Source: Banduia mediterranea
Lineage (GTDB): Bacteria; Pseudomonadota; Gammaproteobacteria; Nevskiales; Nevskiaceae
Direction: 5' to 3'
DNA length: 64,000 bases
Assembly: GCF_031846245.1 (NCBI RefSeq)
Contig: NZ_JAVRIC010000006.1
Coordinates: 62,001-126,000, forward strand
The position numbers and the translations under genes are program-made. The notes beneath the pieces were generated by a model. It was not told the DNA's origin. It did not search any database and saw only the letters and a list, made by a program, of their open reading frames with translations. The first letter of the stretch is position 1. The number at the start of each line of letters is the position of its first letter. Shown here piece by piece: positions 1 through 64,000 of this stretch.

Positions 1-806
1 TCGACGCAAATTTGTTCCGCAGCACGCACGCGCTCCTGCAAGCGCGCTCGGGCGGCGGGTTCGTCGCCGTCCGACGGCACGCTGAGACGCAGGCCGGCGA
101 CATTGACCAACAGTTCGGCGACGCTGCGGCTTGCTGCCAGGATCAGGGCATTTCGATCCTCGTCGCGTGAGGCGCCGAGGTGCTCCAGCTGGGACCTGCG
201 AGATTCCAGAAGTACGCCCAGCTTCTCGAAAATCTCATGTTCGGCCTCGAAATCGAACAGCACGGTGTCGAAGCTGGCGATCACATGCAGACCCATGCGC
301 GCCAGCTGGCTGCGCCATTGCCCGGGGTCGGCGTCCACGCTCGCCGTGAAGTTGAGCACCGGCAGCAGCGGCCGGCCACATTCGGCCAGTACCCGCAGTT
401 CGTCCCGATGCTTGGCGAGCACCGGTTCGCGTGCGTCGATGACGTACAGTGCCGCCTCGCTGCGCAACAGCTGGCGCAGCACCTTGGCTTCCTGCTCGAA
501 ACGGCCCTGGTCGTGATCGCCGGCCAGAAAGACTTCGATGCGCGCCACCGGGTCGGCATGGCGGCCCGGCACGGTGTCGAGGAAGTCCGACAGCGCGCTG
601 GCGTCTTCCAGCCCCGGCGTGTCGTAGAGCGCGACCAGCGCCTTGCCGTCGGCAAGCAGCGCCGCGCCCTGCACGTCGCGCGTGGTCGCGGCCCGGTCCG
701 AGACCTCGCCGAAGCGGCTGTCGCGCGTCAGCGTGCGCAGCAGCGAGGTCTTGCCGGTGTTGGTGTGGCCGACCACGGCCAGTGACAGGGCATCGCTGCG
801 GATCAT
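1..806 (-). CDS. DUF3482-type P-loop GTPase, 3' end cut off by the window
   Basis: This is a Ras-like/Era-type GTPase of the family that carries a C-terminal DUF3482 region. Visible motifs are the G1 loop GHTNTGKTS (residues 13-21) and a G3 motif DTPG near residue 63. The reading frame stays open through base 1, so the C-terminal part lies outside the window. The ATG at 804-806 overlaps the stop codon of the upstream DUF2868 gene (ATGA), so the pair is almost certainly translationally coupled. These two families are often neighbours in proteobacteria and may act as a membrane-anchored GTPase pair; the cellular role is not established. Family assignment is solid, function is not. Confidence 0.85.
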   Translation of the reverse strand, partial: MIRSDALSLAVVGHTNTGKTSLLRTLTRDSRFGEVSDRAATTRDVQGAALLADGKALVALYDTPGLEDASALSDFLDTVPGRHADPVARIEVFLAGDHDQGRFEQEAKVLRQLLRSEAALYVIDAREPVLAKHRDELRVLAECGRPLLPVLNFTASVDADPGQWRSQLARMGLHVIASFDTVLFDFEAEHEIFEKLGVLLESRRSQLEHLGASRDEDRNALILAASRSVAELLVNVAGLRLSVPSDGDEPAARARLQERVRAAEQICV

Positions 807-2257
807 GCGCTGATCCCGTCCTCGGACAAGGCGGGCAGGGCGCCTGTCGCGTCGGCGCACCAGGGCAGCACGCGATCCATGCCCGCGCGCGTGGCAAAGG
901 CCTGCCATTCGTCGAGGCGGCGTTGCGTGGCTTCGTTGCCGCGTGCCTGCAGGCGTTCGAAGGCCGCGAGCACCAGAATCGCCGGAACCTGCGCCGCGTC
1001 GATCGCCTCGACCGCGAAGCGCTCGTTGCCGCGGTCCGGTGTGGCGGTGGCGCGTGCCACAAAGATCAGCCGGCCGGTTCGGGCTTGTGCGAGTTGATCC
1101 AACAATTGGCGGCCTTGCTCCGCGCTGTCGGCCATGCCGAGCCAGTGGCACTGCCACTGCGACTCGATCGCATCGACATCGTCCGGCGCCCATTCGAGCC
1201 CGAGTGCGAGGCGGCCTCGTCCATGCGCGGCACGGCCTGGCACACGCCGACGCGGCGCCGAGGGGCGCTCCGACGCCGGATCGACGACGCCGAGACCGAC
1301 GTGATCCGGCAGCAGACGTGTGCGCAGGCGCGCATAGCCGGGTCGCGTCAGGTCACGGCCGATGTTCGACAGCGCGCGCATTGCCAGCGCCACGCAGGCC
1401 AGCAGCGCCAGCAGTCGCGGCAGCACGCCATAGACCACCAGGGCGGCGAGCAGCCATACGGCCCAGGCTTCGCGGGCACCGCTGTCCAGAGCCCCGTCCA
1501 CGGGCAGGGTTTCGGGGCCGGTGGCACCGAGCAGCGCCGGGCCCAGCGACATCCAGCGCGCCCATTGCGCCAGTGCCTGCGGGCTCAGCAGAGTGGTTTC
1601 CCAGGCTAACTCGTAGGCGCGGACCGAGAGCAGCACCGCCAGTGTCAACAGCGCGCACACAGAAAACGCAAGCCAGGCGGCATGCACGACGGCGCCCAGC
1701 AGCCAGCGACCGCTGCTGCCGCCCGCCAGCAGGCGAATGGCGTCCAGCGCACTGCTGTCGGCTGGCTCGGCGGGCCCGGAACTCGCGAGGGCGTGTCGTT
1801 CCCAGCGGGTCCACAGTTGCCTGATCAGTCGGCCGAGACCCGGTGCGGCGCGGCTGGACCAGGGTTGTATCGCCAACCACAGCAGCAGGCTCAGCAGATT
1901 GAAACCCACCAGCACACAGACCAGCAGCGGCAGACTGACCGGCTGGCGGCTGCCCAGCGTGGTGCTGGCGGCGGCGATGCCGGCGATGCCGCTGAGCGTG
2001 AGGACGATGCCGACCAGCGCCAGCGCGCTGCGGCGCAGACGGCGCAGCGCGCGCAGGCGTGCGTCCGACCCGGGCAGGGCCTGGGCGCGGGTGGCGAGCC
2101 GCTGCGCGAAGTCGCCGCCGGCCGCGATCGCGCGGGCATCGGCGTCGGGCGTGTGGGGTGGATGGCCGGCGTTTTCTTCGCGCAGGCACACCAACTCCAT
2201 AAGCAGGCGATCGCCGAGCCGGAGCGCGCCGGAGGGTGCTGTCGAGAGTACGGACAT
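803..2257 (-). CDS. DUF2868 membrane protein
   Basis: The 484-residue product has several strongly hydrophobic stretches, around residues 90-115, 130-155, 220-250 and 305-335, within a positively charged and Ala/Leu-rich chain, as expected for DUF2868 proteins. The ATG at 2257 was chosen because it opens directly into the conserved N-terminal section (LGDRLLMELVCLREEN). An upstream extension of the frame to 2395 has no conserved character. The gene ends in a 4-base overlap with the DUF3482 GTPase, so the two probably act together at the inner membrane. No enzymatic motif is visible and the function is unknown. Confidence 0.8.
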   Translation of the reverse strand: MSVLSTAPSGALRLGDRLLMELVCLREENAGHPPHTPDADARAIAAGGDFAQRLATRAQALPGSDARLRALRRLRRSALALVGIVLTLSGIAGIAAASTTLGSRQPVSLPLLVCVLVGFNLLSLLLWLAIQPWSSRAAPGLGRLIRQLWTRWERHALASSGPAEPADSSALDAIRLLAGGSSGRWLLGAVVHAAWLAFSVCALLTLAVLLSVRAYELAWETTLLSPQALAQWARWMSLGPALLGATGPETLPVDGALDSGAREAWAVWLLAALVVYGVLPRLLALLACVALAMRALSNIGRDLTRPGYARLRTRLLPDHVGLGVVDPASERPSAPRRRVPGRAAHGRGRLALGLEWAPDDVDAIESQWQCHWLGMADSAEQGRQLLDQLAQARTGRLIFVARATATPDRGNERFAVEAIDAAQVPAILVLAAFERLQARGNEATQRRLDEWQAFATRAGMDRVLPWCADATGALPALSEDGISA

Positions 2258-2318
2258 GTCGTGCGAATCATACGCAAACGCGGCTTCGCTTCCGGCGCTG
2301 TGGATGTGCCGCGCTCGT

Positions 2319-2744
2319 TTAATCGTCCGTGCTGCTGCGCAGCCGCTTGGTCCGACCGCGCCGGGTTTTTTCGTCCACGCGCTTGCGCCTGGCATTGGCG
2401 CTGGGCCGCGTCGCCTTGCGCACGCGCGGAACGCGCGTGGCCGCTTCGAGGATCAGGCGCAGCCGTTCCAGAGCGTGCTGGCGATTGCGTTCCTGGCTGC
2501 GCTCGGTCTGTGCCTTGATGATCAGCACGCCGTCCTGCGACAGGCGCCGATCCGGGCGGTCCAGCAGCCGTTGCTTGACCGCATCCGGCAGGCTGGAGGC
2601 CGGGATGTCGAAGCGCAGCTGTACCGCGCTGGAGGTGGTGTTGACGTGCTGTCCGCCCGCGCCCTGGGCGCGGATCGCGGTCCATTCGATCTCGCTCAGC
2701 GAGACCGAGACCGAACGGGTGATGACGAGCGTGGCGTCGGACAC
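2319..2744 (-). CDS. arfB: ArfB (YaeJ) peptidyl-tRNA hydrolase for ribosome rescue
   Basis: The 141-residue protein has the class-1 release-factor catalytic loop GAGGQHVN (GGQ at residues 30-32), followed by the SSAVQLRFDI strand and a very basic C-terminal tail rich in Arg/Lys that in ArfB enters the empty mRNA channel. ArfB hydrolyses peptidyl-tRNA on ribosomes stalled on non-stop mRNAs. It lacks the codon-recognition domain of RF1/RF2, consistent with its small size. The start chosen is a GTG at 2742-2744, giving the usual short N-terminus; no strong Shine-Dalgarno is visible. The gene is on the same strand as its neighbours but not overlapping. Confidence 0.9.
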   Translation of the reverse strand: MSDATLVITRSVSVSLSEIEWTAIRAQGAGGQHVNTTSSAVQLRFDIPASSLPDAVKQRLLDRPDRRLSQDGVLIIKAQTERSQERNRQHALERLRLILEAATRVPRVRKATRPSANARRKRVDEKTRRGRTKRLRSSTDD

Positions 2745-2827
2745 GGGAGGGCGCGAACGAGTCGGAAAGCATCGCGCGACCGCAGCAGCACTGCGAACGG
2801 CGGTCGCGCGAGGTCCGGATTGGTGGC

Positions 2828-3346
2828 TCAGGACGCCAAGCCGAGACCGAGCAGGACGTGCAGCACGATGTTGACGACAAAGCCGATCAGCACCACGACC
2901 ACGGCACGCCAGGTCTGCGTGTAGTCCAGGGCCTGGCGCACGCCGACGATCATCGCCACCAGCATCCAGATGCTGACCACGAGCCCGATCAGACCGCCCA
3001 GGGATGGAATCGCGGTCAGGACCAGCAACACGCCCGGACTCTGCGCGAAGCCGGTGGTGCGCGCGATTTCGCCCCAATCCGAGCTGGTCTGGGCTTCCGG
3101 CAGCAGTTTGGTGCCGATCAGCCACACCAGGCCGGCCCAGACCGCCCAGCCGAGAATCGAGATCAGCACCGTCATGATCAGCAGGCCGATGCCGCCGACC
3201 GCGAGCGCGCCGATCCCGGACGCGATGGCCACGATCACGACCACGCCCAGCGCCTGGGCGGTCGCGCCGGTATCGGCTTCCACCTCTTCGAACGTGGGTA
3301 CATCGAGCTTGGCCGCGCCAAGCATGCGTTGAGTGAAGCTTGCCAT
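2828..3346 (-). CDS. YIP1-family integral membrane protein
   Basis: The 172-residue protein starts with a short amphipathic segment (MASFTQRMLGAAKL) and then has about five hydrophobic segments rich in Val, Ile, Leu and Gly, typical of bacterial YIP1-domain proteins. No catalytic motif is visible. It is followed on the same strand by arfB, but the 83-base gap means co-transcription is only possible. The role of bacterial YIP1 proteins is not established. The start is the first ATG of a hydrophobic frame. Confidence 0.75.
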   Translation of the reverse strand: MASFTQRMLGAAKLDVPTFEEVEADTGATAQALGVVVIVAIASGIGALAVGGIGLLIMTVLISILGWAVWAGLVWLIGTKLLPEAQTSSDWGEIARTTGFAQSPGVLLVLTAIPSLGGLIGLVVSIWMLVAMIVGVRQALDYTQTWRAVVVVLIGFVVNIVLHVLLGLGLAS

Positions 3347-3443
3347 GTTCAGACTCCCTTGCCGGTTGCCATTATTGTTGGAGGGGATTCACTTATCGCG
3401 CAGGCATCGCCGCCGCGTCAAACGCGGCGCGTCTGCCCGCAGG

Positions 3444-4331
3444 TCAATCCGGACGACCCAGCCACTCCTCGCAGAACGGCGGCAGCTCGGTGCTCGGGCT
3501 GAATTGCGGCGGTCGCTTCTCGCGAAACGCCTGCACGCCTTCCTTGCCGTCACGGGTGCTGGTGTAGAACACTGCCAGGGAATCCACGCGATGCGCTTCC
3601 AGCGGATGCGGCTGCGCCGAGTTGCGCATCATCATCTGACGCGTCAGCGCGACCGCGACCGGAGAACGGTTCTGGGTGATGCGACGCGCCAGCGCGCAGG
3701 CTTCGTCGAGCAGTTGTTCGGGCGGCAGCACGGCCTTGAGCAGACCGCCATCGAGTGCCGTCTGGGCGTCGAGAATGTCCGCGCTGTAGGTCCATTCCAG
3801 GGCCTGGCTGAGCCCGACGATACGCGGCAGGAACCAGCTCGAACAGGCTTCCGGCACGATGCCGAGCCGGCCGAACACGAAGCCGATGCGGGCCTTGTCC
3901 GAGGCCAGCCGGAAGTCCATGGCCAGCGTCATGGTGGCGCCGATGCCGACCGCCGCGCCGTTGATCGCCGCAATGACAGGCTTGTTGCAATCGAAGATCG
4001 AGAGCGTGACGCGGCCGCCGGTGTCGCGCACGCCCTTGAAGATGGCAGGATCGTCGAGGCGCTCGCGCATGTCGGCGAGCGTGGGCTGCAGCGTTTCATC
4101 GAGGCCGAAGACATTGCCTTCGACCGACAGGTCCATTCCGGCGCAAAACGCCCGGCCGCTGCCGGTGACCACGATCGCGCGAATATCGTCGCGCGCGTTG
4201 ACGCCAGTGAAGAAGTCGACGAGCTCGTTGGCCATCTCGACCGTGAAGGCGTTGAGTTGCCCGGGCCGATTCAGTTGCAATGTGGCGATGCCGGTGTCGT
4301 CGACATCCACGGACAGGGTGTTGTAGCGCAT
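3444..4331 (-). CDS. Crotonase-superfamily enzyme, probably an enoyl-CoA isomerase type
   Basis: The 295-residue protein has the crotonase fold signatures: the first oxyanion-hole segment AFCAGMDL and the second INGAAVGIGATM. The two glutamates that define classical enoyl-CoA hydratases are absent at the aligned positions (Thr and Phe instead). A glutamate is present in GIVPEACSSWFLP, the position used by delta3,delta2-enoyl-CoA isomerases. An isomerase or other CoA-ester role is therefore more likely than straight hydration; this rests on alignment by eye. The ATG at 4331 gives a normal crotonase N-terminus. Neighbouring genes are unrelated to fatty-acid metabolism. Confidence 0.85.
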   Translation of the reverse strand: MRYNTLSVDVDDTGIATLQLNRPGQLNAFTVEMANELVDFFTGVNARDDIRAIVVTGSGRAFCAGMDLSVEGNVFGLDETLQPTLADMRERLDDPAIFKGVRDTGGRVTLSIFDCNKPVIAAINGAAVGIGATMTLAMDFRLASDKARIGFVFGRLGIVPEACSSWFLPRIVGLSQALEWTYSADILDAQTALDGGLLKAVLPPEQLLDEACALARRITQNRSPVAVALTRQMMMRNSAQPHPLEAHRVDSLAVFYTSTRDGKEGVQAFREKRPPQFSPSTELPPFCEEWLGRPD

Positions 4332-4433
4332 CGGGGGGCTCTCCAGAATGGGGACGCCACGATAGTCAGCGGGGAGCACAAGCGTCCACCTCGCGTGCTG
4401 ACCCGAACAGTGGCTTCCACGGAGTTCTCGCGC

Positions 4434-4640
4434 ATGCCCAGCCCCGCCTACCTGTTCGCGTCGATCGTCTTCAGCTCGATCGGCCTGGCCGCGTTTCTGT
4501 ACGGCAAGAAGCAGGCGATGGCGCCGCCGCTGGTGGTCGGCGTGGCCTTGATGCTGGCGCCCTACTTCCTGCCGGGAACGGTCTGGTTGTGCGGCGTCAG
4601 CCTGGCGCTGCTCGGTGCGCTTTACTGGCTTCGCAGCTAG
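4434..4640 (+). CDS. Small two-helix membrane protein of unknown function
   Basis: A 68-residue protein beginning at ATG 4434. It is dominated by two hydrophobic segments (about residues 4-20 and 29-65, the latter possibly two short helices) separated by a Lys-Lys turn (GKKQAM). Its 3' end overlaps the stop of the convergent efflux gene by four bases. Small proteins of this layout occur widely in gammaproteobacteria without an assigned function. No other feature supports a specific role. Confidence 0.6.
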   Translation: MPSPAYLFASIVFSSIGLAAFLYGKKQAMAPPLVVGVALMLAPYFLPGTVWLCGVSLALLGALYWLRS

Positions 4641-6142
4641 GACGGATCGGCGACTTCGCCTGCTTCCTCGGTTTGCTCGTCGGCGAGCCAGCCGCCCCCG
4701 AGCGCGCGGTACAGGTCGACCAGACTGGTCAGGCGCAGCAGGCGGGTTTGCAGCATCGACTGCTGCGCCTCGAACAGTGCGCGTTGCGCATCGAGGCGTT
4801 GCAGGCTGCTGTCGACGCCGCTGCGGTAGCGAAGTTCGCTGAGTTCCATGCGTCGCTGCGTGGCTTCGAGCAAGTCGGCCTGGGCGGCCAGCTCTTCGTC
4901 CAGCGTGGATCGTGCAGCCAGACCGTCCGCAACCTCGCGGAAGGCCGTCTGGATGGCCTTTTCGTATTCCGCCACGGCGATGTTTTCGCGTAGGCGCGCA
5001 AGGTCGAGATTGGCGCGATTGCGGCCGGCATCGAAGATCGGCAGCGTGATCTGCGGCATGAACGACCATGACTCGGTGCCCGAGTCGAACAGTCCATCGA
5101 ATTCGCTGCTGCTTGTGCCGTAGCTGCCGGTCAGGCTGATGCGCGGGAAGAATGCGGCGCGCGCCGCACCGATGCTGGCATTGGCCGCGCGCAGGGACTG
5201 TTCGGCGGCGAGGATGTCGGGACGTCGCTCGATCAGCTCGGACGGCAGCCCGGCAGGGACGTCCGCGATCAGCGCCTGCTGCCCCAGGGGCAACGGCGGT
5301 GGCAGACGGTCCTCGGGGATCGGCTGGCCGATCAGCAGCGTCAGTGAATTGCGCGCCTGAGCTTGCTCGCGCTTCGCCGCGGCGAGTTGCGCGCGCGCCG
5401 TGGCATGCAGCGTCTGGGCCTCCCGCAGTTCCAGTTCGGAGCCAACGCCGGCGTCGAAGCGCAGCTGCGCCAGGTGCAGGCTTTCGGCGCGCGTGTCCAG
5501 CGTGCCGAGGACGATGTCCATCCGCTCGGCCGCCGAGCGTTCGTTGAGGTAGGCCGTGGCGACGGCGGCGATCAGCGAAATCTGCGCGCCGCGACGAGCC
5601 TGTTCGGTTGCCAGGTATTCGGCCAGCGCAGCATCGCGCAGGCTGCGCACGCGGCCGAACAGATCGAGTTCGTAGGCGGAGACGCCGAGCCCGACCGAGT
5701 ACTGTTCGTAGATCCCACCGCCACCGGTAGTCGCGCCGGTGCTGGACGCGGTGCCGTCCGGAACGCGCTGGCGCGTGCCCTGGGCATCGGCATTAACCGT
5801 GGGCAGGCGATCGGCACGCTGAATACGAAACTGCGCGCGCGCCGCCTCCACATTCAGAATCGCCTGACGCAGATCGCGATTGTTGTCCAGTGCGATGTCC
5901 ATCAGGCCACGCAGGCGCGCGTCGCCGAAGAATTGCTGCCATGGAATCTCGGAGGCACGGCGATCGCCGGCAGCGGCGACGGCGCCATCGCCGGATTCCG
6001 CGGTCTCCGTTTCGATATAGCTGCCCGCAATCGGCGCCTGCGGGCGTTCGTATCTCGGTGCCATGGAACAGCCCGCGAGCAGGGCGATGGCGGTCGCGGC
6101 GAGCACGCGGCGCAGCGACACTGTGGGTGCGTTGGGGCTCAT
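4637..6142 (-). CDS. Outer-membrane efflux lipoprotein (NodT/OprM type)
   Basis: The 501-residue protein has a lipoprotein signal peptide with lipobox LLAGCS. It then shows the duplicated outer-membrane efflux domain, with recognisable segments YELDLFGRVRS, LIGQPIPEDRLPPPLP, ERRPDILAAE and LPIFDAGRN. It forms the outer-membrane channel of a tripartite pump. ATG 6142 overlaps the stop of the RND pump gene (ATGA), so it is the third gene of an MFP-RND-OMF operon. The length is normal for the OprM/NodT family. Very likely controlled by the AcrR-like repressor at 10985. Confidence 0.93.
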   Translation of the reverse strand: MSPNAPTVSLRRVLAATAIALLAGCSMAPRYERPQAPIAGSYIETETAESGDGAVAAAGDRRASEIPWQQFFGDARLRGLMDIALDNNRDLRQAILNVEAARAQFRIQRADRLPTVNADAQGTRQRVPDGTASSTGATTGGGGIYEQYSVGLGVSAYELDLFGRVRSLRDAALAEYLATEQARRGAQISLIAAVATAYLNERSAAERMDIVLGTLDTRAESLHLAQLRFDAGVGSELELREAQTLHATARAQLAAAKREQAQARNSLTLLIGQPIPEDRLPPPLPLGQQALIADVPAGLPSELIERRPDILAAEQSLRAANASIGAARAAFFPRISLTGSYGTSSSEFDGLFDSGTESWSFMPQITLPIFDAGRNRANLDLARLRENIAVAEYEKAIQTAFREVADGLAARSTLDEELAAQADLLEATQRRMELSELRYRSGVDSSLQRLDAQRALFEAQQSMLQTRLLRLTSLVDLYRALGGGWLADEQTEEAGEVADPS

Positions 6143-9100
6143 GAACGGGGCTCCTGTGCCGCCAGCTGCGGGTTTGCATCCGGATCGTTTGGCTTGGCCC
6201 CGAAGATCTTGTTGACGGCGACGAAGAACACCGGCACCAGGAAGATCGCCAGTACCGTGGCGGCGATGATGCCGCCGAGCACGCCGACGCCGACGGCGCG
6301 CTGGCTCGCCGAGCTGGCGCCGCTTGCGATCGCCAGCGGCAGTACACCGAAGCCGAAGGCCAGCGAGGTCATCAGGATCGGCCGGAAGCGCAGGCGTGCA
6401 GCCTCCACGGTGGAGTCGTACACGCTGCGGCCTTCGGCGTGCAAGTCCTTGGCGAACTCCACGATCAGGATCGCGTTCTTGGCCGACAGGCCGATGATGG
6501 TGACCAGGCCGACCTTGAAGAACACGTCGTTGGGCATGCCGGTCAGGGTCACGGCAACCACCGCGCCGAGCACGCCCAGCGGCACCACCAGGATCACCGA
6601 CAACGGGATCGCCCAGCTTTCGTAGAGGGCGGCCAGCACCAGGAACACGACCAGCACCGACAGGCCGAGCAGCATCGGTGCCTGTGCGCCGGATTGCTTT
6701 TCCTGCAGCGATTGACCGGTCCACTCGAAGCCGTAGCCGACGCTGAGCGTACCGGCGAGCCGTTCCATGGTGTCCATGGCTTCGCCACTGCTGACACCCG
6801 GCAGGCCCTCACCGGAAATATTGATGGACGGGTAGCCGTTGTAGCGGGTCATGAGGACCGGTCCGAACGTCCATTTCGTGGTGGCGAAGGCGGACATCGG
6901 CACCATGTCGCCACGGCTGTTGCCCACGTCCAGGCGCAGGATGTCCTCGGGTGACATGCGCCAGTCCGATTCCGCCTGAATCACCACCCGCTGCATGCGG
7001 CCTTCGTTGGGGAAGTCGTTGATGATGGCCGAGCCCAGGGCGAAGGACAGCGTCTGGTTGATGTCGCCGAAGGACACCCCCAGGGCGCTCGCCGCATCGC
7101 GATCGATCTGCACTTCGAGCTGGGCCGAGTCGGGCAGGGCGGTCACGCGCAGCGTTCTCGGGTTGATCTTGCCGCTGCGCTGGGCATTGGCCATCAGGGT
7201 CTCGCTGGCCTGCTTGAGCGCGGCGTAGCCCTGGCCGGAACGATCCTGCAAACGGAACTCGAAACCGCTGCTGGTGCCCATCCCCTGAATCGCCGGCGGC
7301 ACGATCGACAGCACCTGGGCGCCCTTGATCTCCGAATTCATCAGCAGATCGTCGATGCCGCGAGCGGCGATCGCCGTCGCCGATTGCTCGTCGTCACGTT
7401 CCGACCAGTCGAGCAGCTTCACGAAGGAAATCGCAGCATTGGGGCCGGTGCCGGAGAAGCTGAAGCCGCTGATCATGACTTGCCTGCCGATGGCCTGCTG
7501 GGTCGGCGTGAGCTGGCTGCGCAGCGCCTCGACGCGCGCCTCGTCGCCGTCGGCGCGGGCCCGGGCAATCTTTTCGCGCATCTCCGGTGGCCCCAGGTAG
7601 TAGTTCTCCACCTGTCGCGATACCGCTTCGGTACGGTTGGCGCTGGCGTTTGGTGGCAGCTGGATATCCACGAGTACCGTTCCCTGGTCCTCGACCGGAA
7701 GAAATGAGCCCGGTAGGCGCAGGAACAGGAAGCCCGTCATCGCGACGATGACCGCGAATACCGCCATGAAGCGCCACGGCCGGGTGATGGCCCGCGCCAC
7801 GCCTTTCTCGTAGTGCAGCGTGGTGCGCTCGAAACTGCGATTGAACCCGTTGAAGAAGCGGTCAACGATACCCATCGGACCGCGGCGGATGTCGCGGACG
7901 TGGTCGCTGCCGTGAGTCGCCGGCTTGAGCAGGGTGGCGCACAGCGCCGGTGTCAGCGACAGCGCCAGAAAGCCCGAAAACATGATGGACACGGCCATCG
8001 ACACCGAGAACTGCCGGTAGATCACGCCGACCGAGCCGGACATGAAGGCCAGCGGCAGGAACACCGCCGTCAGCACCAGGGTGATGCCGACCACCGCGCC
8101 GGTAATCTGCTGCATGGCCTTGCGCGCGGCGGCGCGCGGCGTCTGCTCGCCATCGACCATGATGCGTTCGGTGTTTTCCACGACGATGATCGCGTCGTCC
8201 ACCAGGATGCCGATGGCCAGCACCATGCCGAACATGGTCAGCACGTTGATCGAAAAGCCCAGCACCATCAGCACGCTGATCATGCCCAGCAGCGCGATCG
8301 GTACCACGATGGTCGGAATCAGCGTGTAGCGGAAGTTCTGCAAGAACAGGTACATCACCAGGAATACCAGCACCATCGCCTCCACCAGCGTGTGCAGCAC
8401 CTTTTCGATGGAGATCTCGATGAACGGCGAGGTGTCGTGAGGCACCTCGGCGTAGACGCCGGGCGGGAAGTACTTCGACAGCTCGTCGAGTTTGGCACGC
8501 ACCGCCTTGGCCGTGGCCAGCGCATTGGCGCCGGGTGCGAGCTGCACGCCGAAAGCCGCCGCGTCCTTGCCGTTGACCCAGGAATTGAACTGATAGGTCT
8601 GGGCGCCGACCTCTACCCGCGCAACATCGCGCAGCCGCACGATCGAACCGTCCTGGGTGCTGCGCAGGATGATCTTGCCGAACTCCTCCGGTGTCGAAAG
8701 CTGGCCCTTGACGGTGACGGTGGCGGTGATCTGCTGTGTCGGCGTGGACGGTTTGTCGCCGAGCGTACCGGCGGAAACCTGCGCGTTCTGCGCGGAAATC
8801 GCGTTGTAGACATCCGCTGGCGTCAGCTCCAGGCCAGTCAGCCTGGCCGGGTCGATCCACACCCGCAGCGCGCGTTCCGGCGCGAACAGCTGTGCCTTGC
8901 CGACGCCGGGAACGCGCCGCACCTCGTTGATGACATTGCGAGTGACATAGTCGCCGAGCGCGATGTACTCGTAGTTCGGGTTGTCCGACAACAGTGCACC
9001 GACCATGAGAAAGCCGGCGTTGGCCTTCTCCACCTGCAGGCCCTGTTCGAGCACCTGTTGCGGCAGGCGCGATTCCACCCGGCTGATACGGTTCTGAACC

Positions 9101-9417
9101 TCGACCTGCGCCAGGTCCGGATCGGTGCCCGACTTGAAGGTGGCGGTGATCACGGCGCGGCCCGAGGACGAACTCGTGGACGAGTAGTAGATCATGCCGA
9201 CCGCGCCGTTGAGCTCCTGTTCCACCAGGCTGGTCACACTCTGGTCGAGCTGCTCGGCCGAGGCGCCGGGGTACAGTGCGGTGATCTCGATGCTCGGCGG
9301 CGCGACTTCCGGATACTGCGCCACCGGCAGCTTGGGAATCGCGAGCACGCCGAACAGGATGATGAACAGGGCCACCACCCAGGCGAAGATCGGGCGATCG
9401 ATGAAAAAATTGGGCAT
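6139..9417 (-). CDS. RND multidrug efflux pump, HAE1 family, with an extra periplasmic segment
   Basis: The 1092-residue inner-membrane proton antiporter is of the AcrB/MexB type. The paired proton-relay aspartates fall at residues 407-408 (GILVDDAIIVVEN), exactly as in AcrB. The essential lysine in GLSAKNAILIVEF is near residue 980 instead of 940. The 40-residue offset comes from an Arg/Glu/Ala-rich segment after VENYYL, about residues 609-648, in the porter domain, which is predicted to be helical. AcrB is 1049 residues, so the added length is real. It works with the adjacent fusion protein and outer-membrane channel. Substrate range cannot be read from sequence. Confidence 0.95.
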   Translation of the reverse strand: MPNFFIDRPIFAWVVALFIILFGVLAIPKLPVAQYPEVAPPSIEITALYPGASAEQLDQSVTSLVEQELNGAVGMIYYSSTSSSSGRAVITATFKSGTDPDLAQVEVQNRISRVESRLPQQVLEQGLQVEKANAGFLMVGALLSDNPNYEYIALGDYVTRNVINEVRRVPGVGKAQLFAPERALRVWIDPARLTGLELTPADVYNAISAQNAQVSAGTLGDKPSTPTQQITATVTVKGQLSTPEEFGKIILRSTQDGSIVRLRDVARVEVGAQTYQFNSWVNGKDAAAFGVQLAPGANALATAKAVRAKLDELSKYFPPGVYAEVPHDTSPFIEISIEKVLHTLVEAMVLVFLVMYLFLQNFRYTLIPTIVVPIALLGMISVLMVLGFSINVLTMFGMVLAIGILVDDAIIVVENTERIMVDGEQTPRAAARKAMQQITGAVVGITLVLTAVFLPLAFMSGSVGVIYRQFSVSMAVSIMFSGFLALSLTPALCATLLKPATHGSDHVRDIRRGPMGIVDRFFNGFNRSFERTTLHYEKGVARAITRPWRFMAVFAVIVAMTGFLFLRLPGSFLPVEDQGTVLVDIQLPPNASANRTEAVSRQVENYYLGPPEMREKIARARADGDEARVEALRSQLTPTQQAIGRQVMISGFSFSGTGPNAAISFVKLLDWSERDDEQSATAIAARGIDDLLMNSEIKGAQVLSIVPPAIQGMGTSSGFEFRLQDRSGQGYAALKQASETLMANAQRSGKINPRTLRVTALPDSAQLEVQIDRDAASALGVSFGDINQTLSFALGSAIINDFPNEGRMQRVVIQAESDWRMSPEDILRLDVGNSRGDMVPMSAFATTKWTFGPVLMTRYNGYPSINISGEGLPGVSSGEAMDTMERLAGTLSVGYGFEWTGQSLQEKQSGAQAPMLLGLSVLVVFLVLAALYESWAIPLSVILVVPLGVLGAVVAVTLTGMPNDVFFKVGLVTIIGLSAKNAILIVEFAKDLHAEGRSVYDSTVEAARLRFRPILMTSLAFGFGVLPLAIASGASSASQRAVGVGVLGGIIAATVLAIFLVPVFFVAVNKIFGAKPNDPDANPQLAAQEPRS

Positions 9418-9486
9418 GGGTCGGTTCTCGGCTTCAGTTTCCGCGCGTGTCGGGGGGCTGCCGTACAGCGAATGGCAGGTGCACGA

Positions 9487-10719
9487 TCACTGCTTCGAGT
9501 CGTCGTTCTTGGCGTTGGGTGGTGTTGCGCCTTTCGGGGATTCACCGGGTTTGATCGGGGTTTCCGGTTGCCAGGGCCGGGGCGCGACTGCGGAGCCCGG
9601 CTTGGCGTGCTGGAGGCCTTCGACGATGAGCTTGTCGCCCTGCTTGAGACCTTGCTCCACGATCCAGCGATCGCCCACGGTATTGCCGAGTTCGACCACG
9701 ATTTGCTCGGCCTTGTAGCCCGGTTTTCCGTCGCCGCCGGCCGGCACCACCAGGCTCACCAGGGCCTGGCCGGCGCTGTTGCGCTGAATCGCCTGCTGCG
9801 GGACGGTGATCGCGTTTTCGGAGACCGCCTGCTCGATGCGGACGCGAACATAGGCGCCCGGCAGCAGTTCCCCGTCCGGATTGGGGAACAGGCCGCGCAG
9901 CGACACCTGGGCGGTATCGGGATCCACGCTGACATCGGAGAACAGCAGCTTGCCGCCATGCGGGTATTCCTCGCCGTGGTCGGTGACCAGGCGCACCTGC
10001 GCCGCCTCGCGGCCCACGCGCTTGATCTTGCCGGCCTCGAAGCGACGGCGCAGGTCGTTGAGGTCCGCGGCGGACTGGGTGAAGTCCGCATAGATCGGGT
10101 CGAGCTGGCGGATGGTGGCCAGCAGCGTGGCTTCGCCTTCGCCGACCAGCGCGCCTTCGGTGACCAGCGCGCGGCCGATACGGCCGGAAATGGGCGCCTT
10201 GACCGAAGCGTAGTCCAGATTGATGCGTGCAGTGTCGAGATTGGCCCGGGCCGCATCCACTTGCGCCTGAGTCTGTTTCTGCGCGGCGACCGCATCGTCG
10301 TATTCCTGCCGGCTGACGGCATTGGAGTCGATCAGCGTTGCGTAGCGCTTGGCCAGCGCCTGCGCCTGGAAGGCATCGGCCTGGGCCTGCGCCAGGGCCG
10401 CCCTGGCGTTGTTGTAGGCGGCTCGCAGCGGCGCCGGATCGATCTGGAACAACACCTGATCGGCCTTGACCTCGCTGCCCTCTTCGAACTTGCGTTCCAG
10501 CACGATGCCGGACACCCGCGCCCGCACCTGGGCGACGCGCGTCGGCGACAGGCGGCCCGGCAGTTCGTTGATGATCGGCACCGGCCCGGCTTTCACCGTG
10601 ACGATGCCGACTTTTGCCGGCGGGGGAGGAGCATGCTCCTCCCCCGTACCGCAGGCGGCAAGCAGCAAGCCCAGGCTGGCCGCGAATGACAGGCAATAAA
10701 GGCGCGAAAGCGTGGCCAT
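9487..10719 (-). CDS. RND efflux periplasmic adaptor (membrane fusion lipoprotein)
   Basis: The 410-residue protein has a signal peptide ending in the lipobox LAAC and a Pro-rich linker. The usual adaptor domains follow: a lipoyl half (LSPTRVAQVRARVSG), an alpha-helical hairpin rich in Ala/Gln, the second lipoyl half (YASVKAPISGRIGRA), and beta-barrel and membrane-proximal domains. It links the RND pump to the outer-membrane channel. The ATG at 10719 was chosen because it begins the signal peptide. It is the first gene of the three-gene operon and reads away from the divergent TetR regulator. Confidence 0.93.
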   Translation of the reverse strand: MATLSRLYCLSFAASLGLLLAACGTGEEHAPPPPAKVGIVTVKAGPVPIINELPGRLSPTRVAQVRARVSGIVLERKFEEGSEVKADQVLFQIDPAPLRAAYNNARAALAQAQADAFQAQALAKRYATLIDSNAVSRQEYDDAVAAQKQTQAQVDAARANLDTARINLDYASVKAPISGRIGRALVTEGALVGEGEATLLATIRQLDPIYADFTQSAADLNDLRRRFEAGKIKRVGREAAQVRLVTDHGEEYPHGGKLLFSDVSVDPDTAQVSLRGLFPNPDGELLPGAYVRVRIEQAVSENAITVPQQAIQRNSAGQALVSLVVPAGGDGKPGYKAEQIVVELGNTVGDRWIVEQGLKQGDKLIVEGLQHAKPGSAVAPRPWQPETPIKPGESPKGATPPNAKNDDSKQ

Positions 10720-10820
10720 GGCGATAGATCGGTCCGGGGCGAAAAAGTGGGAACAAAACAGGCCAAGCTCGCGGACGAACAATGGGACGCCGTGCGCAGG
10801 GAAATTGACCAGGCCGCTAA

Positions 10821-10848
10821 TTTACAAACATTCGCGGATGTTTGTAAA
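10821..10848. promoter_or_regulatory. AcrR-like operator palindrome between efflux operon and regulator
   Basis: Two perfect 11-base inverted arms (10821-10831 TTTACAAACAT and 10838-10848) flank a 6-base core; read as a 28-bp palindrome there is one mismatch pair. The half site resembles the TACATACATT half of the E. coli AcrR operator. It lies in the 265-bp gap between the divergent adaptor gene and the TetR-family gene. A weak rightward promoter (TTGTAA at 10842, TAGAGT at 10866, 18-base spacing) would be covered by bound repressor, which fits autoregulation plus repression of the pump operon. Confidence 0.75.
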
Positions 10849-10984
10849 CAGGCAAGTCAATCAACTAGAGTATCAGCGCTTATCTCTTGCGTTGTGCAGG
10901 AAATTCCGATGGCCCTGGGGGGCGTGTCCGGAAAAGGTTTTTTGGCGGAATTAGCGCCTCAGCTCGGAGGGGACGTAGGCTCGT

Positions 10985-11620
10985 ATGGCCAGGCGAACGA
11001 AAGAAGAGGCGATTCAGACTCGCGAATCGATACTCGACGCGGCCGAAGACGTCTTTCGCGAAAAGGGAGTGTCGCGCAGCAGCCTTGAAGAGGTGGCACG
11101 CAGGGCCGGTTGTACGCGCGGCGCGGTCTACTGGCACTTCGCCAACAAGCGCGAGCTATTGCTCGCGATGTGCCGGCGCATGGACGCGACGATTGCGATT
11201 CATCGTGAACAGATGCAGAGAGCGGCGGTGGACGATCCGATCGGCGCTTTACGCAACTTCTTGCGATACATCGTCGGCGATCTGCTGCGCGATCCGCATG
11301 CGCGCAAGGTGCTGGACATCATCTATCACCGCTGCGAATACGTGGACGAGATGCGCGAGTTCACGGAAATTCTGGACAACGAGTTCGATTCCAAGCATCA
11401 GGAGATCGAGCAGCTGTTCACTTGCGGACAGGCGCGCGGCCAGATCCGCCCTGATCTGCCGCCCAAACTCTGTGCCAAGATGACGCACTCCCTGCTTGGC
11501 GGCATCCTGCATGACAGCTTGCAGGACGCCGGCCCCAACCGCCGTTTCGCGGCTTTCAGCAATATGCAGGTGGTGGACTTTCTGTTCGAAAGCCTCGGCT
11601 ACCGGGCGGCCGCTGCATAA
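10985..11620 (+). CDS. TetR-family repressor, AcrR-like
   Basis: The 211-residue protein has an N-terminal TetR helix-turn-helix (residues about 10-57), with the typical ILDAAEDVFREKG, SLEEVARRAGCTRGAVYWHF and NKRELLLA segments. Its C-terminal domain resembles the AcrR/TtgR ligand-binding domain. The gene is divergent from the RND efflux operon with a palindromic operator between, the classical arrangement for a drug-responsive local repressor. A GGAGGGG sequence lies about 11 bases before the ATG. Ligands cannot be inferred. Confidence 0.93.
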   Translation: MARRTKEEAIQTRESILDAAEDVFREKGVSRSSLEEVARRAGCTRGAVYWHFANKRELLLAMCRRMDATIAIHREQMQRAAVDDPIGALRNFLRYIVGDLLRDPHARKVLDIIYHRCEYVDEMREFTEILDNEFDSKHQEIEQLFTCGQARGQIRPDLPPKLCAKMTHSLLGGILHDSLQDAGPNRRFAAFSNMQVVDFLFESLGYRAAAA

Positions 11621-11697
11621 AATATCGATTCGTGATCGATATGGCCACGCTGAAAGCGCCACGGGCGGCCGAGCGGTTTGCTTTTTTGACGCCGCGC

Positions 11698-11848
11698 TAA
11701 CGGCCATGCCGCCAAGCGGCACCCCGCAGTATGAATCTGCTGCGGCATGGCCGTTGCCCTCACCCACCGCTCGCATTCACGAGCGGCCCCCCTCTCCCGC
11801 AGGCGGGCGAGGGTAGCTCGGCATCACGCCGCGCGTGATTCACGTTAA
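11698..11848 (+). repeat. Dispersed structured repeat, copy 1
   Basis: About 150 bp beginning at TAACGGCCATGCCGC, 78 bases after the TetR stop codon. It contains four nested hairpins: an outer GGCCATGCCGC/GCGGCATGGCC pair, CCGCTCGC/GCGAGCGG-like, CCTCTCCCGC/CGGGCGAGG, and ATCACGC/GCGTGAT at the end. It is nearly identical to the copies at 17351, 39787 and 62155 and in the same orientation. It lies between convergent genes. It is probably a non-coding REP/MITE-like element; open frames across it recur in each copy but are not gene-like. Confidence 0.8.
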
Positions 11849-11854
11849 GGCGAT

Positions 11855-12298
11855 TCACCCGCCGAGACGGTTGCCGCGGTAGATCACATGGCGGGACGCG
11901 GTCTTTGCCTTGGCTTCGTCGGTCCGGCTCTGTTCCGCCGGAGCACCCCGATACCAGGCGGTGGCCGCTGCGTCGCGGCGGGCCTTGGATTTTTCGACAT
12001 GAAGGCGCGACTGGGCCCGGCCGACCGCAGCCCTGAGCGCGTCCATCAGGGCTGTAGGGCGGATCGGCCGCGAGAAATCGGCATCGCTGCAGCACGTGCG
12101 GTTGCTGGTGTAGCGGATCACCGCACGCTCGTCCTCTGGCCAATGCCCGGTGACGACGTCGACGATGCTGATGTCGGCGGCGGCGGTCGTCCATTCGAGT
12201 TCGGCTGTCAGGGCGTGGGCCGCGATGTTGACGGCCGAGACGATCGCCGAGCGTTCGGACTCCGGCACGCCGAGGAAACTGATCGTCAGTATGGCCAT
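11855..12298 (-). CDS. Unknown protein with a possible degenerate receiver-like domain
   Basis: A 147-residue protein I do not recognise by family name. The first ~100 residues alternate hydrophobic strands and helices (MAILTISFLGV, ISIVDVVTGHW) and end in a FSRPIRPTALMDAL motif. That motif is reminiscent of the KP-I/F region of response-regulator receiver folds, but the usual phosphoacceptor pocket is not evident. The C-terminal third is Ala/Arg/Lys-rich and probably disordered. It follows the chalcone-isomerase-like gene on the same strand, with a terminator between, so it is likely a separate unit. Confidence 0.55.
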   Translation of the reverse strand: MAILTISFLGVPESERSAIVSAVNIAAHALTAELEWTTAAADISIVDVVTGHWPEDERAVIRYTSNRTCCSDADFSRPIRPTALMDALRAAVGRAQSRLHVEKSKARRDAAATAWYRGAPAEQSRTDEAKAKTASRHVIYRGNRLGG

Positions 12299-12361
12299 CT
12301 GCGTTCCATGGGGTTTGACATTCCTTGGCCAGCAATAAGGGTGCCATGCGCATGTGTGGCC

Positions 12362-12394
12362 AAAAAAAAGGCCGCTCGTCGGAACGGCGGCCCC
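12362..12394 (-). terminator. Rho-independent terminator after the chalcone-isomerase-fold gene
   Basis: Read leftward, a GGCCGC...GCGGCC stem with an inner CGT/ACG pairing is followed by eight T residues. It lies 22 bases beyond the stop codon at 12416. Confidence 0.8.
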
Positions 12395-12415
12395 GCGGCA
12401 GGTGTTGGTTGCGGT

Positions 12416-12982
12416 TCAGCCTTTGAGCATCGCCTTCTTCAGATCGGCCTGGACCGGATGTTCACCCAACCAGATCTTCAGCAGCGCGGAGGACAGATCA
12501 GCCCCCTGAACCGCGTCAAGCTTGCGGTCCTCGAAGACAATGCCGGTGCTGCCATCGGCGGCGAAATCGAGCTTGAGTTCGTCACCTTCCTCCACCGAGC
12601 CCACCTCACGGAACAGGCTATCGAGTTCTTCGAGCTTGGGTTGCAGCGCGGTCAGCTCATCCTCGCTGAGGTTCTTTTCGACCCCTTCGTGAAACGCACC
12701 CATGAGGGTGTCGGCGCTGAGGCTGCGCTTCATCACCAGCGTGACGCGGCGCGGTTCCTGGGCATCGATCACCGCTGCGGCGTCGCTGGTTTTCCGGGGT
12801 AGGTAAAGGGCTGCGACATAGACGTCGGCGATGATGTACTTCTTGCGCAGGCCTGCACCGTTGAGTACAAGTTCGGTGCCGTCCACGCTGGCCGTGTCCT
12901 TGATGTCCACACCGGCCACCTTGGCGGCGAAGGCGCTGGTCGCCACACCGACGATGGCGAAAGCCATGATCAGTTTTTTCAT
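12416..12982 (-). CDS. Exported chalcone-isomerase-fold protein
   Basis: The 188-residue protein has a clear Sec signal peptide (MKKLIMAFAIVGVATSAFA). It is followed by the chalcone isomerase-like domain seen in many bacterial periplasmic proteins: VAGVDIKDTASVDG, LVLNGAGLRKKYIIADVYVAALYLP, and a central helix-rich part including FHEGVEKNLS. Bacterial members are not flavonoid enzymes; some bind fatty acids, and the role here is unknown. It is single-gene, divergent from the GNAT pseudogene, with a strong terminator downstream. Confidence 0.85.
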   Translation of the reverse strand: MKKLIMAFAIVGVATSAFAAKVAGVDIKDTASVDGTELVLNGAGLRKKYIIADVYVAALYLPRKTSDAAAVIDAQEPRRVTLVMKRSLSADTLMGAFHEGVEKNLSEDELTALQPKLEELDSLFREVGSVEEGDELKLDFAADGSTGIVFEDRKLDAVQGADLSSALLKIWLGEHPVQADLKKAMLKG

Positions 12983-13103
12983 GGTCCGTTCCTCAAGATC
13001 GCATCGAGAAGTCGACGGTCACTGTAGATCAGGCAAGCTGAATACCGGCGGACCGTCGCACGGTGCGGCGCAGAGAGTACGGGCAGGCTATCGTGTACCC
13101 GCC

Positions 13104-13701
13104 ATGAATGCATTTGAATTACGGACCGAGCGGCTGCTGATTCGTGCCTGGAGCAAGGATGATCGCGCCGGCTTTTCCCGCCTGGTCTCCGATCCGAAAA
13201 TCTGCAAATGATGCGCTTCATCAACGGCGGGCAGCCGATGAGCGAGGCGCTCAGCGAGCACTTTCTGTCGCGCCAGCAACGCAGTCTTGCGCACACCGGA
13301 ACCTGTATCGGCGCGATGCTGCAGGTCGACACCGGCGAGCTGATCGGCGTCGCCGGAATGCAAGCTTTGGACCGTGTGGCGCGCCTCGATCTGGCGAGGT
13401 GGGTGTCGCCGGCCCACTGGCGCCGTGGCTACGCGATCGAGGCCGCCGTGGCGGTCTGTCGCGATGCCTTCGAACGCTTGCGCCAGCCCTTGTGTTCGCT
13501 GCGATCGATCGCGAAAACACCGCATCCCGGGCCGTTGCGCGCAAGCTGGGCATGCGCTTCGAGTCGGCCGTCGTCGCCAGCGACCATGCATCGTGGCGCT
13601 TGCCATCGCCGATCGATGTGTACAGCCTGCGGCCCGCGCAACGCTTCATTTCAGCCCCCATGAAGGAACAGCCCCCGAATCCTCATGTCGACCGAACTTG
13701 A
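13104..13701 (+). pseudogene. GNAT acetyltransferase pseudogene with two frameshifts
   Basis: The remains of a RimJ/RimL-type GNAT N-acetyltransferase lie in three frames. The N-terminus (MNAFELRTERLLIRAWSKDD) runs to a stop at 13211, ending DPKICK. The middle section begins at 13208 in another frame (MMRFINGGQPMSE, then WVSPAHWRRGYAIEAAVAV). The acetyl-CoA-binding C-terminus resumes in a third frame from about 13490 (VFAAIDRENTASRAVARKLG). A one-base loss near 13205 and another indel near 13489 would explain this. It is either a decayed gene or two assembly errors. The last frame overlaps the next gene by 17 bases. Confidence 0.75.
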
Positions 13702-14920
13702 TATCGAATTCGTGCGTACGCAATTCCCCGCGTTCGCCGAACCCAGCCTCGCAGGCTCCGCCTTCTTCGAGAATGCCGGTGGCTCCTACGCCTGCCGCCA
13801 GGTGATCGATCGCCTTGGCGAGTACTACCGGCGCTTGAAGGTTCAGCCGCATGGCGGCTACGCAGCGTCCCGTGAGGCGGGGCAGTGGATGGATCAGGCC
13901 TACGAACGGCTCGCACCGTATCTCGGCGTGCCGCCCGACTGGCTGCACTTCGGCCCGTCGACCTCGCAGAACACCTACGTGCTGGCTCAGGCTGCGCGCA
14001 AGCGCCTGCGACGCGGTGACGAGATCATCGTCAGCCAGCAGGACCATGAAGCCAATGGCGGTGTCTGGCGGCAACTGTCTGATGACGGTGTGGTGGTCCG
14101 CGATTGGAACGTGGACCCGCGCAGCGGCCGCCTGGACCCTGCGGTGCTGGCGACGCTGATCACGCCGCGCACGCGGCTGCTGGCGTTTCCGCATTGCTCG
14201 AACATCGTGGCCGAGATCAATCCGGTGCGGGCGATCGTGGCGCAGGCCCGCGCTGCCGGTGTGTGGACCGTGGTCGACGCCGTGTCCTATGCCGGTCATG
14301 GTTTTGCGGATCTTGCGGAGCTGGATGCCGACGCCTATCTGTTGTCGATGTACAAGACCTTCGGTCCGCATCAGGGGCTGATGGCGCTGCGCCCGGCGTT
14401 CCTGGACTGGCTCGGCAATGAAGGCCACTACTTCAACGCCCAGCAGCCTCGCAGACGCATGGTGCCGGCAGGGCCCGATCATGCGCAGGTCGCGGCGGCG
14501 GCCGGTGTCGCCGAGTATTTCGACGCGCTGGATGCGCACCATTATCCCTCGGCCGACCCCGCGCACCGCGCACCGCGCATTCGGGCCTTGCTGAGGGCTG
14601 CCGAACGGCCACTGCTGCAGAAACTGCTGGATGCGGTGAAGGATCGCCCGGCACTGCGCCTGCTCGGGCCGGCGGATGCGGCGCGGCGCGCAGCGACCGT
14701 GGCGCTTCAGGTGACCAGCGGTTCGCCGGCCGATGTGGTCGCCAAGCTCGCCGAACGCGGAATCATGGCCGGCGCCGGACACTTCTATTCGGTGCGTCTG
14801 CTCGAAGCGATGGGTCTTGCGCCCGATCCCGGCGTGCTGAGACTGTCGTTCGTGCACTACACCAGCGCGGCCGACGTCGATCGGCTGATCGACGCCCTGA
14901 ACATCGTGCTGCCGCGCTGA
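13685..14920 (+). CDS. Class V aminotransferase (cysteine-desulfurase-like)
   Basis: The 411-residue PLP enzyme is of fold type I. Visible features are a substrate-loop region FFENAGGSYACRQV, the PLP-phosphate segment FGPSTSQNTYVL, the QDHEANGG motif, the aspartate strand TVVDAVSYAGHG, and the Schiff-base lysine in SMYKTFGPHQ. The C-terminal small domain includes GIMAGAGHFYSVRLLEAMG. It resembles the CsdA/SufS/selenocysteine-lyase group and isopenicillin-N-epimerase-like proteins, but no SufE or Isc genes are nearby, so substrate and reaction stay open. The ATG at 13685 gives a full-length N-terminus. Confidence 0.85.
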   Translation: MSTELDIEFVRTQFPAFAEPSLAGSAFFENAGGSYACRQVIDRLGEYYRRLKVQPHGGYAASREAGQWMDQAYERLAPYLGVPPDWLHFGPSTSQNTYVLAQAARKRLRRGDEIIVSQQDHEANGGVWRQLSDDGVVVRDWNVDPRSGRLDPAVLATLITPRTRLLAFPHCSNIVAEINPVRAIVAQARAAGVWTVVDAVSYAGHGFADLAELDADAYLLSMYKTFGPHQGLMALRPAFLDWLGNEGHYFNAQQPRRRMVPAGPDHAQVAAAAGVAEYFDALDAHHYPSADPAHRAPRIRALLRAAERPLLQKLLDAVKDRPALRLLGPADAARRAATVALQVTSGSPADVVAKLAERGIMAGAGHFYSVRLLEAMGLAPDPGVLRLSFVHYTSAADVDRLIDALNIVLPR

Positions 14921-14957
14921 GTACCCGATGGCGCGGCTTCGGACGGGCGCAGGCTTT

Positions 14958-16145
14958 TCAGTACATCTCGATCGCGACTGCGACCGCTTCGCCGCCACCG
15001 ATGCACAGCGAGGCGATACCGCGGCGGCCGCCGGTCTTGCGCAACGCGCCGATCAGCGTGGTCAGGATGCGCGCGCCACTGGCGCCGATCGGATGGCCCA
15101 GCGCGCAGGCGCCGCCGTGGATGTTGACGATGTCGTGCGGCAATTCGTGCTCCTTCATCGCTGCCATCGTGACCACTGCGAACGCCTCGTTGATCTCCCA
15201 CAGGTCGACATCGCCGACGGTCCAGCCGATCCGCTCCAGCAGGGCGCTGATCGCGTACACCGGCGCGATCGTGAATTCCGAAGGCAGACGCGCATGCGAG
15301 GCGTGGCCGACGATCCGTGCGAGCGGCGCAATACCGCGCTTTTCGGATTCCGACTGGCTCATCAGCACCACGGCTGCGGCGCCGTCCGAGATCGAACTGG
15401 CATTGGCGGCGGTGACGGTGCCCCCCTTTTCGAACGCCGGCTTGAGCAGCGGGATCTTGTCCGGGCGCGCCTTGCCGGGTTGCTCGTCGTGACGGATCGT
15501 GGTCGATCCGCCTCGGCCGGGCACCTCAACCGGGGTGGTCTCGAAATCGAAGCTACCGTCCTGATTGGCGGCCAGGGCGCGGCGCAGGGACTCGATCGCG
15601 AAGGCGTCCTGATCCTCGCGGGTGTACTCGTAGCGTTCAACGGCACGTTCGGCGAACACGCCCATCGGCGTGTGCCTCTGATAGGCGTCTTCGAGTCCGT
15701 CCAATGCCATGTGGTCGTAGACGGTGTTGTGGCCGTAGCGATAGCCGGCACGGGCACGCGCCAGCAGATACGGGGCGTTGCTCATGCTTTCCATGCCGCC
15801 GGCCACCATCACCCCGGCCGTGCCGGCCTTGATCAGGTCATGCGACAGCATCACGGCCTTGAGCCCCGAACCGCACATCTTGCTGATCTGCGTGGCGCCG
15901 GCGCTGTCCGGAAGACCGGCGCCGCGCGCAGCCTGGCGCGCGGGCGCCTGTCCCAGGCCTGCGATCAGGCAGCAGCCGAAGATCACTTCTTCGATGGCCT
16001 CCGGCTTCAATCCGGACCGTTCTACGGCCGCTCGAATCGCGCTCGCGCCCAGTTGCGGCGCGCTCAACGGGGCCAATTCCCCGAGCATGCCGCCCATGGG
16101 CGTGCGCGCGACGGAGGTGATGACGATGGAGCCAGGGTCTGACAT
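14958..16145 (-). CDS. Acetyl-CoA C-acetyltransferase (thiolase)
   Basis: The 395-residue thiolase is full length. The nucleophilic cysteine is in SKMCGSGLKAV (near residue 89). The NEAF segment is in LWEINEAFAV, the catalytic histidine in GACALGHPIGASG, and the second cysteine in SLCIGGGEAVA. It catalyses the reversible condensation of two acetyl-CoA or thiolysis of 3-ketoacyl-CoA. The ATG at 16145 has a GGGAGA-type ribosome site just upstream; in-frame extension upstream looks non-conserved. It is divergent from the leucine dehydrogenase gene, a pairing that fits amino-acid or short-chain acyl-CoA catabolism. Confidence 0.93.
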   Translation of the reverse strand: MSDPGSIVITSVARTPMGGMLGELAPLSAPQLGASAIRAAVERSGLKPEAIEEVIFGCCLIAGLGQAPARQAARGAGLPDSAGATQISKMCGSGLKAVMLSHDLIKAGTAGVMVAGGMESMSNAPYLLARARAGYRYGHNTVYDHMALDGLEDAYQRHTPMGVFAERAVERYEYTREDQDAFAIESLRRALAANQDGSFDFETTPVEVPGRGGSTTIRHDEQPGKARPDKIPLLKPAFEKGGTVTAANASSISDGAAAVVLMSQSESEKRGIAPLARIVGHASHARLPSEFTIAPVYAISALLERIGWTVGDVDLWEINEAFAVVTMAAMKEHELPHDIVNIHGGACALGHPIGASGARILTTLIGALRKTGGRRGIASLCIGGGEAVAVAIEMY

Positions 16146-16299
16146 GGGGGAATCTCCCGGACATTGCGGATGCGGTTTGTCCATTATGCCATTACGCCGC
16201 ATCCGAGCGCGGTCAAAGCTGCCCGAAAACACGGTGTGACGCAGGGGTTCGGGATAAACTGCGCGGCTTTCTGCACAGCCTTCGCGACGGCATACCCAC

Positions 16300-17352
16300 A
16301 TGGCGATCTTCACGCATCCCGAATTCGACGGACATGAACTGGTGGCCTTCCACCGCGACGAGAGGAGCGGCTTGTCTGCGATCATCGCGGTTCACAACAG
16401 CAATCTCGGCAAGGCCCTGGGCGGCTGCCGGATGTGGCCCTATGCCTCGGAGGCCGAGGCGATCACCGACGTGCTGCGGCTGTCTCGTGGCATGACCTAC
16501 AAGGCGGCGCTGGCCAATCTGCCGCAAGGCGGCGGCAAGAGCGTGATCATCGGTGATCCGCGTCGTGACAAGACACCGCAGATGATGCGCGCGATGGGGC
16601 AGTTCGTGGAGTCGCTCGCCGGGCGGTACTACATTGCCGAGGATTCCGGCACCAGCGTCGCGGACATCCATGAAATGGCGGGCGTTACCCGTTATGTCGG
16701 CGGGCTTGCCGATGCGCGTGCACAGGCCGAAGGCCGTACCGGCGATCCGTCCCCGGCCACGGCCTACGGTGTATTCGTCGGACTCAAGGCGGCGGTTCGC
16801 CATCGCCTCGGTCGCGACGATCTGGCAGACCTGCACGTCGCGATCCAAGGTGTCGGCAACGTCGGCTATCGTCTGGCGCGACATCTGCACGAAGCCGGGG
16901 CGCGCCTCACCGTCACCGACCTCCACGCGCCGCATGTGCAGCGCTGCATCGATGAATTCGGAGCGGTATCGGTCGGCATGGACGAGATCCATGCCGTCGA
17001 TGCCGAGGTGTTTGCTCCTTGCGCGCTGGGCGCGATTCTCAACGACACCACGATTCCGCAGCTCAGGCCCCGCATCGTCGCGGGCGCCGCCAACAATCAG
17101 CTGGCGCGCCCTGCGCATGATGCGGAACTGAAGGCGCGCGGTGTTCTTTACGCGCCGGACTACGTCATCAACGCTGGCGGCATCATCGACATCTACTACG
17201 AAGGCGAGGCTTATCGCTGGGATACGGTCCGACAGCACCTCGACCGGATCGGCGACACCCTGCGCACGATTTTCGAGCGTGCCGAGCTCGAAAGTGGCGC
17301 CACCGGCGCCATCGCGGATCTGCTGGCCGAAGAGCGTTTCAAGCGCGTCTGA
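16300..17352 (+). CDS. Leucine/valine dehydrogenase-type amino acid dehydrogenase
   Basis: The 350-residue Glu/Leu/Phe/Val dehydrogenase performs NAD-dependent oxidative deamination of branched-chain amino acids. Substrate-binding and catalytic lysines sit in MTYKAALANLPQGGGKSV. The Rossmann motif is QGVGNVGYRLA. The AANNQLA and YVINAGGIID segments are typical. The length (about 350) matches leucine dehydrogenase rather than longer glutamate dehydrogenases. The stop TGA coincides with the first bases of the dispersed repeat copy 2. The exact substrate (Leu, Val or Phe) cannot be fixed from sequence. Confidence 0.88.
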   Translation: MAIFTHPEFDGHELVAFHRDERSGLSAIIAVHNSNLGKALGGCRMWPYASEAEAITDVLRLSRGMTYKAALANLPQGGGKSVIIGDPRRDKTPQMMRAMGQFVESLAGRYYIAEDSGTSVADIHEMAGVTRYVGGLADARAQAEGRTGDPSPATAYGVFVGLKAAVRHRLGRDDLADLHVAIQGVGNVGYRLARHLHEAGARLTVTDLHAPHVQRCIDEFGAVSVGMDEIHAVDAEVFAPCALGAILNDTTIPQLRPRIVAGAANNQLARPAHDAELKARGVLYAPDYVINAGGIIDIYYEGEAYRWDTVRQHLDRIGDTLRTIFERAELESGATGAIADLLAEERFKRV

Positions 17353-17497
17353 CGGCCATGCCGCGAGCGGCACCTCGCACAATGAATCGCCTGCGGCATG
17401 GCTGTTCCCCTCACCGACCGCTCGCATTCGCGAACGGCCCCCTCTCCCGCAGGCGGGCGAGGGCAGGTGGCATCACGCGGCGCGTGATTCACGTCAT
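17351..17497 (+). repeat. Dispersed structured repeat, copy 2
   Basis: Same element as at 11698, 39787 and 62155, here starting within the leucine dehydrogenase stop codon (TGACGGCCATGCCGC). The four internal hairpins are all present; the terminal ATCACGC/GCGTGAT stem is intact. It may serve as a 3' mRNA end structure. Confidence 0.8.
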
Positions 17498-17775
17498 GCG
17501 GTAGGGTTCGCGGCGCTTTCCGCCTCGGCTTGCTTCACCAGCGCACCGGTGTTCATGAGATATTTTCTTACAAATGCGCGCGACGTCGGGCATACGGATT
17601 GCGTGCTTACACGGCATTGTATTGATAAGGGGGAAGGTTCCCGCCCGGGAACCGACACTCGAGCTGGGGGATCAGCAACCGAAATCGCGTCGCTCCACAG
17701 TAGGGCGTGCGCCGATGTTGCCGGTCGAGAAACGCCCATGCGGGCAACGATGACAATCTCGAGAGTGAGCGTCGA
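17353..17775. other. 423-bp gap: repeat copy 2 plus upstream region of the exoprotease
   Basis: The first 145 bases are the dispersed repeat. The rest (17498-17775) has an AT-richer patch near 17556-17635, including TTGCGT at 17599 and TGATAA at about 17623, a possible weak promoter for the protease gene. I see no convincing gene here; open frames on both strands lack gene-like composition. Confidence 0.5.
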
Positions 17776-20700
17776 ATGCGTAAATTCCTGACAGCCGGGG
17801 CCTGTGTCCTGTTTTCGGCTGGTGCCGCGTCCGCTGCAACGTCCAAGCCCAACTACGATGCCTGGCTAGACACTGCGCCTCGTGTGGGGACGTTCGGCGG
17901 CACTTTCGATTCAGTGCACACCCAGGCACGTCATGAGCGTGTCCAGCTGCGCAAGCGTCTCGGCTATCAGTCCAGTTTCGAACCGCGCAATGCGCGGGCC
18001 AGCTTTCTGTGGCTCACGTCTCAGGAGAGCCGCGTTCCGGCGGGCATCGGTTTGATCGAGGCGTCCGACCGTGCCGAATATGCGGCGCGCGATGCTCTGC
18101 GTCACGTCGCGGCGGATCTGGCCGTCGACCGCAGCATGTTGGATGCAGCGGTTTTGAACGATGCGCAGGATATGGGGCGTGGTGCAGTCATCGCCCGATT
18201 CGGGCAGCGCTACAACGGTGTCGAGGTCTTTGCGCGCAATCTCGCCGTGGCGATGCGCGGCGACTACAGTCCGGTGGCGGTGGCTGGCTATTTCGCGTCG
18301 ATGCCCAAGAGTGCACCTGCGGCGTTTGCGATGGCGGCGGCCGATGTGGTCGCGCCCGCTTTGGCGGATCTCAGTGATGGCCGCCTGCAGTTGGCAGGCG
18401 TGCCGGTTTCCGGCGGCATGGTCAATGGCTACGAGTTGTTCACGCCGCAATTGGCCAACGGCGCCGACTATCGGTTCACGCGCCCGGTCCGCGTTCGCAA
18501 GGTCTATTACGCGGTCAACGACGAGCTGATTCCGGCGTGGTATCTGGAACTGTTCGGTGAGGTCGGCGACGGCCACAATCAGGACGCGTACAGCTATGTG
18601 ATCAGTGCGGTCGATGGTGCCGTACTGTTCCGCAAGAACCTGATGGAGGATGCAGCCTTCTCCTATCGTGTATTCGCGGACACCGATGGGCTGTATCGTC
18701 CGTTTGACGGTCCGCTCGGAAATGAGCGCGCCCCGCTTGCGATTCCTGATCCCGATGTGAAGCCGGAGCGCGTTCCGGCCGAGGCTGCGCTGGTGACCCT
18801 GCAATCCGGACCGATTGCCAGTGGTGACCCCTGGTTGTCGCCTTCGGCGGTCGAAACCCGTGGCAACAACGTGGACGCCTACATCGACCGCTCATCGCCG
18901 GACGGCTTTACCGCGGACAGCAACGACTTTCGTGCGGCGCTGACCGAAAACGGAGATTTCGACTACGCCATTATCGCCGATGCTGACCCAGATGATTTGG
19001 AGGCGCAGGCCGGGGCCGCCGTCAATCTGTTCTACGTCAACAATTGGCTGCATGACTGGTGGTATGGCAACGGCTTCGATGAAGTCGCCGGAAACGCCCA
19101 GCTCAGCAACTACGGTCGTGGTGGCATCGAGGGCGATCCGATCCTGGCGGAAGGCCAGGACTATTCGGGTACCAATAACGCCAACATGTCGACGCCGGCC
19201 GACGGCGGCAATCCGCGCATGCAGATGTTCCTGTGGAGCGGTCTGCTCAAAGGCACGTTCGAGGTGCTTTCGCCTGCGCTCGGCGAGTTTCCGTTTCAGG
19301 TCGCCAATTTCGGCCCGGTGGATTTCGCGGTCCAGAATCAGCTTGTCGTTTTCGACGACGACACCATCGGCGAGGACCCCGATTCCGGGGCGCTGGGCAC
19401 CGAAACCGACGGCTGCGAGGCAGCCGTCAACGCAGCCCAGTTGAAAGGCAAGATCGCGGTGATCGACCGAGGCCTGTGTGCGTTCACTGAGAAAGTGCAG
19501 AACGCCCAAGCCGCTGGCGCCGTGGCGGCCCTGATCGTGGACAATATCGATGAGCCGCCCATCGCGATGGGCGGCGGTCCGGCCCGGACGATCCGCATAC
19601 CGGCGATGCTGACAACGCTGACGGCCGGAACCGCGATTCGCTCGGCGCTCGTTGATGGTCCGGTAACCGCGCTGATGGTGCGCGAGCTGAGCCCCATGAT
19701 CGACGGCACGATTGATTTCCAGATCGTCGGACATGAGTGGTTCCACTACGTCAGCAACCGACTTGTGGGCAATGCCTCCGGCCTGAGCAACGCCCAGGGC
19801 CGCGGAATGGGCGAGGGCTGGAGCGACTTCAGCGCGATGATTCTGACGGTGCGCGACTCCGATCTGGCGGTGCCGTCCAATCTCGGTTACGCAGGCGTCT
19901 ACGGCATGGCGAGCTATGTGGTGGACGATCCGTACTTCGGCATCCGTCGCGCCCCGTATTCGACTGATTTCAGCTACAACCCGCTGACGTTCAAGCACAT
20001 CGAAGACGGTGTGCCATTGCCTGTTACCGCGCCCTTGGCGTTCGGGGCCGACGGTGCCAGTAATGCCGAGGTCCACAACAGCGGGGAAATCTGGACGAAC
20101 GTGCTGTGGGAAGGCTACGCAGGCCTGCTCAACTCTGGACGCTACAGCTACGTCGACGCGCAGGAGCTGATGAAGGACTACGTGATCGGCGGACTCAAGA
20201 TGACCCCGAACGCACCGACATTCCTGGAAGCGCGCGACGGCATTCTGGCCGTGGCGGCGGCCACGTCCGAGGCGGATTTCGAAACGCTCGCAATCGCCTT
20301 CGCCAGGCGTGGTATGGGTGTCGGCGCGGTGGCGCCCGATCGTGGCGACGATACCAATAGTGGTGTGGTCGAGAGTTTCATTGCGCTCGGCAACACGCTG
20401 GCGATTGAGGGCACCAGCCTGGACATGAGCGAGGAGGACGGTGTCTACGGCTACTGTGATACCGACGATCTGCTGGATCAGGATGAAGCCGGCACGCTCT
20501 GGGTGACCCTGAGCACCGACGGCAATGTCGATCTGAGCGAGGGCGTCACGGCGACCGTGTCGGCCCCCGGCATTTCGTTCTACGACGGCGACCAGATCAG
20601 CTTCCCACCGGCGGAATTGGGCGAGACCACCTCGGGTTCGGTGCCGCTCAAGCTGATGACGTCCGATAGCGGCGAATTCAAGACCATCATCTTGACCTTG

Positions 20701-22731
20701 GCCGACCCGAATCCGGATGACGGTGTCACGATCCTTCCGGACAGCCTCAGCTTCCAGATGCAGGTCGATATCGACTTGACCCGGACCCGTACGCTGGACG
20801 ATTTCGAACAGCCGACGGCGAGTGAGCGCGATTGGAGCACAATCTTCACCGGTGGTGGCAGCGACTGGACGCTGACGGATGACTTCGTCGACAGTTTCGG
20901 CAGTGCGATGTACTACATTCCCGACAACGGGACGACCAGCGACGCTTCACTGGTCACGCCACCGATTATGGTCGGAGACGGCAGCTTCGGCATCGGGTTC
21001 GATCATTACTACGCTTTCGAACTCAACCAGAGTGGCACCACAGTGCGTGGCTACGACGGTGGCGTGATCGAAATCAGCGTCAATGGTGGTGCCTGGACCG
21101 ATGTATTCGATGCCGGCGCCGTGGTCACCCAGGGTGACGGCTACAATGGAACCCTTCGCAGCCCCAGCCGACCGGCTTTCGTTGGCGAGATCAATGACGT
21201 CGAAACGGCCGAGCATGTCGAGATCGATTTCGGCACCGCCCTGGTCGCGACCAGCGTGCGGCTGCGTTTCCGCCAGCTAACTGACGCTGGTGTCGGCGCC
21301 TTCGGCTGGTTGGTCGACAACGTCGGCGTGATCGGGGCCTCCGCAGCGCCGTTCCTCGAAGTGCTGCCGGATGACGGTGTCTGCGTGAACCGCGCGCCGT
21401 ATGCCGTAGCGCCGGCGGATTTCTCTGCGCCGGAACGTTCGGACGGCAGTGCCGAACAGGCAAGGATCACGCTGGCCGGTTCGGTCAATGATCTGGACGA
21501 GGGGCAGCCGATCAGCTTCAAGTGGGTGCAGACCGCTGGCCCGACGGTGAGCCTGAACGGGGCGAACCAGGCGACGGCTAGTTTTGTGGCGCCGGAGCTC
21601 GACGACGATGTGGAGCTGACGTTCGCGCTGACGGTGAACGACGGCAGCCTGCAGTCCTCGGATTCGGTCACGGCGACCGTGACCAATGTGGAGACGCCGC
21701 CGACTGTCCTGGTCGAAAGCTTCTCGGCACCGGAGCGCGCGGACGGGGCCAGTTCGCAGGCGATGATCTCGATCACGGGAACGGCTACCGATCCGGACGG
21801 AACCGCGGGGCTCAGCTATGCCTGGTCGCAAACCGGCGGCCCCACGGTTGAGCTGGACGGTGCCGCTTCGAATACGGCGAGCTTCGTGGCACCGCAGGTC
21901 GATCTCGACACACCGATGACGTTCCTGCTGACTGCGACTGACCGCAGTGGCCTGAGCGGTACCGGTGAAATGACCGTGACCGTGCTCAACGTCGAGTCGC
22001 CGCCCACTGCGATCGCGCCCGAAGACTTCTCGGCGCCGGAACGCGCAAGCGTAGCGGCGGCGGGCAGGGCTGGGCCTGTCAACAAGGCAACGCAGGCGAC
22101 AATCACGCTGGACGGTGATGGCACCGATCCGGACGGTGACGAACTGAGCTACGCCTGGACGCAGACCGGCGGACCGACCGCCGGGCTGATCGACACCGAT
22201 TCCGAGGACGCCAGTTTTGTCGCACCGGCCGTCACGGCCGACACGCCGCTCACGTTTGTTCTGACGGTGAGCGACGGCACCAGCGAGCACGCGGATGAGG
22301 TCGTGGTCACGATCCTCAACGTCAACGCCGCGCCGGTGGCTGTCGCTGCGGTGGTCGGTGAGGGCTTCGAAGTCGGCGACACCGTCACGCTGGATGGCAG
22401 TGGTTCGAGCGATCCCGACGACGAGGCCTTCGTCTATGCCTGGACTCAGACTGATGGCCCCGAGGTGACGCTGTCGGACGCCTCGGCGGCCATGCCGACA
22501 TTCGTGGCGGCCTCGGCCGGAACCTATGGTTTCAGCCTGAGCGTGACAGACGAGGAAGGCGCCAGCAGCACCGCGACCACAACGCTGACCGTCGCAGCCG
22601 CACCGGCGCCTCCGCCGGTGGACAACGGCGGCGGTGGTGATGGCGGTGCCTTCGGCCTGGTCACGCTGGCCGGTCTGGCGGCCCTGCTGGCACTGCGTCG
22701 CCGTCGGGTATTCGGTCACAGCCTGCGCTGA
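17776..22731 (+). CDS. Secreted M36 (fungalysin) metalloprotease with PA domain, PKD/REJ-like repeats and GlyGly-CTERM tail
   Basis: The 1651-residue preproprotein starts at ATG 17776 with a Sec signal peptide (MRKFLTAGACVLFSAGAASA). A long propeptide follows. A protease-associated insert lies near residue 556 (GKIAVIDRGLCAFTEKVQ). The M36 zinc site HEWFH is near residue 653, with the third ligand in GRGMGEGWSDF. From about residue 1212 there are four Ig/PKD-like repeats, each with DFSAPER or equivalent, a WxQTxGP motif and SFVAP. The tail is Gly-rich, then a hydrophobic helix, then RRRR: a GlyGly-CTERM/rhombosortase signal. Such proteins are type II-secreted. The protease is probably extracellular or surface-attached. 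Confidence 0.92.
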   Translation: MRKFLTAGACVLFSAGAASAATSKPNYDAWLDTAPRVGTFGGTFDSVHTQARHERVQLRKRLGYQSSFEPRNARASFLWLTSQESRVPAGIGLIEASDRAEYAARDALRHVAADLAVDRSMLDAAVLNDAQDMGRGAVIARFGQRYNGVEVFARNLAVAMRGDYSPVAVAGYFASMPKSAPAAFAMAAADVVAPALADLSDGRLQLAGVPVSGGMVNGYELFTPQLANGADYRFTRPVRVRKVYYAVNDELIPAWYLELFGEVGDGHNQDAYSYVISAVDGAVLFRKNLMEDAAFSYRVFADTDGLYRPFDGPLGNERAPLAIPDPDVKPERVPAEAALVTLQSGPIASGDPWLSPSAVETRGNNVDAYIDRSSPDGFTADSNDFRAALTENGDFDYAIIADADPDDLEAQAGAAVNLFYVNNWLHDWWYGNGFDEVAGNAQLSNYGRGGIEGDPILAEGQDYSGTNNANMSTPADGGNPRMQMFLWSGLLKGTFEVLSPALGEFPFQVANFGPVDFAVQNQLVVFDDDTIGEDPDSGALGTETDGCEAAVNAAQLKGKIAVIDRGLCAFTEKVQNAQAAGAVAALIVDNIDEPPIAMGGGPARTIRIPAMLTTLTAGTAIRSALVDGPVTALMVRELSPMIDGTIDFQIVGHEWFHYVSNRLVGNASGLSNAQGRGMGEGWSDFSAMILTVRDSDLAVPSNLGYAGVYGMASYVVDDPYFGIRRAPYSTDFSYNPLTFKHIEDGVPLPVTAPLAFGADGASNAEVHNSGEIWTNVLWEGYAGLLNSGRYSYVDAQELMKDYVIGGLKMTPNAPTFLEARDGILAVAAATSEADFETLAIAFARRGMGVGAVAPDRGDDTNSGVVESFIALGNTLAIEGTSLDMSEEDGVYGYCDTDDLLDQDEAGTLWVTLSTDGNVDLSEGVTATVSAPGISFYDGDQISFPPAELGETTSGSVPLKLMTSDSGEFKTIILTLADPNPDDGVTILPDSLSFQMQVDIDLTRTRTLDDFEQPTASERDWSTIFTGGGSDWTLTDDFVDSFGSAMYYIPDNGTTSDASLVTPPIMVGDGSFGIGFDHYYAFELNQSGTTVRGYDGGVIEISVNGGAWTDVFDAGAVVTQGDGYNGTLRSPSRPAFVGEINDVETAEHVEIDFGTALVATSVRLRFRQLTDAGVGAFGWLVDNVGVIGASAAPFLEVLPDDGVCVNRAPYAVAPADFSAPERSDGSAEQARITLAGSVNDLDEGQPISFKWVQTAGPTVSLNGANQATASFVAPELDDDVELTFALTVNDGSLQSSDSVTATVTNVETPPTVLVESFSAPERADGASSQAMISITGTATDPDGTAGLSYAWSQTGGPTVELDGAASNTASFVAPQVDLDTPMTFLLTATDRSGLSGTGEMTVTVLNVESPPTAIAPEDFSAPERASVAAAGRAGPVNKATQATITLDGDGTDPDGDELSYAWTQTGGPTAGLIDTDSEDASFVAPAVTADTPLTFVLTVSDGTSEHADEVVVTILNVNAAPVAVAAVVGEGFEVGDTVTLDGSGSSDPDDEAFVYAWTQTDGPEVTLSDASAAMPTFVAASAGTYGFSLSVTDEEGASSTATTTLTVAAAPAPPPVDNGGGGDGGAFGLVTLAGLAALLALRRRRVFGHSLR

Positions 22732-22744
22732 GTGGCTCGATACA

Positions 22745-22782
22745 CTGTGTGGGCGCCCGCTGCCTGTGTGGGCGCCCGCTGC
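22745..22782. repeat. 19-bp tandem duplication
   Basis: CTGTGTGGGCGCCCGCTGC occurs twice head to tail (22745-22763 and 22764-22782), 13 bases after the protease stop codon. Each unit contains the self-complementary GGGCGCCC and could form a small hairpin. Confidence 0.8.
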
Positions 22783-22967
22783 GGAGTACTGCTTCGTCCG
22801 GGCCGGTGATCAATTCGCTTGGTCGATGAAGAACTACATCACGCCGGCCGAGGTCTGGGCCGATCCGTACGTCGAATGTCTCGGGCGGGTGCGGACACCA
22901 CTGATCGAGTCGCGTGTCGCCGATGCCGTCCCGGCGCCGGTCAGCTCGAAAGCTGCCGCATAACGGC

Positions 22968-23591
22968 CTATTCGCAGGTCCAGCGGTACGGGCCCAGCTG
23001 CGGGCTGGAAAGCTCGACGGTATCGCCCGGCTTGAGCGGACCTACGCCGGCCGGGGTGCCGGTGAAGATCACATCGCCGGGCTGCAGTGCCCAGGACTGC
23101 GACAGGATGTTGATCAGTCGGAATACCGGATACAGCATCAGCGAGGTATCGCCGCGCTGGCGCACTTCGCGATTGACCCTGCATTCGAACTGCAGGTTCT
23201 GCAGGTCCTGGTTGTTGTACGGGCGAAAGTTGCCGAGTGGGGCCGAGCCGTCGAATGACTTGGCCAGTTCCCAAGGCTGGCCGCTCTTCTTCAGCTCCCT
23301 TTGCAGGTCGCGCAGCGTAAGGTCCAGGCCCAGCGTGATGCCTGCGATCCACTCGTAAGCCGACTCTACCGGAACGTCGAAGCCACCGCCGGTGACCGAC
23401 ACCACCAATTCGGCCTCGTGATGGGTTTCGCCGCGCCCGCGCGGCAGGCGAATCGGCTCGCCAGGCGCGACCAGCGCCGAAACCGGTTTCATGAACACCA
23501 CGCAGCCGGAGTCCGGCGAATTGCCGAGTTCTTCGATGTGCGCGGCGTAGTTGCGTCCGATGCAGAAGATGCGACCGATATCGTCGTTCAT
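22968..23591 (-). CDS. Fumarylacetoacetate hydrolase (FAH) family enzyme
   Basis: The 207-residue protein is the single-domain FAH type. It begins RIFCIGRNYAAHIEELGN, has the metal ligands in THHEAELVV (the E-x-E pair) and the downstream aspartate in GITLGLDLTLRD, and ends with the SPQLGPYRW segment. The FTGTPAGVGPLKPGD motif is characteristic. Related enzymes act as acylpyruvases, oxaloacetate decarboxylases or in aromatic catabolism; the substrate here is unknown. ATG 23591 was chosen over an in-frame TTG at 23642. It is the downstream partner of the DUF502 gene, 63 bases away. Confidence 0.88.
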   Translation of the reverse strand: MNDDIGRIFCIGRNYAAHIEELGNSPDSGCVVFMKPVSALVAPGEPIRLPRGRGETHHEAELVVSVTGGGFDVPVESAYEWIAGITLGLDLTLRDLQRELKKSGQPWELAKSFDGSAPLGNFRPYNNQDLQNLQFECRVNREVRQRGDTSLMLYPVFRLINILSQSWALQPGDVIFTGTPAGVGPLKPGDTVELSSPQLGPYRWTCE

Positions 23592-23654
23592 GCAGACAGC
23601 ATGCTGGAAGTCGCGCGCCAAGGCCAGAACCGGTTCAGCCAAATTGGCGCCGTT

Positions 23655-24281
23655 TCAAACGCGTTCGTCGGGTGGTGCTGCCTTCGATCTGGAATCCGGC
23701 GATCGCGACATGCCGGCGGTGACCACGAAGCGCATTGCGTCTTCGAAGCTCATGTCGACGCGCATCAGGCAGCGCCGTGGAATGAACGCCGTATAGCCAC
23801 CGATCTGGTAGCTCATCGGCATGTAGACCGCCACTTCGTCTTCCTCGCTGTGTGGAAACTGCAGCGAGGAAAAATCCTCGATCGTGACGAAGCCCAGCAG
23901 CTTCATCGGCAGGCCCGGCCATTGCACCATCACGACCTTGTCGAACTGCTGTTGACCGGTCTTGGAGAACAGGCCGGTCAGATCGCGCACGGCGCCATAG
24001 ACCGTCTTGATCAGCGGAATGCGTTCGAACCAGTGTTCGAACCATTTGACGAACTCACGGAAGAAGAACGCCCGCATCAGGAATCCGACGGCGAGCACCA
24101 GCAACAGGCCCACGAACAGACCCATGCCGCGCCAGTAGGCGCCGGTGGGCAGAATCAGTCGCAGGATTTCGCCGAGCATGGATTCGATCATGCCGACCAG
24201 CCAGAACACCACGGCGATCGTGATCATGATCGGCAGCACGGCGATCAGACCACTGAGAAAGGTCTTGAGAAGTTTTTGCAC
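23655..24281 (-). CDS. DUF502 inner-membrane protein
   Basis: The protein has two N-terminal transmembrane helices (residues about 8-30 and 50-75) and a soluble domain with the family segments ERIPLIKTVYGAVRDL and FDKVVMVQWPG. The GTG at 24279-24281 was chosen because an AGGGA element lies about ten bases upstream, giving 208 residues; an ATG at 24311 would add ten residues. DUF502 proteins are widespread and of uncertain role. It is probably co-transcribed with the FAH-family gene downstream. Confidence 0.8.
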   Translation of the reverse strand: MQKLLKTFLSGLIAVLPIMITIAVVFWLVGMIESMLGEILRLILPTGAYWRGMGLFVGLLLVLAVGFLMRAFFFREFVKWFEHWFERIPLIKTVYGAVRDLTGLFSKTGQQQFDKVVMVQWPGLPMKLLGFVTIEDFSSLQFPHSEEDEVAVYMPMSYQIGGYTAFIPRRCLMRVDMSFEDAMRFVVTAGMSRSPDSRSKAAPPDERV

Positions 24282-24380
24282 TGCCGAAAGTCCCTGTGGT
24301 CCGGGCGGCATATTGTCGCCGCATGGCGTGATGCTACCGCCCGATGACTGAATCGTGCATGGACGGGGCCGGCGGGTGAC

Positions 24381-24409
24381 TTGTCCGAATGTAGCGGCCC
24401 GCTTAGAAT
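24381..24409 (+). promoter_or_regulatory. Sigma-70-like promoter for the ilv leader
   Basis: The -35 element TTGTCC (24381-24386) and -10 element TAGAAT (24404-24409) are separated by exactly 17 bases. Transcription would start near 24416, about 66 bases before the leader peptide ATG. Confidence 0.65.
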
Positions 24410-24481
24410 TCGCTGTGATCGAAATCTGACCACGGTCGGATTTCGCCAGAATTTCGCAGCACCCAGGCAAAAACCATATTT

Positions 24482-24544
24482 ATGAATCCGATGCAGCAGC
24501 TCGTCGTCGTACTCGTAGCGGTCGTCGTTATCGACGCGCCCTAG
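24482..24544 (+). CDS. ilv attenuator leader peptide
   Basis: A 20-codon open frame whose centre, QLVVVLVAVVVID, contains seven valines, two leucines and one isoleucine. This is the classical composition of branched-chain amino acid leader peptides. It lies between a good promoter and a rho-independent attenuator and precedes ilvB and ilvE. Ribosome stalling at Val/Leu/Ile codons when charged tRNAs are scarce would favour the antiterminator. The region GCTCGTC (24499-24505) can pair with GACGAGC (24547-24553), and the GGGG at 24544 can pair with the CCCCC of the terminator stem, consistent with alternative folds. Confidence 0.88.
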   Translation: MNPMQQLVVVLVAVVVIDAP

Positions 24545-24566
24545 GGGACGAGCACGCTCATCAAAA

Positions 24567-24600
24567 CCCCCGCCGGCGCAAATGCCGGCGGGGGTTTTTT
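24567..24600 (+). terminator. ilv attenuator terminator
   Basis: A perfect 11-bp GC stem (24567-24577 with 24584-24594), a six-base loop and six T residues. It sits between the leader peptide and ilvB. Confidence 0.92.
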
Positions 24601-24653
24601 GTTGTCGCCCGTACCGGTTGAACGTCCGGCGGTTTCTTCGCAAGGAACCGGCA

Positions 24654-26345
24654 ATGAGACTCACAGGCGCAGAACTGATCATCGGCTTTCTCGAACGGCG
24701 CGGCACTGGCGTCGTCGTCGGCATTCCCGGTGGGACCGTACTGCCGTTGTATCGCGCGCTGGCTGATTCCCGGCTGCGTCACGTACTGGCACGGCACGAG
24801 CAAGGGGCGGCCTTCGTCGCCCAGGGCCTGGCCCGCATCTCCGGCCGGGCCGGCGTGTGCTTCGCCACCTCCGGCCCGGGCATGACCAACCTGGTCACTG
24901 CGCTGGCCGATGCCAAGGCCGATTCGATTCCGCTGGTGTGCATCACCGGGCAGGTGCCGCGCGCCCTGATCGGTACGGATGCCTTCCAGGAGATGCCGAC
25001 CGGCCGCATCGTCGAATCGATCACCAAGGCCTGCTTTGAGGTGCGCAACAGCGCCGATCTGCCGGACCTGCTGGTCGAGGCGTTCCGTCTCGCGGAAAGC
25101 GGACGTCCGGGACCGGTGGTGCTCGACGTGCCCAAGGACGTGCAGGCCGAGTCGATCGAGCTTGCCGACTGGCCGGATGCCGCTGCCCCGCAGCCGGTGG
25201 CAGGCATCGATGGGCTCGCCATCGAGCATGCGGTGCGAATGATCGCGGCAGCGCAGCGTCCGGTGTTGTACCTCGGCGGCGGCGTCACCCAGGCGCGGGC
25301 CCAGGCCGCCGCGCAGGCCCTGGCCGAGCGGGCGGGGCTGCCGACCACCGCCACGCTGATGGCGCTCGGCAGCCTGCCGCCGGATCATCCGCTGGCCTTG
25401 GGCATGCTCGGCATGCACGGCGCGCGCTATACCAATCTGGTGCTGGATGAATGCGATCTGCTGATCGCGATCGGCGCCCGCTTCGATGATCGAGCGACCG
25501 GTCGGCTCGACCGTTTCTGTGCCAGGGCGCGGGTGATCCATATCGACGCCGACCCGCGTGAACTCGGTAAGCTGCGACGCCCTGAACTGGCGATTCACGC
25601 CGATGCCGGCGTCGCCCTGCGTGCGTTGGCCGAAGCGGTGACGCCGGCGCTGCGCCCGGAATGGCTGGCGCGCGTCGGTGAACTGCGACGTGCCTATCCC
25701 TTGCCGCTGCCGGGGCTCGACGATGTGCGGCGTCCGTACGGCCTGATTCGTGCGGTGGCCGATGTCGTCGGGCCGCAGGCCGCGATCACCACCGACGTGG
25801 GCCAGCACCAGATGTGGGTCGCGCAGAGCTACCCGTTCACGCGTGCGGATCGCTGGCTCAGCTCGGGTGGGCTCGGAACCATGGGCTTCGGCCTGCCGGC
25901 CGCGATCGGCGCCGCGCTGGCGAGGCCGGACGCCCCGGTGGTCTGCTTTACCGGCGATGGCAGTCTGCTGATGAACATCCAGGAACTGGGCACGCTCGCC
26001 GAACTCGGCCTGGACGTGAAGGTCGTGGTGCTCGACAACGCGGCGCTGGGCTTGGTGCACCAGCAGCAGCGTCTGTTCTACGAATCCCGCCACGCCGGTG
26101 CACACTACGCGCGACCCGCCGATTTCTGCGCGATTGCCGAAGGTTTCGGGGTCTCCGCCTGTGATCTCGGCGTCGCCGCCAATGCCGCCCACGCCCGCAA
26201 AGGCCTGATCGCTGCCCTGCGTGCACCCGGCCCGCAGCTGATACGGGCACCGGTCGCGGTCGAGGAAATGGTATTGCCGATGGTGGCGCCCGGCGCCGGC
26301 AATACCGAAGTCGTCGAAACCCCATGTTGGGAGGCTGAATCATGA
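24654..26345 (+). CDS. ilvB: Acetolactate synthase large (catalytic) subunit
   Basis: The 563-residue ThDP enzyme performs the first common step of branched-chain amino acid synthesis: two pyruvate to acetolactate, or pyruvate plus 2-ketobutyrate to acetohydroxybutyrate. The ThDP activation glutamate is in ARHEQGAAF, FAD/ThDP-binding segments are typical (FATSGPGMTNLVTA), and the ThDP-Mg motif is GDGSLLMNIQELGT. An AAGGAA ribosome site precedes ATG 24654. The gene follows the attenuator and overlaps ilvE by four bases. No small-subunit gene sits between ilvB and ilvE as in ilvGMEDA. Confidence 0.95.
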   Translation: MRLTGAELIIGFLERRGTGVVVGIPGGTVLPLYRALADSRLRHVLARHEQGAAFVAQGLARISGRAGVCFATSGPGMTNLVTALADAKADSIPLVCITGQVPRALIGTDAFQEMPTGRIVESITKACFEVRNSADLPDLLVEAFRLAESGRPGPVVLDVPKDVQAESIELADWPDAAAPQPVAGIDGLAIEHAVRMIAAAQRPVLYLGGGVTQARAQAAAQALAERAGLPTTATLMALGSLPPDHPLALGMLGMHGARYTNLVLDECDLLIAIGARFDDRATGRLDRFCARARVIHIDADPRELGKLRRPELAIHADAGVALRALAEAVTPALRPEWLARVGELRRAYPLPLPGLDDVRRPYGLIRAVADVVGPQAAITTDVGQHQMWVAQSYPFTRADRWLSSGGLGTMGFGLPAAIGAALARPDAPVVCFTGDGSLLMNIQELGTLAELGLDVKVVVLDNAALGLVHQQQRLFYESRHAGAHYARPADFCAIAEGFGVSACDLGVAANAAHARKGLIAALRAPGPQLIRAPVAVEEMVLPMVAPGAGNTEVVETPCWEAES

Positions 26346-27418
26346 GTGCTTACGGGACCGAGCCGGGGGCGCCGACGAATGATGGCAACCCTGGCGAGAC
26401 GAGCGAACTTCCGCAGCCGGAGGATTTGGGCTTCGGCCGTTATCTGGGCGCGCATCTGGTGCTTGCCGAACACGATGGCGCGCGATGGTCCGCGCCAGGC
26501 CTGCTGCCGCGCCAGGCCTTGTGCGTGCCGGTCGCCAGCGCAGGCGTGCAGTACGGGCTGTCGGTGTTCGAAGGGCTCAAGGCCTACCGCGGCGCCGACG
26601 GGGGGGTGCATCTGTTCCGCCCGCAGGCGCACGCGCACCGCTTCGCGGCCAGTGCCGCGCGGCTCGGACTGCCGGCGGTCGATGAAGCTCTTTTTGTCGA
26701 AAGCTGCGCCATGGCCGTGGACGCGCATCGCAAGCTGTTGCCGCCGTACGGACGGGGCTCGCTGTACCTTCGGCCCACGATTCACGCAGACGAGGAATTC
26801 CTGGGCCTGCGGCGCGCGCAGCGGCACCGCTACAGCGTGGTCGTCAGTGCCTGTTCCGATCCGGCGATGAAGCGGCTCAGGCTCTGGGCGGAGCCGCATC
26901 TGATCCGCGCTGCCGTCGGCGGGTTGGGCGCGGCCAAGACCGGCGCCAACTATGCCGCCGGACTGGCCGGCCTGATGCATGCGCAGGCGAAAGCTTATGA
27001 CGACGTCGTATGGCTGGACGCGGCGACGCACACTCGGCTCGGCGAAGCCGGCAGTATGAATCTGTTCGTGCGCATCGGTTCGCGTCTGCTGACGCCGCCC
27101 CTGGACGGTTGCATTCTGGCCGGCATCACGCGCGACAGCCTGTTGCAGATGGCGCGCCGGGCGAGACTCGATGCCGTCGAATGTGAAATCAGTCTTGACG
27201 ATCTGGCGATCGCGCAGCAGCGCGGCGAACTAGGCGGGGCATTCGGTTGCGGCACGGCCGCGCGCATCGTCGCCATCGATGAAATCGGGGATTCCACGCG
27301 ATGCATCCGTTTTTCAGCGCAGGACGCGTGCGTGTCCAGACTCTGCGCGGCGCTCAAGGACGTGCAGGAGGGTGGTACGAGCGATTGGCCGCAATGGCGT
27401 TACGGACTATTCGGCTGA
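26342..27418 (+). CDS. ilvE: Branched-chain amino acid aminotransferase (class IV, long type)
   Basis: The 358-residue PLP class IV aminotransferase transfers an amino group between glutamate and branched-chain 2-keto acids. Features are GVQYGLSVFEGLKAYRG near the active site, the Schiff-base lysine in GLGAAKTGANYAAGL, and the LGEAGSMNLFV and LAGITRDSLLQMAR phosphate-binding segments. The length and motifs match the group II BCAT (about 350-360 residues) rather than the ~309-residue E. coli IlvE. ATGA overlap with ilvB makes it the second gene of the attenuated operon. Its 3' end overlaps the convergent hydrolase by 12 bases. Confidence 0.93.
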   Translation: MSAYGTEPGAPTNDGNPGETSELPQPEDLGFGRYLGAHLVLAEHDGARWSAPGLLPRQALCVPVASAGVQYGLSVFEGLKAYRGADGGVHLFRPQAHAHRFAASAARLGLPAVDEALFVESCAMAVDAHRKLLPPYGRGSLYLRPTIHADEEFLGLRRAQRHRYSVVVSACSDPAMKRLRLWAEPHLIRAAVGGLGAAKTGANYAAGLAGLMHAQAKAYDDVVWLDAATHTRLGEAGSMNLFVRIGSRLLTPPLDGCILAGITRDSLLQMARRARLDAVECEISLDDLAIAQQRGELGGAFGCGTAARIVAIDEIGDSTRCIRFSAQDACVSRLCAALKDVQEGGTSDWPQWRYGLFG

Positions 27419-28135
27419 GTCCGAGGAGGCTTCCGCAAGCACGCCGGCGATGGCGGCCAGGGCCTGGGCGTTATAGAGCAGTCCCATGTGGCTGCCATGA
27501 ACCTCGATGTTGCGCGTGTTCTCGGCCGGCTCCTCAAGTGAGCACTGCCAGGCGACGAGGCCGTCCGTCTTGGTGTGGATGGCCACGCATGGCACCGGTG
27601 GCGCGACGACGCGTCGGCGAAAGCCTTCAAGATCGGTCTTGAGCGGCTTGCCGAGATTGGCCAGGCGGAACAGGGTGTTGAGGTTGTTCGCTTCCGGATC
27701 GCCGTTGATGGGACTGCCCAGGGTGATGACGCGACGCACGCATTCCGGCTGATGGCGGGCCATTTCGCGCGCGAAGACGCCACCCAGGCTCCAGCCGATC
27801 AGAGTGGTCTTGTCCTCGTAGTGATCGCGCAGTTCGCGCAGCTCGGCCGTGAGAGCCTGCTTCACGCGGGGGCGCATGCCCACGTTGACGCCCTGGTTCC
27901 AGCCGAATACCGAGTAGCCCAGGCGTCGCAGCGCCAAGCGCAGCGGTGCCGTGTTCAGGTCGCTGGCGCCGAAGCCGGGAACAATCATGATCGGCTGCCC
28001 TTTGCCACGTGGCAGATTCTCCACGGACAGGCTGGTGGCGACGAAGCGCGGCAATTCCATGAACACCCGCAGCTCCAGCAACAGCAAGGCCAGTGACGGC
28101 GCGGCAATCGGCTCCTCCATGGAAGCTATGGGCAT
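27407..28135 (-). CDS. Alpha/beta-hydrolase (lipase/esterase-like)
   Basis: The 242-residue protein has an alpha/beta-hydrolase core: an oxyanion segment MIVPGFGASD, the nucleophile elbow GWSLGG, an acid candidate in HTKTDGLV and the histidine in GSHMGL, in the right order. The sequence RLALRRLGYSVFGWNQG resembles triacylglycerol-lipase and PGAP1-like proteins. No signal peptide is evident, so it is probably cytoplasmic. It is convergent with ilvE. The natural substrate is unknown. Confidence 0.8.
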   Translation of the reverse strand: MPIASMEEPIAAPSLALLLLELRVFMELPRFVATSLSVENLPRGKGQPIMIVPGFGASDLNTAPLRLALRRLGYSVFGWNQGVNVGMRPRVKQALTAELRELRDHYEDKTTLIGWSLGGVFAREMARHQPECVRRVITLGSPINGDPEANNLNTLFRLANLGKPLKTDLEGFRRRVVAPPVPCVAIHTKTDGLVAWQCSLEEPAENTRNIEVHGSHMGLLYNAQALAAIAGVLAEASSDSAE

Positions 28136-28210
28136 GCGTCCTCCAGACTTTTTTGCACAGCGCCGAGTGTATCCGTCGACGCCGGCGATGGGTACGCAGT
28201 GGCAAGGCCC

Positions 28211-28618
28211 TCAGATCGAAAACCCATTCGGGCGCAGCGCGTCGAAGTGGCCGATCCGCTGTTCCAATCGGTCCAGCACCTCCACCTCGCCGCACAGCGC
28301 ATCGGCACCTTGTTCAAGGCGCTCGGCGCGCGACTCGATGCGGGTTTCGACTTCCGATTCGACATGTGCGGCGCGGGCCTCCACGTCGTCCGTGTCGAAC
28401 AGCGCGGCCACCACCAGATCGGCCACACCGTGGCCGAGAGAGCGCCCGAGTGCTGCGACGATTTCCTCGATGCGGGCTTGCAACTGCGTGTCATCCTCGC
28501 CGTCGAGGGTTCCCGGTGCCAGGTGGTCATGACCGAAATGAGCATCGAGCGCGGTACGCAGCGCGGCATACCGTTCGGAATCGAGCGTGAGTTCGTCGGG
28601 ATCATCGCCCGCCAGCAT
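28211..28618 (-). CDS. Acidic alpha-helical protein of unknown function
   Basis: A 135-residue protein, strongly acidic and Ala/Glu/Leu-rich with heptad-like helices (EEIVAALGRSLGHGVADLVV, then VESEVETRIESRAERLE). It probably forms a helical or coiled-coil protein. No known family is recognised. It sits upstream of the hydrolase gene on the same strand, 75 bases away, so co-transcription is possible. No clear Shine-Dalgarno precedes the ATG at 28618. Confidence 0.55.
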   Translation of the reverse strand: MLAGDDPDELTLDSERYAALRTALDAHFGHDHLAPGTLDGEDDTQLQARIEEIVAALGRSLGHGVADLVVAALFDTDDVEARAAHVESEVETRIESRAERLEQGADALCGEVEVLDRLEQRIGHFDALRPNGFSI

Positions 28619-28878
28619 GCCGTGTTTGCGGTAAGGTCCGCGAGGGGCCGCGCCAGCAATACTGCAAGCGGCGGGCCATACTTAATTCCAGTAAAATCAT
28701 GCACATACAATAATTTCTTGGAAGTCAAAAGCTGATTTTTTCCAAACACTGCATGAAACCGCGATCAATCGGCGATGTTCCCCAAATGCCTGATGTGGGT
28801 GGACGCCGTGGGCGGCGCAGTGGCCCCGTTCTTGCTCGCTCTGCCATTTCACGCCGCTGCGGTTTCGCAAGGATCTGA

Positions 28879-29940
28879 ATGGATATCGCAATCATCGGCG
28901 CCAATGGCGACGTCGGTCGCGCCCTGGCGGTCCAGATCGTGGCGCGCAAGCTGCTGTCGCCGCGCCAGCGCCTGCAACTGGTCGGCCGGCGTGGCGGCGC
29001 CTCGGCCCAGGCCCTGTTCGGGCTGCGCGCCGATTTGTACGACGCCTATGCCGAAATCACGCCGGAAATCGATGTCGCCCTGGCCCCCGAGGAAGTCGCC
29101 GCCGACCTCATCCTGTTCACGGCCGGCGCCACCGCGCCGACTTCCGGGCGTCAGATGGTCAGTCGCCTGGAGCTTGCGCGGATCAATGCCGAGGTCGTGC
29201 AAAGCTACGCCAGCGTGCTGGCGCAACGCGGCCATGGTCAGGAACTGGTGGTGATGGTGACCAATCCGGTGGAACTCGGGGTGGAGGTGTTCGCGCGCCA
29301 TCTCGGCGCGGCGCGCGTGATCGGCATGGGCGCCTATCAGGACAGCATGCGTCTGCGCCGCGAAATCGCCGCCGATCTGGGTGTGCGGCGTCAACGCATC
29401 TCGGCCTACATGCTCGGCGAGCACGGCGACGCGCTGGTGCCGATCCTCAGCAAGTTGTGGATCTATGCTTACGACGAAGCCGAGGTCGGCGTGGTGCGGG
29501 AGCGCCTGATCGGCGGCCGTGCGCCCGGCGATTTTGCGATTGCACTGACGCGCGAGAAGATGCACCTGAAGGAACTCGTCGGTGCCGGCGAGGTAGAGGC
29601 CGCCTTCCGTTACGCCGAAGCCATGGCGCCGGACCTGCGCGCCGTGCTGTTGCCGCTGGTGACGCATATCTCCACCGCCAAGACCGCGATCTCTACCGCC
29701 GCGGTCACCGCTGAATTGTGCGAACAGTTGCTCGGCGGCGGGCAGAGCGTGATCCCGGCTCAGGTCCGCTTGGCCGAGGACGACTGGGACGGTCCGGCTG
29801 GTGTGCTCGGCGTGCCCGTGGTCTGCGATCTGCGCGGCTGGTCCCAGGTCACTGACCTGGAACTGAATGATCAGGAGCGTTCGGATCTGTTCGGTTCGGC
29901 GCGCATCATTCAGCAGCAGCTCAAGGAGTGGCTCAAATGA
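28879..29940 (+). CDS. Lactate/malate dehydrogenase-family enzyme with an enlarged specificity loop
   Basis: The 353-residue NAD-dependent 2-hydroxyacid dehydrogenase has the Rossmann motif GANGDVG, the catalytic histidine in GEHGD and the aspartate in AYQDSMRLRREIA. The loop between TAG and the catalytic arginine (SRLELARIN) is about four residues longer than in standard LDH or MDH. The residue normally separating lactate (Gln) from malate (Arg) enzymes cannot be aligned safely. Its stop overlaps the ATG of the ACT-domain gene, so the two are coupled. The substrate is unknown; the ilv surroundings make a branched-chain 2-hydroxy acid conceivable, but that is speculation. Confidence 0.8.
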   Translation: MDIAIIGANGDVGRALAVQIVARKLLSPRQRLQLVGRRGGASAQALFGLRADLYDAYAEITPEIDVALAPEEVAADLILFTAGATAPTSGRQMVSRLELARINAEVVQSYASVLAQRGHGQELVVMVTNPVELGVEVFARHLGAARVIGMGAYQDSMRLRREIAADLGVRRQRISAYMLGEHGDALVPILSKLWIYAYDEAEVGVVRERLIGGRAPGDFAIALTREKMHLKELVGAGEVEAAFRYAEAMAPDLRAVLLPLVTHISTAKTAISTAAVTAELCEQLLGGGQSVIPAQVRLAEDDWDGPAGVLGVPVVCDLRGWSQVTDLELNDQERSDLFGSARIIQQQLKEWLK

Positions 29941-30380
29941 GCGAGGCCGTGTCGCTGCAGGATGTGGTGTATCTGTGCGAGGTCGCCGAACGGCCCGGCG
30001 TGGTCCACTCGATCGCCGCGGTGTTCGCGCATCGCGGCCTGTCGATCAAGGCGCTGGTGGCCGACACCAGCCACTCTTTGCCACGCATTCTCGTCGCATT
30101 TCGCGGCACCGTGCGGCAGTGCCGCATGGTCGAGCAGGTGCTGAGACGGCTGCATCACGTCCATGGCGTTCGTACCTTTCCAATCGATGCGCCCGAATTG
30201 CGCGCACTGGCGATCTGCCGCACGCAGGGCGAACTGCCGGTACTGCCGGGCGTACGTGAGCAATCGCTCGGCGATACCAGCCTGTTGTCGGGAACCTACG
30301 GCGCGGTCGAACTGGCGATCAAGCAGCTTCTGGAGCAGGGGCTCGTCAGCGACGTGTCGCGCACCTTCGTTGCCCTGTAA
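29937..30380 (+). CDS. ACT-domain protein resembling acetolactate synthase small subunit
   Basis: The 147-residue protein has an N-terminal ACT domain: VVYLCEVAERPGVVHSIAAVF, then ahead HRGLSIKALVADTS and ILVAFRGTVRQ. The pattern RPGVxxxIxxVFxxRGxxI matches the IlvH/IlvN regulatory-subunit ACT domain. In AHAS it binds valine for feedback inhibition. It could be the missing AHAS small subunit or a regulator of the adjacent dehydrogenase. ATGA overlap with the dehydrogenase gene. The second half (after about residue 85) is not a typical IlvH C-terminal domain. Confidence 0.7.
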   Translation: MSEAVSLQDVVYLCEVAERPGVVHSIAAVFAHRGLSIKALVADTSHSLPRILVAFRGTVRQCRMVEQVLRRLHHVHGVRTFPIDAPELRALAICRTQGELPVLPGVREQSLGDTSLLSGTYGAVELAIKQLLEQGLVSDVSRTFVAL

Positions 30381-30383
30381 GCG

Positions 30384-30767
30384 CTACGCGCCCTGGATGA
30401 ACTCGATCTTGTAGCCGTCCGGATCCTCGACGAAGGCGATCACGGTGCTGCCGTGTTTCATCGGCCCCGCTTCACGCGTGACCTTGCCGCCGCGCGCCCG
30501 AACCCGGTCGCAGGCTGTGGCTGCATCATCCACCGAGACGGCGATGTGGCCGTAGGCGTCGCCAAGCTGATAATCGCGCTGACCCCAGTTATACGTCAGT
30601 TCGATTTCGGCACCGTTCGGGTCCGACTCGAAGCCCAGGAACGCCAGGGTGAATTCACCACCCGGAAAATCCTTGCGGCTGCGCAACTGCATGCCGAGTA
30701 CATCCTGGTAGAACGCGATCGAGCGATCGAGATCGCCCACGCGCAGCATGGTATGAAGAATTCGCAT
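30384..30767 (-). CDS. gloA: Glyoxalase I (lactoylglutathione lyase)
   Basis: The 127-residue VOC-family enzyme isomerises the hemithioacetal of methylglyoxal and glutathione to S-lactoylglutathione. Metal ligands are visible: His5 ([10 protein letters not shown]), Glu in [10 protein letters not shown], His in [11 protein letters not shown] and Glu in GYKIEFIQ. The short length without the long-form insertions fits the Ni-type bacterial GloA. ATG 30767 was chosen because conserved sequence starts there; an upstream in-frame ATG adds an unconserved Arg/Ser-rich leader. Confidence 0.93.
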
Positions 30768-30878
30768 GTAGGACTCCGAACTGAGATGTCGCGCCGGTAT
30801 CGAGCCGGCGCAGGGAACCAAATCGATGGTGCGCATTCTAAGGCGAGCTCTACTCCCGCAGCTGCGCACAGCTCTCGC

Positions 30879-30961
30879 ATTTGTCACATTTGTCACATGC
30901 GGAAGCTTTTGCCGGGACGCAGACTCGGCTACTCTTCCCAGTATCGGCCTAAATCAGGCCG
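30879..30961. promoter_or_regulatory. Possible control region upstream of the desaturase
   Basis: In the 268-bp gap between gloA and the desaturase, ATTTGTCAC occurs twice in tandem (30879-30887 and 30888-30896). Just downstream is a perfect 6-bp hairpin CGGCCT/AGGCCG (30945-30961) followed by a G-run. The tandem site could be an operator for a fatty-acid-responsive regulator; this is inference only. Confidence 0.3.
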
Positions 30962-31035
30962 GGGGGGCGCGCCACCCGGCATGACCAACGCGCTGCCATC
31001 GCGCACTGTCTCTATTGTGTCTATCGAGAATCCTG

Positions 31036-32184
31036 ATGACTGATGTGGTACGGGGCTTCGCCAACAGCCCTCTGAACTGGCCCGCCATCATAATGTTCGG
31101 CCTGACCCATGGCCTCGTGCTGACGCTGCTGCCGTGGTACGCGCTGACACATGATTTCAGCCTGGCCGCCTGGATCGGCGCCGCCTTTTTCATGGGCGCC
31201 ACCGGTATGTCGATCACCGCCGGTTATCACCGCCTGTGGTCACACCGCGCTTACGAAGCCCACTGGCTGGTGCGCCTGCCGCTGATGCTGTTCGGAGCAA
31301 TGTCGCTGCAGAACAGCACCCTGATCTGGGCATCGCTGCACCGCGTGCACCACAAGAACGTGGACCACGTCGACCTTGATCCGTATTCGATCCGGCGCGG
31401 CTTCTGGTTCGCGCACATGGGCTGGATGCTGCGTGACTATCCCAGCGCCGAGCTGGACCTGTCGAATGTGCGGGATCTCGAAAAGGATCCTTTGCTCGCA
31501 TTCCAGCACAAGCACTACCTTGGTCTGGCCCTGTTCATGAACATCGGCATGCCACTGCTGGTCGGTGCCGCCTTCGGCGATGCCTGGGGCTTCCTGCTGT
31601 TGGGCGGCCTGCTGCGCATCGTGCTGAACCATCACTTCACGTTCTTCATCAATTCCGCCGCGCACTGGTGGGGCCGCCGGCCGTACACCATCGAGAATTC
31701 GGCGCGTGACAACGACCTGATCTCGCTGGTGACCTTCGGCGAGGGCTATCACAACTATCACCACCTGTTTCAATGGGACTACCGCAACGGCATTCGCTGG
31801 TGGCAGTTCGATCCCACGAAATGGCTGATCTACGGCTGTTCGACGCTGGGGCTGGCCTGGAACCTCAAGCGCGTGCCGGAATTCCTGGTACAGCGCGCCA
31901 TGCTGGAGCGACAGTTCGCCGAAGCCCGGCTGGACCTTGAAGGCTGCAACCACCATCCGACCCGTCTGCAGGCGCTGCAGACCCTGTTGCAACATGAGGT
32001 CGAAGCCTTCGGTGCGATCATGGGCGAATGGCGTTCGCTGCAGACCGATCGCTTCGAGGCGGCGCGCAAACAGATCGCGGATACCTGGGAGAACAGCGAA
32101 GTCCGCCGTCGTCTGGCGCATCTGGAAGAGTCCCTGCGCACGCAGCGCAAACGCGTCAGATTGTTGCGGCTTCAATCAGTATGA
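31036..32184 (+). CDS. Acyl-CoA/fatty-acid desaturase (delta-9 type)
   Basis: The 382-residue membrane di-iron desaturase carries three histidine boxes: HRLWSH (residues about 65-70), HRVHH (about 102-106) and HNYHH (near 240), plus NHHFTFFINS. Four or so membrane helices surround them. Such enzymes introduce double bonds in fatty-acyl chains for membrane fluidity and need an electron donor. The last ~90 residues are hydrophilic, charged and coiled-coil-like, an extension seen in some bacterial desaturases. ATG 31036 chosen; a bidirectional terminator follows. Confidence 0.9.
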   Translation: MTDVVRGFANSPLNWPAIIMFGLTHGLVLTLLPWYALTHDFSLAAWIGAAFFMGATGMSITAGYHRLWSHRAYEAHWLVRLPLMLFGAMSLQNSTLIWASLHRVHHKNVDHVDLDPYSIRRGFWFAHMGWMLRDYPSAELDLSNVRDLEKDPLLAFQHKHYLGLALFMNIGMPLLVGAAFGDAWGFLLLGGLLRIVLNHHFTFFINSAAHWWGRRPYTIENSARDNDLISLVTFGEGYHNYHHLFQWDYRNGIRWWQFDPTKWLIYGCSTLGLAWNLKRVPEFLVQRAMLERQFAEARLDLEGCNHHPTRLQALQTLLQHEVEAFGAIMGEWRSLQTDRFEAARKQIADTWENSEVRRRLAHLEESLRTQRKRVRLLRLQSV

Positions 32185-32206
32185 AGCTGTGGCGCCTGGA
32201 TGGATG

Positions 32207-32238
32207 AAAAAAACGCCGGCGTCAAGCCGGCGTTTTTT
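32207..32238. terminator. Bidirectional terminator between desaturase and the unknown leftward gene
   Basis: ACGCCGGC and GCCGGCGT form the stem around a short GTCAA loop, with A7 on the left and T6 on the right. It terminates the rightward desaturase and probably the leftward 32259 gene. Confidence 0.85.
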
Positions 32239-32258
32239 GTGGGTGCGCTCTGGAACCC

Positions 32259-32678
32259 TCAGCGAATCTCGGCCACGAACTGCGCTTCCACTTCGTCGTC
32301 GATGGCAATGTCCATGTGATAAAGCCCCGGCGCGAACGGCATTTCGGTGCCATAGCGCGTGACCGGCTGTCCGAGCATTTCCGCCGCCAGCGGCTCGGCC
32401 GGAATCTCGAAGCCGGCACCCGGAGACGGCGACAGCCTGCGCGCGTCGATGTGGATCGAGCGCGGCGTCACGGCCTGAGCACCGCGAGTCACCATCGCCG
32501 AGACATGCCGCACCGGGCGCCCATCATCACTGGCGGCGTCTGTCGGCGCGATCAGCAGGTTGACCCCGAGTTCGGGAGCGCCTCGCTGTTTCGGGGCGCG
32601 GGCGGACGGCCGGGCCGGCGCGAACAGCGACAGCCCTTGTGCGTCGAGGTAATGACGCGGAATCCGTAAACGGAGCAT
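32259..32678 (-). CDS. Unknown conserved-looking small protein
   Basis: The 139-residue protein has no signal peptide and no motif I recognise. It has a good GGAGG ribosome site seven bases before ATG 32678, which supports real translation. The second half shows beta-strand-like alternations (PFAPGLYHMDIAIDDEVEAQF), suggesting a small beta-rich domain. It is a single gene, ending at a shared terminator. Confidence 0.65.
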   Translation of the reverse strand: MLRLRIPRHYLDAQGLSLFAPARPSARAPKQRGAPELGVNLLIAPTDAASDDGRPVRHVSAMVTRGAQAVTPRSIHIDARRLSPSPGAGFEIPAEPLAAEMLGQPVTRYGTEMPFAPGLYHMDIAIDDEVEAQFVAEIR

Positions 32679-32797
32679 GCCTGTGCCTCCGGTTGTCGTT
32701 ATCGAAGCAGGGAAGACTCTCCTCCAAGCCTATCCCTGCCAGCTGAACCTGCACCGACCCGTCGTTGCCTACCGGAGTTCGGGTTCGGCCGATCCTC

Positions 32798-33412
32798 TCA
32801 GTATTTTACCGAACAGCCATACGGTCGCGTCTGTGCCTGGCTGACTGGCTTGCCGGCCATTGCCTCGTCCAGCGCCAGCTTGACGTAGGGCGTCGCCTTT
32901 TCGATGTCCTGCGGATTGGCGGATGGGATGCTGTCGATGCCGCCGGCGTAGATCAGCGTGCCCTTGGGATCGATGACGTACATGTGTGGCGTGGTCTTGG
33001 CGCCGTATTCGCGACCGACATTGCCGCCAGGATCGAGCAGCACCGCAGTCGGTGCGGCCTCACGTTCCACGGTCAGCGCATTGGCCTCGGCACCGCCGAC
33101 ATGGCCTTGTTCGCCGGGGGCGGAGGAGATGATCGACAGCCAGGCGACATCCTTGGCGGTGTATTCCTTCTGCAGGGACTGAATGTTGCCGCTGCCGTAG
33201 TGTTTGCGAACGAACGGGCAGCCGTCGTTGGTCCATTCCAGTACCACATACCGGCCTTCGAAACCGGAAAGGCTGCGGCTCGTGCCATTGCTGTCCGGCA
33301 GCGAGAAATCCGGGGCGGCCGCGCCGACATCGGCGACGGCCTGGGCGGCGCCGCTCGCGCTCAGAATCACGGCTGCCAGGACTAAGCGGAGCGTCTGATT
33401 GATGCTGTACAT
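32798..33412 (-). CDS. Exported redoxin (thioredoxin-fold peroxiredoxin-like) protein
   Basis: The 204-residue protein has a Sec signal peptide (MYSINQTLRLVLAAVILSASGAAQ) followed by an AhpC/TSA-type redoxin domain (PDFSLPDSNGTSRSLSGF). The active-site segment is DGCPFVRKHYG, with one cysteine where thioredoxins have CxxC. The KTTPHMYVIDPKGTL segment supplies the cis-proline. It is the downstream partner of dsbD (26 bases apart), so it could receive electrons from DsbD in the periplasm. A thiol-peroxidase-like or cytochrome-assembly role is possible. Confidence 0.85.
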   Translation of the reverse strand: MYSINQTLRLVLAAVILSASGAAQAVADVGAAAPDFSLPDSNGTSRSLSGFEGRYVVLEWTNDGCPFVRKHYGSGNIQSLQKEYTAKDVAWLSIISSAPGEQGHVGGAEANALTVEREAAPTAVLLDPGGNVGREYGAKTTPHMYVIDPKGTLIYAGGIDSIPSANPQDIEKATPYVKLALDEAMAGKPVSQAQTRPYGCSVKY

Positions 33413-33438
33413 GATCCGGCTCCAAAAAATGTGCGGAC

Positions 33439-35589
33439 TCAGGACGAGGCTGCACCGGCTTGCAGTGAATCGATGATGATGTCGGGGCTCAGCAGCTGCG
33501 GCAGCACTTCGGCTTCGCCACCGTTGCGGAACAGCAGGTACAGCGGCACGCCGCTGCGGCCGTAGCGTTCCAGCATCTCGGTGATCAGAGGATCGGACCG
33601 TGTCCAGTCCCCTTTGAGATAAACCACCGCGTCGCTGGCGAAGGCCTGTTTGACGCGACTGCTGGACAGCGCCACCCGTTCATTGACCTTGCAGGTGATG
33701 CACCAGTCCGCGGTGAAATTCACGAACACGGTCTGACCGGAATCGCGGGCGGCGCTGAGCCGCTCCGGGGAATAGGCCTGCCATTCGGCGTGCTGCTCGG
33801 CGCCGGCCTGGGACGGTGGCGACACCGTGCGCACCAGCGGATGCGCGAGCACCGCGATGGCACCAGCGGCCGCGGCCAGTTTGAATACCAGCGCCATCGG
33901 TCCGGGCCGATGCCACAGCCATGCGACGAAGGCGACCAGCACCAAACCGATTCCGGCCAGCGCCATGCCGCTGCGGTCGGTCAATCCACCGAGAACCCAC
34001 AGCAGCCAGACCACCGTCAGATACAGCGGAAAGGCCATGAACTGCTTGAACGACTCCATCCATGCGCCGGGACGCGGCAGCAGGCGCGCGAGTGCCGGCA
34101 CCAGTCCGATCAGCAGGAACGGCGAGGCCAGGCCCAGGCCCAGCGCCAGGAAGACGGTCAGCGCCATCGCCGGTGGCTGCGTCAAGGCGTAGCCCAGTGC
34201 CACGCCCATGAAGGGTGCCGAGCAGGGGCTGGCCACCACCACCGCCAGCACGCCGGTGAAGAACGAGCCGCGCAGGCCGCCACGCGTGGTCAGGGACTGA
34301 CCCACGCCCATCCAGCGCGTCCCGAAGTGGACGAGGCCCGACAACGACAGCGCCATTGCGAAGAACAGGTAGGCCAGTGCCGCGACGAACAGCGGTTGCT
34401 GGAGCTGAAACCCCCAGCCGACGGCATCACCGCCGCCACGCAGTCCGAGCAGTACGCCGGCCAGTATCGCGAAGCAGATCAGGACGCCCCCGGTATAGGC
34501 CAGCGAGTGGCGTAGATGTCCGCCACGATCCTCATCTGATTCGAGCAGCGAAACCGCCTTGATCGACAGCACCGGGAATACGCAGGGCATCAGGTTCAGG
34601 ACCAGGCCGCCGAGAAACGCGAAAACCAGGCCGGTGAAAAGGCCCAGGGTGCTGGCATCGATCGGTCTTGCGTCCGTGCCGTCGGGCACCGCCTCGCCTG
34701 CTGCACTGTGGCCGTTGATCGCGGCCTCGACCGGCGCAACGCTGCCCGGTGTGGCACGGATGCGATATGCGTGGGCCGGTTCGCCATCGTGGATCACCAG
34801 CACGCCTTCGATCGGTTGCGGCGCCTCGACGAAATAATCGCTGAGCGTCTGGCTCCAGCGCAGGGTGTCGCCGCCATCGCGGGCAAAGCGTTGCGGTGCC
34901 GCGTGGTTGACCAAGTCGTTGGCGAACGGAAAGAAATCGACCTCGGTGTCGGCGGCGACGGTGATGCCGTCCACGGCGACCGAGATGTCAGGGCCGCTCA
35001 CCGTGAACCGGGCGGGCCAGTCCACGTCGACCGGCAACTGAGCGCGGGACTGCACGAAGAACGATGCCCAGATCGGATCGGGTGTATTGGCGTCCGAATG
35101 TGTTGGCACTTCCAGCGACAGTTCGGTATCGCCGGGGATGCAGATGTCGCGGCACACCAGCCAGCTGGCGCGGGCCTGAAGTTCCACCGGCTTGCCGGCC
35201 GGCCAGTCCGCCGGCAGCCGGATCGGCACCAGGTGCAGGGTTTCGCCGCTGTAACCGTAGTTGGTCAGCTCGCCGAGCGCTTCGCGGTGCGGATAGGGCC
35301 AGTGAATCTCCCCGGCGGACACGCCCTCCGGCAAGGTCCATTGCAGACGCGTTGCCAGGCCGGAGTCACCGGGGTTGCGCCAGTAGGTGTGCCATTCGGC
35401 ATCGGGCCGCAGCCGCAGCGCCACCCAGAACTCCGAACCGCCCTCGGCTCCAGCATGGGCCGCATTGACCTCGGAGACCAGTTCGGCTTCGATATGGTCG
35501 AGAAGTACCGGCGCTGCCAGGGCCGGCGCGCAGGGCAGCGCCAGCATGGCAATGGTCAGTGCGCCGAGCAGGCGCGAGAAAGGAGTCAT
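33439..35589 (-). CDS. dsbD: Thiol:disulfide interchange protein DsbD/ScsB family
   Basis: The 716-residue protein has all three DsbD modules: an N-terminal periplasmic domain with cysteines in LVCRDICIPGD, a membrane domain of about eight helices with redox cysteines in LMPCVFPVLS and ASPCSAPFMG, and a C-terminal thioredoxin domain with WCITC. It passes electrons from cytoplasmic thioredoxin to periplasmic thiol proteins. It is longer than classical DsbD (about 565) because of the larger N-terminal domain typical of ScsB-like proteins. ATG 35589 chosen; an upstream ATG at 35613 is possible. Confidence 0.93.
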   Translation of the reverse strand: MTPFSRLLGALTIAMLALPCAPALAAPVLLDHIEAELVSEVNAAHAGAEGGSEFWVALRLRPDAEWHTYWRNPGDSGLATRLQWTLPEGVSAGEIHWPYPHREALGELTNYGYSGETLHLVPIRLPADWPAGKPVELQARASWLVCRDICIPGDTELSLEVPTHSDANTPDPIWASFFVQSRAQLPVDVDWPARFTVSGPDISVAVDGITVAADTEVDFFPFANDLVNHAAPQRFARDGGDTLRWSQTLSDYFVEAPQPIEGVLVIHDGEPAHAYRIRATPGSVAPVEAAINGHSAAGEAVPDGTDARPIDASTLGLFTGLVFAFLGGLVLNLMPCVFPVLSIKAVSLLESDEDRGGHLRHSLAYTGGVLICFAILAGVLLGLRGGGDAVGWGFQLQQPLFVAALAYLFFAMALSLSGLVHFGTRWMGVGQSLTTRGGLRGSFFTGVLAVVVASPCSAPFMGVALGYALTQPPAMALTVFLALGLGLASPFLLIGLVPALARLLPRPGAWMESFKQFMAFPLYLTVVWLLWVLGGLTDRSGMALAGIGLVLVAFVAWLWHRPGPMALVFKLAAAAGAIAVLAHPLVRTVSPPSQAGAEQHAEWQAYSPERLSAARDSGQTVFVNFTADWCITCKVNERVALSSSRVKQAFASDAVVYLKGDWTRSDPLITEMLERYGRSGVPLYLLFRNGGEAEVLPQLLSPDIIIDSLQAGAASS

Positions 35590-35668
35590 GTTCGTGCTTC
35601 GTCGAGGATGCATCAGTGACCGCGAAAGCGCGGTTAAGTTTCGCGAAAGTCTACCGGTTCAAGGTCGC

Positions 35669-36310
35669 TTGCAAGATGTCGCCCGGGGAGCCGTTCCCAT
35701 TCCATGCCCGAACCGGTATTTCCTGGGGCTGGCGGCCCTGTGTCTGGTCGTGGCGCTGCCAGCGCCGACGATGGCCGCAGACAGCCTGCGTTGCGGCTCG
35801 CGCATCGTCTCCACTGGCGCGCGTGCGCTCGAAGTCGAGGCGGTCTGCGGCGAGCCGGACTATCGCGACGTCTGGAGCTATCAAGTGCGGGGTCGGATCG
35901 TTGCCGACGATGAGGAGTGGACCTACAACTTCGGCGCCAACCAATTGCTGCGGATTCTTCATTTCTCGAACGGTCGCCTGAGCCGCATCGACAGCGACGG
36001 CTACGGTTTCTCGACGCGCCGAGGCGCCAACTGCCAACCTGCCGAAATCGTCGAGGGCGTGTCCAAATACCGTCTGCTCGCGCGCTGCGGCGAGCCGGAT
36101 GCGCAGGCGGCGACGCTGTTGCTGGCCCCGTCACGCGAGCATCGCTATCACCACGCCTATCCAGGCGGCCCGCGTGACTGGACCGTGCGGCAGGTTTATC
36201 GCGAGCGCTGGCTTTACGATTTCGGCTCCAGTTACCTGCAACGCGAGGTCACGCTGGAGAATGGGCGGGTGACGGACGTGCAGAACGGTCAGCGCGGTTT
36301 TCTCAACTGA
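35669..36310 (+). CDS. Exported DUF2845 protein
   Basis: The protein carries a hydrophobic export segment (YFLGLAALCLVVALPAPTMA) and then a mature part with two similar CGEP-containing halves: CGSRIVSTGARALEVEAVCGEPDYRD and YRLLARCGEPD. It also has YNFGANQLLRIL-type strands, as in DUF2845 proteins. No ATG lies near the signal; a TTG at 35669 with AAGG just upstream is the best start and gives 213 residues. It is divergent from dsbD with a 79-base shared promoter region. Function unknown, periplasmic. Confidence 0.75.
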   Translation: MQDVARGAVPIPCPNRYFLGLAALCLVVALPAPTMAADSLRCGSRIVSTGARALEVEAVCGEPDYRDVWSYQVRGRIVADDEEWTYNFGANQLLRILHFSNGRLSRIDSDGYGFSTRRGANCQPAEIVEGVSKYRLLARCGEPDAQAATLLLAPSREHRYHHAYPGGPRDWTVRQVYRERWLYDFGSSYLQREVTLENGRVTDVQNGQRGFLN

Positions 36311-36387
36311 GCGGGTCGGGGCTTCCGACACGCATTGCCGCGCACTGCGATAATCGGTCGACTACCTACTGATACGGTTCTGCATTT

Positions 36388-36927
36388 ATGCCTGCATCGG
36401 GTTTCACCCTGTTCCTGACCGGATTGCCGGGTGCCGGCAAGTCCACTGTGGCGGCAGCGTTGCAGAAGCATCTCGAGCGCGAATGCGTACGCAGTTCGAC
36501 GATACTCGACGGCGATGTGGTGCGTGAAATGCTGTCGTCCGGCTTGACCTTCACCCGCGCCGATCGCGAACTGAATGTGCGCCGGATCGGCTATGTTGCC
36601 ACCGAAGTCACACGTCACGGCGGCATCTGCATCTGTGCAGTGATCGCGCCTTATCGCGGCGCCCGCGAGGACGCCCGCGAGCGTGTGCGTCGGGTGGGCC
36701 ATTTCTACGAAATTCACATGTCGACGCCGCCGCAGGTCTGCGAGGCGCGCGACCCCAAGGGACTCTATCGACGCGCGCGACGCGGCGAGATCAAGGGCTT
36801 CACCGGCGTCGACGATCCGTACGAGGCGCCACTGAGTCCGCAGGCCTCGATCGATACCAGCCGGCTGACGGTGGACGAGGCGGTGCACTGCATCCTGCGT
36901 CTGCCGCGCCTCGACGGACTGCTTTGA
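36388..36927 (+). CDS. cysC: Adenylylsulfate (APS) kinase
   Basis: The 179-residue kinase phosphorylates APS to PAPS. Features are the P-loop GLPGAGKST, the DGDVVREML motif, RRIGYVATEVTRHG, and the substrate lid sequence KGFTGVDDPYEAP. It is a stand-alone CysC; no cysDN sulfate adenylyltransferase or cysH is in the window. The next gene follows after 12 bases. PAPS could serve sulfate reduction or sulfotransferases; the local context does not decide. Confidence 0.92.
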   Translation: MPASGFTLFLTGLPGAGKSTVAAALQKHLERECVRSSTILDGDVVREMLSSGLTFTRADRELNVRRIGYVATEVTRHGGICICAVIAPYRGAREDARERVRRVGHFYEIHMSTPPQVCEARDPKGLYRRARRGEIKGFTGVDDPYEAPLSPQASIDTSRLTVDEAVHCILRLPRLDGLL

Positions 36928-36939
36928 AGGAACTCAAAC

Positions 36940-38148
36940 ATGAAGAACGCCAACCGCGACTACGACATCATCCTGTTCGGTGCCACCGGATTCACCGGCC
37001 GCCTCACGGCCGAATACCTGGCGCGCGAGGGCGGCAAGGACCTGCGCTGGGCGCTGGCGGGGCGCAATCCGGCCAAGCTGGCCGCGGTGCGCGAATCGCT
37101 GGCGGCGATCGATCCCTTGTGCGCCGAGCTGCCGCTGCTGGATGCCGACATCGGCGATGCGGACGGCATGCGCGCGCTGGCCGAATCGGCGCGCGTGATC
37201 ATCACCACGGTGGGCCCGTACATCCTCTACGGCGAAACCCTGGTGGCGGCCTGCGCCGAAGCCGGGACCGACTATGTGGACCTTACCGGCGAACCGGAAT
37301 TCGTCGACACCATGTGGCTGCGCTACCAGGACACCGCGCTCAAGTCCGGCGCGCGGCTGGTGCACTGCTGCGGATTCGACAGCATTCCGCATGACCTCGG
37401 CGCCTATTACACCGTGCAGCAATTGCCGCCAGATGTGCCACTGACGGTGCGCGGCTACGTGCGCGCCGGCGGCACCTTCTCCAGCGGCACCTATCATTCG
37501 GCGATTCATGCCTTCTCGCGCATGCGCGACTATTCCAAGGTACGGCAGGCGCGTGTGGCGCGTGAGCACGATCCCGAGTCCAGACGCCGTGTCGGCGATG
37601 CTGGCGGCGGCGTGCAGTTCAATCACGAACTCGATACCTGGGTGGTACCGTTTCCGTCCGTGGACCCGCAGATTGTGAAGCGATCGGCGCGTGCGCTGGA
37701 CAGCTACGGGCCGGACTTTCGCTACGCGCATTTCGTGCAGGTCAAGAAACTGCACTCCGTCGCTGCGCTGATCGGTGGGGCGGGCGCATTGTTCGTCGCC
37801 GCGCAGTTCGGACCGAGCCGCGACTGGCTGCTGTCCAAGCGAAAATCCGGAGACGGCCCTTCGCCCGAGCAGCGCGCCCAAGGCTGGTTTCGCGTGCGCT
37901 TTTTTGGCGAAGCCAAGGACGCGGCGAAGACGCGCGTCGTGGTGGACGTGCGCGGCGGCGATCCCGGTTATGGCGAAACTTCGAAAATGCTCGCCGAATC
38001 GGCCTTGTGCCTCGCGTTCGACGAGCTTCCCGAACGCGCGGGTCAGCTCACCACGGCCGCTGCGATGGGGGATGCGCTGATCGTTCGCCTGCAGCGTGCC
38101 GGGATCAGCTTCGAAGTCGTCTCCAGCGAAAGCAAGGTGGTCGCATGA
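36940..38148 (+). CDS. Saccharopine dehydrogenase-like NADP reductase (trans-acting enoyl reductase type)
   Basis: The 402-residue protein opens with a Rossmann motif FGATGFTGRLTAEYL and continues with TTVGPYILYGETLVAACAEAGTDYVDLTGE, the signature of the saccharopine-dehydrogenase-like/trans-acting enoyl reductase family (mycobacterial Rv2953 type). It probably reduces an unsaturated lipid-like substrate. It lies 12 bases after cysC and overlaps the DUF423 gene by four bases. The substrate is unknown. Confidence 0.85.
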   Translation: MKNANRDYDIILFGATGFTGRLTAEYLAREGGKDLRWALAGRNPAKLAAVRESLAAIDPLCAELPLLDADIGDADGMRALAESARVIITTVGPYILYGETLVAACAEAGTDYVDLTGEPEFVDTMWLRYQDTALKSGARLVHCCGFDSIPHDLGAYYTVQQLPPDVPLTVRGYVRAGGTFSSGTYHSAIHAFSRMRDYSKVRQARVAREHDPESRRRVGDAGGGVQFNHELDTWVVPFPSVDPQIVKRSARALDSYGPDFRYAHFVQVKKLHSVAALIGGAGALFVAAQFGPSRDWLLSKRKSGDGPSPEQRAQGWFRVRFFGEAKDAAKTRVVVDVRGGDPGYGETSKMLAESALCLAFDELPERAGQLTTAAAMGDALIVRLQRAGISFEVVSSESKVVA

Positions 38149-38516
38149 GTCCACGCACGATATTGACGCTGGCCGCCGCGCTCGGTGCGCTGGCGGTCAT
38201 CGTCGGCGCCTTCGGCGCCCATGCCCTGCGCACGCGCTTGGAGCCGGACATGCTCGCAATCTGGCGTACCGGCGTCGAATATCAGTTCTATCATGTGTTC
38301 GCGCTGCTGGCCGTGGGGCTGTTTGCCGCACAGCGCCCGTCGACCTTGCTGAGCGTGGCGGCCTGCCTGTTCATTGCCGGAATCGTGGTCTTCTCAGGCA
38401 GTCTTTACGCGCTTGCGCTGTCCGGTATTCGCGTGCTCGGTGCGGTCACGCCATTCGGCGGTCTGGCGATGATTGCCGGCTGGACCTGTCTGGCGTTCGC
38501 CGCCTGGCGGCAGTGA
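38145..38516 (+). CDS. DUF423 small membrane protein
   Basis: The 123-residue protein has four hydrophobic helices and the family signature GAFGAHALRTRL plus TGVEYQFYHVFALLAVGL and SGSLYALALSG. DUF423 proteins are inner-membrane proteins of unknown role. ATG 38145 overlaps the stop of the reductase gene (ATGA), so they are coupled. Confidence 0.88.
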   Translation: MSPRTILTLAAALGALAVIVGAFGAHALRTRLEPDMLAIWRTGVEYQFYHVFALLAVGLFAAQRPSTLLSVAACLFIAGIVVFSGSLYALALSGIRVLGAVTPFGGLAMIAGWTCLAFAAWRQ

Positions 38517-38633
38517 TTCGTCGTCCACACGATTGGTAGCGCCGACACAAAACCACGGACGCATGGACCGCAACACTGCGTCCGCATACGGTTCTAATGC
38601 GTAGGTGTACTTGAAACCCGAAGAGGACGCATC

Positions 38634-39158
38634 ATGGATCGCAGAAATTTCCTGGGAGTCCTCGGCGCGGGCTTTATCGTCGGTATTGCCCCGGCCCGCG
38701 CTGACGACACTTCCCAAGCCGCAACCCGGAGGACCGGCGACATGACGCCCATAGACAAACCCAAGGCCGAGTGGAAACAGCTGCTTGAGCCCGAGCGTTA
38801 CGAGGTACTTTTCAAGGAAGCCACCGAGCGCGCCGGCACCAGCCCGCTGAACAAGGAAAAGCGTGACGGCACCTTCATCTGCGCCGCCTGCTATCTGCCG
38901 CTGTTCGACGCCCGCTTCAAGTTCGAAAGCGGCACCGGTTGGCCCAGCTTCTACGACACGCTGCCGGATGCGGTGGACACCAAGCGCGATTTCAGGCTGG
39001 TGTGGCCGCGCACCGAATACCACTGCGCGCGCTGTGGTGGGCATCAGGGTCACGTGTTCGAAGACGGCCCCAAACCTACCGGGCTGCGTTACTGCAACAA
39101 CGGTCTGGCCTTGCAGTTCGTGCCGGACGGCGAGACGCTGCCGGACCTGCGCTCATGA
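38634..39158 (+). CDS. msrB: Exported methionine-R-sulfoxide reductase MsrB
   Basis: The 174-residue protein starts with a twin-arginine-like signal (MDRRNFLGVLGAGFIVGIAPARA). The MsrB domain has two zinc CxxC pairs (CAAC, CARC), FESGTGWPSFYD, and the catalytic cysteine in LRYCNNGLAL. It reduces methionine-R-sulfoxide in proteins. The signal suggests action in the periplasm. Its stop overlaps the msrA start by four bases, so the two repair enzymes are coupled. Electron supply could come through DsbD-like systems. Confidence 0.93.
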   Translation: MDRRNFLGVLGAGFIVGIAPARADDTSQAATRRTGDMTPIDKPKAEWKQLLEPERYEVLFKEATERAGTSPLNKEKRDGTFICAACYLPLFDARFKFESGTGWPSFYDTLPDAVDTKRDFRLVWPRTEYHCARCGGHQGHVFEDGPKPTGLRYCNNGLALQFVPDGETLPDLRS

Positions 39159-39772
39159 ACCTGCGCCCGGGCCGGGCGCGCCGCTTCGCCGGCATTGCCC
39201 TGGCGAGCCTGGCAATGACGCTGATGGCGGTGCCGGGCATCGCCAAGGAGGCGACAGCGACCGCGATCTTTGCCGGCGGCTGCTTTTGGTGCACGGAGTC
39301 GGACTTCGAGAAGCTCGATGGCGTGGTCGAGGCAGTGTCCGGTTACATTGGCGGTGACGTCAGGAATCCGGATTACAAGCAGGTGAGCGCCGGTGCAACC
39401 GGGCACGCCGAGGCGGTGCGTGTGAGCTATCACCCCGACGAAATCCGCTATTCGGAACTGGTGCAGCATTTCTGGCGGACCATCGACCCCACGGTCAAGG
39501 ATCAGCAGTTCTGCGATCACGGTCGTCAGTACCGCAGCGCGATCTTCTATGAGGACGCCGAGCAGAAGCAGATCGCCGAGGACAGTCTCAAGGCGCTGCA
39601 GGCCAGTGGTCGTTTCGAACGCATCGAAACCGAGATCAGCCAGGCCGGGCCGTTCTACGAGGCGGAGGACCATCACCAGGATTACTACAAGAAAAACCCG
39701 GTTCGCTACAAGTTCTACCGCTGGAACTGCGGACGCGATCAGCGCCTTGAGGAAATCTGGGGCGAGCCGTAG
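39155..39772 (+). CDS. msrA: Exported methionine-S-sulfoxide reductase MsrA
   Basis: The 205-residue protein has an N-terminal hydrophobic export signal (FAGIALASLAMTLMAVPGIA) and the MsrA active site FAGGCFWCTESDFEKLDGV, with the nucleophilic cysteine in GCFWC. The GHAEAVRVSYHP and DQQFCDHGRQYRSAIF segments are typical. It repairs the S-diastereomer of methionine sulfoxide and pairs with MsrB upstream. It is followed by dispersed repeat copy 3. Confidence 0.93.
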   Translation: MNLRPGRARRFAGIALASLAMTLMAVPGIAKEATATAIFAGGCFWCTESDFEKLDGVVEAVSGYIGGDVRNPDYKQVSAGATGHAEAVRVSYHPDEIRYSELVQHFWRTIDPTVKDQQFCDHGRQYRSAIFYEDAEQKQIAEDSLKALQASGRFERIETEISQAGPFYEAEDHHQDYYKKNPVRYKFYRWNCGRDQRLEEIWGEP

Positions 39773-39786
39773 TCATGTCCTGCTTG

Positions 39787-39907
39787 TAACGGCCATGCCG
39801 CCAAGCGGCACTCCGCAGAATGAATCGGCCTGCGGCATGGCCGTTCCCCCTCACCCACCGCTCTTCCGCAAGCGGGCGAGGGTAGGTCGGCGTCACGCGG
39901 CACGCGT
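39787..39907 (+). repeat. Dispersed structured repeat, copy 3 (internally shortened)
   Basis: Same family as copies 1, 2 and 4, starting 14 bases after the msrA stop. The CCGCTCGC hairpin is largely deleted, and the end of the last ATCACGC hairpin is diverged, so this is a degraded copy. Confidence 0.75.
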
Positions 39908-39968
39908 CTTCGCAACTTGTTACGCTGTCGTGAACGCTGCGACGCGCCGTGCGCCGCCCGATGACGTC

Positions 39969-40564
39969 ATGACCAAAGTCCTACTCGCATCCAAGTCGCC
40001 ACGCCGACAGGCGTTGTTGCGCCAGCTCGGCGTGGACTTTGCCGTTCTCGACGTGGATGTTCCGGAAGTGCCGCGCCCGGGCCAGCCTCCGATCGAGTAC
40101 GCGGTGTCCGTCGCCGCCGCCAAGGCGCGCGCCGGCGCCATTCGTGCCGGCGCCGAATCGGTGGTGCTGGGGGCGGATACCGATGTCTCGGTCGACGGCG
40201 AGATTCTCGGCAAACCGCAAGATGCCGGGCACGCCGCGCAAATGCTGCTGCGGCTGTCGGCGCGCGAGCATCAGGTGTGCAGCGCCGTCGCGATTGTGCA
40301 CGGCGGCGAGCTGCGCACCGCGCTGTCCGTCACCACCGTCGAGTTCGGTCCGATTTCCGAGGCAGCGGCGATGGCCTATGCCGAAACCGGCGAACCGCTC
40401 GGCAAGGCCGGTGCCTATGCGATTCAGGGCTATGCCGCGCGTTGGATACGCTCGATCAAGGGCAGCTACAGTGGCGTGGTGGGTCTGCCGCTGTTCGAGA
40501 CCGCCGCGCTGCTGGATGCCCTGACCCTTACCGCTCAGCCTCCGACTACGCCCCCGAATTCGCC

Positions 40565-40568
<4 letters not shown>
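39969..40568 (+). CDS. maf: Maf-family nucleotide pyrophosphatase
   Basis: The 199-residue protein has the Maf hallmarks SKSPRRQALL at the N-terminus, GADTDVSVDGEILGKPQD, and GAYAIQGYAARWIRSIKGSYSGVVGLPL. Maf proteins hydrolyse modified or canonical nucleoside triphosphates and are linked to septum control. Its stop overlaps the GTG start of rng. The maf-rng-yhdP order is conserved across gammaproteobacteria and supports the call. Confidence 0.92.
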
Positions 40569-42034
<1,466 letters not shown>

Positions 42035-42093
42035 ATGTCGTACGACGCGGGAATGTGCGAAAACGGACCGCGTTCGGGAACCGGTAGCGCTCC

Positions 42094-45000
42094 GTGAAGC
42101 AAAGCCGCCGCCGGCTCTGGACCTGGACGATCAGCACGGTCGCCGGCCTGATCGTGCTCGCCGCCGTCGTCACCGGTCTGTTCCGCGGTGCGGTGCTGCT
42201 GCTGCCGGGCTATCGCGACGACCTGGAACGCAAGATCGGCGAGATCACCGGTTACGACATTCGCATCGGCGAAATGAATCTTTATTGGCGCGGGCTGTCG
42301 CCGGTGCTGGATCTCGACCGCCTGGTGGTGATGAGCGCTGCCGATCCGGAACAGCCGGCGGTCCGCATTGGCGAGATGGTGATCGGAACCAGCCTGTGGC
42401 GTCTGCTGCATGGCGATGTGACACCGCGCTATCTGTCGCTTACGGGCCTGCAACTGGCTGTGGAGCGTCAGCCGGACGGCCATTGGATCGTGTCCGGCCT
42501 CGAAAGTCGGGGCAGTGGCGGCGTCGAAGTGCAGAAGCTGCTCGACGAGCTTGCGCGATTCAAGCGCGTGCGCCTGGCGGGATGCGTGGTCGAGGTCAGC
42601 AACGAGCAGTGGTTCGGCCAGAGCCCGCGTGGCTTCGAACTGCGCGAAGCCGATCTGCAGATCGGCGAAACCGCCAGCGATCTGCTGCTGCGGATGCAGA
42701 TGCCGGCCGACATCGGCCGCGATCTGCAAGTCCAGCTTCATCTCGATGGTGCCTTGAATCGTCCGGCGCAATGGCAGTTCGACGCCGAGGCCAGTGCCGG
42801 CGACCTCCAGCTGGGTGATGTGCTGCGACCTTGGATCAAGGACGGCGCCGGCCTGGCGGTCGGCGCGCCGGTGCTCAGCTTCAGCGGGTCCACCAGCCAG
42901 CGGGGCGGATTCGATCAGTTGAGCGCCGCGCTCGATCTCGAGTCCCTGGAAACGCGCAGCGCCGATGGCAGCGGCGCCGAACTGTCGGATATCCACCTTG
43001 AGGGCCAGTGGCAACGAGGACCCGAAACCTGGGGGCTGGACCTGCAGTCCCTGCGTCTGCGCGGGCCCAATGGCCCCTGGCCGGTCACGCGCGGGCGGCT
43101 CAGCCGCAGCGTCAATGGGGCGCAAACCGAGTGGCGTGCCGATCTCGGCTTCGTACGGCTCGACGACCTTGCGCCCCTGTTCGCCGTGCTGCACAAGGAC
43201 AGGGGCGCCGATCGCCTGGCCGGTTTGCGTGGCGATCTGCGTTCCTTGGTCATGAACCTGTCGCTGGGCGATGGCGCGCCGCGCTATCGCTATCGCGCCG
43301 AGGTGGCCGCCGCCGGTGTCGATGACGGCGAGCGCCGTTTCGTCGGGCTCACCGGCGGTCTCAGCGGCGATGACAGCGGCGGGCGCCTGCAGCTGCAGCC
43401 TGCGCCGGCCGAGTTCGCCTGGCCCAGCCTGTTCGCCGATCCGATCACGATCGATTCCCTGAGCGGCCGCCTCGACTGGACGCAAACGGCCGATGGTGGC
43501 TGGCGCATCGGTCTGGACGGGCTGAGCTGGCAGTTGATGACTGCGGCCGGTGCCGGCGAAGGCGAGCTGCTGTTGCCGGGCGCCAGCGCTGGAAAGCGCG
43601 CCACGCCCCGGCTGAAACTGCGTACCTCGCTGCAGACCGATGACGTGGTTCCGATGAAGTCTCTGGTGCCGATCGCATGGCATGCCAGCCTGCGCGACTG
43701 GCTGGATCGCGCGATTCGCGGCGGTCGCGTGGTCGACGGCGAACTGCGTCTGGACCTGCCGTTTTCGGACATCGGCCAGAAGCGGGTTCCCGAGGGCTTC
43801 CAACTGGACCTGCAGGTGGCCGGCGGCCAGCTCGCGTTTCTGCCGGACTGGCCGACGGCAGACGGTCTGGAGGCCACGCTCGCGTTCCGCGGCAATGGCC
43901 TGAATGTGAAAAGCGATCGCGGCAGCCTGCGCGGCCTCAAGCTCGAAGAGCTGAGCGCGCGTATCGAGGATTTCTCCGAACGCCGGCTGGTGATCGACGG
44001 ACGCATCAGCGGTGATGCGGCACGCTTCTACCAGGTGCTGGACAGCACGCCGCTGCGCGAGCGGCTGTCGGCGCTGCTCGACAAGACCGATGCTGCCGGT
44101 CCGACCGTGGTCGGCCTGGGCCTGCAGGTACCACTGGATGCCGGTGCCGAACCCGAAGTGGCCGGCACCATCGACATCAACGAGGGCCGGATGCGCGTCA
44201 CCGGTCTGCCCGAGGACATCACCGGGATTCAGGGGCAGGTTCGGTTCGACAACGCGGGCGTCAGCGCGCAGGACCTGCACGGCCGTTGGATGGACATCGC
44301 GCTGAGTGCCGCGCTGGCGCCGGCCGAGCCGGGCGTCACCGAACTGTCGGTCGAATTCGATCTGGGCGCCGAGTCGGTGTTGCTGGAACGCGTGCCGCCG
44401 TGGATACGTTCGAGGATTCGTGGTCGCTCTCACTGGAGCGGCGGCACCCGGCTGGGCGTCGAGCAAACCCAGCCTTTCGTCCTGCGCTCCGGCCTGGAAG
44501 GCACCACGATCGAGTTGCCGGAACCCTTGTATCGCCCCGCCGGCGAGTCCGGTCCACTGACGATCTCGCTGAGCCCGGACGACAGCGAAGGCGTGCTTTT
44601 CGAGGCCCAGCTTGCCGAGTTGCTGAGCGTTCGCGGCCGCGTTGCCGCCGTGCGCGAAGATCCGGGTTTCGATCTGCTGTCGGCCACGCTGGCGCAGTCC
44701 AAGAACCGTCTGGACTATTTGCAGATCTGGTTTGGGGGTGCGCCGCCACAGACGCCGGAGCCCGGAATCTTCGTCGGTGGGCGCGTCGATTCCGTCGATG
44801 TTCGCGGCTGGGGTCAGATCTACGAACCCGGCGATGGCGACATGCCGATTCCCGATCCGCGACTGGACGTGGCGGTCGCTGCGATCCGTTTCGGCAGTTT
44901 CCGGGTGCGGGATGCCCAGGTACGGGCCCTGCACGACGACGAGGGCTGGGCGTTGCAGTTTGATAGCGAACAGGCCAGCGGCAGCCTGAACTATCCGAGC

Positions 45001-45957
45001 GATCAGCAAGGCGTGATGACGGCCCGCTTCGATCACCTGGTGGTGACCAGCACGCCCGATGAGGGCACCGAAAGTGATGACGAGGCGCGCGTCGACGAAT
45101 CACCGACGCCGGACTTCACGCGCGACCACGAGCCGCTCGATCCCACCACGATCCCCACCTTCGATGTCGATGTTGCCGCACTCACGTTCAACCGGATCAG
45201 CCTGGGTCATGTCGTCTTGCAGACCTCGCGCCTGCCGGAAGGCCAGAAGGTCGACCGGTTCAGCAGCGATGCGCCGGTTCTGCAGGCGCAGGTGCAGGGC
45301 CAGTGGACCCGTGCCGGCGACACTTCACAGGCCGGCCTGGGTTTTGACATCAAGAGTTCGCAGATCGCCGACGCGCTGACCGCTTTCGGCTACGCGGCCA
45401 ATCTCGAAGCCCGCCAGGCGAACATCAAGGGGCAGCTCTCATGGGATTCGGCGGGCGAGGGTCTGAGCCTGGCGCAGGCCCGCGGCACGGTCTCGCTGCA
45501 GGCCGAGCGCGGTCGCATGCGCACTGTTGAACCCGGCGCCGGGCGCGTGCTCGGCCTGTTCAGTTTCTACGCGCTGCCGCGCCGCCTCACGCTCAACTTC
45601 GGAGATGTGGTCGGCAAGGGTCTGGCCTTCGATCGCATCGACGGCAATTTCGATCTCGGCGACGGCGTGGCGCATACTTCGGACCTTGATATCGAAGCGC
45701 CCTCGGTGCGGATCGAGATGCGTGGCGATATCGGCCTGGCCGCTCGCGACTATGATCAGCGGGTAACCTTGTTTCCCGATGTGTCAGGCGGGGTTACGCT
45801 GGGAGCGGCCTTGCTGGGTGGCCCTGCGGCGGCCGTGATCGCACTGCTGGCGCAGGAACTGCTCGACAAGCCGCTGGATCAGGCCAGCCAGCTCAGCTAT
45901 CGCCTCACCGGGAGCTGGGACAATCCGCAGGTGAATCGCATCGACGGCGGAGAATGA
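42094..45957 (+). CDS. yhdP: YhdP/AsmA-family transport protein
   Basis: The 1287-residue protein has one N-terminal transmembrane helix (TISTVAGLIVLAAVVTGLF) and a long periplasmic part of repetitive beta structure (DUF3971 and AsmA_2 regions). The C-terminal segment includes ARGTVSLQAERGRMRTVEPG and a closing GVTLGAALLGGPAAAVIALLAQELLDKP stretch. In E. coli YhdP with TamB and YdbH moves phospholipids to the outer membrane. Start is GTG 42094. Its position after rng and before nitrilase and tldD is the conserved order. Confidence 0.9.
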   Translation: MKQSRRRLWTWTISTVAGLIVLAAVVTGLFRGAVLLLPGYRDDLERKIGEITGYDIRIGEMNLYWRGLSPVLDLDRLVVMSAADPEQPAVRIGEMVIGTSLWRLLHGDVTPRYLSLTGLQLAVERQPDGHWIVSGLESRGSGGVEVQKLLDELARFKRVRLAGCVVEVSNEQWFGQSPRGFELREADLQIGETASDLLLRMQMPADIGRDLQVQLHLDGALNRPAQWQFDAEASAGDLQLGDVLRPWIKDGAGLAVGAPVLSFSGSTSQRGGFDQLSAALDLESLETRSADGSGAELSDIHLEGQWQRGPETWGLDLQSLRLRGPNGPWPVTRGRLSRSVNGAQTEWRADLGFVRLDDLAPLFAVLHKDRGADRLAGLRGDLRSLVMNLSLGDGAPRYRYRAEVAAAGVDDGERRFVGLTGGLSGDDSGGRLQLQPAPAEFAWPSLFADPITIDSLSGRLDWTQTADGGWRIGLDGLSWQLMTAAGAGEGELLLPGASAGKRATPRLKLRTSLQTDDVVPMKSLVPIAWHASLRDWLDRAIRGGRVVDGELRLDLPFSDIGQKRVPEGFQLDLQVAGGQLAFLPDWPTADGLEATLAFRGNGLNVKSDRGSLRGLKLEELSARIEDFSERRLVIDGRISGDAARFYQVLDSTPLRERLSALLDKTDAAGPTVVGLGLQVPLDAGAEPEVAGTIDINEGRMRVTGLPEDITGIQGQVRFDNAGVSAQDLHGRWMDIALSAALAPAEPGVTELSVEFDLGAESVLLERVPPWIRSRIRGRSHWSGGTRLGVEQTQPFVLRSGLEGTTIELPEPLYRPAGESGPLTISLSPDDSEGVLFEAQLAELLSVRGRVAAVREDPGFDLLSATLAQSKNRLDYLQIWFGGAPPQTPEPGIFVGGRVDSVDVRGWGQIYEPGDGDMPIPDPRLDVAVAAIRFGSFRVRDAQVRALHDDEGWALQFDSEQASGSLNYPSDQQGVMTARFDHLVVTSTPDEGTESDDEARVDESPTPDFTRDHEPLDPTTIPTFDVDVAALTFNRISLGHVVLQTSRLPEGQKVDRFSSDAPVLQAQVQGQWTRAGDTSQAGLGFDIKSSQIADALTAFGYAANLEARQANIKGQLSWDSAGEGLSLAQARGTVSLQAERGRMRTVEPGAGRVLGLFSFYALPRRLTLNFGDVVGKGLAFDRIDGNFDLGDGVAHTSDLDIEAPSVRIEMRGDIGLAARDYDQRVTLFPDVSGGVTLGAALLGGPAAAVIALLAQELLDKPLDQASQLSYRLTGSWDNPQVNRIDGGE

Positions 45958-46015
45958 GGGCGCTGGCCCGAAACGCCACTTGCAAATCAGACAACTGGAC
46001 CCGACTGAAGAACCC

Positions 46016-46864
46016 ATGAGCACAGCCAATCCCGTAGTCGCCGCGCTGCAGATGCGCACCGGTGCCGATGTCGCCGAAAACCTCGCGCAGGCGCGAGGTC
46101 TGCTCGAAGACGCGGCACGCGCCAAGGCGGTACTCGCCGTGCTGCCCGAGAACTTCGCGTTCATGGGCGCCAAGGAAACCGACAAACTCTCCGTTGCGGA
46201 ACCGCAGGGCGAAGGCGCCATCCAGAGCTTTCTGGCGACGCAGGCGCGGCGCCTCGGCCTGTGGATCGTCGGAGGAACGTTGCCGATGGCCGTCCCCGAA
46301 CGCAAGGACAAGGTCTGGGCGGCCAGCCTCATGTACAGCCCGGAAGGCAAGCTGGCGGCGCACTATGACAAGGTGCACCTGTTCGACGTGGAGGTCGCCC
46401 GCGAAGACGGCGTGGATCGCTACCGCGAATCCGCCACCATCGAGCAGGGCGACATCCGCTTCGTTACGCAGGACACGCCGGCCGGCCGCGTCGGCATGAC
46501 CGTGTGCTACGACCTGCGCTATCCCGAGTTGTATCGCCGCCTGTCGCGTGATCTGGCGGAAATCATCGTGGTCCCCTCGGCTTTCACCCAGCGCACCGGC
46601 GAAGCCCATTGGGAGCCCTTGCTGCGCGCCCGCGCCATTGAGAACCAGTGCTTCATCATCGCGCCGAACCAGCACGGCCAGCATCCGGGCGGGCGCAAGA
46701 CCTACGGTCACAGCTGCATTATCGACCCCTGGGGCACCGTCATCGCCGAGCGTGCCGAAGGGGTGGGTATCGTCACCGCCACACTGCGCCGCGAACAACT
46801 CTTCAATCTGCGTCGCACCTTCCCGGTGCTGACCCATCGCCGAATCGTCTATGACCGCACCTGA
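46016..46864 (+). CDS. Nitrilase/omega-amidase-family carbon-nitrogen hydrolase
   Basis: The 282-residue Nit-type enzyme has the catalytic triad of the superfamily: Glu in [10 protein letters not shown], Lys in YDKVHLFDV, and Cys in [13 protein letters not shown]. The sequence is of the Nit1/Nit2-like branch that hydrolyses deaminated glutathione or omega-amides. ATG 46016 was chosen because the family N-terminus ([10 protein letters not shown]) starts just after it. Its 3' end overlaps tldD by 14 bases in another frame. Confidence 0.9.
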
Positions 46865-48302
46865 GAATTCCCTGGACCGGGCCCGCTCCGCGCTGCTGGC
46901 GCCGGGCGGGCTGGATCTCGCCGACCTCGAACGCACACTGGACGCACTGATGCGCCCCGGTATCGACGCGGCCGACCTCTATTTCCAGGACATGCGCGCC
47001 GAATCCTGGGTGCTGGAAGACGGCATCATCCGCACCGGCAATCACCATGTGGAACGTGGCGTGGGTCTGCGAGCCCAGTCCGGCGAAAAGACCGGGTTCG
47101 CGTATTCGGACGAGATCGTCGCCCCGGCCCTGATCGATGCCGCCAGCAATGCGCGCGCCATCGTGCGCCAGGGCCAGCAGGGCGGCGTGCAGGCCTGGAG
47201 CGCGCGCAGCGTCGCGCCGCTGTACGTCGGCGCGAGCCCGCTGGATAGTCTGCCGGTGGAAGACAAGCTGTCGCTGTTGCGCCGCTGCGATGCCGCCGCG
47301 CGCAGCGCCGACCCGCGCGTCTCCCAGGTCATCGCCTCCTTGTCCGGCACCTATGAAATTATCCTGATCGCCGCCAGCGATGGCACTCTGGCTGCGGACG
47401 TGCGTCCGCTGTGCCGGCTCAACGTCAGTGTCGTCGTGGAATCCGGCGGCAAGCGCGAGCAAGGCTCGTCCGGCGGCGGCGGTCGCCACGGCTACGAAGT
47501 GTTTCTGGAATCCGGCAGCCCCGAGGACTATGCGCGCGAATCGGTGCGCGTCGCCCTGGTCAAGCTCGAAGCGGTGGCGGCCCCTGCGGGCACGCAGACC
47601 GTGGTGCTCGGCCCCGGCTGGCCCGGCGTGCTGCTGCACGAGGCGGTCGGGCATGGTCTGGAAGGGGATTTCAACCGCAAGGGCAGCTCGGCGTACAGCG
47701 GCAAGATCGGCCAGAAGGTCGCGTCCGAACTTTGCACCGTGGTCGACGAAGGCTCGATTCCCGGCCGCCGCGGCTCGCTCAGCGTGGATGACGAGGGCAC
47801 GCCGACGCAGCGCAACGTCCTGATCGAAAAAGGCATCCTGCGCGGCTACATCCAGGACAAGACCAACGCCCGCCTGATGGGTATGGCGGCCACCGGTAAC
47901 GGCCGCCGCGAGTCCTACGCGCACCTGCCGATGCCGCGCATGACCAATACCTATCTCACCGCCGGGGAATCCGATCCGGCCGACATCATCGCCAGTGTCG
48001 AAAAGGGGATCTACGCCGTCGGCTTCAACGGCGGTCAGGTCGACATCACCTCCGGCAATTTCGTGTTCGCCGCCAGCGAGGCCTATTTGATCGAAAACGG
48101 CAAGGTCACACGCCCGGTCAAGGGCGTCACCCTGATCGGCAACGGCCCGGACGCCCTGGGGCGCGTCAGCATGGTCGGCAACGATCTCGCACTCGATCCC
48201 GGTATCGGCGTCTGCGGCAAGGACGGCCAGAGCGTACCGGTCGGCGTGGGCCAGCCCACCCTCAAGATCGACGCGATGACGGTGGGCGGCACGCAGACCT
48301 GA
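46851..48302 (+). CDS. tldD: TldD metalloprotease subunit
   Basis: The 483-residue TldD/PmbA-family protein has the zinc-binding [11 protein letters not shown] motif near residue 264 and a conserved [12 protein letters not shown] segment. TldD with PmbA (TldE) degrades unfolded peptides and processes microcin-type peptides. PmbA is not in this window. It ends the maf-rng-yhdP-nit-tldD set. Confidence 0.93.
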
Positions 48303-48325
48303 GTGATAAACGCGCGCGCCCGGTA

Positions 48326-48898
48326 ATGAGCAACCGATACGCGGCTGACGGCGCACAAAGTTCAGCGGAACTGGACTCAGATGGTCGCGTGCTTGCCAAC
48401 AAACTGCAGATAACCGATCCGGACGAAAGGGATGAGGTGGAATTGATTCTGCTTGAGCAACTCTATGAATCGGTAGTCGTCCACAAACTCCCACAGCGAG
48501 TCATCACTGTCGATCTTGTTGGCTGGTATCGTCAATGGCTTGGCAACGTTTACGAGTGGGCGGGAAATTTCCGCAGTCTCAATGCCAGCAAAGATGGATT
48601 CATGTTTGCGGCAGCGGCCCAGATACCGCCCTTACTGGCGGATGCTGGCGGAGTTTGAACGCGACACTGCCTGCTGTCTTGCACTCCGGTCGCTGGCGAC
48701 GAGGCGACAATTGCCGAAGTGATCGCCGTGACTCACGCGGAGTTGATCCTCATCCACCCATTTTTCGAGGGAAACGGCCGCCTCGCGCGTGTTCTTGCTG
48801 ACGTCCTGTCTGTACAGGCGGGCCAGGGGCCGCTGGACTACAGCACTTGGGGTGCCGACCAGTTTCAAGCTGCTGAACCTGTTCGATTTGGCGCGTAA
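48326..48898 (+). pseudogene. Fic-family AMPylase pseudogene
   Basis: The N-terminus is a typical Fic adenylyltransferase (DERDEVELILLEQLYE, then WLGNVYEWAGNFRSLNASK). The active-site motif HPFFEGNGRLAR is intact at 48755-48790. Between them the frame is broken: CTGGCGGA is repeated with a 10-base period (48635 and 48645), shifting the frame into a stop at 48658. A second compensating indel restores the original frame before the motif. The C-terminus after about 48860 is also non-typical. It is probably non-functional, likely a former mobile or toxin-type gene. Confidence 0.75.
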
Positions 48899-49248
48899 CT
48901 GCGCTTCGATGGCACCAATCGGTTTGCCGGTTTCAATCGCGGTGGAACTGGCTACTGCCCGCTGGATTGCAGCCTTACCTGGCACCTTGCGCGCCGCAAT
49001 GCGGAACCTTGTCCACAGTCTGCTGCTTGTCTGCCTGCTGGCCAGCACGCTCTGCCGCGCCATGCCTGCGGCCGGCAATGGACAGGGATTCTGATCAAGA
49101 CTACTGACGCGAACATAACCAATGCGGTGACCGTTCAAAATGCTGTTCGGAAATCTCCAACGCAAGAATAGCGGGTGGTCTGTCGCCTTTCCGACTCAGA
49201 CCAAATTACAGAACGGATGGTGCTCTACCGCGTCCTGCATGGCGAGCC
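48899..49248. other. 350-bp relic region with a resolvase-like fragment
   Basis: No intact gene. On the minus strand, 49138 to 49085 encodes 18 residues, LNGHRIGYVRVSSLDQNP, closely like the N-terminus of Tn3-family serine resolvases. It then loses similarity. The remaining sequence lacks gene character. This may be the scar of a mobile element next to the Fic pseudogene. Confidence 0.4.
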
Positions 49249-52200
49249 TCACTCCGGACCGGCCGCACCATCACCCAGGCGCCCATACCGCTGAATCAAC
49301 TCCCGCAAACGCGCCCGCAAATCTCCCGGCAGCTGCGACCATTCGAATCGCCAGCTCCAATTGTTCTCCACTGTTCCCGGCGTATTCATACGCGCCTCGG
49401 CGCCCAAACCCAACAAGTCCTGCATCGGCACGATGGCGAGGGGAGCGGTGCTGGCCAGGGCGGTGTGGATCATCGGCCAGGGCATGGGTTCTTCGGGGTG
49501 CAGCAGGTAGAAGCGTGCGTAGTCCTGCGTGGCTGGGTCGAGTTCTTCCCACCAGGCGCAGGTGGTGTTGTTGTCGTGGGTGCCGGTGTACATCAGCAGC
49601 GGCCCGTGCGTGTTCTGCGGAAGATGAAGATTGTTCGGGTCGCCGTCGAAGGCGAATTGCAGGACGCGCATGCCGGGCAGATGGTGTCGGTCCCTTAGTT
49701 CGTAAACGTCCGGTGTGATTTCGCCGAGGTCTTCGGCGACCAGGTTCAGCGGGTACAGGCTGCGGTGCAGTTGCGTGAGCAGGGCGTCGCCCGGCGCCGG
49801 CACCCAGCGGCCACCGCGTGCGGTCTGCGAGCCGGCTTTCAGTTCCCAGTAGGCGGACAGGCCGCGGAAGTGGTCGATGCGCACGATGTCGAACAGGGAC
49901 CATTGCGTACGCATGCGGCGGACCCACCAGGCGTAGCCCTCGCGTTCGTGGTTCGACCAGCGGTACAGGGGATTTCCCCAGATCTGTCCGTCTTCCGCGA
50001 AGTAGTCGGGCGGGACGCCGGCCACCAGTTCGGCCTGGCCGTGTGCGTCCACATGGAACAGTTCGCGGTGCGCCCAGACGTCTGCGCTGTGATGCGCCAC
50101 GAACAAGGGCAGGTCGCCGAACAGGCGTACGTCGTGGCGTTGTGCGTAGTCGCGGATCTCGTGCCATTGCGTGAAGAACACGAATTGTTCGAAGGCGATG
50201 CGTTGCAGCTGCTCGTCCAGGCGGCCTTTCGCCTCTGACAGTGCCGAGGCTTCGCGGTCGCGCAGGGTTTGCGGCCATTCGATCCAGCTGCGGCCGCCGT
50301 GTTGCGCATTGAGGGCGGCGAACAGGCAGTAGTCGTCCAGCCAGTCGGCCTGGGCGTCACGGAAGGCGTCGAAACGCACGCGCCATTGCGCATCCGCTTT
50401 TTCCTGAAAACCATGCCAGGCGGCGACCAGGGCTTCGCGGCGCATGGTTTTGGCGTCGTCTGCCGTGGCCTCGTAGCCCGGCAGCCAGCCGTGATCGACC
50501 AGCCAGTCCAGGCTGATCAGCAAGGGGTTGCCGGCGTTGGCGGACAGGGACAGGTAGGGCGATCCGTCTTCATGCGTGGCGCCCAGCGGCAGCAACTGCC
50601 ACACGTCGAAACCGGCTTCGGCGCAGAACTCGATGAAACGGTAGGCGCTGTGCGAGAAATCGCCGTTGCCGGGCGCATCCGGCAGCGAGCTGATGTGCAG
50701 CAGCACGCCGGCGCCGCGCGCGGCCATCAGCACCTTGGCCGGCGCGATCTGGTCCGGGGCAATCGGCGGCGGCTGGTCGTCGGCGCTGCCGGCTTTCATG
50801 GTGCCGCCGGCTGCGGCGGCGCCACCGCCCCGGCTCAGGGCTTGCTCCAGATTGGCTGGCGCAGGCAGGCCGAGAATGTCGTAGAGGCGCTCCAGTTGCT
50901 GGCGGTAGAGCCGGTCGAAGGAGGCGACGGCGCTGGCCGGGTTGTCGTCGCCGAACCACCAGAACCAGTCCGAGCCTTCGCAGACCGCGAGCTGGCGTTC
51001 GGCGCGGGCGAGGCTCGCTTCATCCAGTGCGTGCGACTTTTGATCGAAAGCCTGCTTGGCTTCGATCAGGCGTTCCCAGCCCCGATTCTTGTCGGCCGAG
51101 CCGATCCAGGTGGAGAAAGTGCCGTAGACCCAACTGCCGGCGACCAGGCGCGGCAGGCTGGCGCGTGGCGCGGCCTGCGCGACGATGTCCGAGAACGTCT
51201 GCATGCGCAGTTGCGGGTGATCTTCGAGCCGGGCGTACAGGGCGTCGAGAAAGTGGTAGCCGTTGTCCGGAAAGTATTCCCAGGCGTTCTCGCCATCCAG
51301 ATAGATCGTGACCACACGTTCGGCGTCTCCGGCCGCACGCGCTTGCGCGGCGATCGATTCCAGATGGGCGACGAGGTCCGCTGCGGCATCGTCGGCATGC
51401 CAGTTCGAATATTTGAAACCGATCGCGTCGGACAGGCCGTCGTCGCGGAAGAAGCAGGCCAGGGTACGCCCGCCCACGGTGTAGGGACGGTGCGGGTCGT
51501 CGGCGCCGCTGTGGCCGAGTACGCCCTGGCCGGTGACGGTCCAGCTGAAGTCGAATTCCCCGAGCAGGTCCAGCGTGGCGTCGGAGACGCCGCCTTCGGA
51601 ACACCACACGCCTTGCGGAATGAAGCCGAAGCGCTGCTTGAAGGCATCCAGCGCCTGCGCGAAATGCCAGCGGCTACGTTGCTGGCCGCCCGGATAGTGG
51701 GGCGGTGAGGGCAGCGGAGCCTGCGGCATCGCTTGCTGCGCGCTGCCGATGTCCAGCAGCAGCGGCACGATCGGGTGACCGTACGGTGTCAATGAGAGTT
51801 CGACACGGCCGGATTCGGCCAGCGCGCGATAGCGCGGCACCAGTCCGCCCATGCACTCGCCGTACAGGCGCAGCAGTTCGCGCCGCTGCGCCACGGTGTA
51901 AATGCGGTTCTGGGCGATCAGGGACTGAATGAAACGGTCCTGCCGTTTCTGTGCTTCGCCGGTCCAGGCCAGGTGATACCAGGTGGCGAGGTCGGTGAAG
52001 AACACCTCGGGCGTGGCGCGAAGTTCGTCGTCGTGATCGAGCAGGCGCAGGGCTTCGGCGGCGAGCCGGCGATAGACCGGATAACGGCCGATCAGCCGTT
52101 CGGGATGGGCGCGCAGGCAATGTTCGATGGCGCGCCGTCGGACATCGGCATCCGCCGGAATGGATGCCGCCAGCAGCAGGTCCAGGGTTTCGTCACCGAT

Positions 52201-52461
52201 AGGCTGTCCGTCGTTCAAGCAGCGTTCGATGCGTTGTGCGTAATCCTCGATCTGTTCGAGCAGCAGCGGCACGAAGTTGACCACCGCGCGTGCCTGGGGA
52301 TGCTGCTCAAGGTGCGCGGCCATGTCGGCGTAGTCCTTGATCGCGTGCAGGTAGGTCCAGGGCAGGCGGAATTCGCCGCTGGCAGGGTCGCGGTATTCAG
52401 GCTGGTGCATATGCCAGCCCAGTACGATGCGCAGGCGCGGGTCGGCGGTCGGGATGATCAT
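49249..52461 (-). CDS. GH57 alpha-glucan hydrolase fused to GH77 4-alpha-glucanotransferase
   Basis: The 1070-residue protein joins two carbohydrate enzymes. Residues 1 to about 550 are a GH57 domain: HQPEY at the start, catalytic nucleophile Glu near 287 in VWCSEGGVS, and Asp near 389 in LDGENAWEYF. A Gly/Ala linker (about 535-575) leads to a GH77 (MalQ) domain from about 578: GVLLHISSLP, Asp near 857 in VRIDHFRGLSAYWE, Glu near 908 in VAEDLGEITPDV, and GTHDNNTT near 961. The pair would cut and transfer alpha-1,4-glucan chains. ATG 52461 was chosen as the GH57 domain starts there. Confidence 0.9.
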   Translation of the reverse strand: MIIPTADPRLRIVLGWHMHQPEYRDPASGEFRLPWTYLHAIKDYADMAAHLEQHPQARAVVNFVPLLLEQIEDYAQRIERCLNDGQPIGDETLDLLLAASIPADADVRRRAIEHCLRAHPERLIGRYPVYRRLAAEALRLLDHDDELRATPEVFFTDLATWYHLAWTGEAQKRQDRFIQSLIAQNRIYTVAQRRELLRLYGECMGGLVPRYRALAESGRVELSLTPYGHPIVPLLLDIGSAQQAMPQAPLPSPPHYPGGQQRSRWHFAQALDAFKQRFGFIPQGVWCSEGGVSDATLDLLGEFDFSWTVTGQGVLGHSGADDPHRPYTVGGRTLACFFRDDGLSDAIGFKYSNWHADDAAADLVAHLESIAAQARAAGDAERVVTIYLDGENAWEYFPDNGYHFLDALYARLEDHPQLRMQTFSDIVAQAAPRASLPRLVAGSWVYGTFSTWIGSADKNRGWERLIEAKQAFDQKSHALDEASLARAERQLAVCEGSDWFWWFGDDNPASAVASFDRLYRQQLERLYDILGLPAPANLEQALSRGGGAAAAGGTMKAGSADDQPPPIAPDQIAPAKVLMAARGAGVLLHISSLPDAPGNGDFSHSAYRFIEFCAEAGFDVWQLLPLGATHEDGSPYLSLSANAGNPLLISLDWLVDHGWLPGYEATADDAKTMRREALVAAWHGFQEKADAQWRVRFDAFRDAQADWLDDYCLFAALNAQHGGRSWIEWPQTLRDREASALSEAKGRLDEQLQRIAFEQFVFFTQWHEIRDYAQRHDVRLFGDLPLFVAHHSADVWAHRELFHVDAHGQAELVAGVPPDYFAEDGQIWGNPLYRWSNHEREGYAWWVRRMRTQWSLFDIVRIDHFRGLSAYWELKAGSQTARGGRWVPAPGDALLTQLHRSLYPLNLVAEDLGEITPDVYELRDRHHLPGMRVLQFAFDGDPNNLHLPQNTHGPLLMYTGTHDNNTTCAWWEELDPATQDYARFYLLHPEEPMPWPMIHTALASTAPLAIVPMQDLLGLGAEARMNTPGTVENNWSWRFEWSQLPGDLRARLRELIQRYGRLGDGAAGPE

Positions 52462-52602
52462 GGGCTGATTGCGGGTTAGGGACAGGCCTGGTGATGCTGG
52501 GGCGCGGCGGAATATGAAGCAAGCTTGGGGCCGCCGCGCGGGTGGCGGCCGCGCCGGGCGCACGGCAGACTAGCGCCGCTTCCTACAGGGACGGGTTGGG
52601 AC

Positions 52603-54975
52603 ATGCTCAAGGCATTGCGCGGACTGCTGCTGCTCGGGCTGATATTGGTCGTTGTGGTGTTCGGGGCCGCCTGGCTGTTGTTGCGCGCCAGTCTGCCGAG
52701 GCTGGACGGCGAGCTTGTGGTGGACGGGCTGGATCACGAAGTGCGCGTGACGCGAGACGCCCAGGGCGTGCCCACGGTGACGGCGCGCGAGCGGCTCGAT
52801 CTGGTGCGCGCCACCGGATTCCTGCATGCGCAGGAGCGCTTCTTTCAGATGGACCTGCAGCGCCGTGCGGCGGCTGGCGAGTTGTCCGAGCTGGTCGGCG
52901 CGGGCGCGGTTTCCCTGGACAAGCGGCGCCGCCTGCACCAGTTGCGCAGCCGGGCGGAACGCATCGTGGCCACGGCCACGCCGAACCAGCAGAGCGTGCT
53001 GTTCGCGTATACCCACGGCGTCAACGAAGGCCTGGACGCGATGCTGGCCAAGCCCTTCGAGTACTTCCTGCTGGGCGGCGAGCCGCAGCCCTGGCGCGCC
53101 GAGGACAGTCTGCTCGTGCTGTACGCAATGTTCCTTGACCTGAATGACGAGGACGGACGGCGTGAATCTGCGCTGGCCACGATGACCGAGACCTTGCCGC
53201 CCGAATTGCTGGCCTTCCTGCTGCCGCCGGGCAGTGAATGGGACGCTCCGCTGCTGGGCGAGGCGATGCCGCCGGCGCCGATACCCGGCGCGGAGGTCAT
53301 CGACCTGCGGCAGCAGCCCTCGCACCTGGCGGCGGCGGAGCCGGCCATACCCGCGTTCGACGAATACGCGGTGGGCAGCAACAGCTTCGCCGTGGACGCG
53401 GCACACGGCAGTGCCGGTGCTGCGGTGGCCGGCGACATGCATCTGTCGCTGTCGGTCCCGAACATCTGGTACCGCATGCGTCTGGTGGTGGACGGTGCCG
53501 CGCAGGGGCTCGACGCGGTGGGAGTGACGCTGCCGGGGGTGCCGGCTCTGGTCGCCGGCAGTAATGGCCATGTCGCCTGGACCTTCACCAACAGCTACGG
53601 CGACTGGACCGATCTCGTCGCACTGGAGTTCGACCCGCAAGACCCGGAACGCTATCGCGGTCCGGACGGTTGGCGGAACCTCGAATACCAAACGGAAACC
53701 GTGCGCGTGCACAAGGAGGAGTCGCAGACTCTGGATATCGCACTGAGTATCTGGGGCCCGGTCGTTGAGCGCGCCGGACATCGCTATGCGGTGCATTGGC
53801 TCGCGCATGAAGCCGAGGCGATCAATCTGGACCTGATGCGCATGGAGCAGGCGCAGACCGTGGACGAGGCCATCGTCGTCGCCAACGGCGCCGGCATACC
53901 GCCGCAGAACGTGCTGATCGCGGACAGCACGGGACGCATCGCCTGGACCATCGCCGGACGGATTCCGCGCCGCAGCGGTTTCGATGGCAGCCATCCGGTG
54001 GCCTGGCTCGACGGCGTGGGTTGGGACGGCTGGTTGCCCAGCAGCGACTATCCGCGCGTCGTGGATCCTGAATCCGGACGCTTGTGGACGGCCAATTCGA
54101 GAACCGTCGACGGCGAGGCGCTGGCGGTGCTGGGTGATGGTGGCTATGCGTTCGGCGCGCGCGCGCGGCAGATACGCGATGATCTGATGGCGGCGGACCG
54201 TTTCACGCCCGAAGACCTGCTGGCGATTCAGTTGGATGATCGTGCGATCTGGCTGGCGGGCTGGCGCGAGCAACTGCTGGCACTGCTCGACGGGCCGGCG
54301 CTGGCCGGACAGCGGCTGCGCGCGGAAGCCCGGGACGCGCTCGAATCCTGGGGCGGACGCGCAGCGGTGGATTCGGTGGGCTATCGTGTGGTGCGCGCCT
54401 GGCACGACCGCGTCGATGCCGCGGTGATCGGCTGGCTCACGGCTCCGGCCCTTGAGCGAGACCCCGGATTCGAATGGAATGGATTCGCGCAGTCCGAGGC
54501 GGCGGTCTATGCCCTGCTGAGTCAGCGGCCGATGAATCTGCTCGATGCCGGCTATGCATCCTGGGAAGACTTTCTGCTGAAGATGCTGGATGAGTCGCTG
54601 ACGGATATCGCTGCGGACAGCGGAACCCTGGTCGGTCACCCCTGGGGCGAGCGCAACCAGTTGCAGATGCAGCATCCGCTGAGCCGCTTCGTGCCGATGC
54701 TGTCCAAGTTACTGGACATGCCGGTGCAGGGCATGCCGGGCGATAGCTGGATGCCGCGCGTGCAGGGCCGGGATTTCGGCGCCTCGCAGCGCATGACGCT
54801 GGCGCCGGGACGCGAGAACCAGAGCCTGTTCCAGATGCCGGGCGGTCAGAGCGGGCATCCGCTGTCGCCGTACTACCGGACGGGTCATCAGGACTGGGTG
54901 GACGGAACGCCGGCGCCCCTGCAGCCCGCGGCGGAACAATGGTCCTTACGCCTGAGTCCGGTACAAGGCAGCTGA
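52603..54975 (+). CDS. Penicillin-acylase-family (Ntn) hydrolase
   Basis: The 790-residue N-terminal-nucleophile amidase is membrane-anchored by a single helix (LRGLLLLGLILVVVVFGAAW). The chain contains an alpha part and the maturation point GSNSFAVD around residue 265, where the serine would become the beta-subunit nucleophile. The GSNGHVAWTFTNSYGDWTD and GHPWGERNQLQMQHPLS segments are family hallmarks. Relatives include acyl-homoserine lactone acylases and cephalosporin/penicillin acylases, so substrate is open. It is followed 4 bases later by a DUF202 gene. Confidence 0.9.
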   Translation: MLKALRGLLLLGLILVVVVFGAAWLLLRASLPRLDGELVVDGLDHEVRVTRDAQGVPTVTARERLDLVRATGFLHAQERFFQMDLQRRAAAGELSELVGAGAVSLDKRRRLHQLRSRAERIVATATPNQQSVLFAYTHGVNEGLDAMLAKPFEYFLLGGEPQPWRAEDSLLVLYAMFLDLNDEDGRRESALATMTETLPPELLAFLLPPGSEWDAPLLGEAMPPAPIPGAEVIDLRQQPSHLAAAEPAIPAFDEYAVGSNSFAVDAAHGSAGAAVAGDMHLSLSVPNIWYRMRLVVDGAAQGLDAVGVTLPGVPALVAGSNGHVAWTFTNSYGDWTDLVALEFDPQDPERYRGPDGWRNLEYQTETVRVHKEESQTLDIALSIWGPVVERAGHRYAVHWLAHEAEAINLDLMRMEQAQTVDEAIVVANGAGIPPQNVLIADSTGRIAWTIAGRIPRRSGFDGSHPVAWLDGVGWDGWLPSSDYPRVVDPESGRLWTANSRTVDGEALAVLGDGGYAFGARARQIRDDLMAADRFTPEDLLAIQLDDRAIWLAGWREQLLALLDGPALAGQRLRAEARDALESWGGRAAVDSVGYRVVRAWHDRVDAAVIGWLTAPALERDPGFEWNGFAQSEAAVYALLSQRPMNLLDAGYASWEDFLLKMLDESLTDIAADSGTLVGHPWGERNQLQMQHPLSRFVPMLSKLLDMPVQGMPGDSWMPRVQGRDFGASQRMTLAPGRENQSLFQMPGGQSGHPLSPYYRTGHQDWVDGTPAPLQPAAEQWSLRLSPVQGS

Positions 54976-54979
54976 GCGC

Positions 54980-55228
54980 ATGAGCGATACGCAGCTACGG
55001 GACGACATGGCGCTGGAGCGAACCCGCCTGGCCAACGAACGCACGGCACTGGCCTATATTCGCACCGCGCTGGCCTTGTTCGCGGCTGCTGCCGCGCTGC
55101 TGCATTTCTATCCGGACAGCGCGGCGCTGCATTTGGGTGTGGCCGCGCTGCTGATCGGCGGCGTCGTGGTTTCTGGCTTTGGTCTGTACCGGTACGTCAC
55201 GGTGTCGCGCCGCCTGCGTCAGCCCTGA
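54980..55228 (+). CDS. DUF202 small membrane protein
   Basis: The 82-residue protein carries the family signature ALERTRLANERTALAYIRTALALF followed by two transmembrane helices. It is of unknown function; its closeness (4 bases) to the acylase suggests co-transcription. Confidence 0.85.
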   Translation: MSDTQLRDDMALERTRLANERTALAYIRTALALFAAAAALLHFYPDSAALHLGVAALLIGGVVVSGFGLYRYVTVSRRLRQP

Positions 55229-55266
55229 TTGGGGGGAACAAGAGCCTTTGCGGCCGGATCTGGGCG

Positions 55267-56183
55267 TTAGGTGCGCGGGCAGTGCCTGCTAATCGCCCCC
55301 ACCAGTTGCGCCAGCCGGGCCACACCGTCCACCGCCATGCTCTTGCCGGTGTTGAGCAAGGCCACCGAAATGTCCCGCGCCGGATCGGCCCAGCAGATGA
55401 TGTTGATGAAGCCGAGATGGCCATAGGCTTCCGCGCAGTTCAGGCCATAGAGGCCCAGCAGGCGCTCGCCGGAAACCATACCTGCAGAGAAGCGCACCGG
55501 GAGCAGCAGCGAGCTGTCTAGTCGGAGATAGCCGATCGGTGCCACAGCGCGCGCGATCGTCTCCGGTTCCAGCACGCGGGTGCCGTTGAGTTCGCCGCCG
55601 TTGAGCAGCATCTGGAAGAACAGACAGGCATCGTCGGCGCTGGCGTAGATATTGCCGGCCGGGATCGTGGCCGATAGGAAACCTGGCTCGTTGGAAATCG
55701 TCGCAACATCTTCGAAGCGCACTCCGAGTATGCGTTTGGCGATATATCCGATCGGCGGCACCAGGCGCGGCCCGGTGAAGGCGTTTTCGGCCGCCAGAGC
55801 GTGCTGCTGCAAGGGCAGGCCGTAGCTCATGTGATTGAGGCCCAGCGGACGCGTGAAACGTTGCAGCAGGACCTCGCGCAGCGGCCGTGCTTCGCACAAC
55901 GCCTGGATGGCCCGGTCCCAGTCGAACAGCAGTTCCGGATCGGCATGCTTAGACGGAATGCGCGGAATCCCGGCGTATCGGCTTCGAGCGGTGATTTGCG
56001 CACGCTGCCCTGGCGGCCCGGTGCATTGCCGTGTGCATTGCCGTGGGCATGGCCGATGGCGCGCCGCAGCACGACTCGGCCGCGGCGCCGGATCACCAGG
56101 GAAATGCCGGGGTGCAGTCCGGTTTGGTACAGGGTTTCGGTGGCGGACCAGATGACATCCACGTTGTCGCGGCGCATGCCCAC
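55267..56183 (-). pseudogene. Serine hydrolase (beta-lactamase/esterase-fold) pseudogene
   Basis: The N-terminus (from ATG 56183: VIWSATETLYQTGLHPGISLVIRRRGRVVLRRAIGHA) is in one frame and the C-terminus (ELLFDWDRAIQALCEARP to GHLGFINIICWADPARDISVALLNTG) is in another. They meet near 55970. Family members have a nucleophile SxxK (FSASK-like) about 30 residues after GHA and another conserved block after LCEARP; both appear deleted. It is therefore unlikely to be active. It resembles the EstB-like serine hydrolase family. Confidence 0.75.
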
Positions 56184-56538
56184 ATCCGCCGGATCGCATT
56201 CCAGCCTCGGATCGTAATGTGTGATCTCGGATTACGGTGACAGCATACAAAACGTCCGAATTGATTCGGGCGAGATTGGAAATCAGCAAACTCTCGCCGT
56301 AGCCCGCTTCGCTTGTCTCGGCCGGCGCATCGGGACGCGCTGCGCGATCTTCGTGGCGATCACGATCTGCGCTGCGGTCACCTTGTGGACCTGCTTCCTG
56401 CAGATCGGAGTCACCGCTGTCGTCAGCGCCAGCCCGCGCCTGTCGATTCTGAGCCTGCTGATCCTGTTCGCGGCCGGCGCCATATTGCCGGCGCGCGTTC
56501 CCGATCCCGATTCGGTGAGCGCTCCAGCGGTTTGAGGC
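56184..56538. other. 355-bp gap with a doubtful small membrane protein frame
   Basis: A GTG-started frame at 56221-56535 would encode 104 residues with two hydrophobic stretches (CAIFVAITICAAVTLW and LSILSLLILFAAGAILPA). It has no ribosome site and no family match I know of, so I do not call it a gene. Confidence 0.3.
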
Positions 56539-58512
56539 TCAAGGCTGGAACCGACTGATGGCGAGACGCAGCGCCTTTTCGGTGGCGGCATCCTCGCCGT
56601 CGAGATAACGCAAAGACTGGTAGAGCGCCGCCATGCGGCCAACTGACGCGGCCAGTTCCGGGCGCTCCTTTGCGACACGGCGCGCGAAATCGCCGGCGCC
56701 TTCGTCGGGTCTCTGAACCAGTCCGATGCGCGCCAGACGTCGCTGCAGGCCGCGCCACAGACGCTGCGCGCGATCCTTCGCCGCAGGCGGGTGCAGGCGT
56801 CGCAAGGTGAACAGGCTGATGACGGCGAGGATGGTGACGACCATTCCCGTCAGCACCAGGATCATGCTGCGCAGGCTGTCCACGCCGAAGCGCGACAGAA
56901 GGGTACGCTGTAGCTCCGGACCATAACCCAGCACCAGGCCATTCCAGCTGGCATTGACCCAATCCCAGCGCGCTTCGATCCAGTAACGCAGGCGGGTGGT
57001 GCTGAACAGCGAACCCGGCATGCGCTCTCCGACGGCATCGAGTGCGCCTTCGACGCCAGTTTCGATGCGCGATGGGGCGACCGCCGCCGTCGGGTCGACC
57101 CTCACCCAGCCTTGCCCCTCCAACCAGACTTCGCTCCAGGCATGGGCGTCCGACTGACGGACTACCATGTAGCCGCCAATTTCGTTGATTTCGCCGCCGA
57201 GATAGCCGGTGACCACGCGAGCCGGAATGCCGGTCGCGCGCATCAGTGCGGTGAAGCTGCTCGCGTAGTGCTCGCAGAACCCACGCTTTGTCGAGAACAG
57301 GAAGTCGTCGACGCTGTCGCGCCCCAGTCGGGGCGGATTCAATGTGTAGAAGTATTCCTGCTCGCGAAACCGGTTCAGCACCTGATCGACGATCTGGCGA
57401 TCGGACAGGCCGCGTGTGCGAAGCCGCAACGCGTAGTCCCGGGTCTTCGGGTTGGCGTCGCGCGGCAGGCGCAGGCTGAGGCGCCGCACCAGGTCCGGAA
57501 GCTCGGGCTGCAAGCGATAGTTCGGGTATGAGCGCAGGCGGTAGGCGCGACGCCCGGAGACCGGTTTGGTGGCGATCAATTGGTAGTCCGGCCCCAGCCG
57601 GCTGGTGGCCGGCAGCGCCGACGGTACCGGCATCTCCAGGGCCATGAGCCAGGGGCGCGCCTGTGGTTCGAGCGTGACCAGATAATCCACCGGATCGCCG
57701 GACCACTCCAGCGGCGGATGCTCGTGTTCGTTGCCGCGGTAACCCGGTTCCCAGCGATAGCCGTCGAAGCTCCAGAAGCTCGGTCCGCGCCAGTAGCGCT
57801 GTGCCGGCGGCGGTGGCGCACCGTCGAAACTGACGCGGAATGCGACTTCGTGTGATTCGATCAGCGAGGAAATGTCGCCGGGCGACAGTGAGTCGGACAG
57901 ACCGGTGCGGCCGGCCCCGCTGTCCGAAGGCAGGCCCCAGAGTGGTCCCGGAATGCGCGGAAACAGTACAAACAGCACCAGCATCAGCGGCAGCGCCAAG
58001 GCGATGACGCGGGCGCCCAGACCGAGACTGGTCCGCCAGGGCAGGGCGGCGCCCGGGTGATTGGCATCACCCAGCACCGCCGTGATCGCCACCGCGCAGC
58101 CCAGCATGTAGGGCAGCGTCCACAATTCCTGTGAATACAGGAAATGAGTGAGCAGCACGAAATACAGGAGGAACACCACGACCGTGACGTCGCGTCGCGA
58201 GCGCATCTCGGTCAGCTTCAGGCTCAGCATCAGCACGAACAATGCGGTGCCCGCGGTCTGGCTGTTGACCCGACCGTAGCTCGCCCAGATCCCGGCGAAC
58301 GCGGCGAAGCTCAGCACGAACCGCACCCAGCGTGGGGGCAGTGCCCACTGGCGGAACGTCGCCGTGGCACGCCACACGAGCAGCAGCAGCGACACCAGGC
58401 CGGCCCACAGCGGCAGGTGCGGGGCATGCGGTGCGATCACCAGAAACATCACCGCCAGCAGACGCAGGAGCGCGTTGCGACTCAGGTAGTCGTCGGCCGC
58501 AACCGCGGCCAT
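56539..58512 (-). CDS. tgpA: TgpA-type membrane transglutaminase-like protein
   Basis: The 657-residue protein has an N-terminal DUF3488 membrane block of about five helices, a transglutaminase-like core with catalytic Cys in KRGFCEHYASSF, His in SDAHAWSEVW and Asp in RVDPTAAV, a further transmembrane helix (ILVLTGMVVTILAVISLF) and a DUF4129-like tail. TgpA is an essential periplasmic transglutaminase in Pseudomonas. Its start overlaps the DUF58 stop by one base, completing a moxR-DUF58-tgpA operon. Confidence 0.92.
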   Translation of the reverse strand: MAAVAADDYLSRNALLRLLAVMFLVIAPHAPHLPLWAGLVSLLLLVWRATATFRQWALPPRWVRFVLSFAAFAGIWASYGRVNSQTAGTALFVLMLSLKLTEMRSRRDVTVVVFLLYFVLLTHFLYSQELWTLPYMLGCAVAITAVLGDANHPGAALPWRTSLGLGARVIALALPLMLVLFVLFPRIPGPLWGLPSDSGAGRTGLSDSLSPGDISSLIESHEVAFRVSFDGAPPPPAQRYWRGPSFWSFDGYRWEPGYRGNEHEHPPLEWSGDPVDYLVTLEPQARPWLMALEMPVPSALPATSRLGPDYQLIATKPVSGRRAYRLRSYPNYRLQPELPDLVRRLSLRLPRDANPKTRDYALRLRTRGLSDRQIVDQVLNRFREQEYFYTLNPPRLGRDSVDDFLFSTKRGFCEHYASSFTALMRATGIPARVVTGYLGGEINEIGGYMVVRQSDAHAWSEVWLEGQGWVRVDPTAAVAPSRIETGVEGALDAVGERMPGSLFSTTRLRYWIEARWDWVNASWNGLVLGYGPELQRTLLSRFGVDSLRSMILVLTGMVVTILAVISLFTLRRLHPPAAKDRAQRLWRGLQRRLARIGLVQRPDEGAGDFARRVAKERPELAASVGRMAALYQSLRYLDGEDAATEKALRLAISRFQP

Positions 58513-59507
58513 CACGCCGCCCCGAACAGGGCCAGTGCCTGCAGGCAACGCTGGCGGTGTGCGGGCCCGCGATCCGGAGCCAGCCGCAGGCCCGGAAGGT
58601 GCAGACCATAGGTCGCCGAACCGTTATCGGCGTCGAGCACCCAGCGCGTCAGCTGCGAAAGTCGTGCCTCGGTATCCAGGGCGCCGAGCGCGTCCCAGTC
58701 CAGCCACAGTTGCTCGTCGCTGCTGTCCGCGAACTGTTTGACCATCGGGTTGGCGAGCTTGGGCAGGCTCTTCCAATGAACCATGCGCGCGGTGTCGCCG
58801 CGCTGATAGGGCCGCAGGCCGGCGAACTCCTCCTGGCCGCTGCGCGTGCTGGTGCCGTGTCCGCCGCGGCCGTGTCCGGCTGGCATCGGAAGGCCCGGCG
58901 GGGCGGGCTGAGGATAAACCAGGCTGCGCATTTCCAGTTCCACCCAGGTCCAGGCATGGAAAAGACCCAGAGGAAACTCGGTGGACACCGCAAAGATCCC
59001 GGCCGGGATCCACCCGCGTGCAGGCGCGGACTTTCGCAATTCGGCACGCGTTTCCGTCTGTTGCGGTACATCGAAGGTGTCGCCGCTCGGCTCCGCGTGC
59101 GGCCAGCTCAGGGTCACGGCGCAGCGCGCGCTGGGCGCGCGATTGCTCAGCAATACGGGGAAGTGCGCTGTCTCGCCGGCGAACACAGGCTCCAATTCAC
59201 CGACGCGCAGGCGCAGATTCACCAGATTGGCGTGCGTCAGGTGCATGGCCACCAGACCGACCCCGGACAGCAGAAAGGTCAGCAGAAAGCCGAGACTGTT
59301 GGAGTAGTTCATCGAACCGAGCAGCATCGCCAGCAACAGCACGGCGAACACATAGCCGTAGCGCGAGGGCACGATGTAGACGCGGCGCCGCGAGATCACC
59401 ACCGGCCCGGCCTCGCGGCGCACGCGTGCGAGCACCCAGGCATCGATGCGCGTCTGAACGGAACGCAAGGGATGCAACAGGATCTTGCCGATCAACCAGA
59501 TTCGCAT
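58512..59507 (-). CDS. DUF58 (MoxR-partner) protein
   Basis: The 331-residue protein has two early membrane helices (YVFAVLLLAMLLGS and SLGFLLTFLLSGVGLVAM) and the DUF58 signature EFAGLRPYQRGDTARMVHWK. Such proteins are linked to MoxR ATPases and vWA systems in protein assembly. The ATG at 59507 is 9 bases after the last heptamer repeat, whose GAGG lies 11 bases from the start codon and could serve as the ribosome site. Confidence 0.9.
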   Translation of the reverse strand: MRIWLIGKILLHPLRSVQTRIDAWVLARVRREAGPVVISRRRVYIVPSRYGYVFAVLLLAMLLGSMNYSNSLGFLLTFLLSGVGLVAMHLTHANLVNLRLRVGELEPVFAGETAHFPVLLSNRAPSARCAVTLSWPHAEPSGDTFDVPQQTETRAELRKSAPARGWIPAGIFAVSTEFPLGLFHAWTWVELEMRSLVYPQPAPPGLPMPAGHGRGGHGTSTRSGQEEFAGLRPYQRGDTARMVHWKSLPKLANPMVKQFADSSDEQLWLDWDALGALDTEARLSQLTRWVLDADNGSATYGLHLPGLRLAPDRGPAHRQRCLQALALFGAA

Positions 59508-59516
59508 ACGCTATTT

Positions 59517-59572
59517 CGCCTCACGCCTCACGCCTCACGCCTCACGCCTCACGCCTCACGCCTCACGCCTCA
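59517..59572 (-). repeat. Heptamer tandem array (TGAGGCG)8 between moxR and DUF58
   Basis: Eight perfect heptamers (CGCCTCA on the plus strand). The first unit supplies the TGA stop codon of moxR. Each unit contains GAGG, so the array offers repeated Shine-Dalgarno-like sites up to the DUF58 start. Length changes by slippage would move the spacing by sevens. Confidence 0.95.
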
Positions 59573-60478
59573 CGGAATCGCGACTTCGGCGAGCAATTGC
59601 GCGGCGCTCGGTGCCGCGACGCCACTGGTCTTGGCCACCAGGCGGTGCTCGACCACGGCCGCGAATACCGCCTGCACGTCTTCCGGTACCACGCCATTGC
59701 GCCCGTCGAGCAGCGCCCAGGCCTGCGCCGCGCGGCGCAGCGCCAGCCCGCCGCGCGGCGATAGGCCGTGACGCAGGCCGCCGTGTTCGCGCGTGTGCTG
59801 CACCAGCGCGAGCAGATAGTCGACCAGGGCCGGGCTGGTCCGGACTTCTCGAACGCGTGCCTGCAGCTTGAGCAGGCTCTCGGTGTCGAGCACGGCGCGG
59901 ATGTCGTCGACCAGATCGCGGCGCTCGCCGCCGGCCAGCAGCTCGCGTTCCGCTGCCTGCGGCGGGTAGCCCAGCGAAATCCGCATCAGGAAGCGGTCAA
60001 GCTGTGATTCGGGCAGGGGAAATGTACCGATCTGAAACAGCGGGTTCTGGGTGGCAACCACGAAGAACGGTGAAGGCAGGGCGCGGGTTTCACCCTCGAC
60101 GGTCACCTGGCGCTCCTCCATCGCTTCCAGCAAGGCCGACTGGGTCTTGGGGCTGGCCCGATTGACTTCGTCGGCCAGCACCAGTTGCGAGAAGATCGGA
60201 CCCGGATGGAAGCGGAATGTGCCTTGTTGCGGCTCGAAGATCGAGACACCGAGGATGTCGGCCGGCAACAGGTCGCTGGTGAACTGCAAGCGTTGGAACT
60301 GCAGGCCCAGGGTCTGCGCCAGGCTGAGCGCCAAGGTGGTCTTGCCGACACCCGGAATGTCTTCCACCAGCAGATGGCCGCGTGCCAGGAAGCAGGCCAG
60401 GGCGAGACGGATCTGTCCGGGCTTGCCGAGCATGATGCTGCCGATGGCGTCCAGCGCCGGTTTCAGTTCAGGGTGCAT
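59570..60478 (-). CDS. moxR: MoxR-family AAA ATPase
   Basis: The 302-residue AAA+ ATPase shows the Walker A EDIPGVGKTTLA, Walker B VLADEVNRASPKTQ, and sensor FVVATQNPLFQIG segments. MoxR ATPases act as chaperones in assembling protein complexes, usually with DUF58 partners. It is the first gene of the moxR-DUF58-tgpA operon. The ATG at 60478 is standard. Confidence 0.94.
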   Translation of the reverse strand: MHPELKPALDAIGSIMLGKPGQIRLALACFLARGHLLVEDIPGVGKTTLALSLAQTLGLQFQRLQFTSDLLPADILGVSIFEPQQGTFRFHPGPIFSQLVLADEVNRASPKTQSALLEAMEERQVTVEGETRALPSPFFVVATQNPLFQIGTFPLPESQLDRFLMRISLGYPPQAAERELLAGGERRDLVDDIRAVLDTESLLKLQARVREVRTSPALVDYLLALVQHTREHGGLRHGLSPRGGLALRRAAQAWALLDGRNGVVPEDVQAVFAAVVEHRLVAKTSGVAAPSAAQLLAEVAIP

Positions 60479-60598
60479 TTAACGCATTTGATCGGATTTG
60501 GGGCTGAGTTTACCTGTCGAACGGCTTGCGTCTGTGCTTGTGGCCGTTGCTGCGCATGCGTCAACATACCGGTCGTTCAAATATTTCGGAGTTGCCGC

Positions 60599-62116
60599 AT
60601 GGATCGAATTTCGCGGGAATGCGAGCAAGCCATGCGTCATGCGCTGGACTATCGCACCTGGCGCGATGCCGCAGCCGAGCTCGACCGGCGCGAGGGCCGC
60701 GACGAGTGGAAGGAAGACGAGACCTCGCAGGACTATGACTGGCGCCTGGTGCGTAGCCGGCTCAAGCACTTGCGCCAGATGCGTGGTGATCGCGATGTGC
60801 GCCAACTGGTTCACCACCTGCGTCAGGGCCTGCACTGGAATCTGGCCAACATCGGCAATCCGCGCCTGTACTCGTATTCGCGGGTCGGCACCAAGCATCT
60901 GATTCATGACTACGTGGCCGAGGTCACCGGCGTTCTCGAATACCTGGCCGACAATGAATTCGAGGATTTCCCGTATCACGAGAAGCTGAAATTCTTTCAT
61001 GAGGTGGCCTTGTCCTACGGCCGTTCCGCTCTACTGCTGTCGGGCGGGGCGACCCTGGGGCTGTTCCACGTCGGCGTGGTCAAGGCGCTGTATCTGGAGG
61101 ATGCGATGCCGCTGGTGCTGAGCGGCTCCAGTGCGGGTTCCGTGGTGGCGGCGGCGGTGGGTACGCGCAAACCGACCGAGGTCGAAGAGCTGCTGGATCC
61201 GGAGACCTCGTACTACCGGTTCTGGCGCGCCCTTGGTTTGGCGCAGATGCTCAAGCGTCGCACCGTCATGGACCCCGTGCAGATTCGCCGGGCGATCAAC
61301 AAGAACGTGCGCGATCTCACCTTCGAAGAGGCTTTTGAAGTGTCGGGGCGTGCGATCAACATCACGGTATCGCCGGCCGGCAGCAACCAGCCGCCGCGCC
61401 TGCTCAACTATCTGACCTTCCCGTATCTGTTCGTGCGCGAGGCGGTACAGGCCTCCTGTTCGGTGCCCTTGCTGTTCCCGCCGGTGATGCTGATGAGCAG
61501 GGACGAGCACGGCGAACACCAGCCGTTCATGCCCTTGCTGAAGTGGAATGACGGTTCGCTCAAATCCGATCTGCCGGTGCTGCGTCTTCGGCGCCTGCAC
61601 AACGTCAACCACTTCATCGTCAGCCAGACCAATCCGCACGTGCTGCCGTTTCTCGGCAAACAGGATCCGAGCGAGCGCCTTGGTGTGGTCGGCGGCGTGC
61701 GCGAATATGCGTTCTCCAGCGCACTGGCGCAGGCGCGCGGACTGGTCAACCTCGCTCGCGCGGTGACGCCGGTGCCGGGCATCCAGCGCAAGCTGGAAGG
61801 TTTGTCCTCGATCCTCGATCAGGACTATCGCGGCAACGTCACGATCGTTCCGCAGCAAAGCCTGTGGCGGTACATGAAGGTCACGGCCAATCCGCGGATC
61901 GACGACGTCAAGCGGTTCATCCTGGAAGGCGAACGCGCCACCTGGTCACGGATGTCCCAGGTGAGAAACCAGATCCTGATCAGCCAGGCTCTGGACCGTT
62001 GCCTGCAGCGTCTGGAAGCGCGCCTGAGCGATCCGCAACGGGTTTCCCGCATGCCGCCGCCAGCGCCCAAACGCGACGGCGAGGGAAATCTGCGGATCGT
62101 GCGGTCGAAGCCGTGA
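60599..62116 (+). CDS. Patatin-like phospholipase with DUF3336 domain
   Basis: The 505-residue protein has an N-terminal DUF3336 domain (RRTWRDAAAELDR-like region; ALDYRTWRDAAAEL) and a patatin lipase domain with oxyanion SGGATLGLFHVG, nucleophile GSSAGS and acid DG in WNDGSLKSDLP. It resembles yeast Tgl3/4/5 lipases and would hydrolyse acyl esters of lipids. It is cytoplasmic or peripheral; no signal peptide. Its stop is followed by dispersed repeat copy 4. Confidence 0.92.
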   Translation: MDRISRECEQAMRHALDYRTWRDAAAELDRREGRDEWKEDETSQDYDWRLVRSRLKHLRQMRGDRDVRQLVHHLRQGLHWNLANIGNPRLYSYSRVGTKHLIHDYVAEVTGVLEYLADNEFEDFPYHEKLKFFHEVALSYGRSALLLSGGATLGLFHVGVVKALYLEDAMPLVLSGSSAGSVVAAAVGTRKPTEVEELLDPETSYYRFWRALGLAQMLKRRTVMDPVQIRRAINKNVRDLTFEEAFEVSGRAINITVSPAGSNQPPRLLNYLTFPYLFVREAVQASCSVPLLFPPVMLMSRDEHGEHQPFMPLLKWNDGSLKSDLPVLRLRRLHNVNHFIVSQTNPHVLPFLGKQDPSERLGVVGGVREYAFSSALAQARGLVNLARAVTPVPGIQRKLEGLSSILDQDYRGNVTIVPQQSLWRYMKVTANPRIDDVKRFILEGERATWSRMSQVRNQILISQALDRCLQRLEARLSDPQRVSRMPPPAPKRDGEGNLRIVRSKP

Positions 62117-62130
62117 ATCGAACGGCGTTT

Positions 62131-62372
62131 TCTCGCGCCAAGACGCGAAGACGCTAACAGCCATGCCGCGAGCGGCACCCCGCAGAATGAATCGCCTGCG
62201 GCATGGCCGTTGCCCTCACCCACCGCTCGCAGTCGCGAGCGGTGCTCCCTCTCCCGCAGGCGGGCGAGGGTAGCTCGGCATCACGCCGCGCGTGATTCAC
62301 GTCAAGTTGAAGGCTATCAAGCAAAACGACTTCTTTGGCTTTTCTTTTTCGCCTTGGCGTCTTGGCGCGAAA
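62131..62372. repeat. Inverted repeat flanking dispersed repeat copy 4
   Basis: About 23 bases at 62131-62153 (TCTCGCGCCAAGACGCGAAG...) match, in reverse complement with a few differences, bases 62350-62372. They bracket repeat copy 4. They could be ends of a small element or a long-range stem. Confidence 0.6.
62155..62305 (+). repeat. Dispersed structured repeat, copy 4
   Basis: Full-length copy with all four hairpins, starting 39 bases after the patatin-like gene stop and lying before the convergent prs gene. Nearly identical to copy 1. Confidence 0.8.
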
Positions 62373-62395
62373 CCAGGCGTTTTCCGGCCTCAGCC

Positions 62396-63454
62396 TCAGT
62401 CGACGTAGAGGGAAGAAACCGATTCTTCCGCGCTGACCCGGCGGATGGTTTCGGCAAGCAGGCCGGCGATGCGCAGCTGCCGGATCTTCGGGCAGCTGGC
62501 GGCCGAGGGTGTCAGCGGAATGGTATCGGTCACCACCAGTTCGTCGAGTTGCGAGTTGGTGATGTTGTGCACGGCCGGCCCTGACAGCACGGCATGTGTC
62601 ACGTAGGCGACCACGCGAATCGCACCCGCAGCCTTGAGCGCGCCAGCGGCCTGACCGAGCGTGCCGGCGGTATCGACCAGATCGTCGATCAATATGCAGG
62701 ACTTGCCGCGCACATCCCCGATGATGTTCATCACCTTGGCTTCGTTGGGGCGCGGGCGGCGCTTGTCGATGATCGCCAGATCGGCATCGTCGAGGCGCTT
62801 GGCCAGTGCGCGCGCGCGCACTACGCCGCCGACATCCGGCGACACCACGATCAGGTTCTCGTATTTCTGGCGCCAGATGTCGCCAAGCAGCACCGGACTG
62901 GCGTAGACATTGTCGACCGGAACGTCGAAAAAGCCCTGAATCTGGTCGGCATGCAGATCGACCGTCAATACGCGGTCGGCGCCACATTCACCGATCATGT
63001 CGGCCACCACCTTGGCCGAGATCGGCACGCGCGAGGACCGTGTGCGCCGGTCCTGACGGGCGTAGCCGAAGTAGGGAATCACCGCGGTGACGCGGCCGGC
63101 CGAAGCGCGCTTGAGCGCATCGATCATCAACAGCAGTTCCATGATGCTGTCGTTGGTCGGTGTACAGGTCGGCTGGATGATGAAGACATCCTTGCCGCGC
63201 ACGTTCTCCAGAATCTCGACATAGACCTCGCCATCCGAAAAGCGGCTTACGGTGGCGTTGCCGAGCGGCGTCTTCAGATAGTTGGCGATGTCCTGCGCCA
63301 GGACCGGATTGGCATTGCCGCCGAACAGCATCAGTTGACCGTCGGTCACTTCCGGATCGGCGAGGCGCGGATTGCCCGTGGACGACAGCGACTGCGAGTT
63401 GACATGGGAAAGTGCGTTTCCCGTGGCACTCGCTATGACTTTTTGACGGCTCAT
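62396..63454 (-). CDS. prs: Ribose-phosphate pyrophosphokinase
   Basis: The enzyme makes PRPP from ribose-5-phosphate and ATP for nucleotide, His and Trp synthesis. Key parts are [29 protein letters not shown], and the PRPP-binding loop [13 protein letters not shown]. The ATG at 63454 gives 352 residues, about 37 more than usual; the canonical body begins at MLFGGNANP (ATG 63331). The extra N-terminus is Ser/Asn-rich and not conserved by eye, so the true start is uncertain. It follows tRNA-Gln, as in other gammaproteobacteria. Confidence 0.93.
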
Positions 63455-63504
63455 GGATCAGGGGCCTTGTCGGATGCCGGAAACATCGACCACGGTGCTG
63501 GAAA

Positions 63505-63579
63505 TGGCTGGGGCGGATGGATTCGAACCATCGCATGACGGGATCAAAACCCGTTGCCTTACCGCTTGGCTACGCCCCA
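63505..63579 (-). tRNA. tRNA-Gln (anticodon UUG)
   Basis: 75 nt including an encoded 3' CCA. The acceptor stem is TGGGGCG/CGCCCCA, the anticodon loop TTTTGAT gives UUG, and the T-loop is GGTTCGAATCC. It sits directly upstream of prs, a conserved pairing. Confidence 0.96.
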
Positions 63580-63634
63580 GTAGCGGGTGCGCATTATCCG
63601 TGCTCGTGCCGTCCTGCGCCACCCCGAAATGAAC

Positions 63635-63658
63635 GAAGGGCGCCGCGCGGCGCCCTTC
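63635..63658. terminator. Hairpin downstream of the partial right-edge gene
   Basis: A perfect GAAGGGCGCC/GGCGCCCTTC stem around a GCGC loop. The T-run after it on the minus strand is poor, so it is only a probable terminator. Confidence 0.45.
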
Positions 63659-63695
63659 GGATTTCACCAACCGACGGCGGGCCGTCGGATCGCCG

Positions 63696-64000
63696 CTACG
63701 GCGCCGACGGTATGGCCGCGGTTGCACAGGCGGCGTTGATCTGAACGCTCGACAAGACCGTGGCCAGGCCGGCGTGGAAAGTCAGCCGCAGCGAGTCGTA
63801 GGGCATCGTCGTCGGAATCGTCGCCAGCGCCGCGTCGCTGTCGACGTTGTCGGTGAGCTGGGCGCCGAGCAGGTCCAGCCGCAGCGGAAGGGTGTCGCCG
63901 CTGCTTTCCTGCACGATGCCGTTGAGCAGCGTGGAGACTTCGACCTGGGAACCGATTTCCGCCGTCAGCAGCACACCGGCCGGGCGGCTGATGAGGAAGC
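63696..64000 (-). CDS. Unknown protein, N-terminus cut off by the right edge
   Basis: The last ~101 residues of a leftward frame open at the window edge. The composition is Ser/Thr/Val/Leu-rich with alternating beta-strand pattern (GVLLTAEIGSQVEVSTLLNG, SLRLTFHAGL), as in exported or surface beta proteins. No family is recognised. The end, near a hairpin at 63635, is convincing as a coding terminus but function cannot be given. Confidence 0.5.
   Translation of the reverse strand, partial: FLISRPAGVLLTAEIGSQVEVSTLLNGIVQESSGDTLPLRLDLLGAQLTDNVDSDAALATIPTTMPYDSLRLTFHAGLATVLSSVQINAACATAAIPSAP

Follow-up and report, generated by a model that had tools for sequence, protein, structure and literature searches.

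A GH57-GH77 fusion gene in Banduia mediterranea joins the members of a conserved gene pair and may encode a bifunctional glycogen-breakdown enzyme

The window analysed here is a stretch of 64,000 nucleotides of the Banduia mediterranea genome, and one of its genes encodes two glycoside hydrolase domains in one chain. The ORF at 49249-52563 on the minus strand is a single uninterrupted frame, open up to a GTG at 52563. An ATG at 52461 is its probable start, preferred because the separate GH57 genes of relatives start near the corresponding site, and this start gives a fusion gene of 1070 aa at 49249..52461 (minus strand; residues below follow this numbering unless stated otherwise). Read from the GTG as 1104 aa, the protein carries the Pfam domains GH57 (PF03065) at residues 47-468, with 155.4 bits against a cut-off of 21.2, and GH77 (PF02446) at residues 622-1078, with 516.8 bits against a cut-off of 25. 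Pfam, alignment, a structural model and fold comparison together delimit a GH57 half predicted to be of amylopullulanase type, at residues 1-544 (50830..52461, minus strand). It is followed by a linker at residues 545-576 (50734..50829, minus strand), which includes the site at which, in relatives, GH57 terminates and malQ begins, and by a GH77 half, a predicted amylomaltase according to Pfam, NCBIfam and alignments, at residues 577-1070 (49252..50733, minus strand).

The second genome of the genus carries the same fused frame, and the two are 98% identical. The genes differ at 76 of 3213 bases, and a dN of 0.009 against a dS of 0.073 (dN/dS of about 0.125) indicates purifying selection across both halves. 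With an assembly in draft state, in 97 contigs, a single base could decide the matter, so that a missing stop codon might reflect a sequencing or assembly error. This explanation is hardly credible, given that the same open junction is found in the congener despite the differences between the two genes. The fusion of both enzymes in one frame is confirmed as real.

The gene lies apart from other glycogen genes. Its neighbours are a row of yhdP, a carbon-nitrogen hydrolase gene and tldD (42094-48302) and, at the opposite end, a penicillin amidase gene; the penicillin amidase side is kept in the congener, while the congener's contig stops on the yhdP-tldD side. Further along on the minus strand (55267-58548) are genes for a beta-lactamase-family (PF00144) protein and for a TgpA-type transglutaminase. 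A promoter scan found none, terminator-like sites numbered 4 against 3.2 in shuffles, and six peptide patterns matched no relatives on viral contigs. A tblastn search of the 64-kb window with E. coli GlgA, GlgB, GlgC, GlgP, GlgX, MalP and MalQ retrieved nothing but the fusion gene (E 1e-8). The sequence-only reading had stated that no other glycogen genes are near it, which holds within the window but not for the contig: glgA, glgC, an alpha-glucan phosphorylase gene (TIGR02094) and glgB are clustered at C6:154.5-162.3 kb (L080 9512-17340, corresponding to G000:C6:154512-162340), on the same contig and about 40 kb away from the fusion at C6:111.2-114.5 kb.

The GH77 half resembles Thermus-type GH77 amylomaltase (PDB 1cwy) over its full length and at all three catalytic positions. 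D863 (codon 49873..49875), E910 (49732..49734) and D963 (49573..49575), all on the minus strand, align with D293, E340 and D395 of the Thermus enzyme, which we take to be its catalytic Asp-Glu-Asp triad, and each is invariant in 58 rows of the alignment. NCBIfam groups this C-terminal half with 4-alpha-glucanotransferases, with scores above the cut-offs of TIGR00217 (302.3 against 205.65 bits) and NF011080 (610.8 against 477 bits). It is a predicted amylomaltase, probably acting by disproportionation. The Thermus amylomaltase is a separate protein, whereas the GH77 domain of the fusion sits C-terminal to GH57.

In the GH57 half, E289 (codon 51595..51597, minus strand) and D389 (51295..51297, minus strand) occupy the nucleophile and proton-donor positions. 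In the alignment they match E256 and D352 of the enzyme from Aquifex aeolicus, and both are invariant in 57 rows; PMC6037648 describes GH57 catalysis as relying on a Glu nucleophile and an Asp proton donor. All five catalytic residues of the chain thus align with those of solved enzymes, which bears out the first description of one chain with a complete GH57 and a complete GH77 domain, both catalytically intact. Modelled with AlphaFold, the GH57 half has a mean pLDDT of 92, and its nearest fold is the GH57 amylopullulanase of A. aeolicus (Z 51.6, rmsd 2.0 over 474 residues, 34% identity), followed among enzymes by the Staphylothermus amylopullulanase (Z 37.3); scores are lower for the 4-alpha-glucanotransferase 1k1x (Z 31.8) and for branching enzymes (Z of about 32). 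Foldseek also places Aquifex entries at the top. The Aquifex enzyme (PDB 9iht, 8zyi, 9jlq and others) shares the fold, both catalytic positions and a WW stretch with the GH57 half, to which it is 33-34% identical, and differs in being a stand-alone protein of about 477 residues lacking a GH77 half. According to PMC6037648, the amylopullulanase fingerprint consists of two Trp ending conserved region 5, a rule termed there not unambiguous. The stretch CEGSDWFWW at residues 494-502 ends in WW as in this fingerprint, its assignment to conserved region 5 being our own mapping.

These similarities suggest that the GH57 half acts on alpha-1,6 and some alpha-1,4 bonds, and its branch specificity is the weakest step of the mechanism that we propose below. 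It might instead be mainly an alpha-1,4 amylase or glucanotransferase, in which case the fusion would recycle linear maltodextrins rather than remove branches. According to PMC11206854, the GH57 of a Pontibacter glycogen locus acted like a 4-alpha-glucanotransferase. While one Aquifex GH57 structure entry holds, by its partial record, a 6-alpha-D-maltotriosyl ligand, linear ligands are also present in Aquifex entries, and the genome of the window has a GlgX available for debranching. We nevertheless regard this alternative as rather unlikely, since amylopullulanase is the nearest enzyme in both fold and sequence, ahead of 1k1x and the branching enzymes, the WW fingerprint fits amylopullulanase, and a second 4-alpha-glucanotransferase attached to MalQ would presumably be redundant.

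The distribution of the fusion was assessed in several sets of genomes. Both halves were present in 18 genomes of a relatives sample of 100 (the window's own and 99 relatives). Among 58 distinct loci of other genomes, 57 held both halves, always on the same strand and with a median gap of 51 bases between the GH57 and GH77 matches (maximum 672); only one of these 57, the congener, was fused. We also inspected named loci, the best 80 of 589 GTDB genome matches, some of which may duplicate genomes of the other samples. A single one was fused, that of Candidatus Sedimenticola endophacoides (L119; Gammaproteobacteria, Chromatiales), a proportion that is not a frequency because the loci are the best 80 of 589 matches. 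Both halves were found in 17 of the 18 loci of a phylum sample (L179-L196), and none of the 17 was fused. The architecture, whose distribution the sequence-only reading had left to a domain search, is rare in the loci checked. Apparent open frames of more than 1000 aa among the matches listed were considered as further fusions and rejected, given that none of 12 class-sample loci (L086-L097) and none of the 18 phylum-sample loci was fused at the DNA level; they seem to be frames with stops read through. In two genomes scored as single matches, G019 and G086, a stop separates the halves. No natural GH57-GH77 fusion was found described in the literature searched (titles and abstract openings, with CAZy and most subscription journals outside the search).

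In a tree of 123 rows (117 of them different), the fused state has to be reached by two changes, and supported branches force each of them (FastTree support). The fusion of Candidatus Sedimenticola endophacoides is an independent origin, separate from that of the genus; it is found within L119 2343-9222, where the start of the fused gene overlaps the last part of glgC and glgB points the opposite way. The direct relatives of the fusion are the unfused GH57-malQ pairs of glycogen clusters, with GH57 proteins 44-58% and GH77 proteins 41-58% identical to its halves. They lie on the same strand in every locus checked and, unlike the fusion, consist of two genes with an intervening stop. The fusion is a young and rare joining of known enzymes.

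The junction itself is consistent with such an origin. In the nearest genus (G008, G019, G028 and G033), GH57 ends soon after the same motif and a stop precedes malQ; in G008, the GH57 stop codon overlaps an ATG in the malQ frame. The reading that we favour, with moderate confidence, is that adjacent GH57 and malQ genes were joined when the stop codon separating them was lost in frame, and that the product has a bifunctional role in glycogen breakdown. The full-length model consists of two confident halves and a linker with a pLDDT below 50, and does not fix the placement of one domain against the other (pTM 0.57); substrate channelling between the halves would be a guess. The long frame might also exist while the working products are two proteins, made by cleavage of the chain or from an internal GH77 start, which would make the fusion neutral. 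An ATG is present at or near the junction in both genomes of the genus and could still yield free GH77, the low pLDDT of the linker would suit cleavage, and the genus is known from only two genomes, which are close kin. This two-product scenario is improbable in our view, as no strong ribosome-binding site is visible by eye before the ATG and the fusion arose at least twice. No stop has been regained in the linker either, a weak point given that the linkers of the two fused genes differ at one base only.

Of the 17 relatives that carry both halves, 11 have a glgC match whose end is at most 160 bases from GH57; in one of these (L044), glgC comes in two pieces. Of the remaining six, five are the congener and the four nearest-genus genomes. 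The sixth is L049, on a contig that stops 1.5 kb upstream of GH57 and shows no glgC match there. In both genera concerned, that of the window and the nearest one, the pair sits apart from the glg cluster. Among the named loci (best 80 of 589 matches, some of them cut by contig ends), glgC was found in 77 at E 1e-25 (75 of them above 150 bits), glgB above 300 bits in 63 and glgA above 200 bits in 29. A cluster of 4-alpha-glucanotransferase, glgC, glgB and glgA genes was already known in Methylococcus (PMC8527097). One phylum-sample locus (L195 1851-4974, G742) has glgC followed by GH57 and lacks a GH77 match in 9 kb, which indicates that GH57 can occur at glgC without an adjacent malQ. Given that the fusion joins a conserved gene pair and that its genome also has glgA, glgC, a glucan phosphorylase, glgB and GlgX, the initial suggestion that it could process alpha-glucans without separate enzymes was too strong.

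The relationship between the pair and GlgX was examined in a class sample of 369 genomes, the class being taken as Gammaproteobacteria from the names of GTDB matches and pair status being read from match counts and E-values. Among the matches listed, 206 genomes had a match: about 157 of the 369 had the pair, 44 had single or weak matches and five were ambiguous and set aside; a further 163 had no match. GlgA scored above the cut-off in 199 of the 369 genomes and GlgX in 77. Among the matches listed, GlgA was above the cut-off in 150 of the 157 pair genomes, and GlgX was present in 34 and absent from 116 of these 150, as against 30 with and 15 without it among the 45 GlgA genomes that lack the pair; four ambiguous genomes with GlgA were left aside from this comparison. 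The association of the pair with GlgX absence has a Fisher p of 1e-7 when kinship is ignored. It stays (p 7e-8) after reassignment of three genomes with borderline GlgX, namely G209, with 638.1 against 640.9 bits, and G147 and G143, which have pieces of GlgX at contig ends. The relatives sample gave a similar result, with GlgX in 7 genomes and absent from 11 where the pair is present, and in 28 and absent from 3 where it is not (p 2e-4). A GlgA tree of 49 relatives provided only two supported independent contrasts, too few for significance, and the association cannot, therefore, be placed beyond clade history; kinship may be its source. Six genomes of the class sample (G085, G201, G285, G297, G400 and G412) have GlgA above the cut-off and neither a GH57/GH77 match nor GlgX above its own cut-off, and may be incomplete.

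Both the window's genome and the congener have GlgX above the cut-off. In the former, the gene for GlgX (TreX) lies directly before those for TreZ and TreY, with dnaK downstream (L082 7718-14555, G000:C24). This adjacency makes a role in trehalose synthesis possible; this GlgX may serve that pathway and could also debranch glycogen.

Eukaryotic glycogen-debranching enzyme is bifunctional, combining 4-alpha-glucanotransferase and alpha-1,6-cleaving activities in one polypeptide. The enzyme roles that we predict for the two halves from homology and modelling would place the same two activities in one chain, built from different catalytic domains. The GH57 half would hydrolyse alpha-1,6 bonds, and some alpha-1,4 bonds, in glycogen trimmed by phosphorylase. 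The GH77 half would disproportionate the short malto-oligosaccharides thus freed, yielding glucose and longer chains for phosphorylase, and the flexible linker would hold both activities on the same substrate. A bifunctional glycogen-breakdown enzyme of this kind, arisen by stop loss from a neighbouring pair, is what we consider reasonably probable; functionally, it would correspond to GlgX and MalQ combined, and to the eukaryotic enzyme. Bacterial proteins described as bifunctional GlgX/4-alpha-glucanotransferases (NF011083 and NF011082) likewise contain, by family description, a debranching enzyme and a 4-alpha-glucanotransferase per chain, the debranching part presumably being GlgX (GH13). 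Membership of the fusion in these GlgX/MalQ families was rejected, as it scores far below their cut-offs (440.8 against 1322 bits for NF011083 and 67.2 against 2511 for NF011082, with the best stretch in the GH77 half), although it is proposed to work alike.

More tentatively, and with less confidence than for the fusion itself, we suggest that many glycogen-storing gammaproteobacteria and some relatives may debranch with a pair of GH57 amylopullulanase and MalQ instead of GlgX, and that this pair, fused at least twice, offers a bacterial parallel, from other domains, to the eukaryotic bifunctional enzyme. If true, this would give a function to a common gene pair that family models name just GH57 and 4-alpha-glucanotransferase, and would suggest how many glycogen-making bacteria of the class manage without GlgX. 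For starch modification, the fusion would also supply an enzyme that already combines two activities. The pair, separate in the nearest genus, fused here and fused again in Sedimenticola, would provide a natural comparison for the effect of fusion on glycogen turnover.
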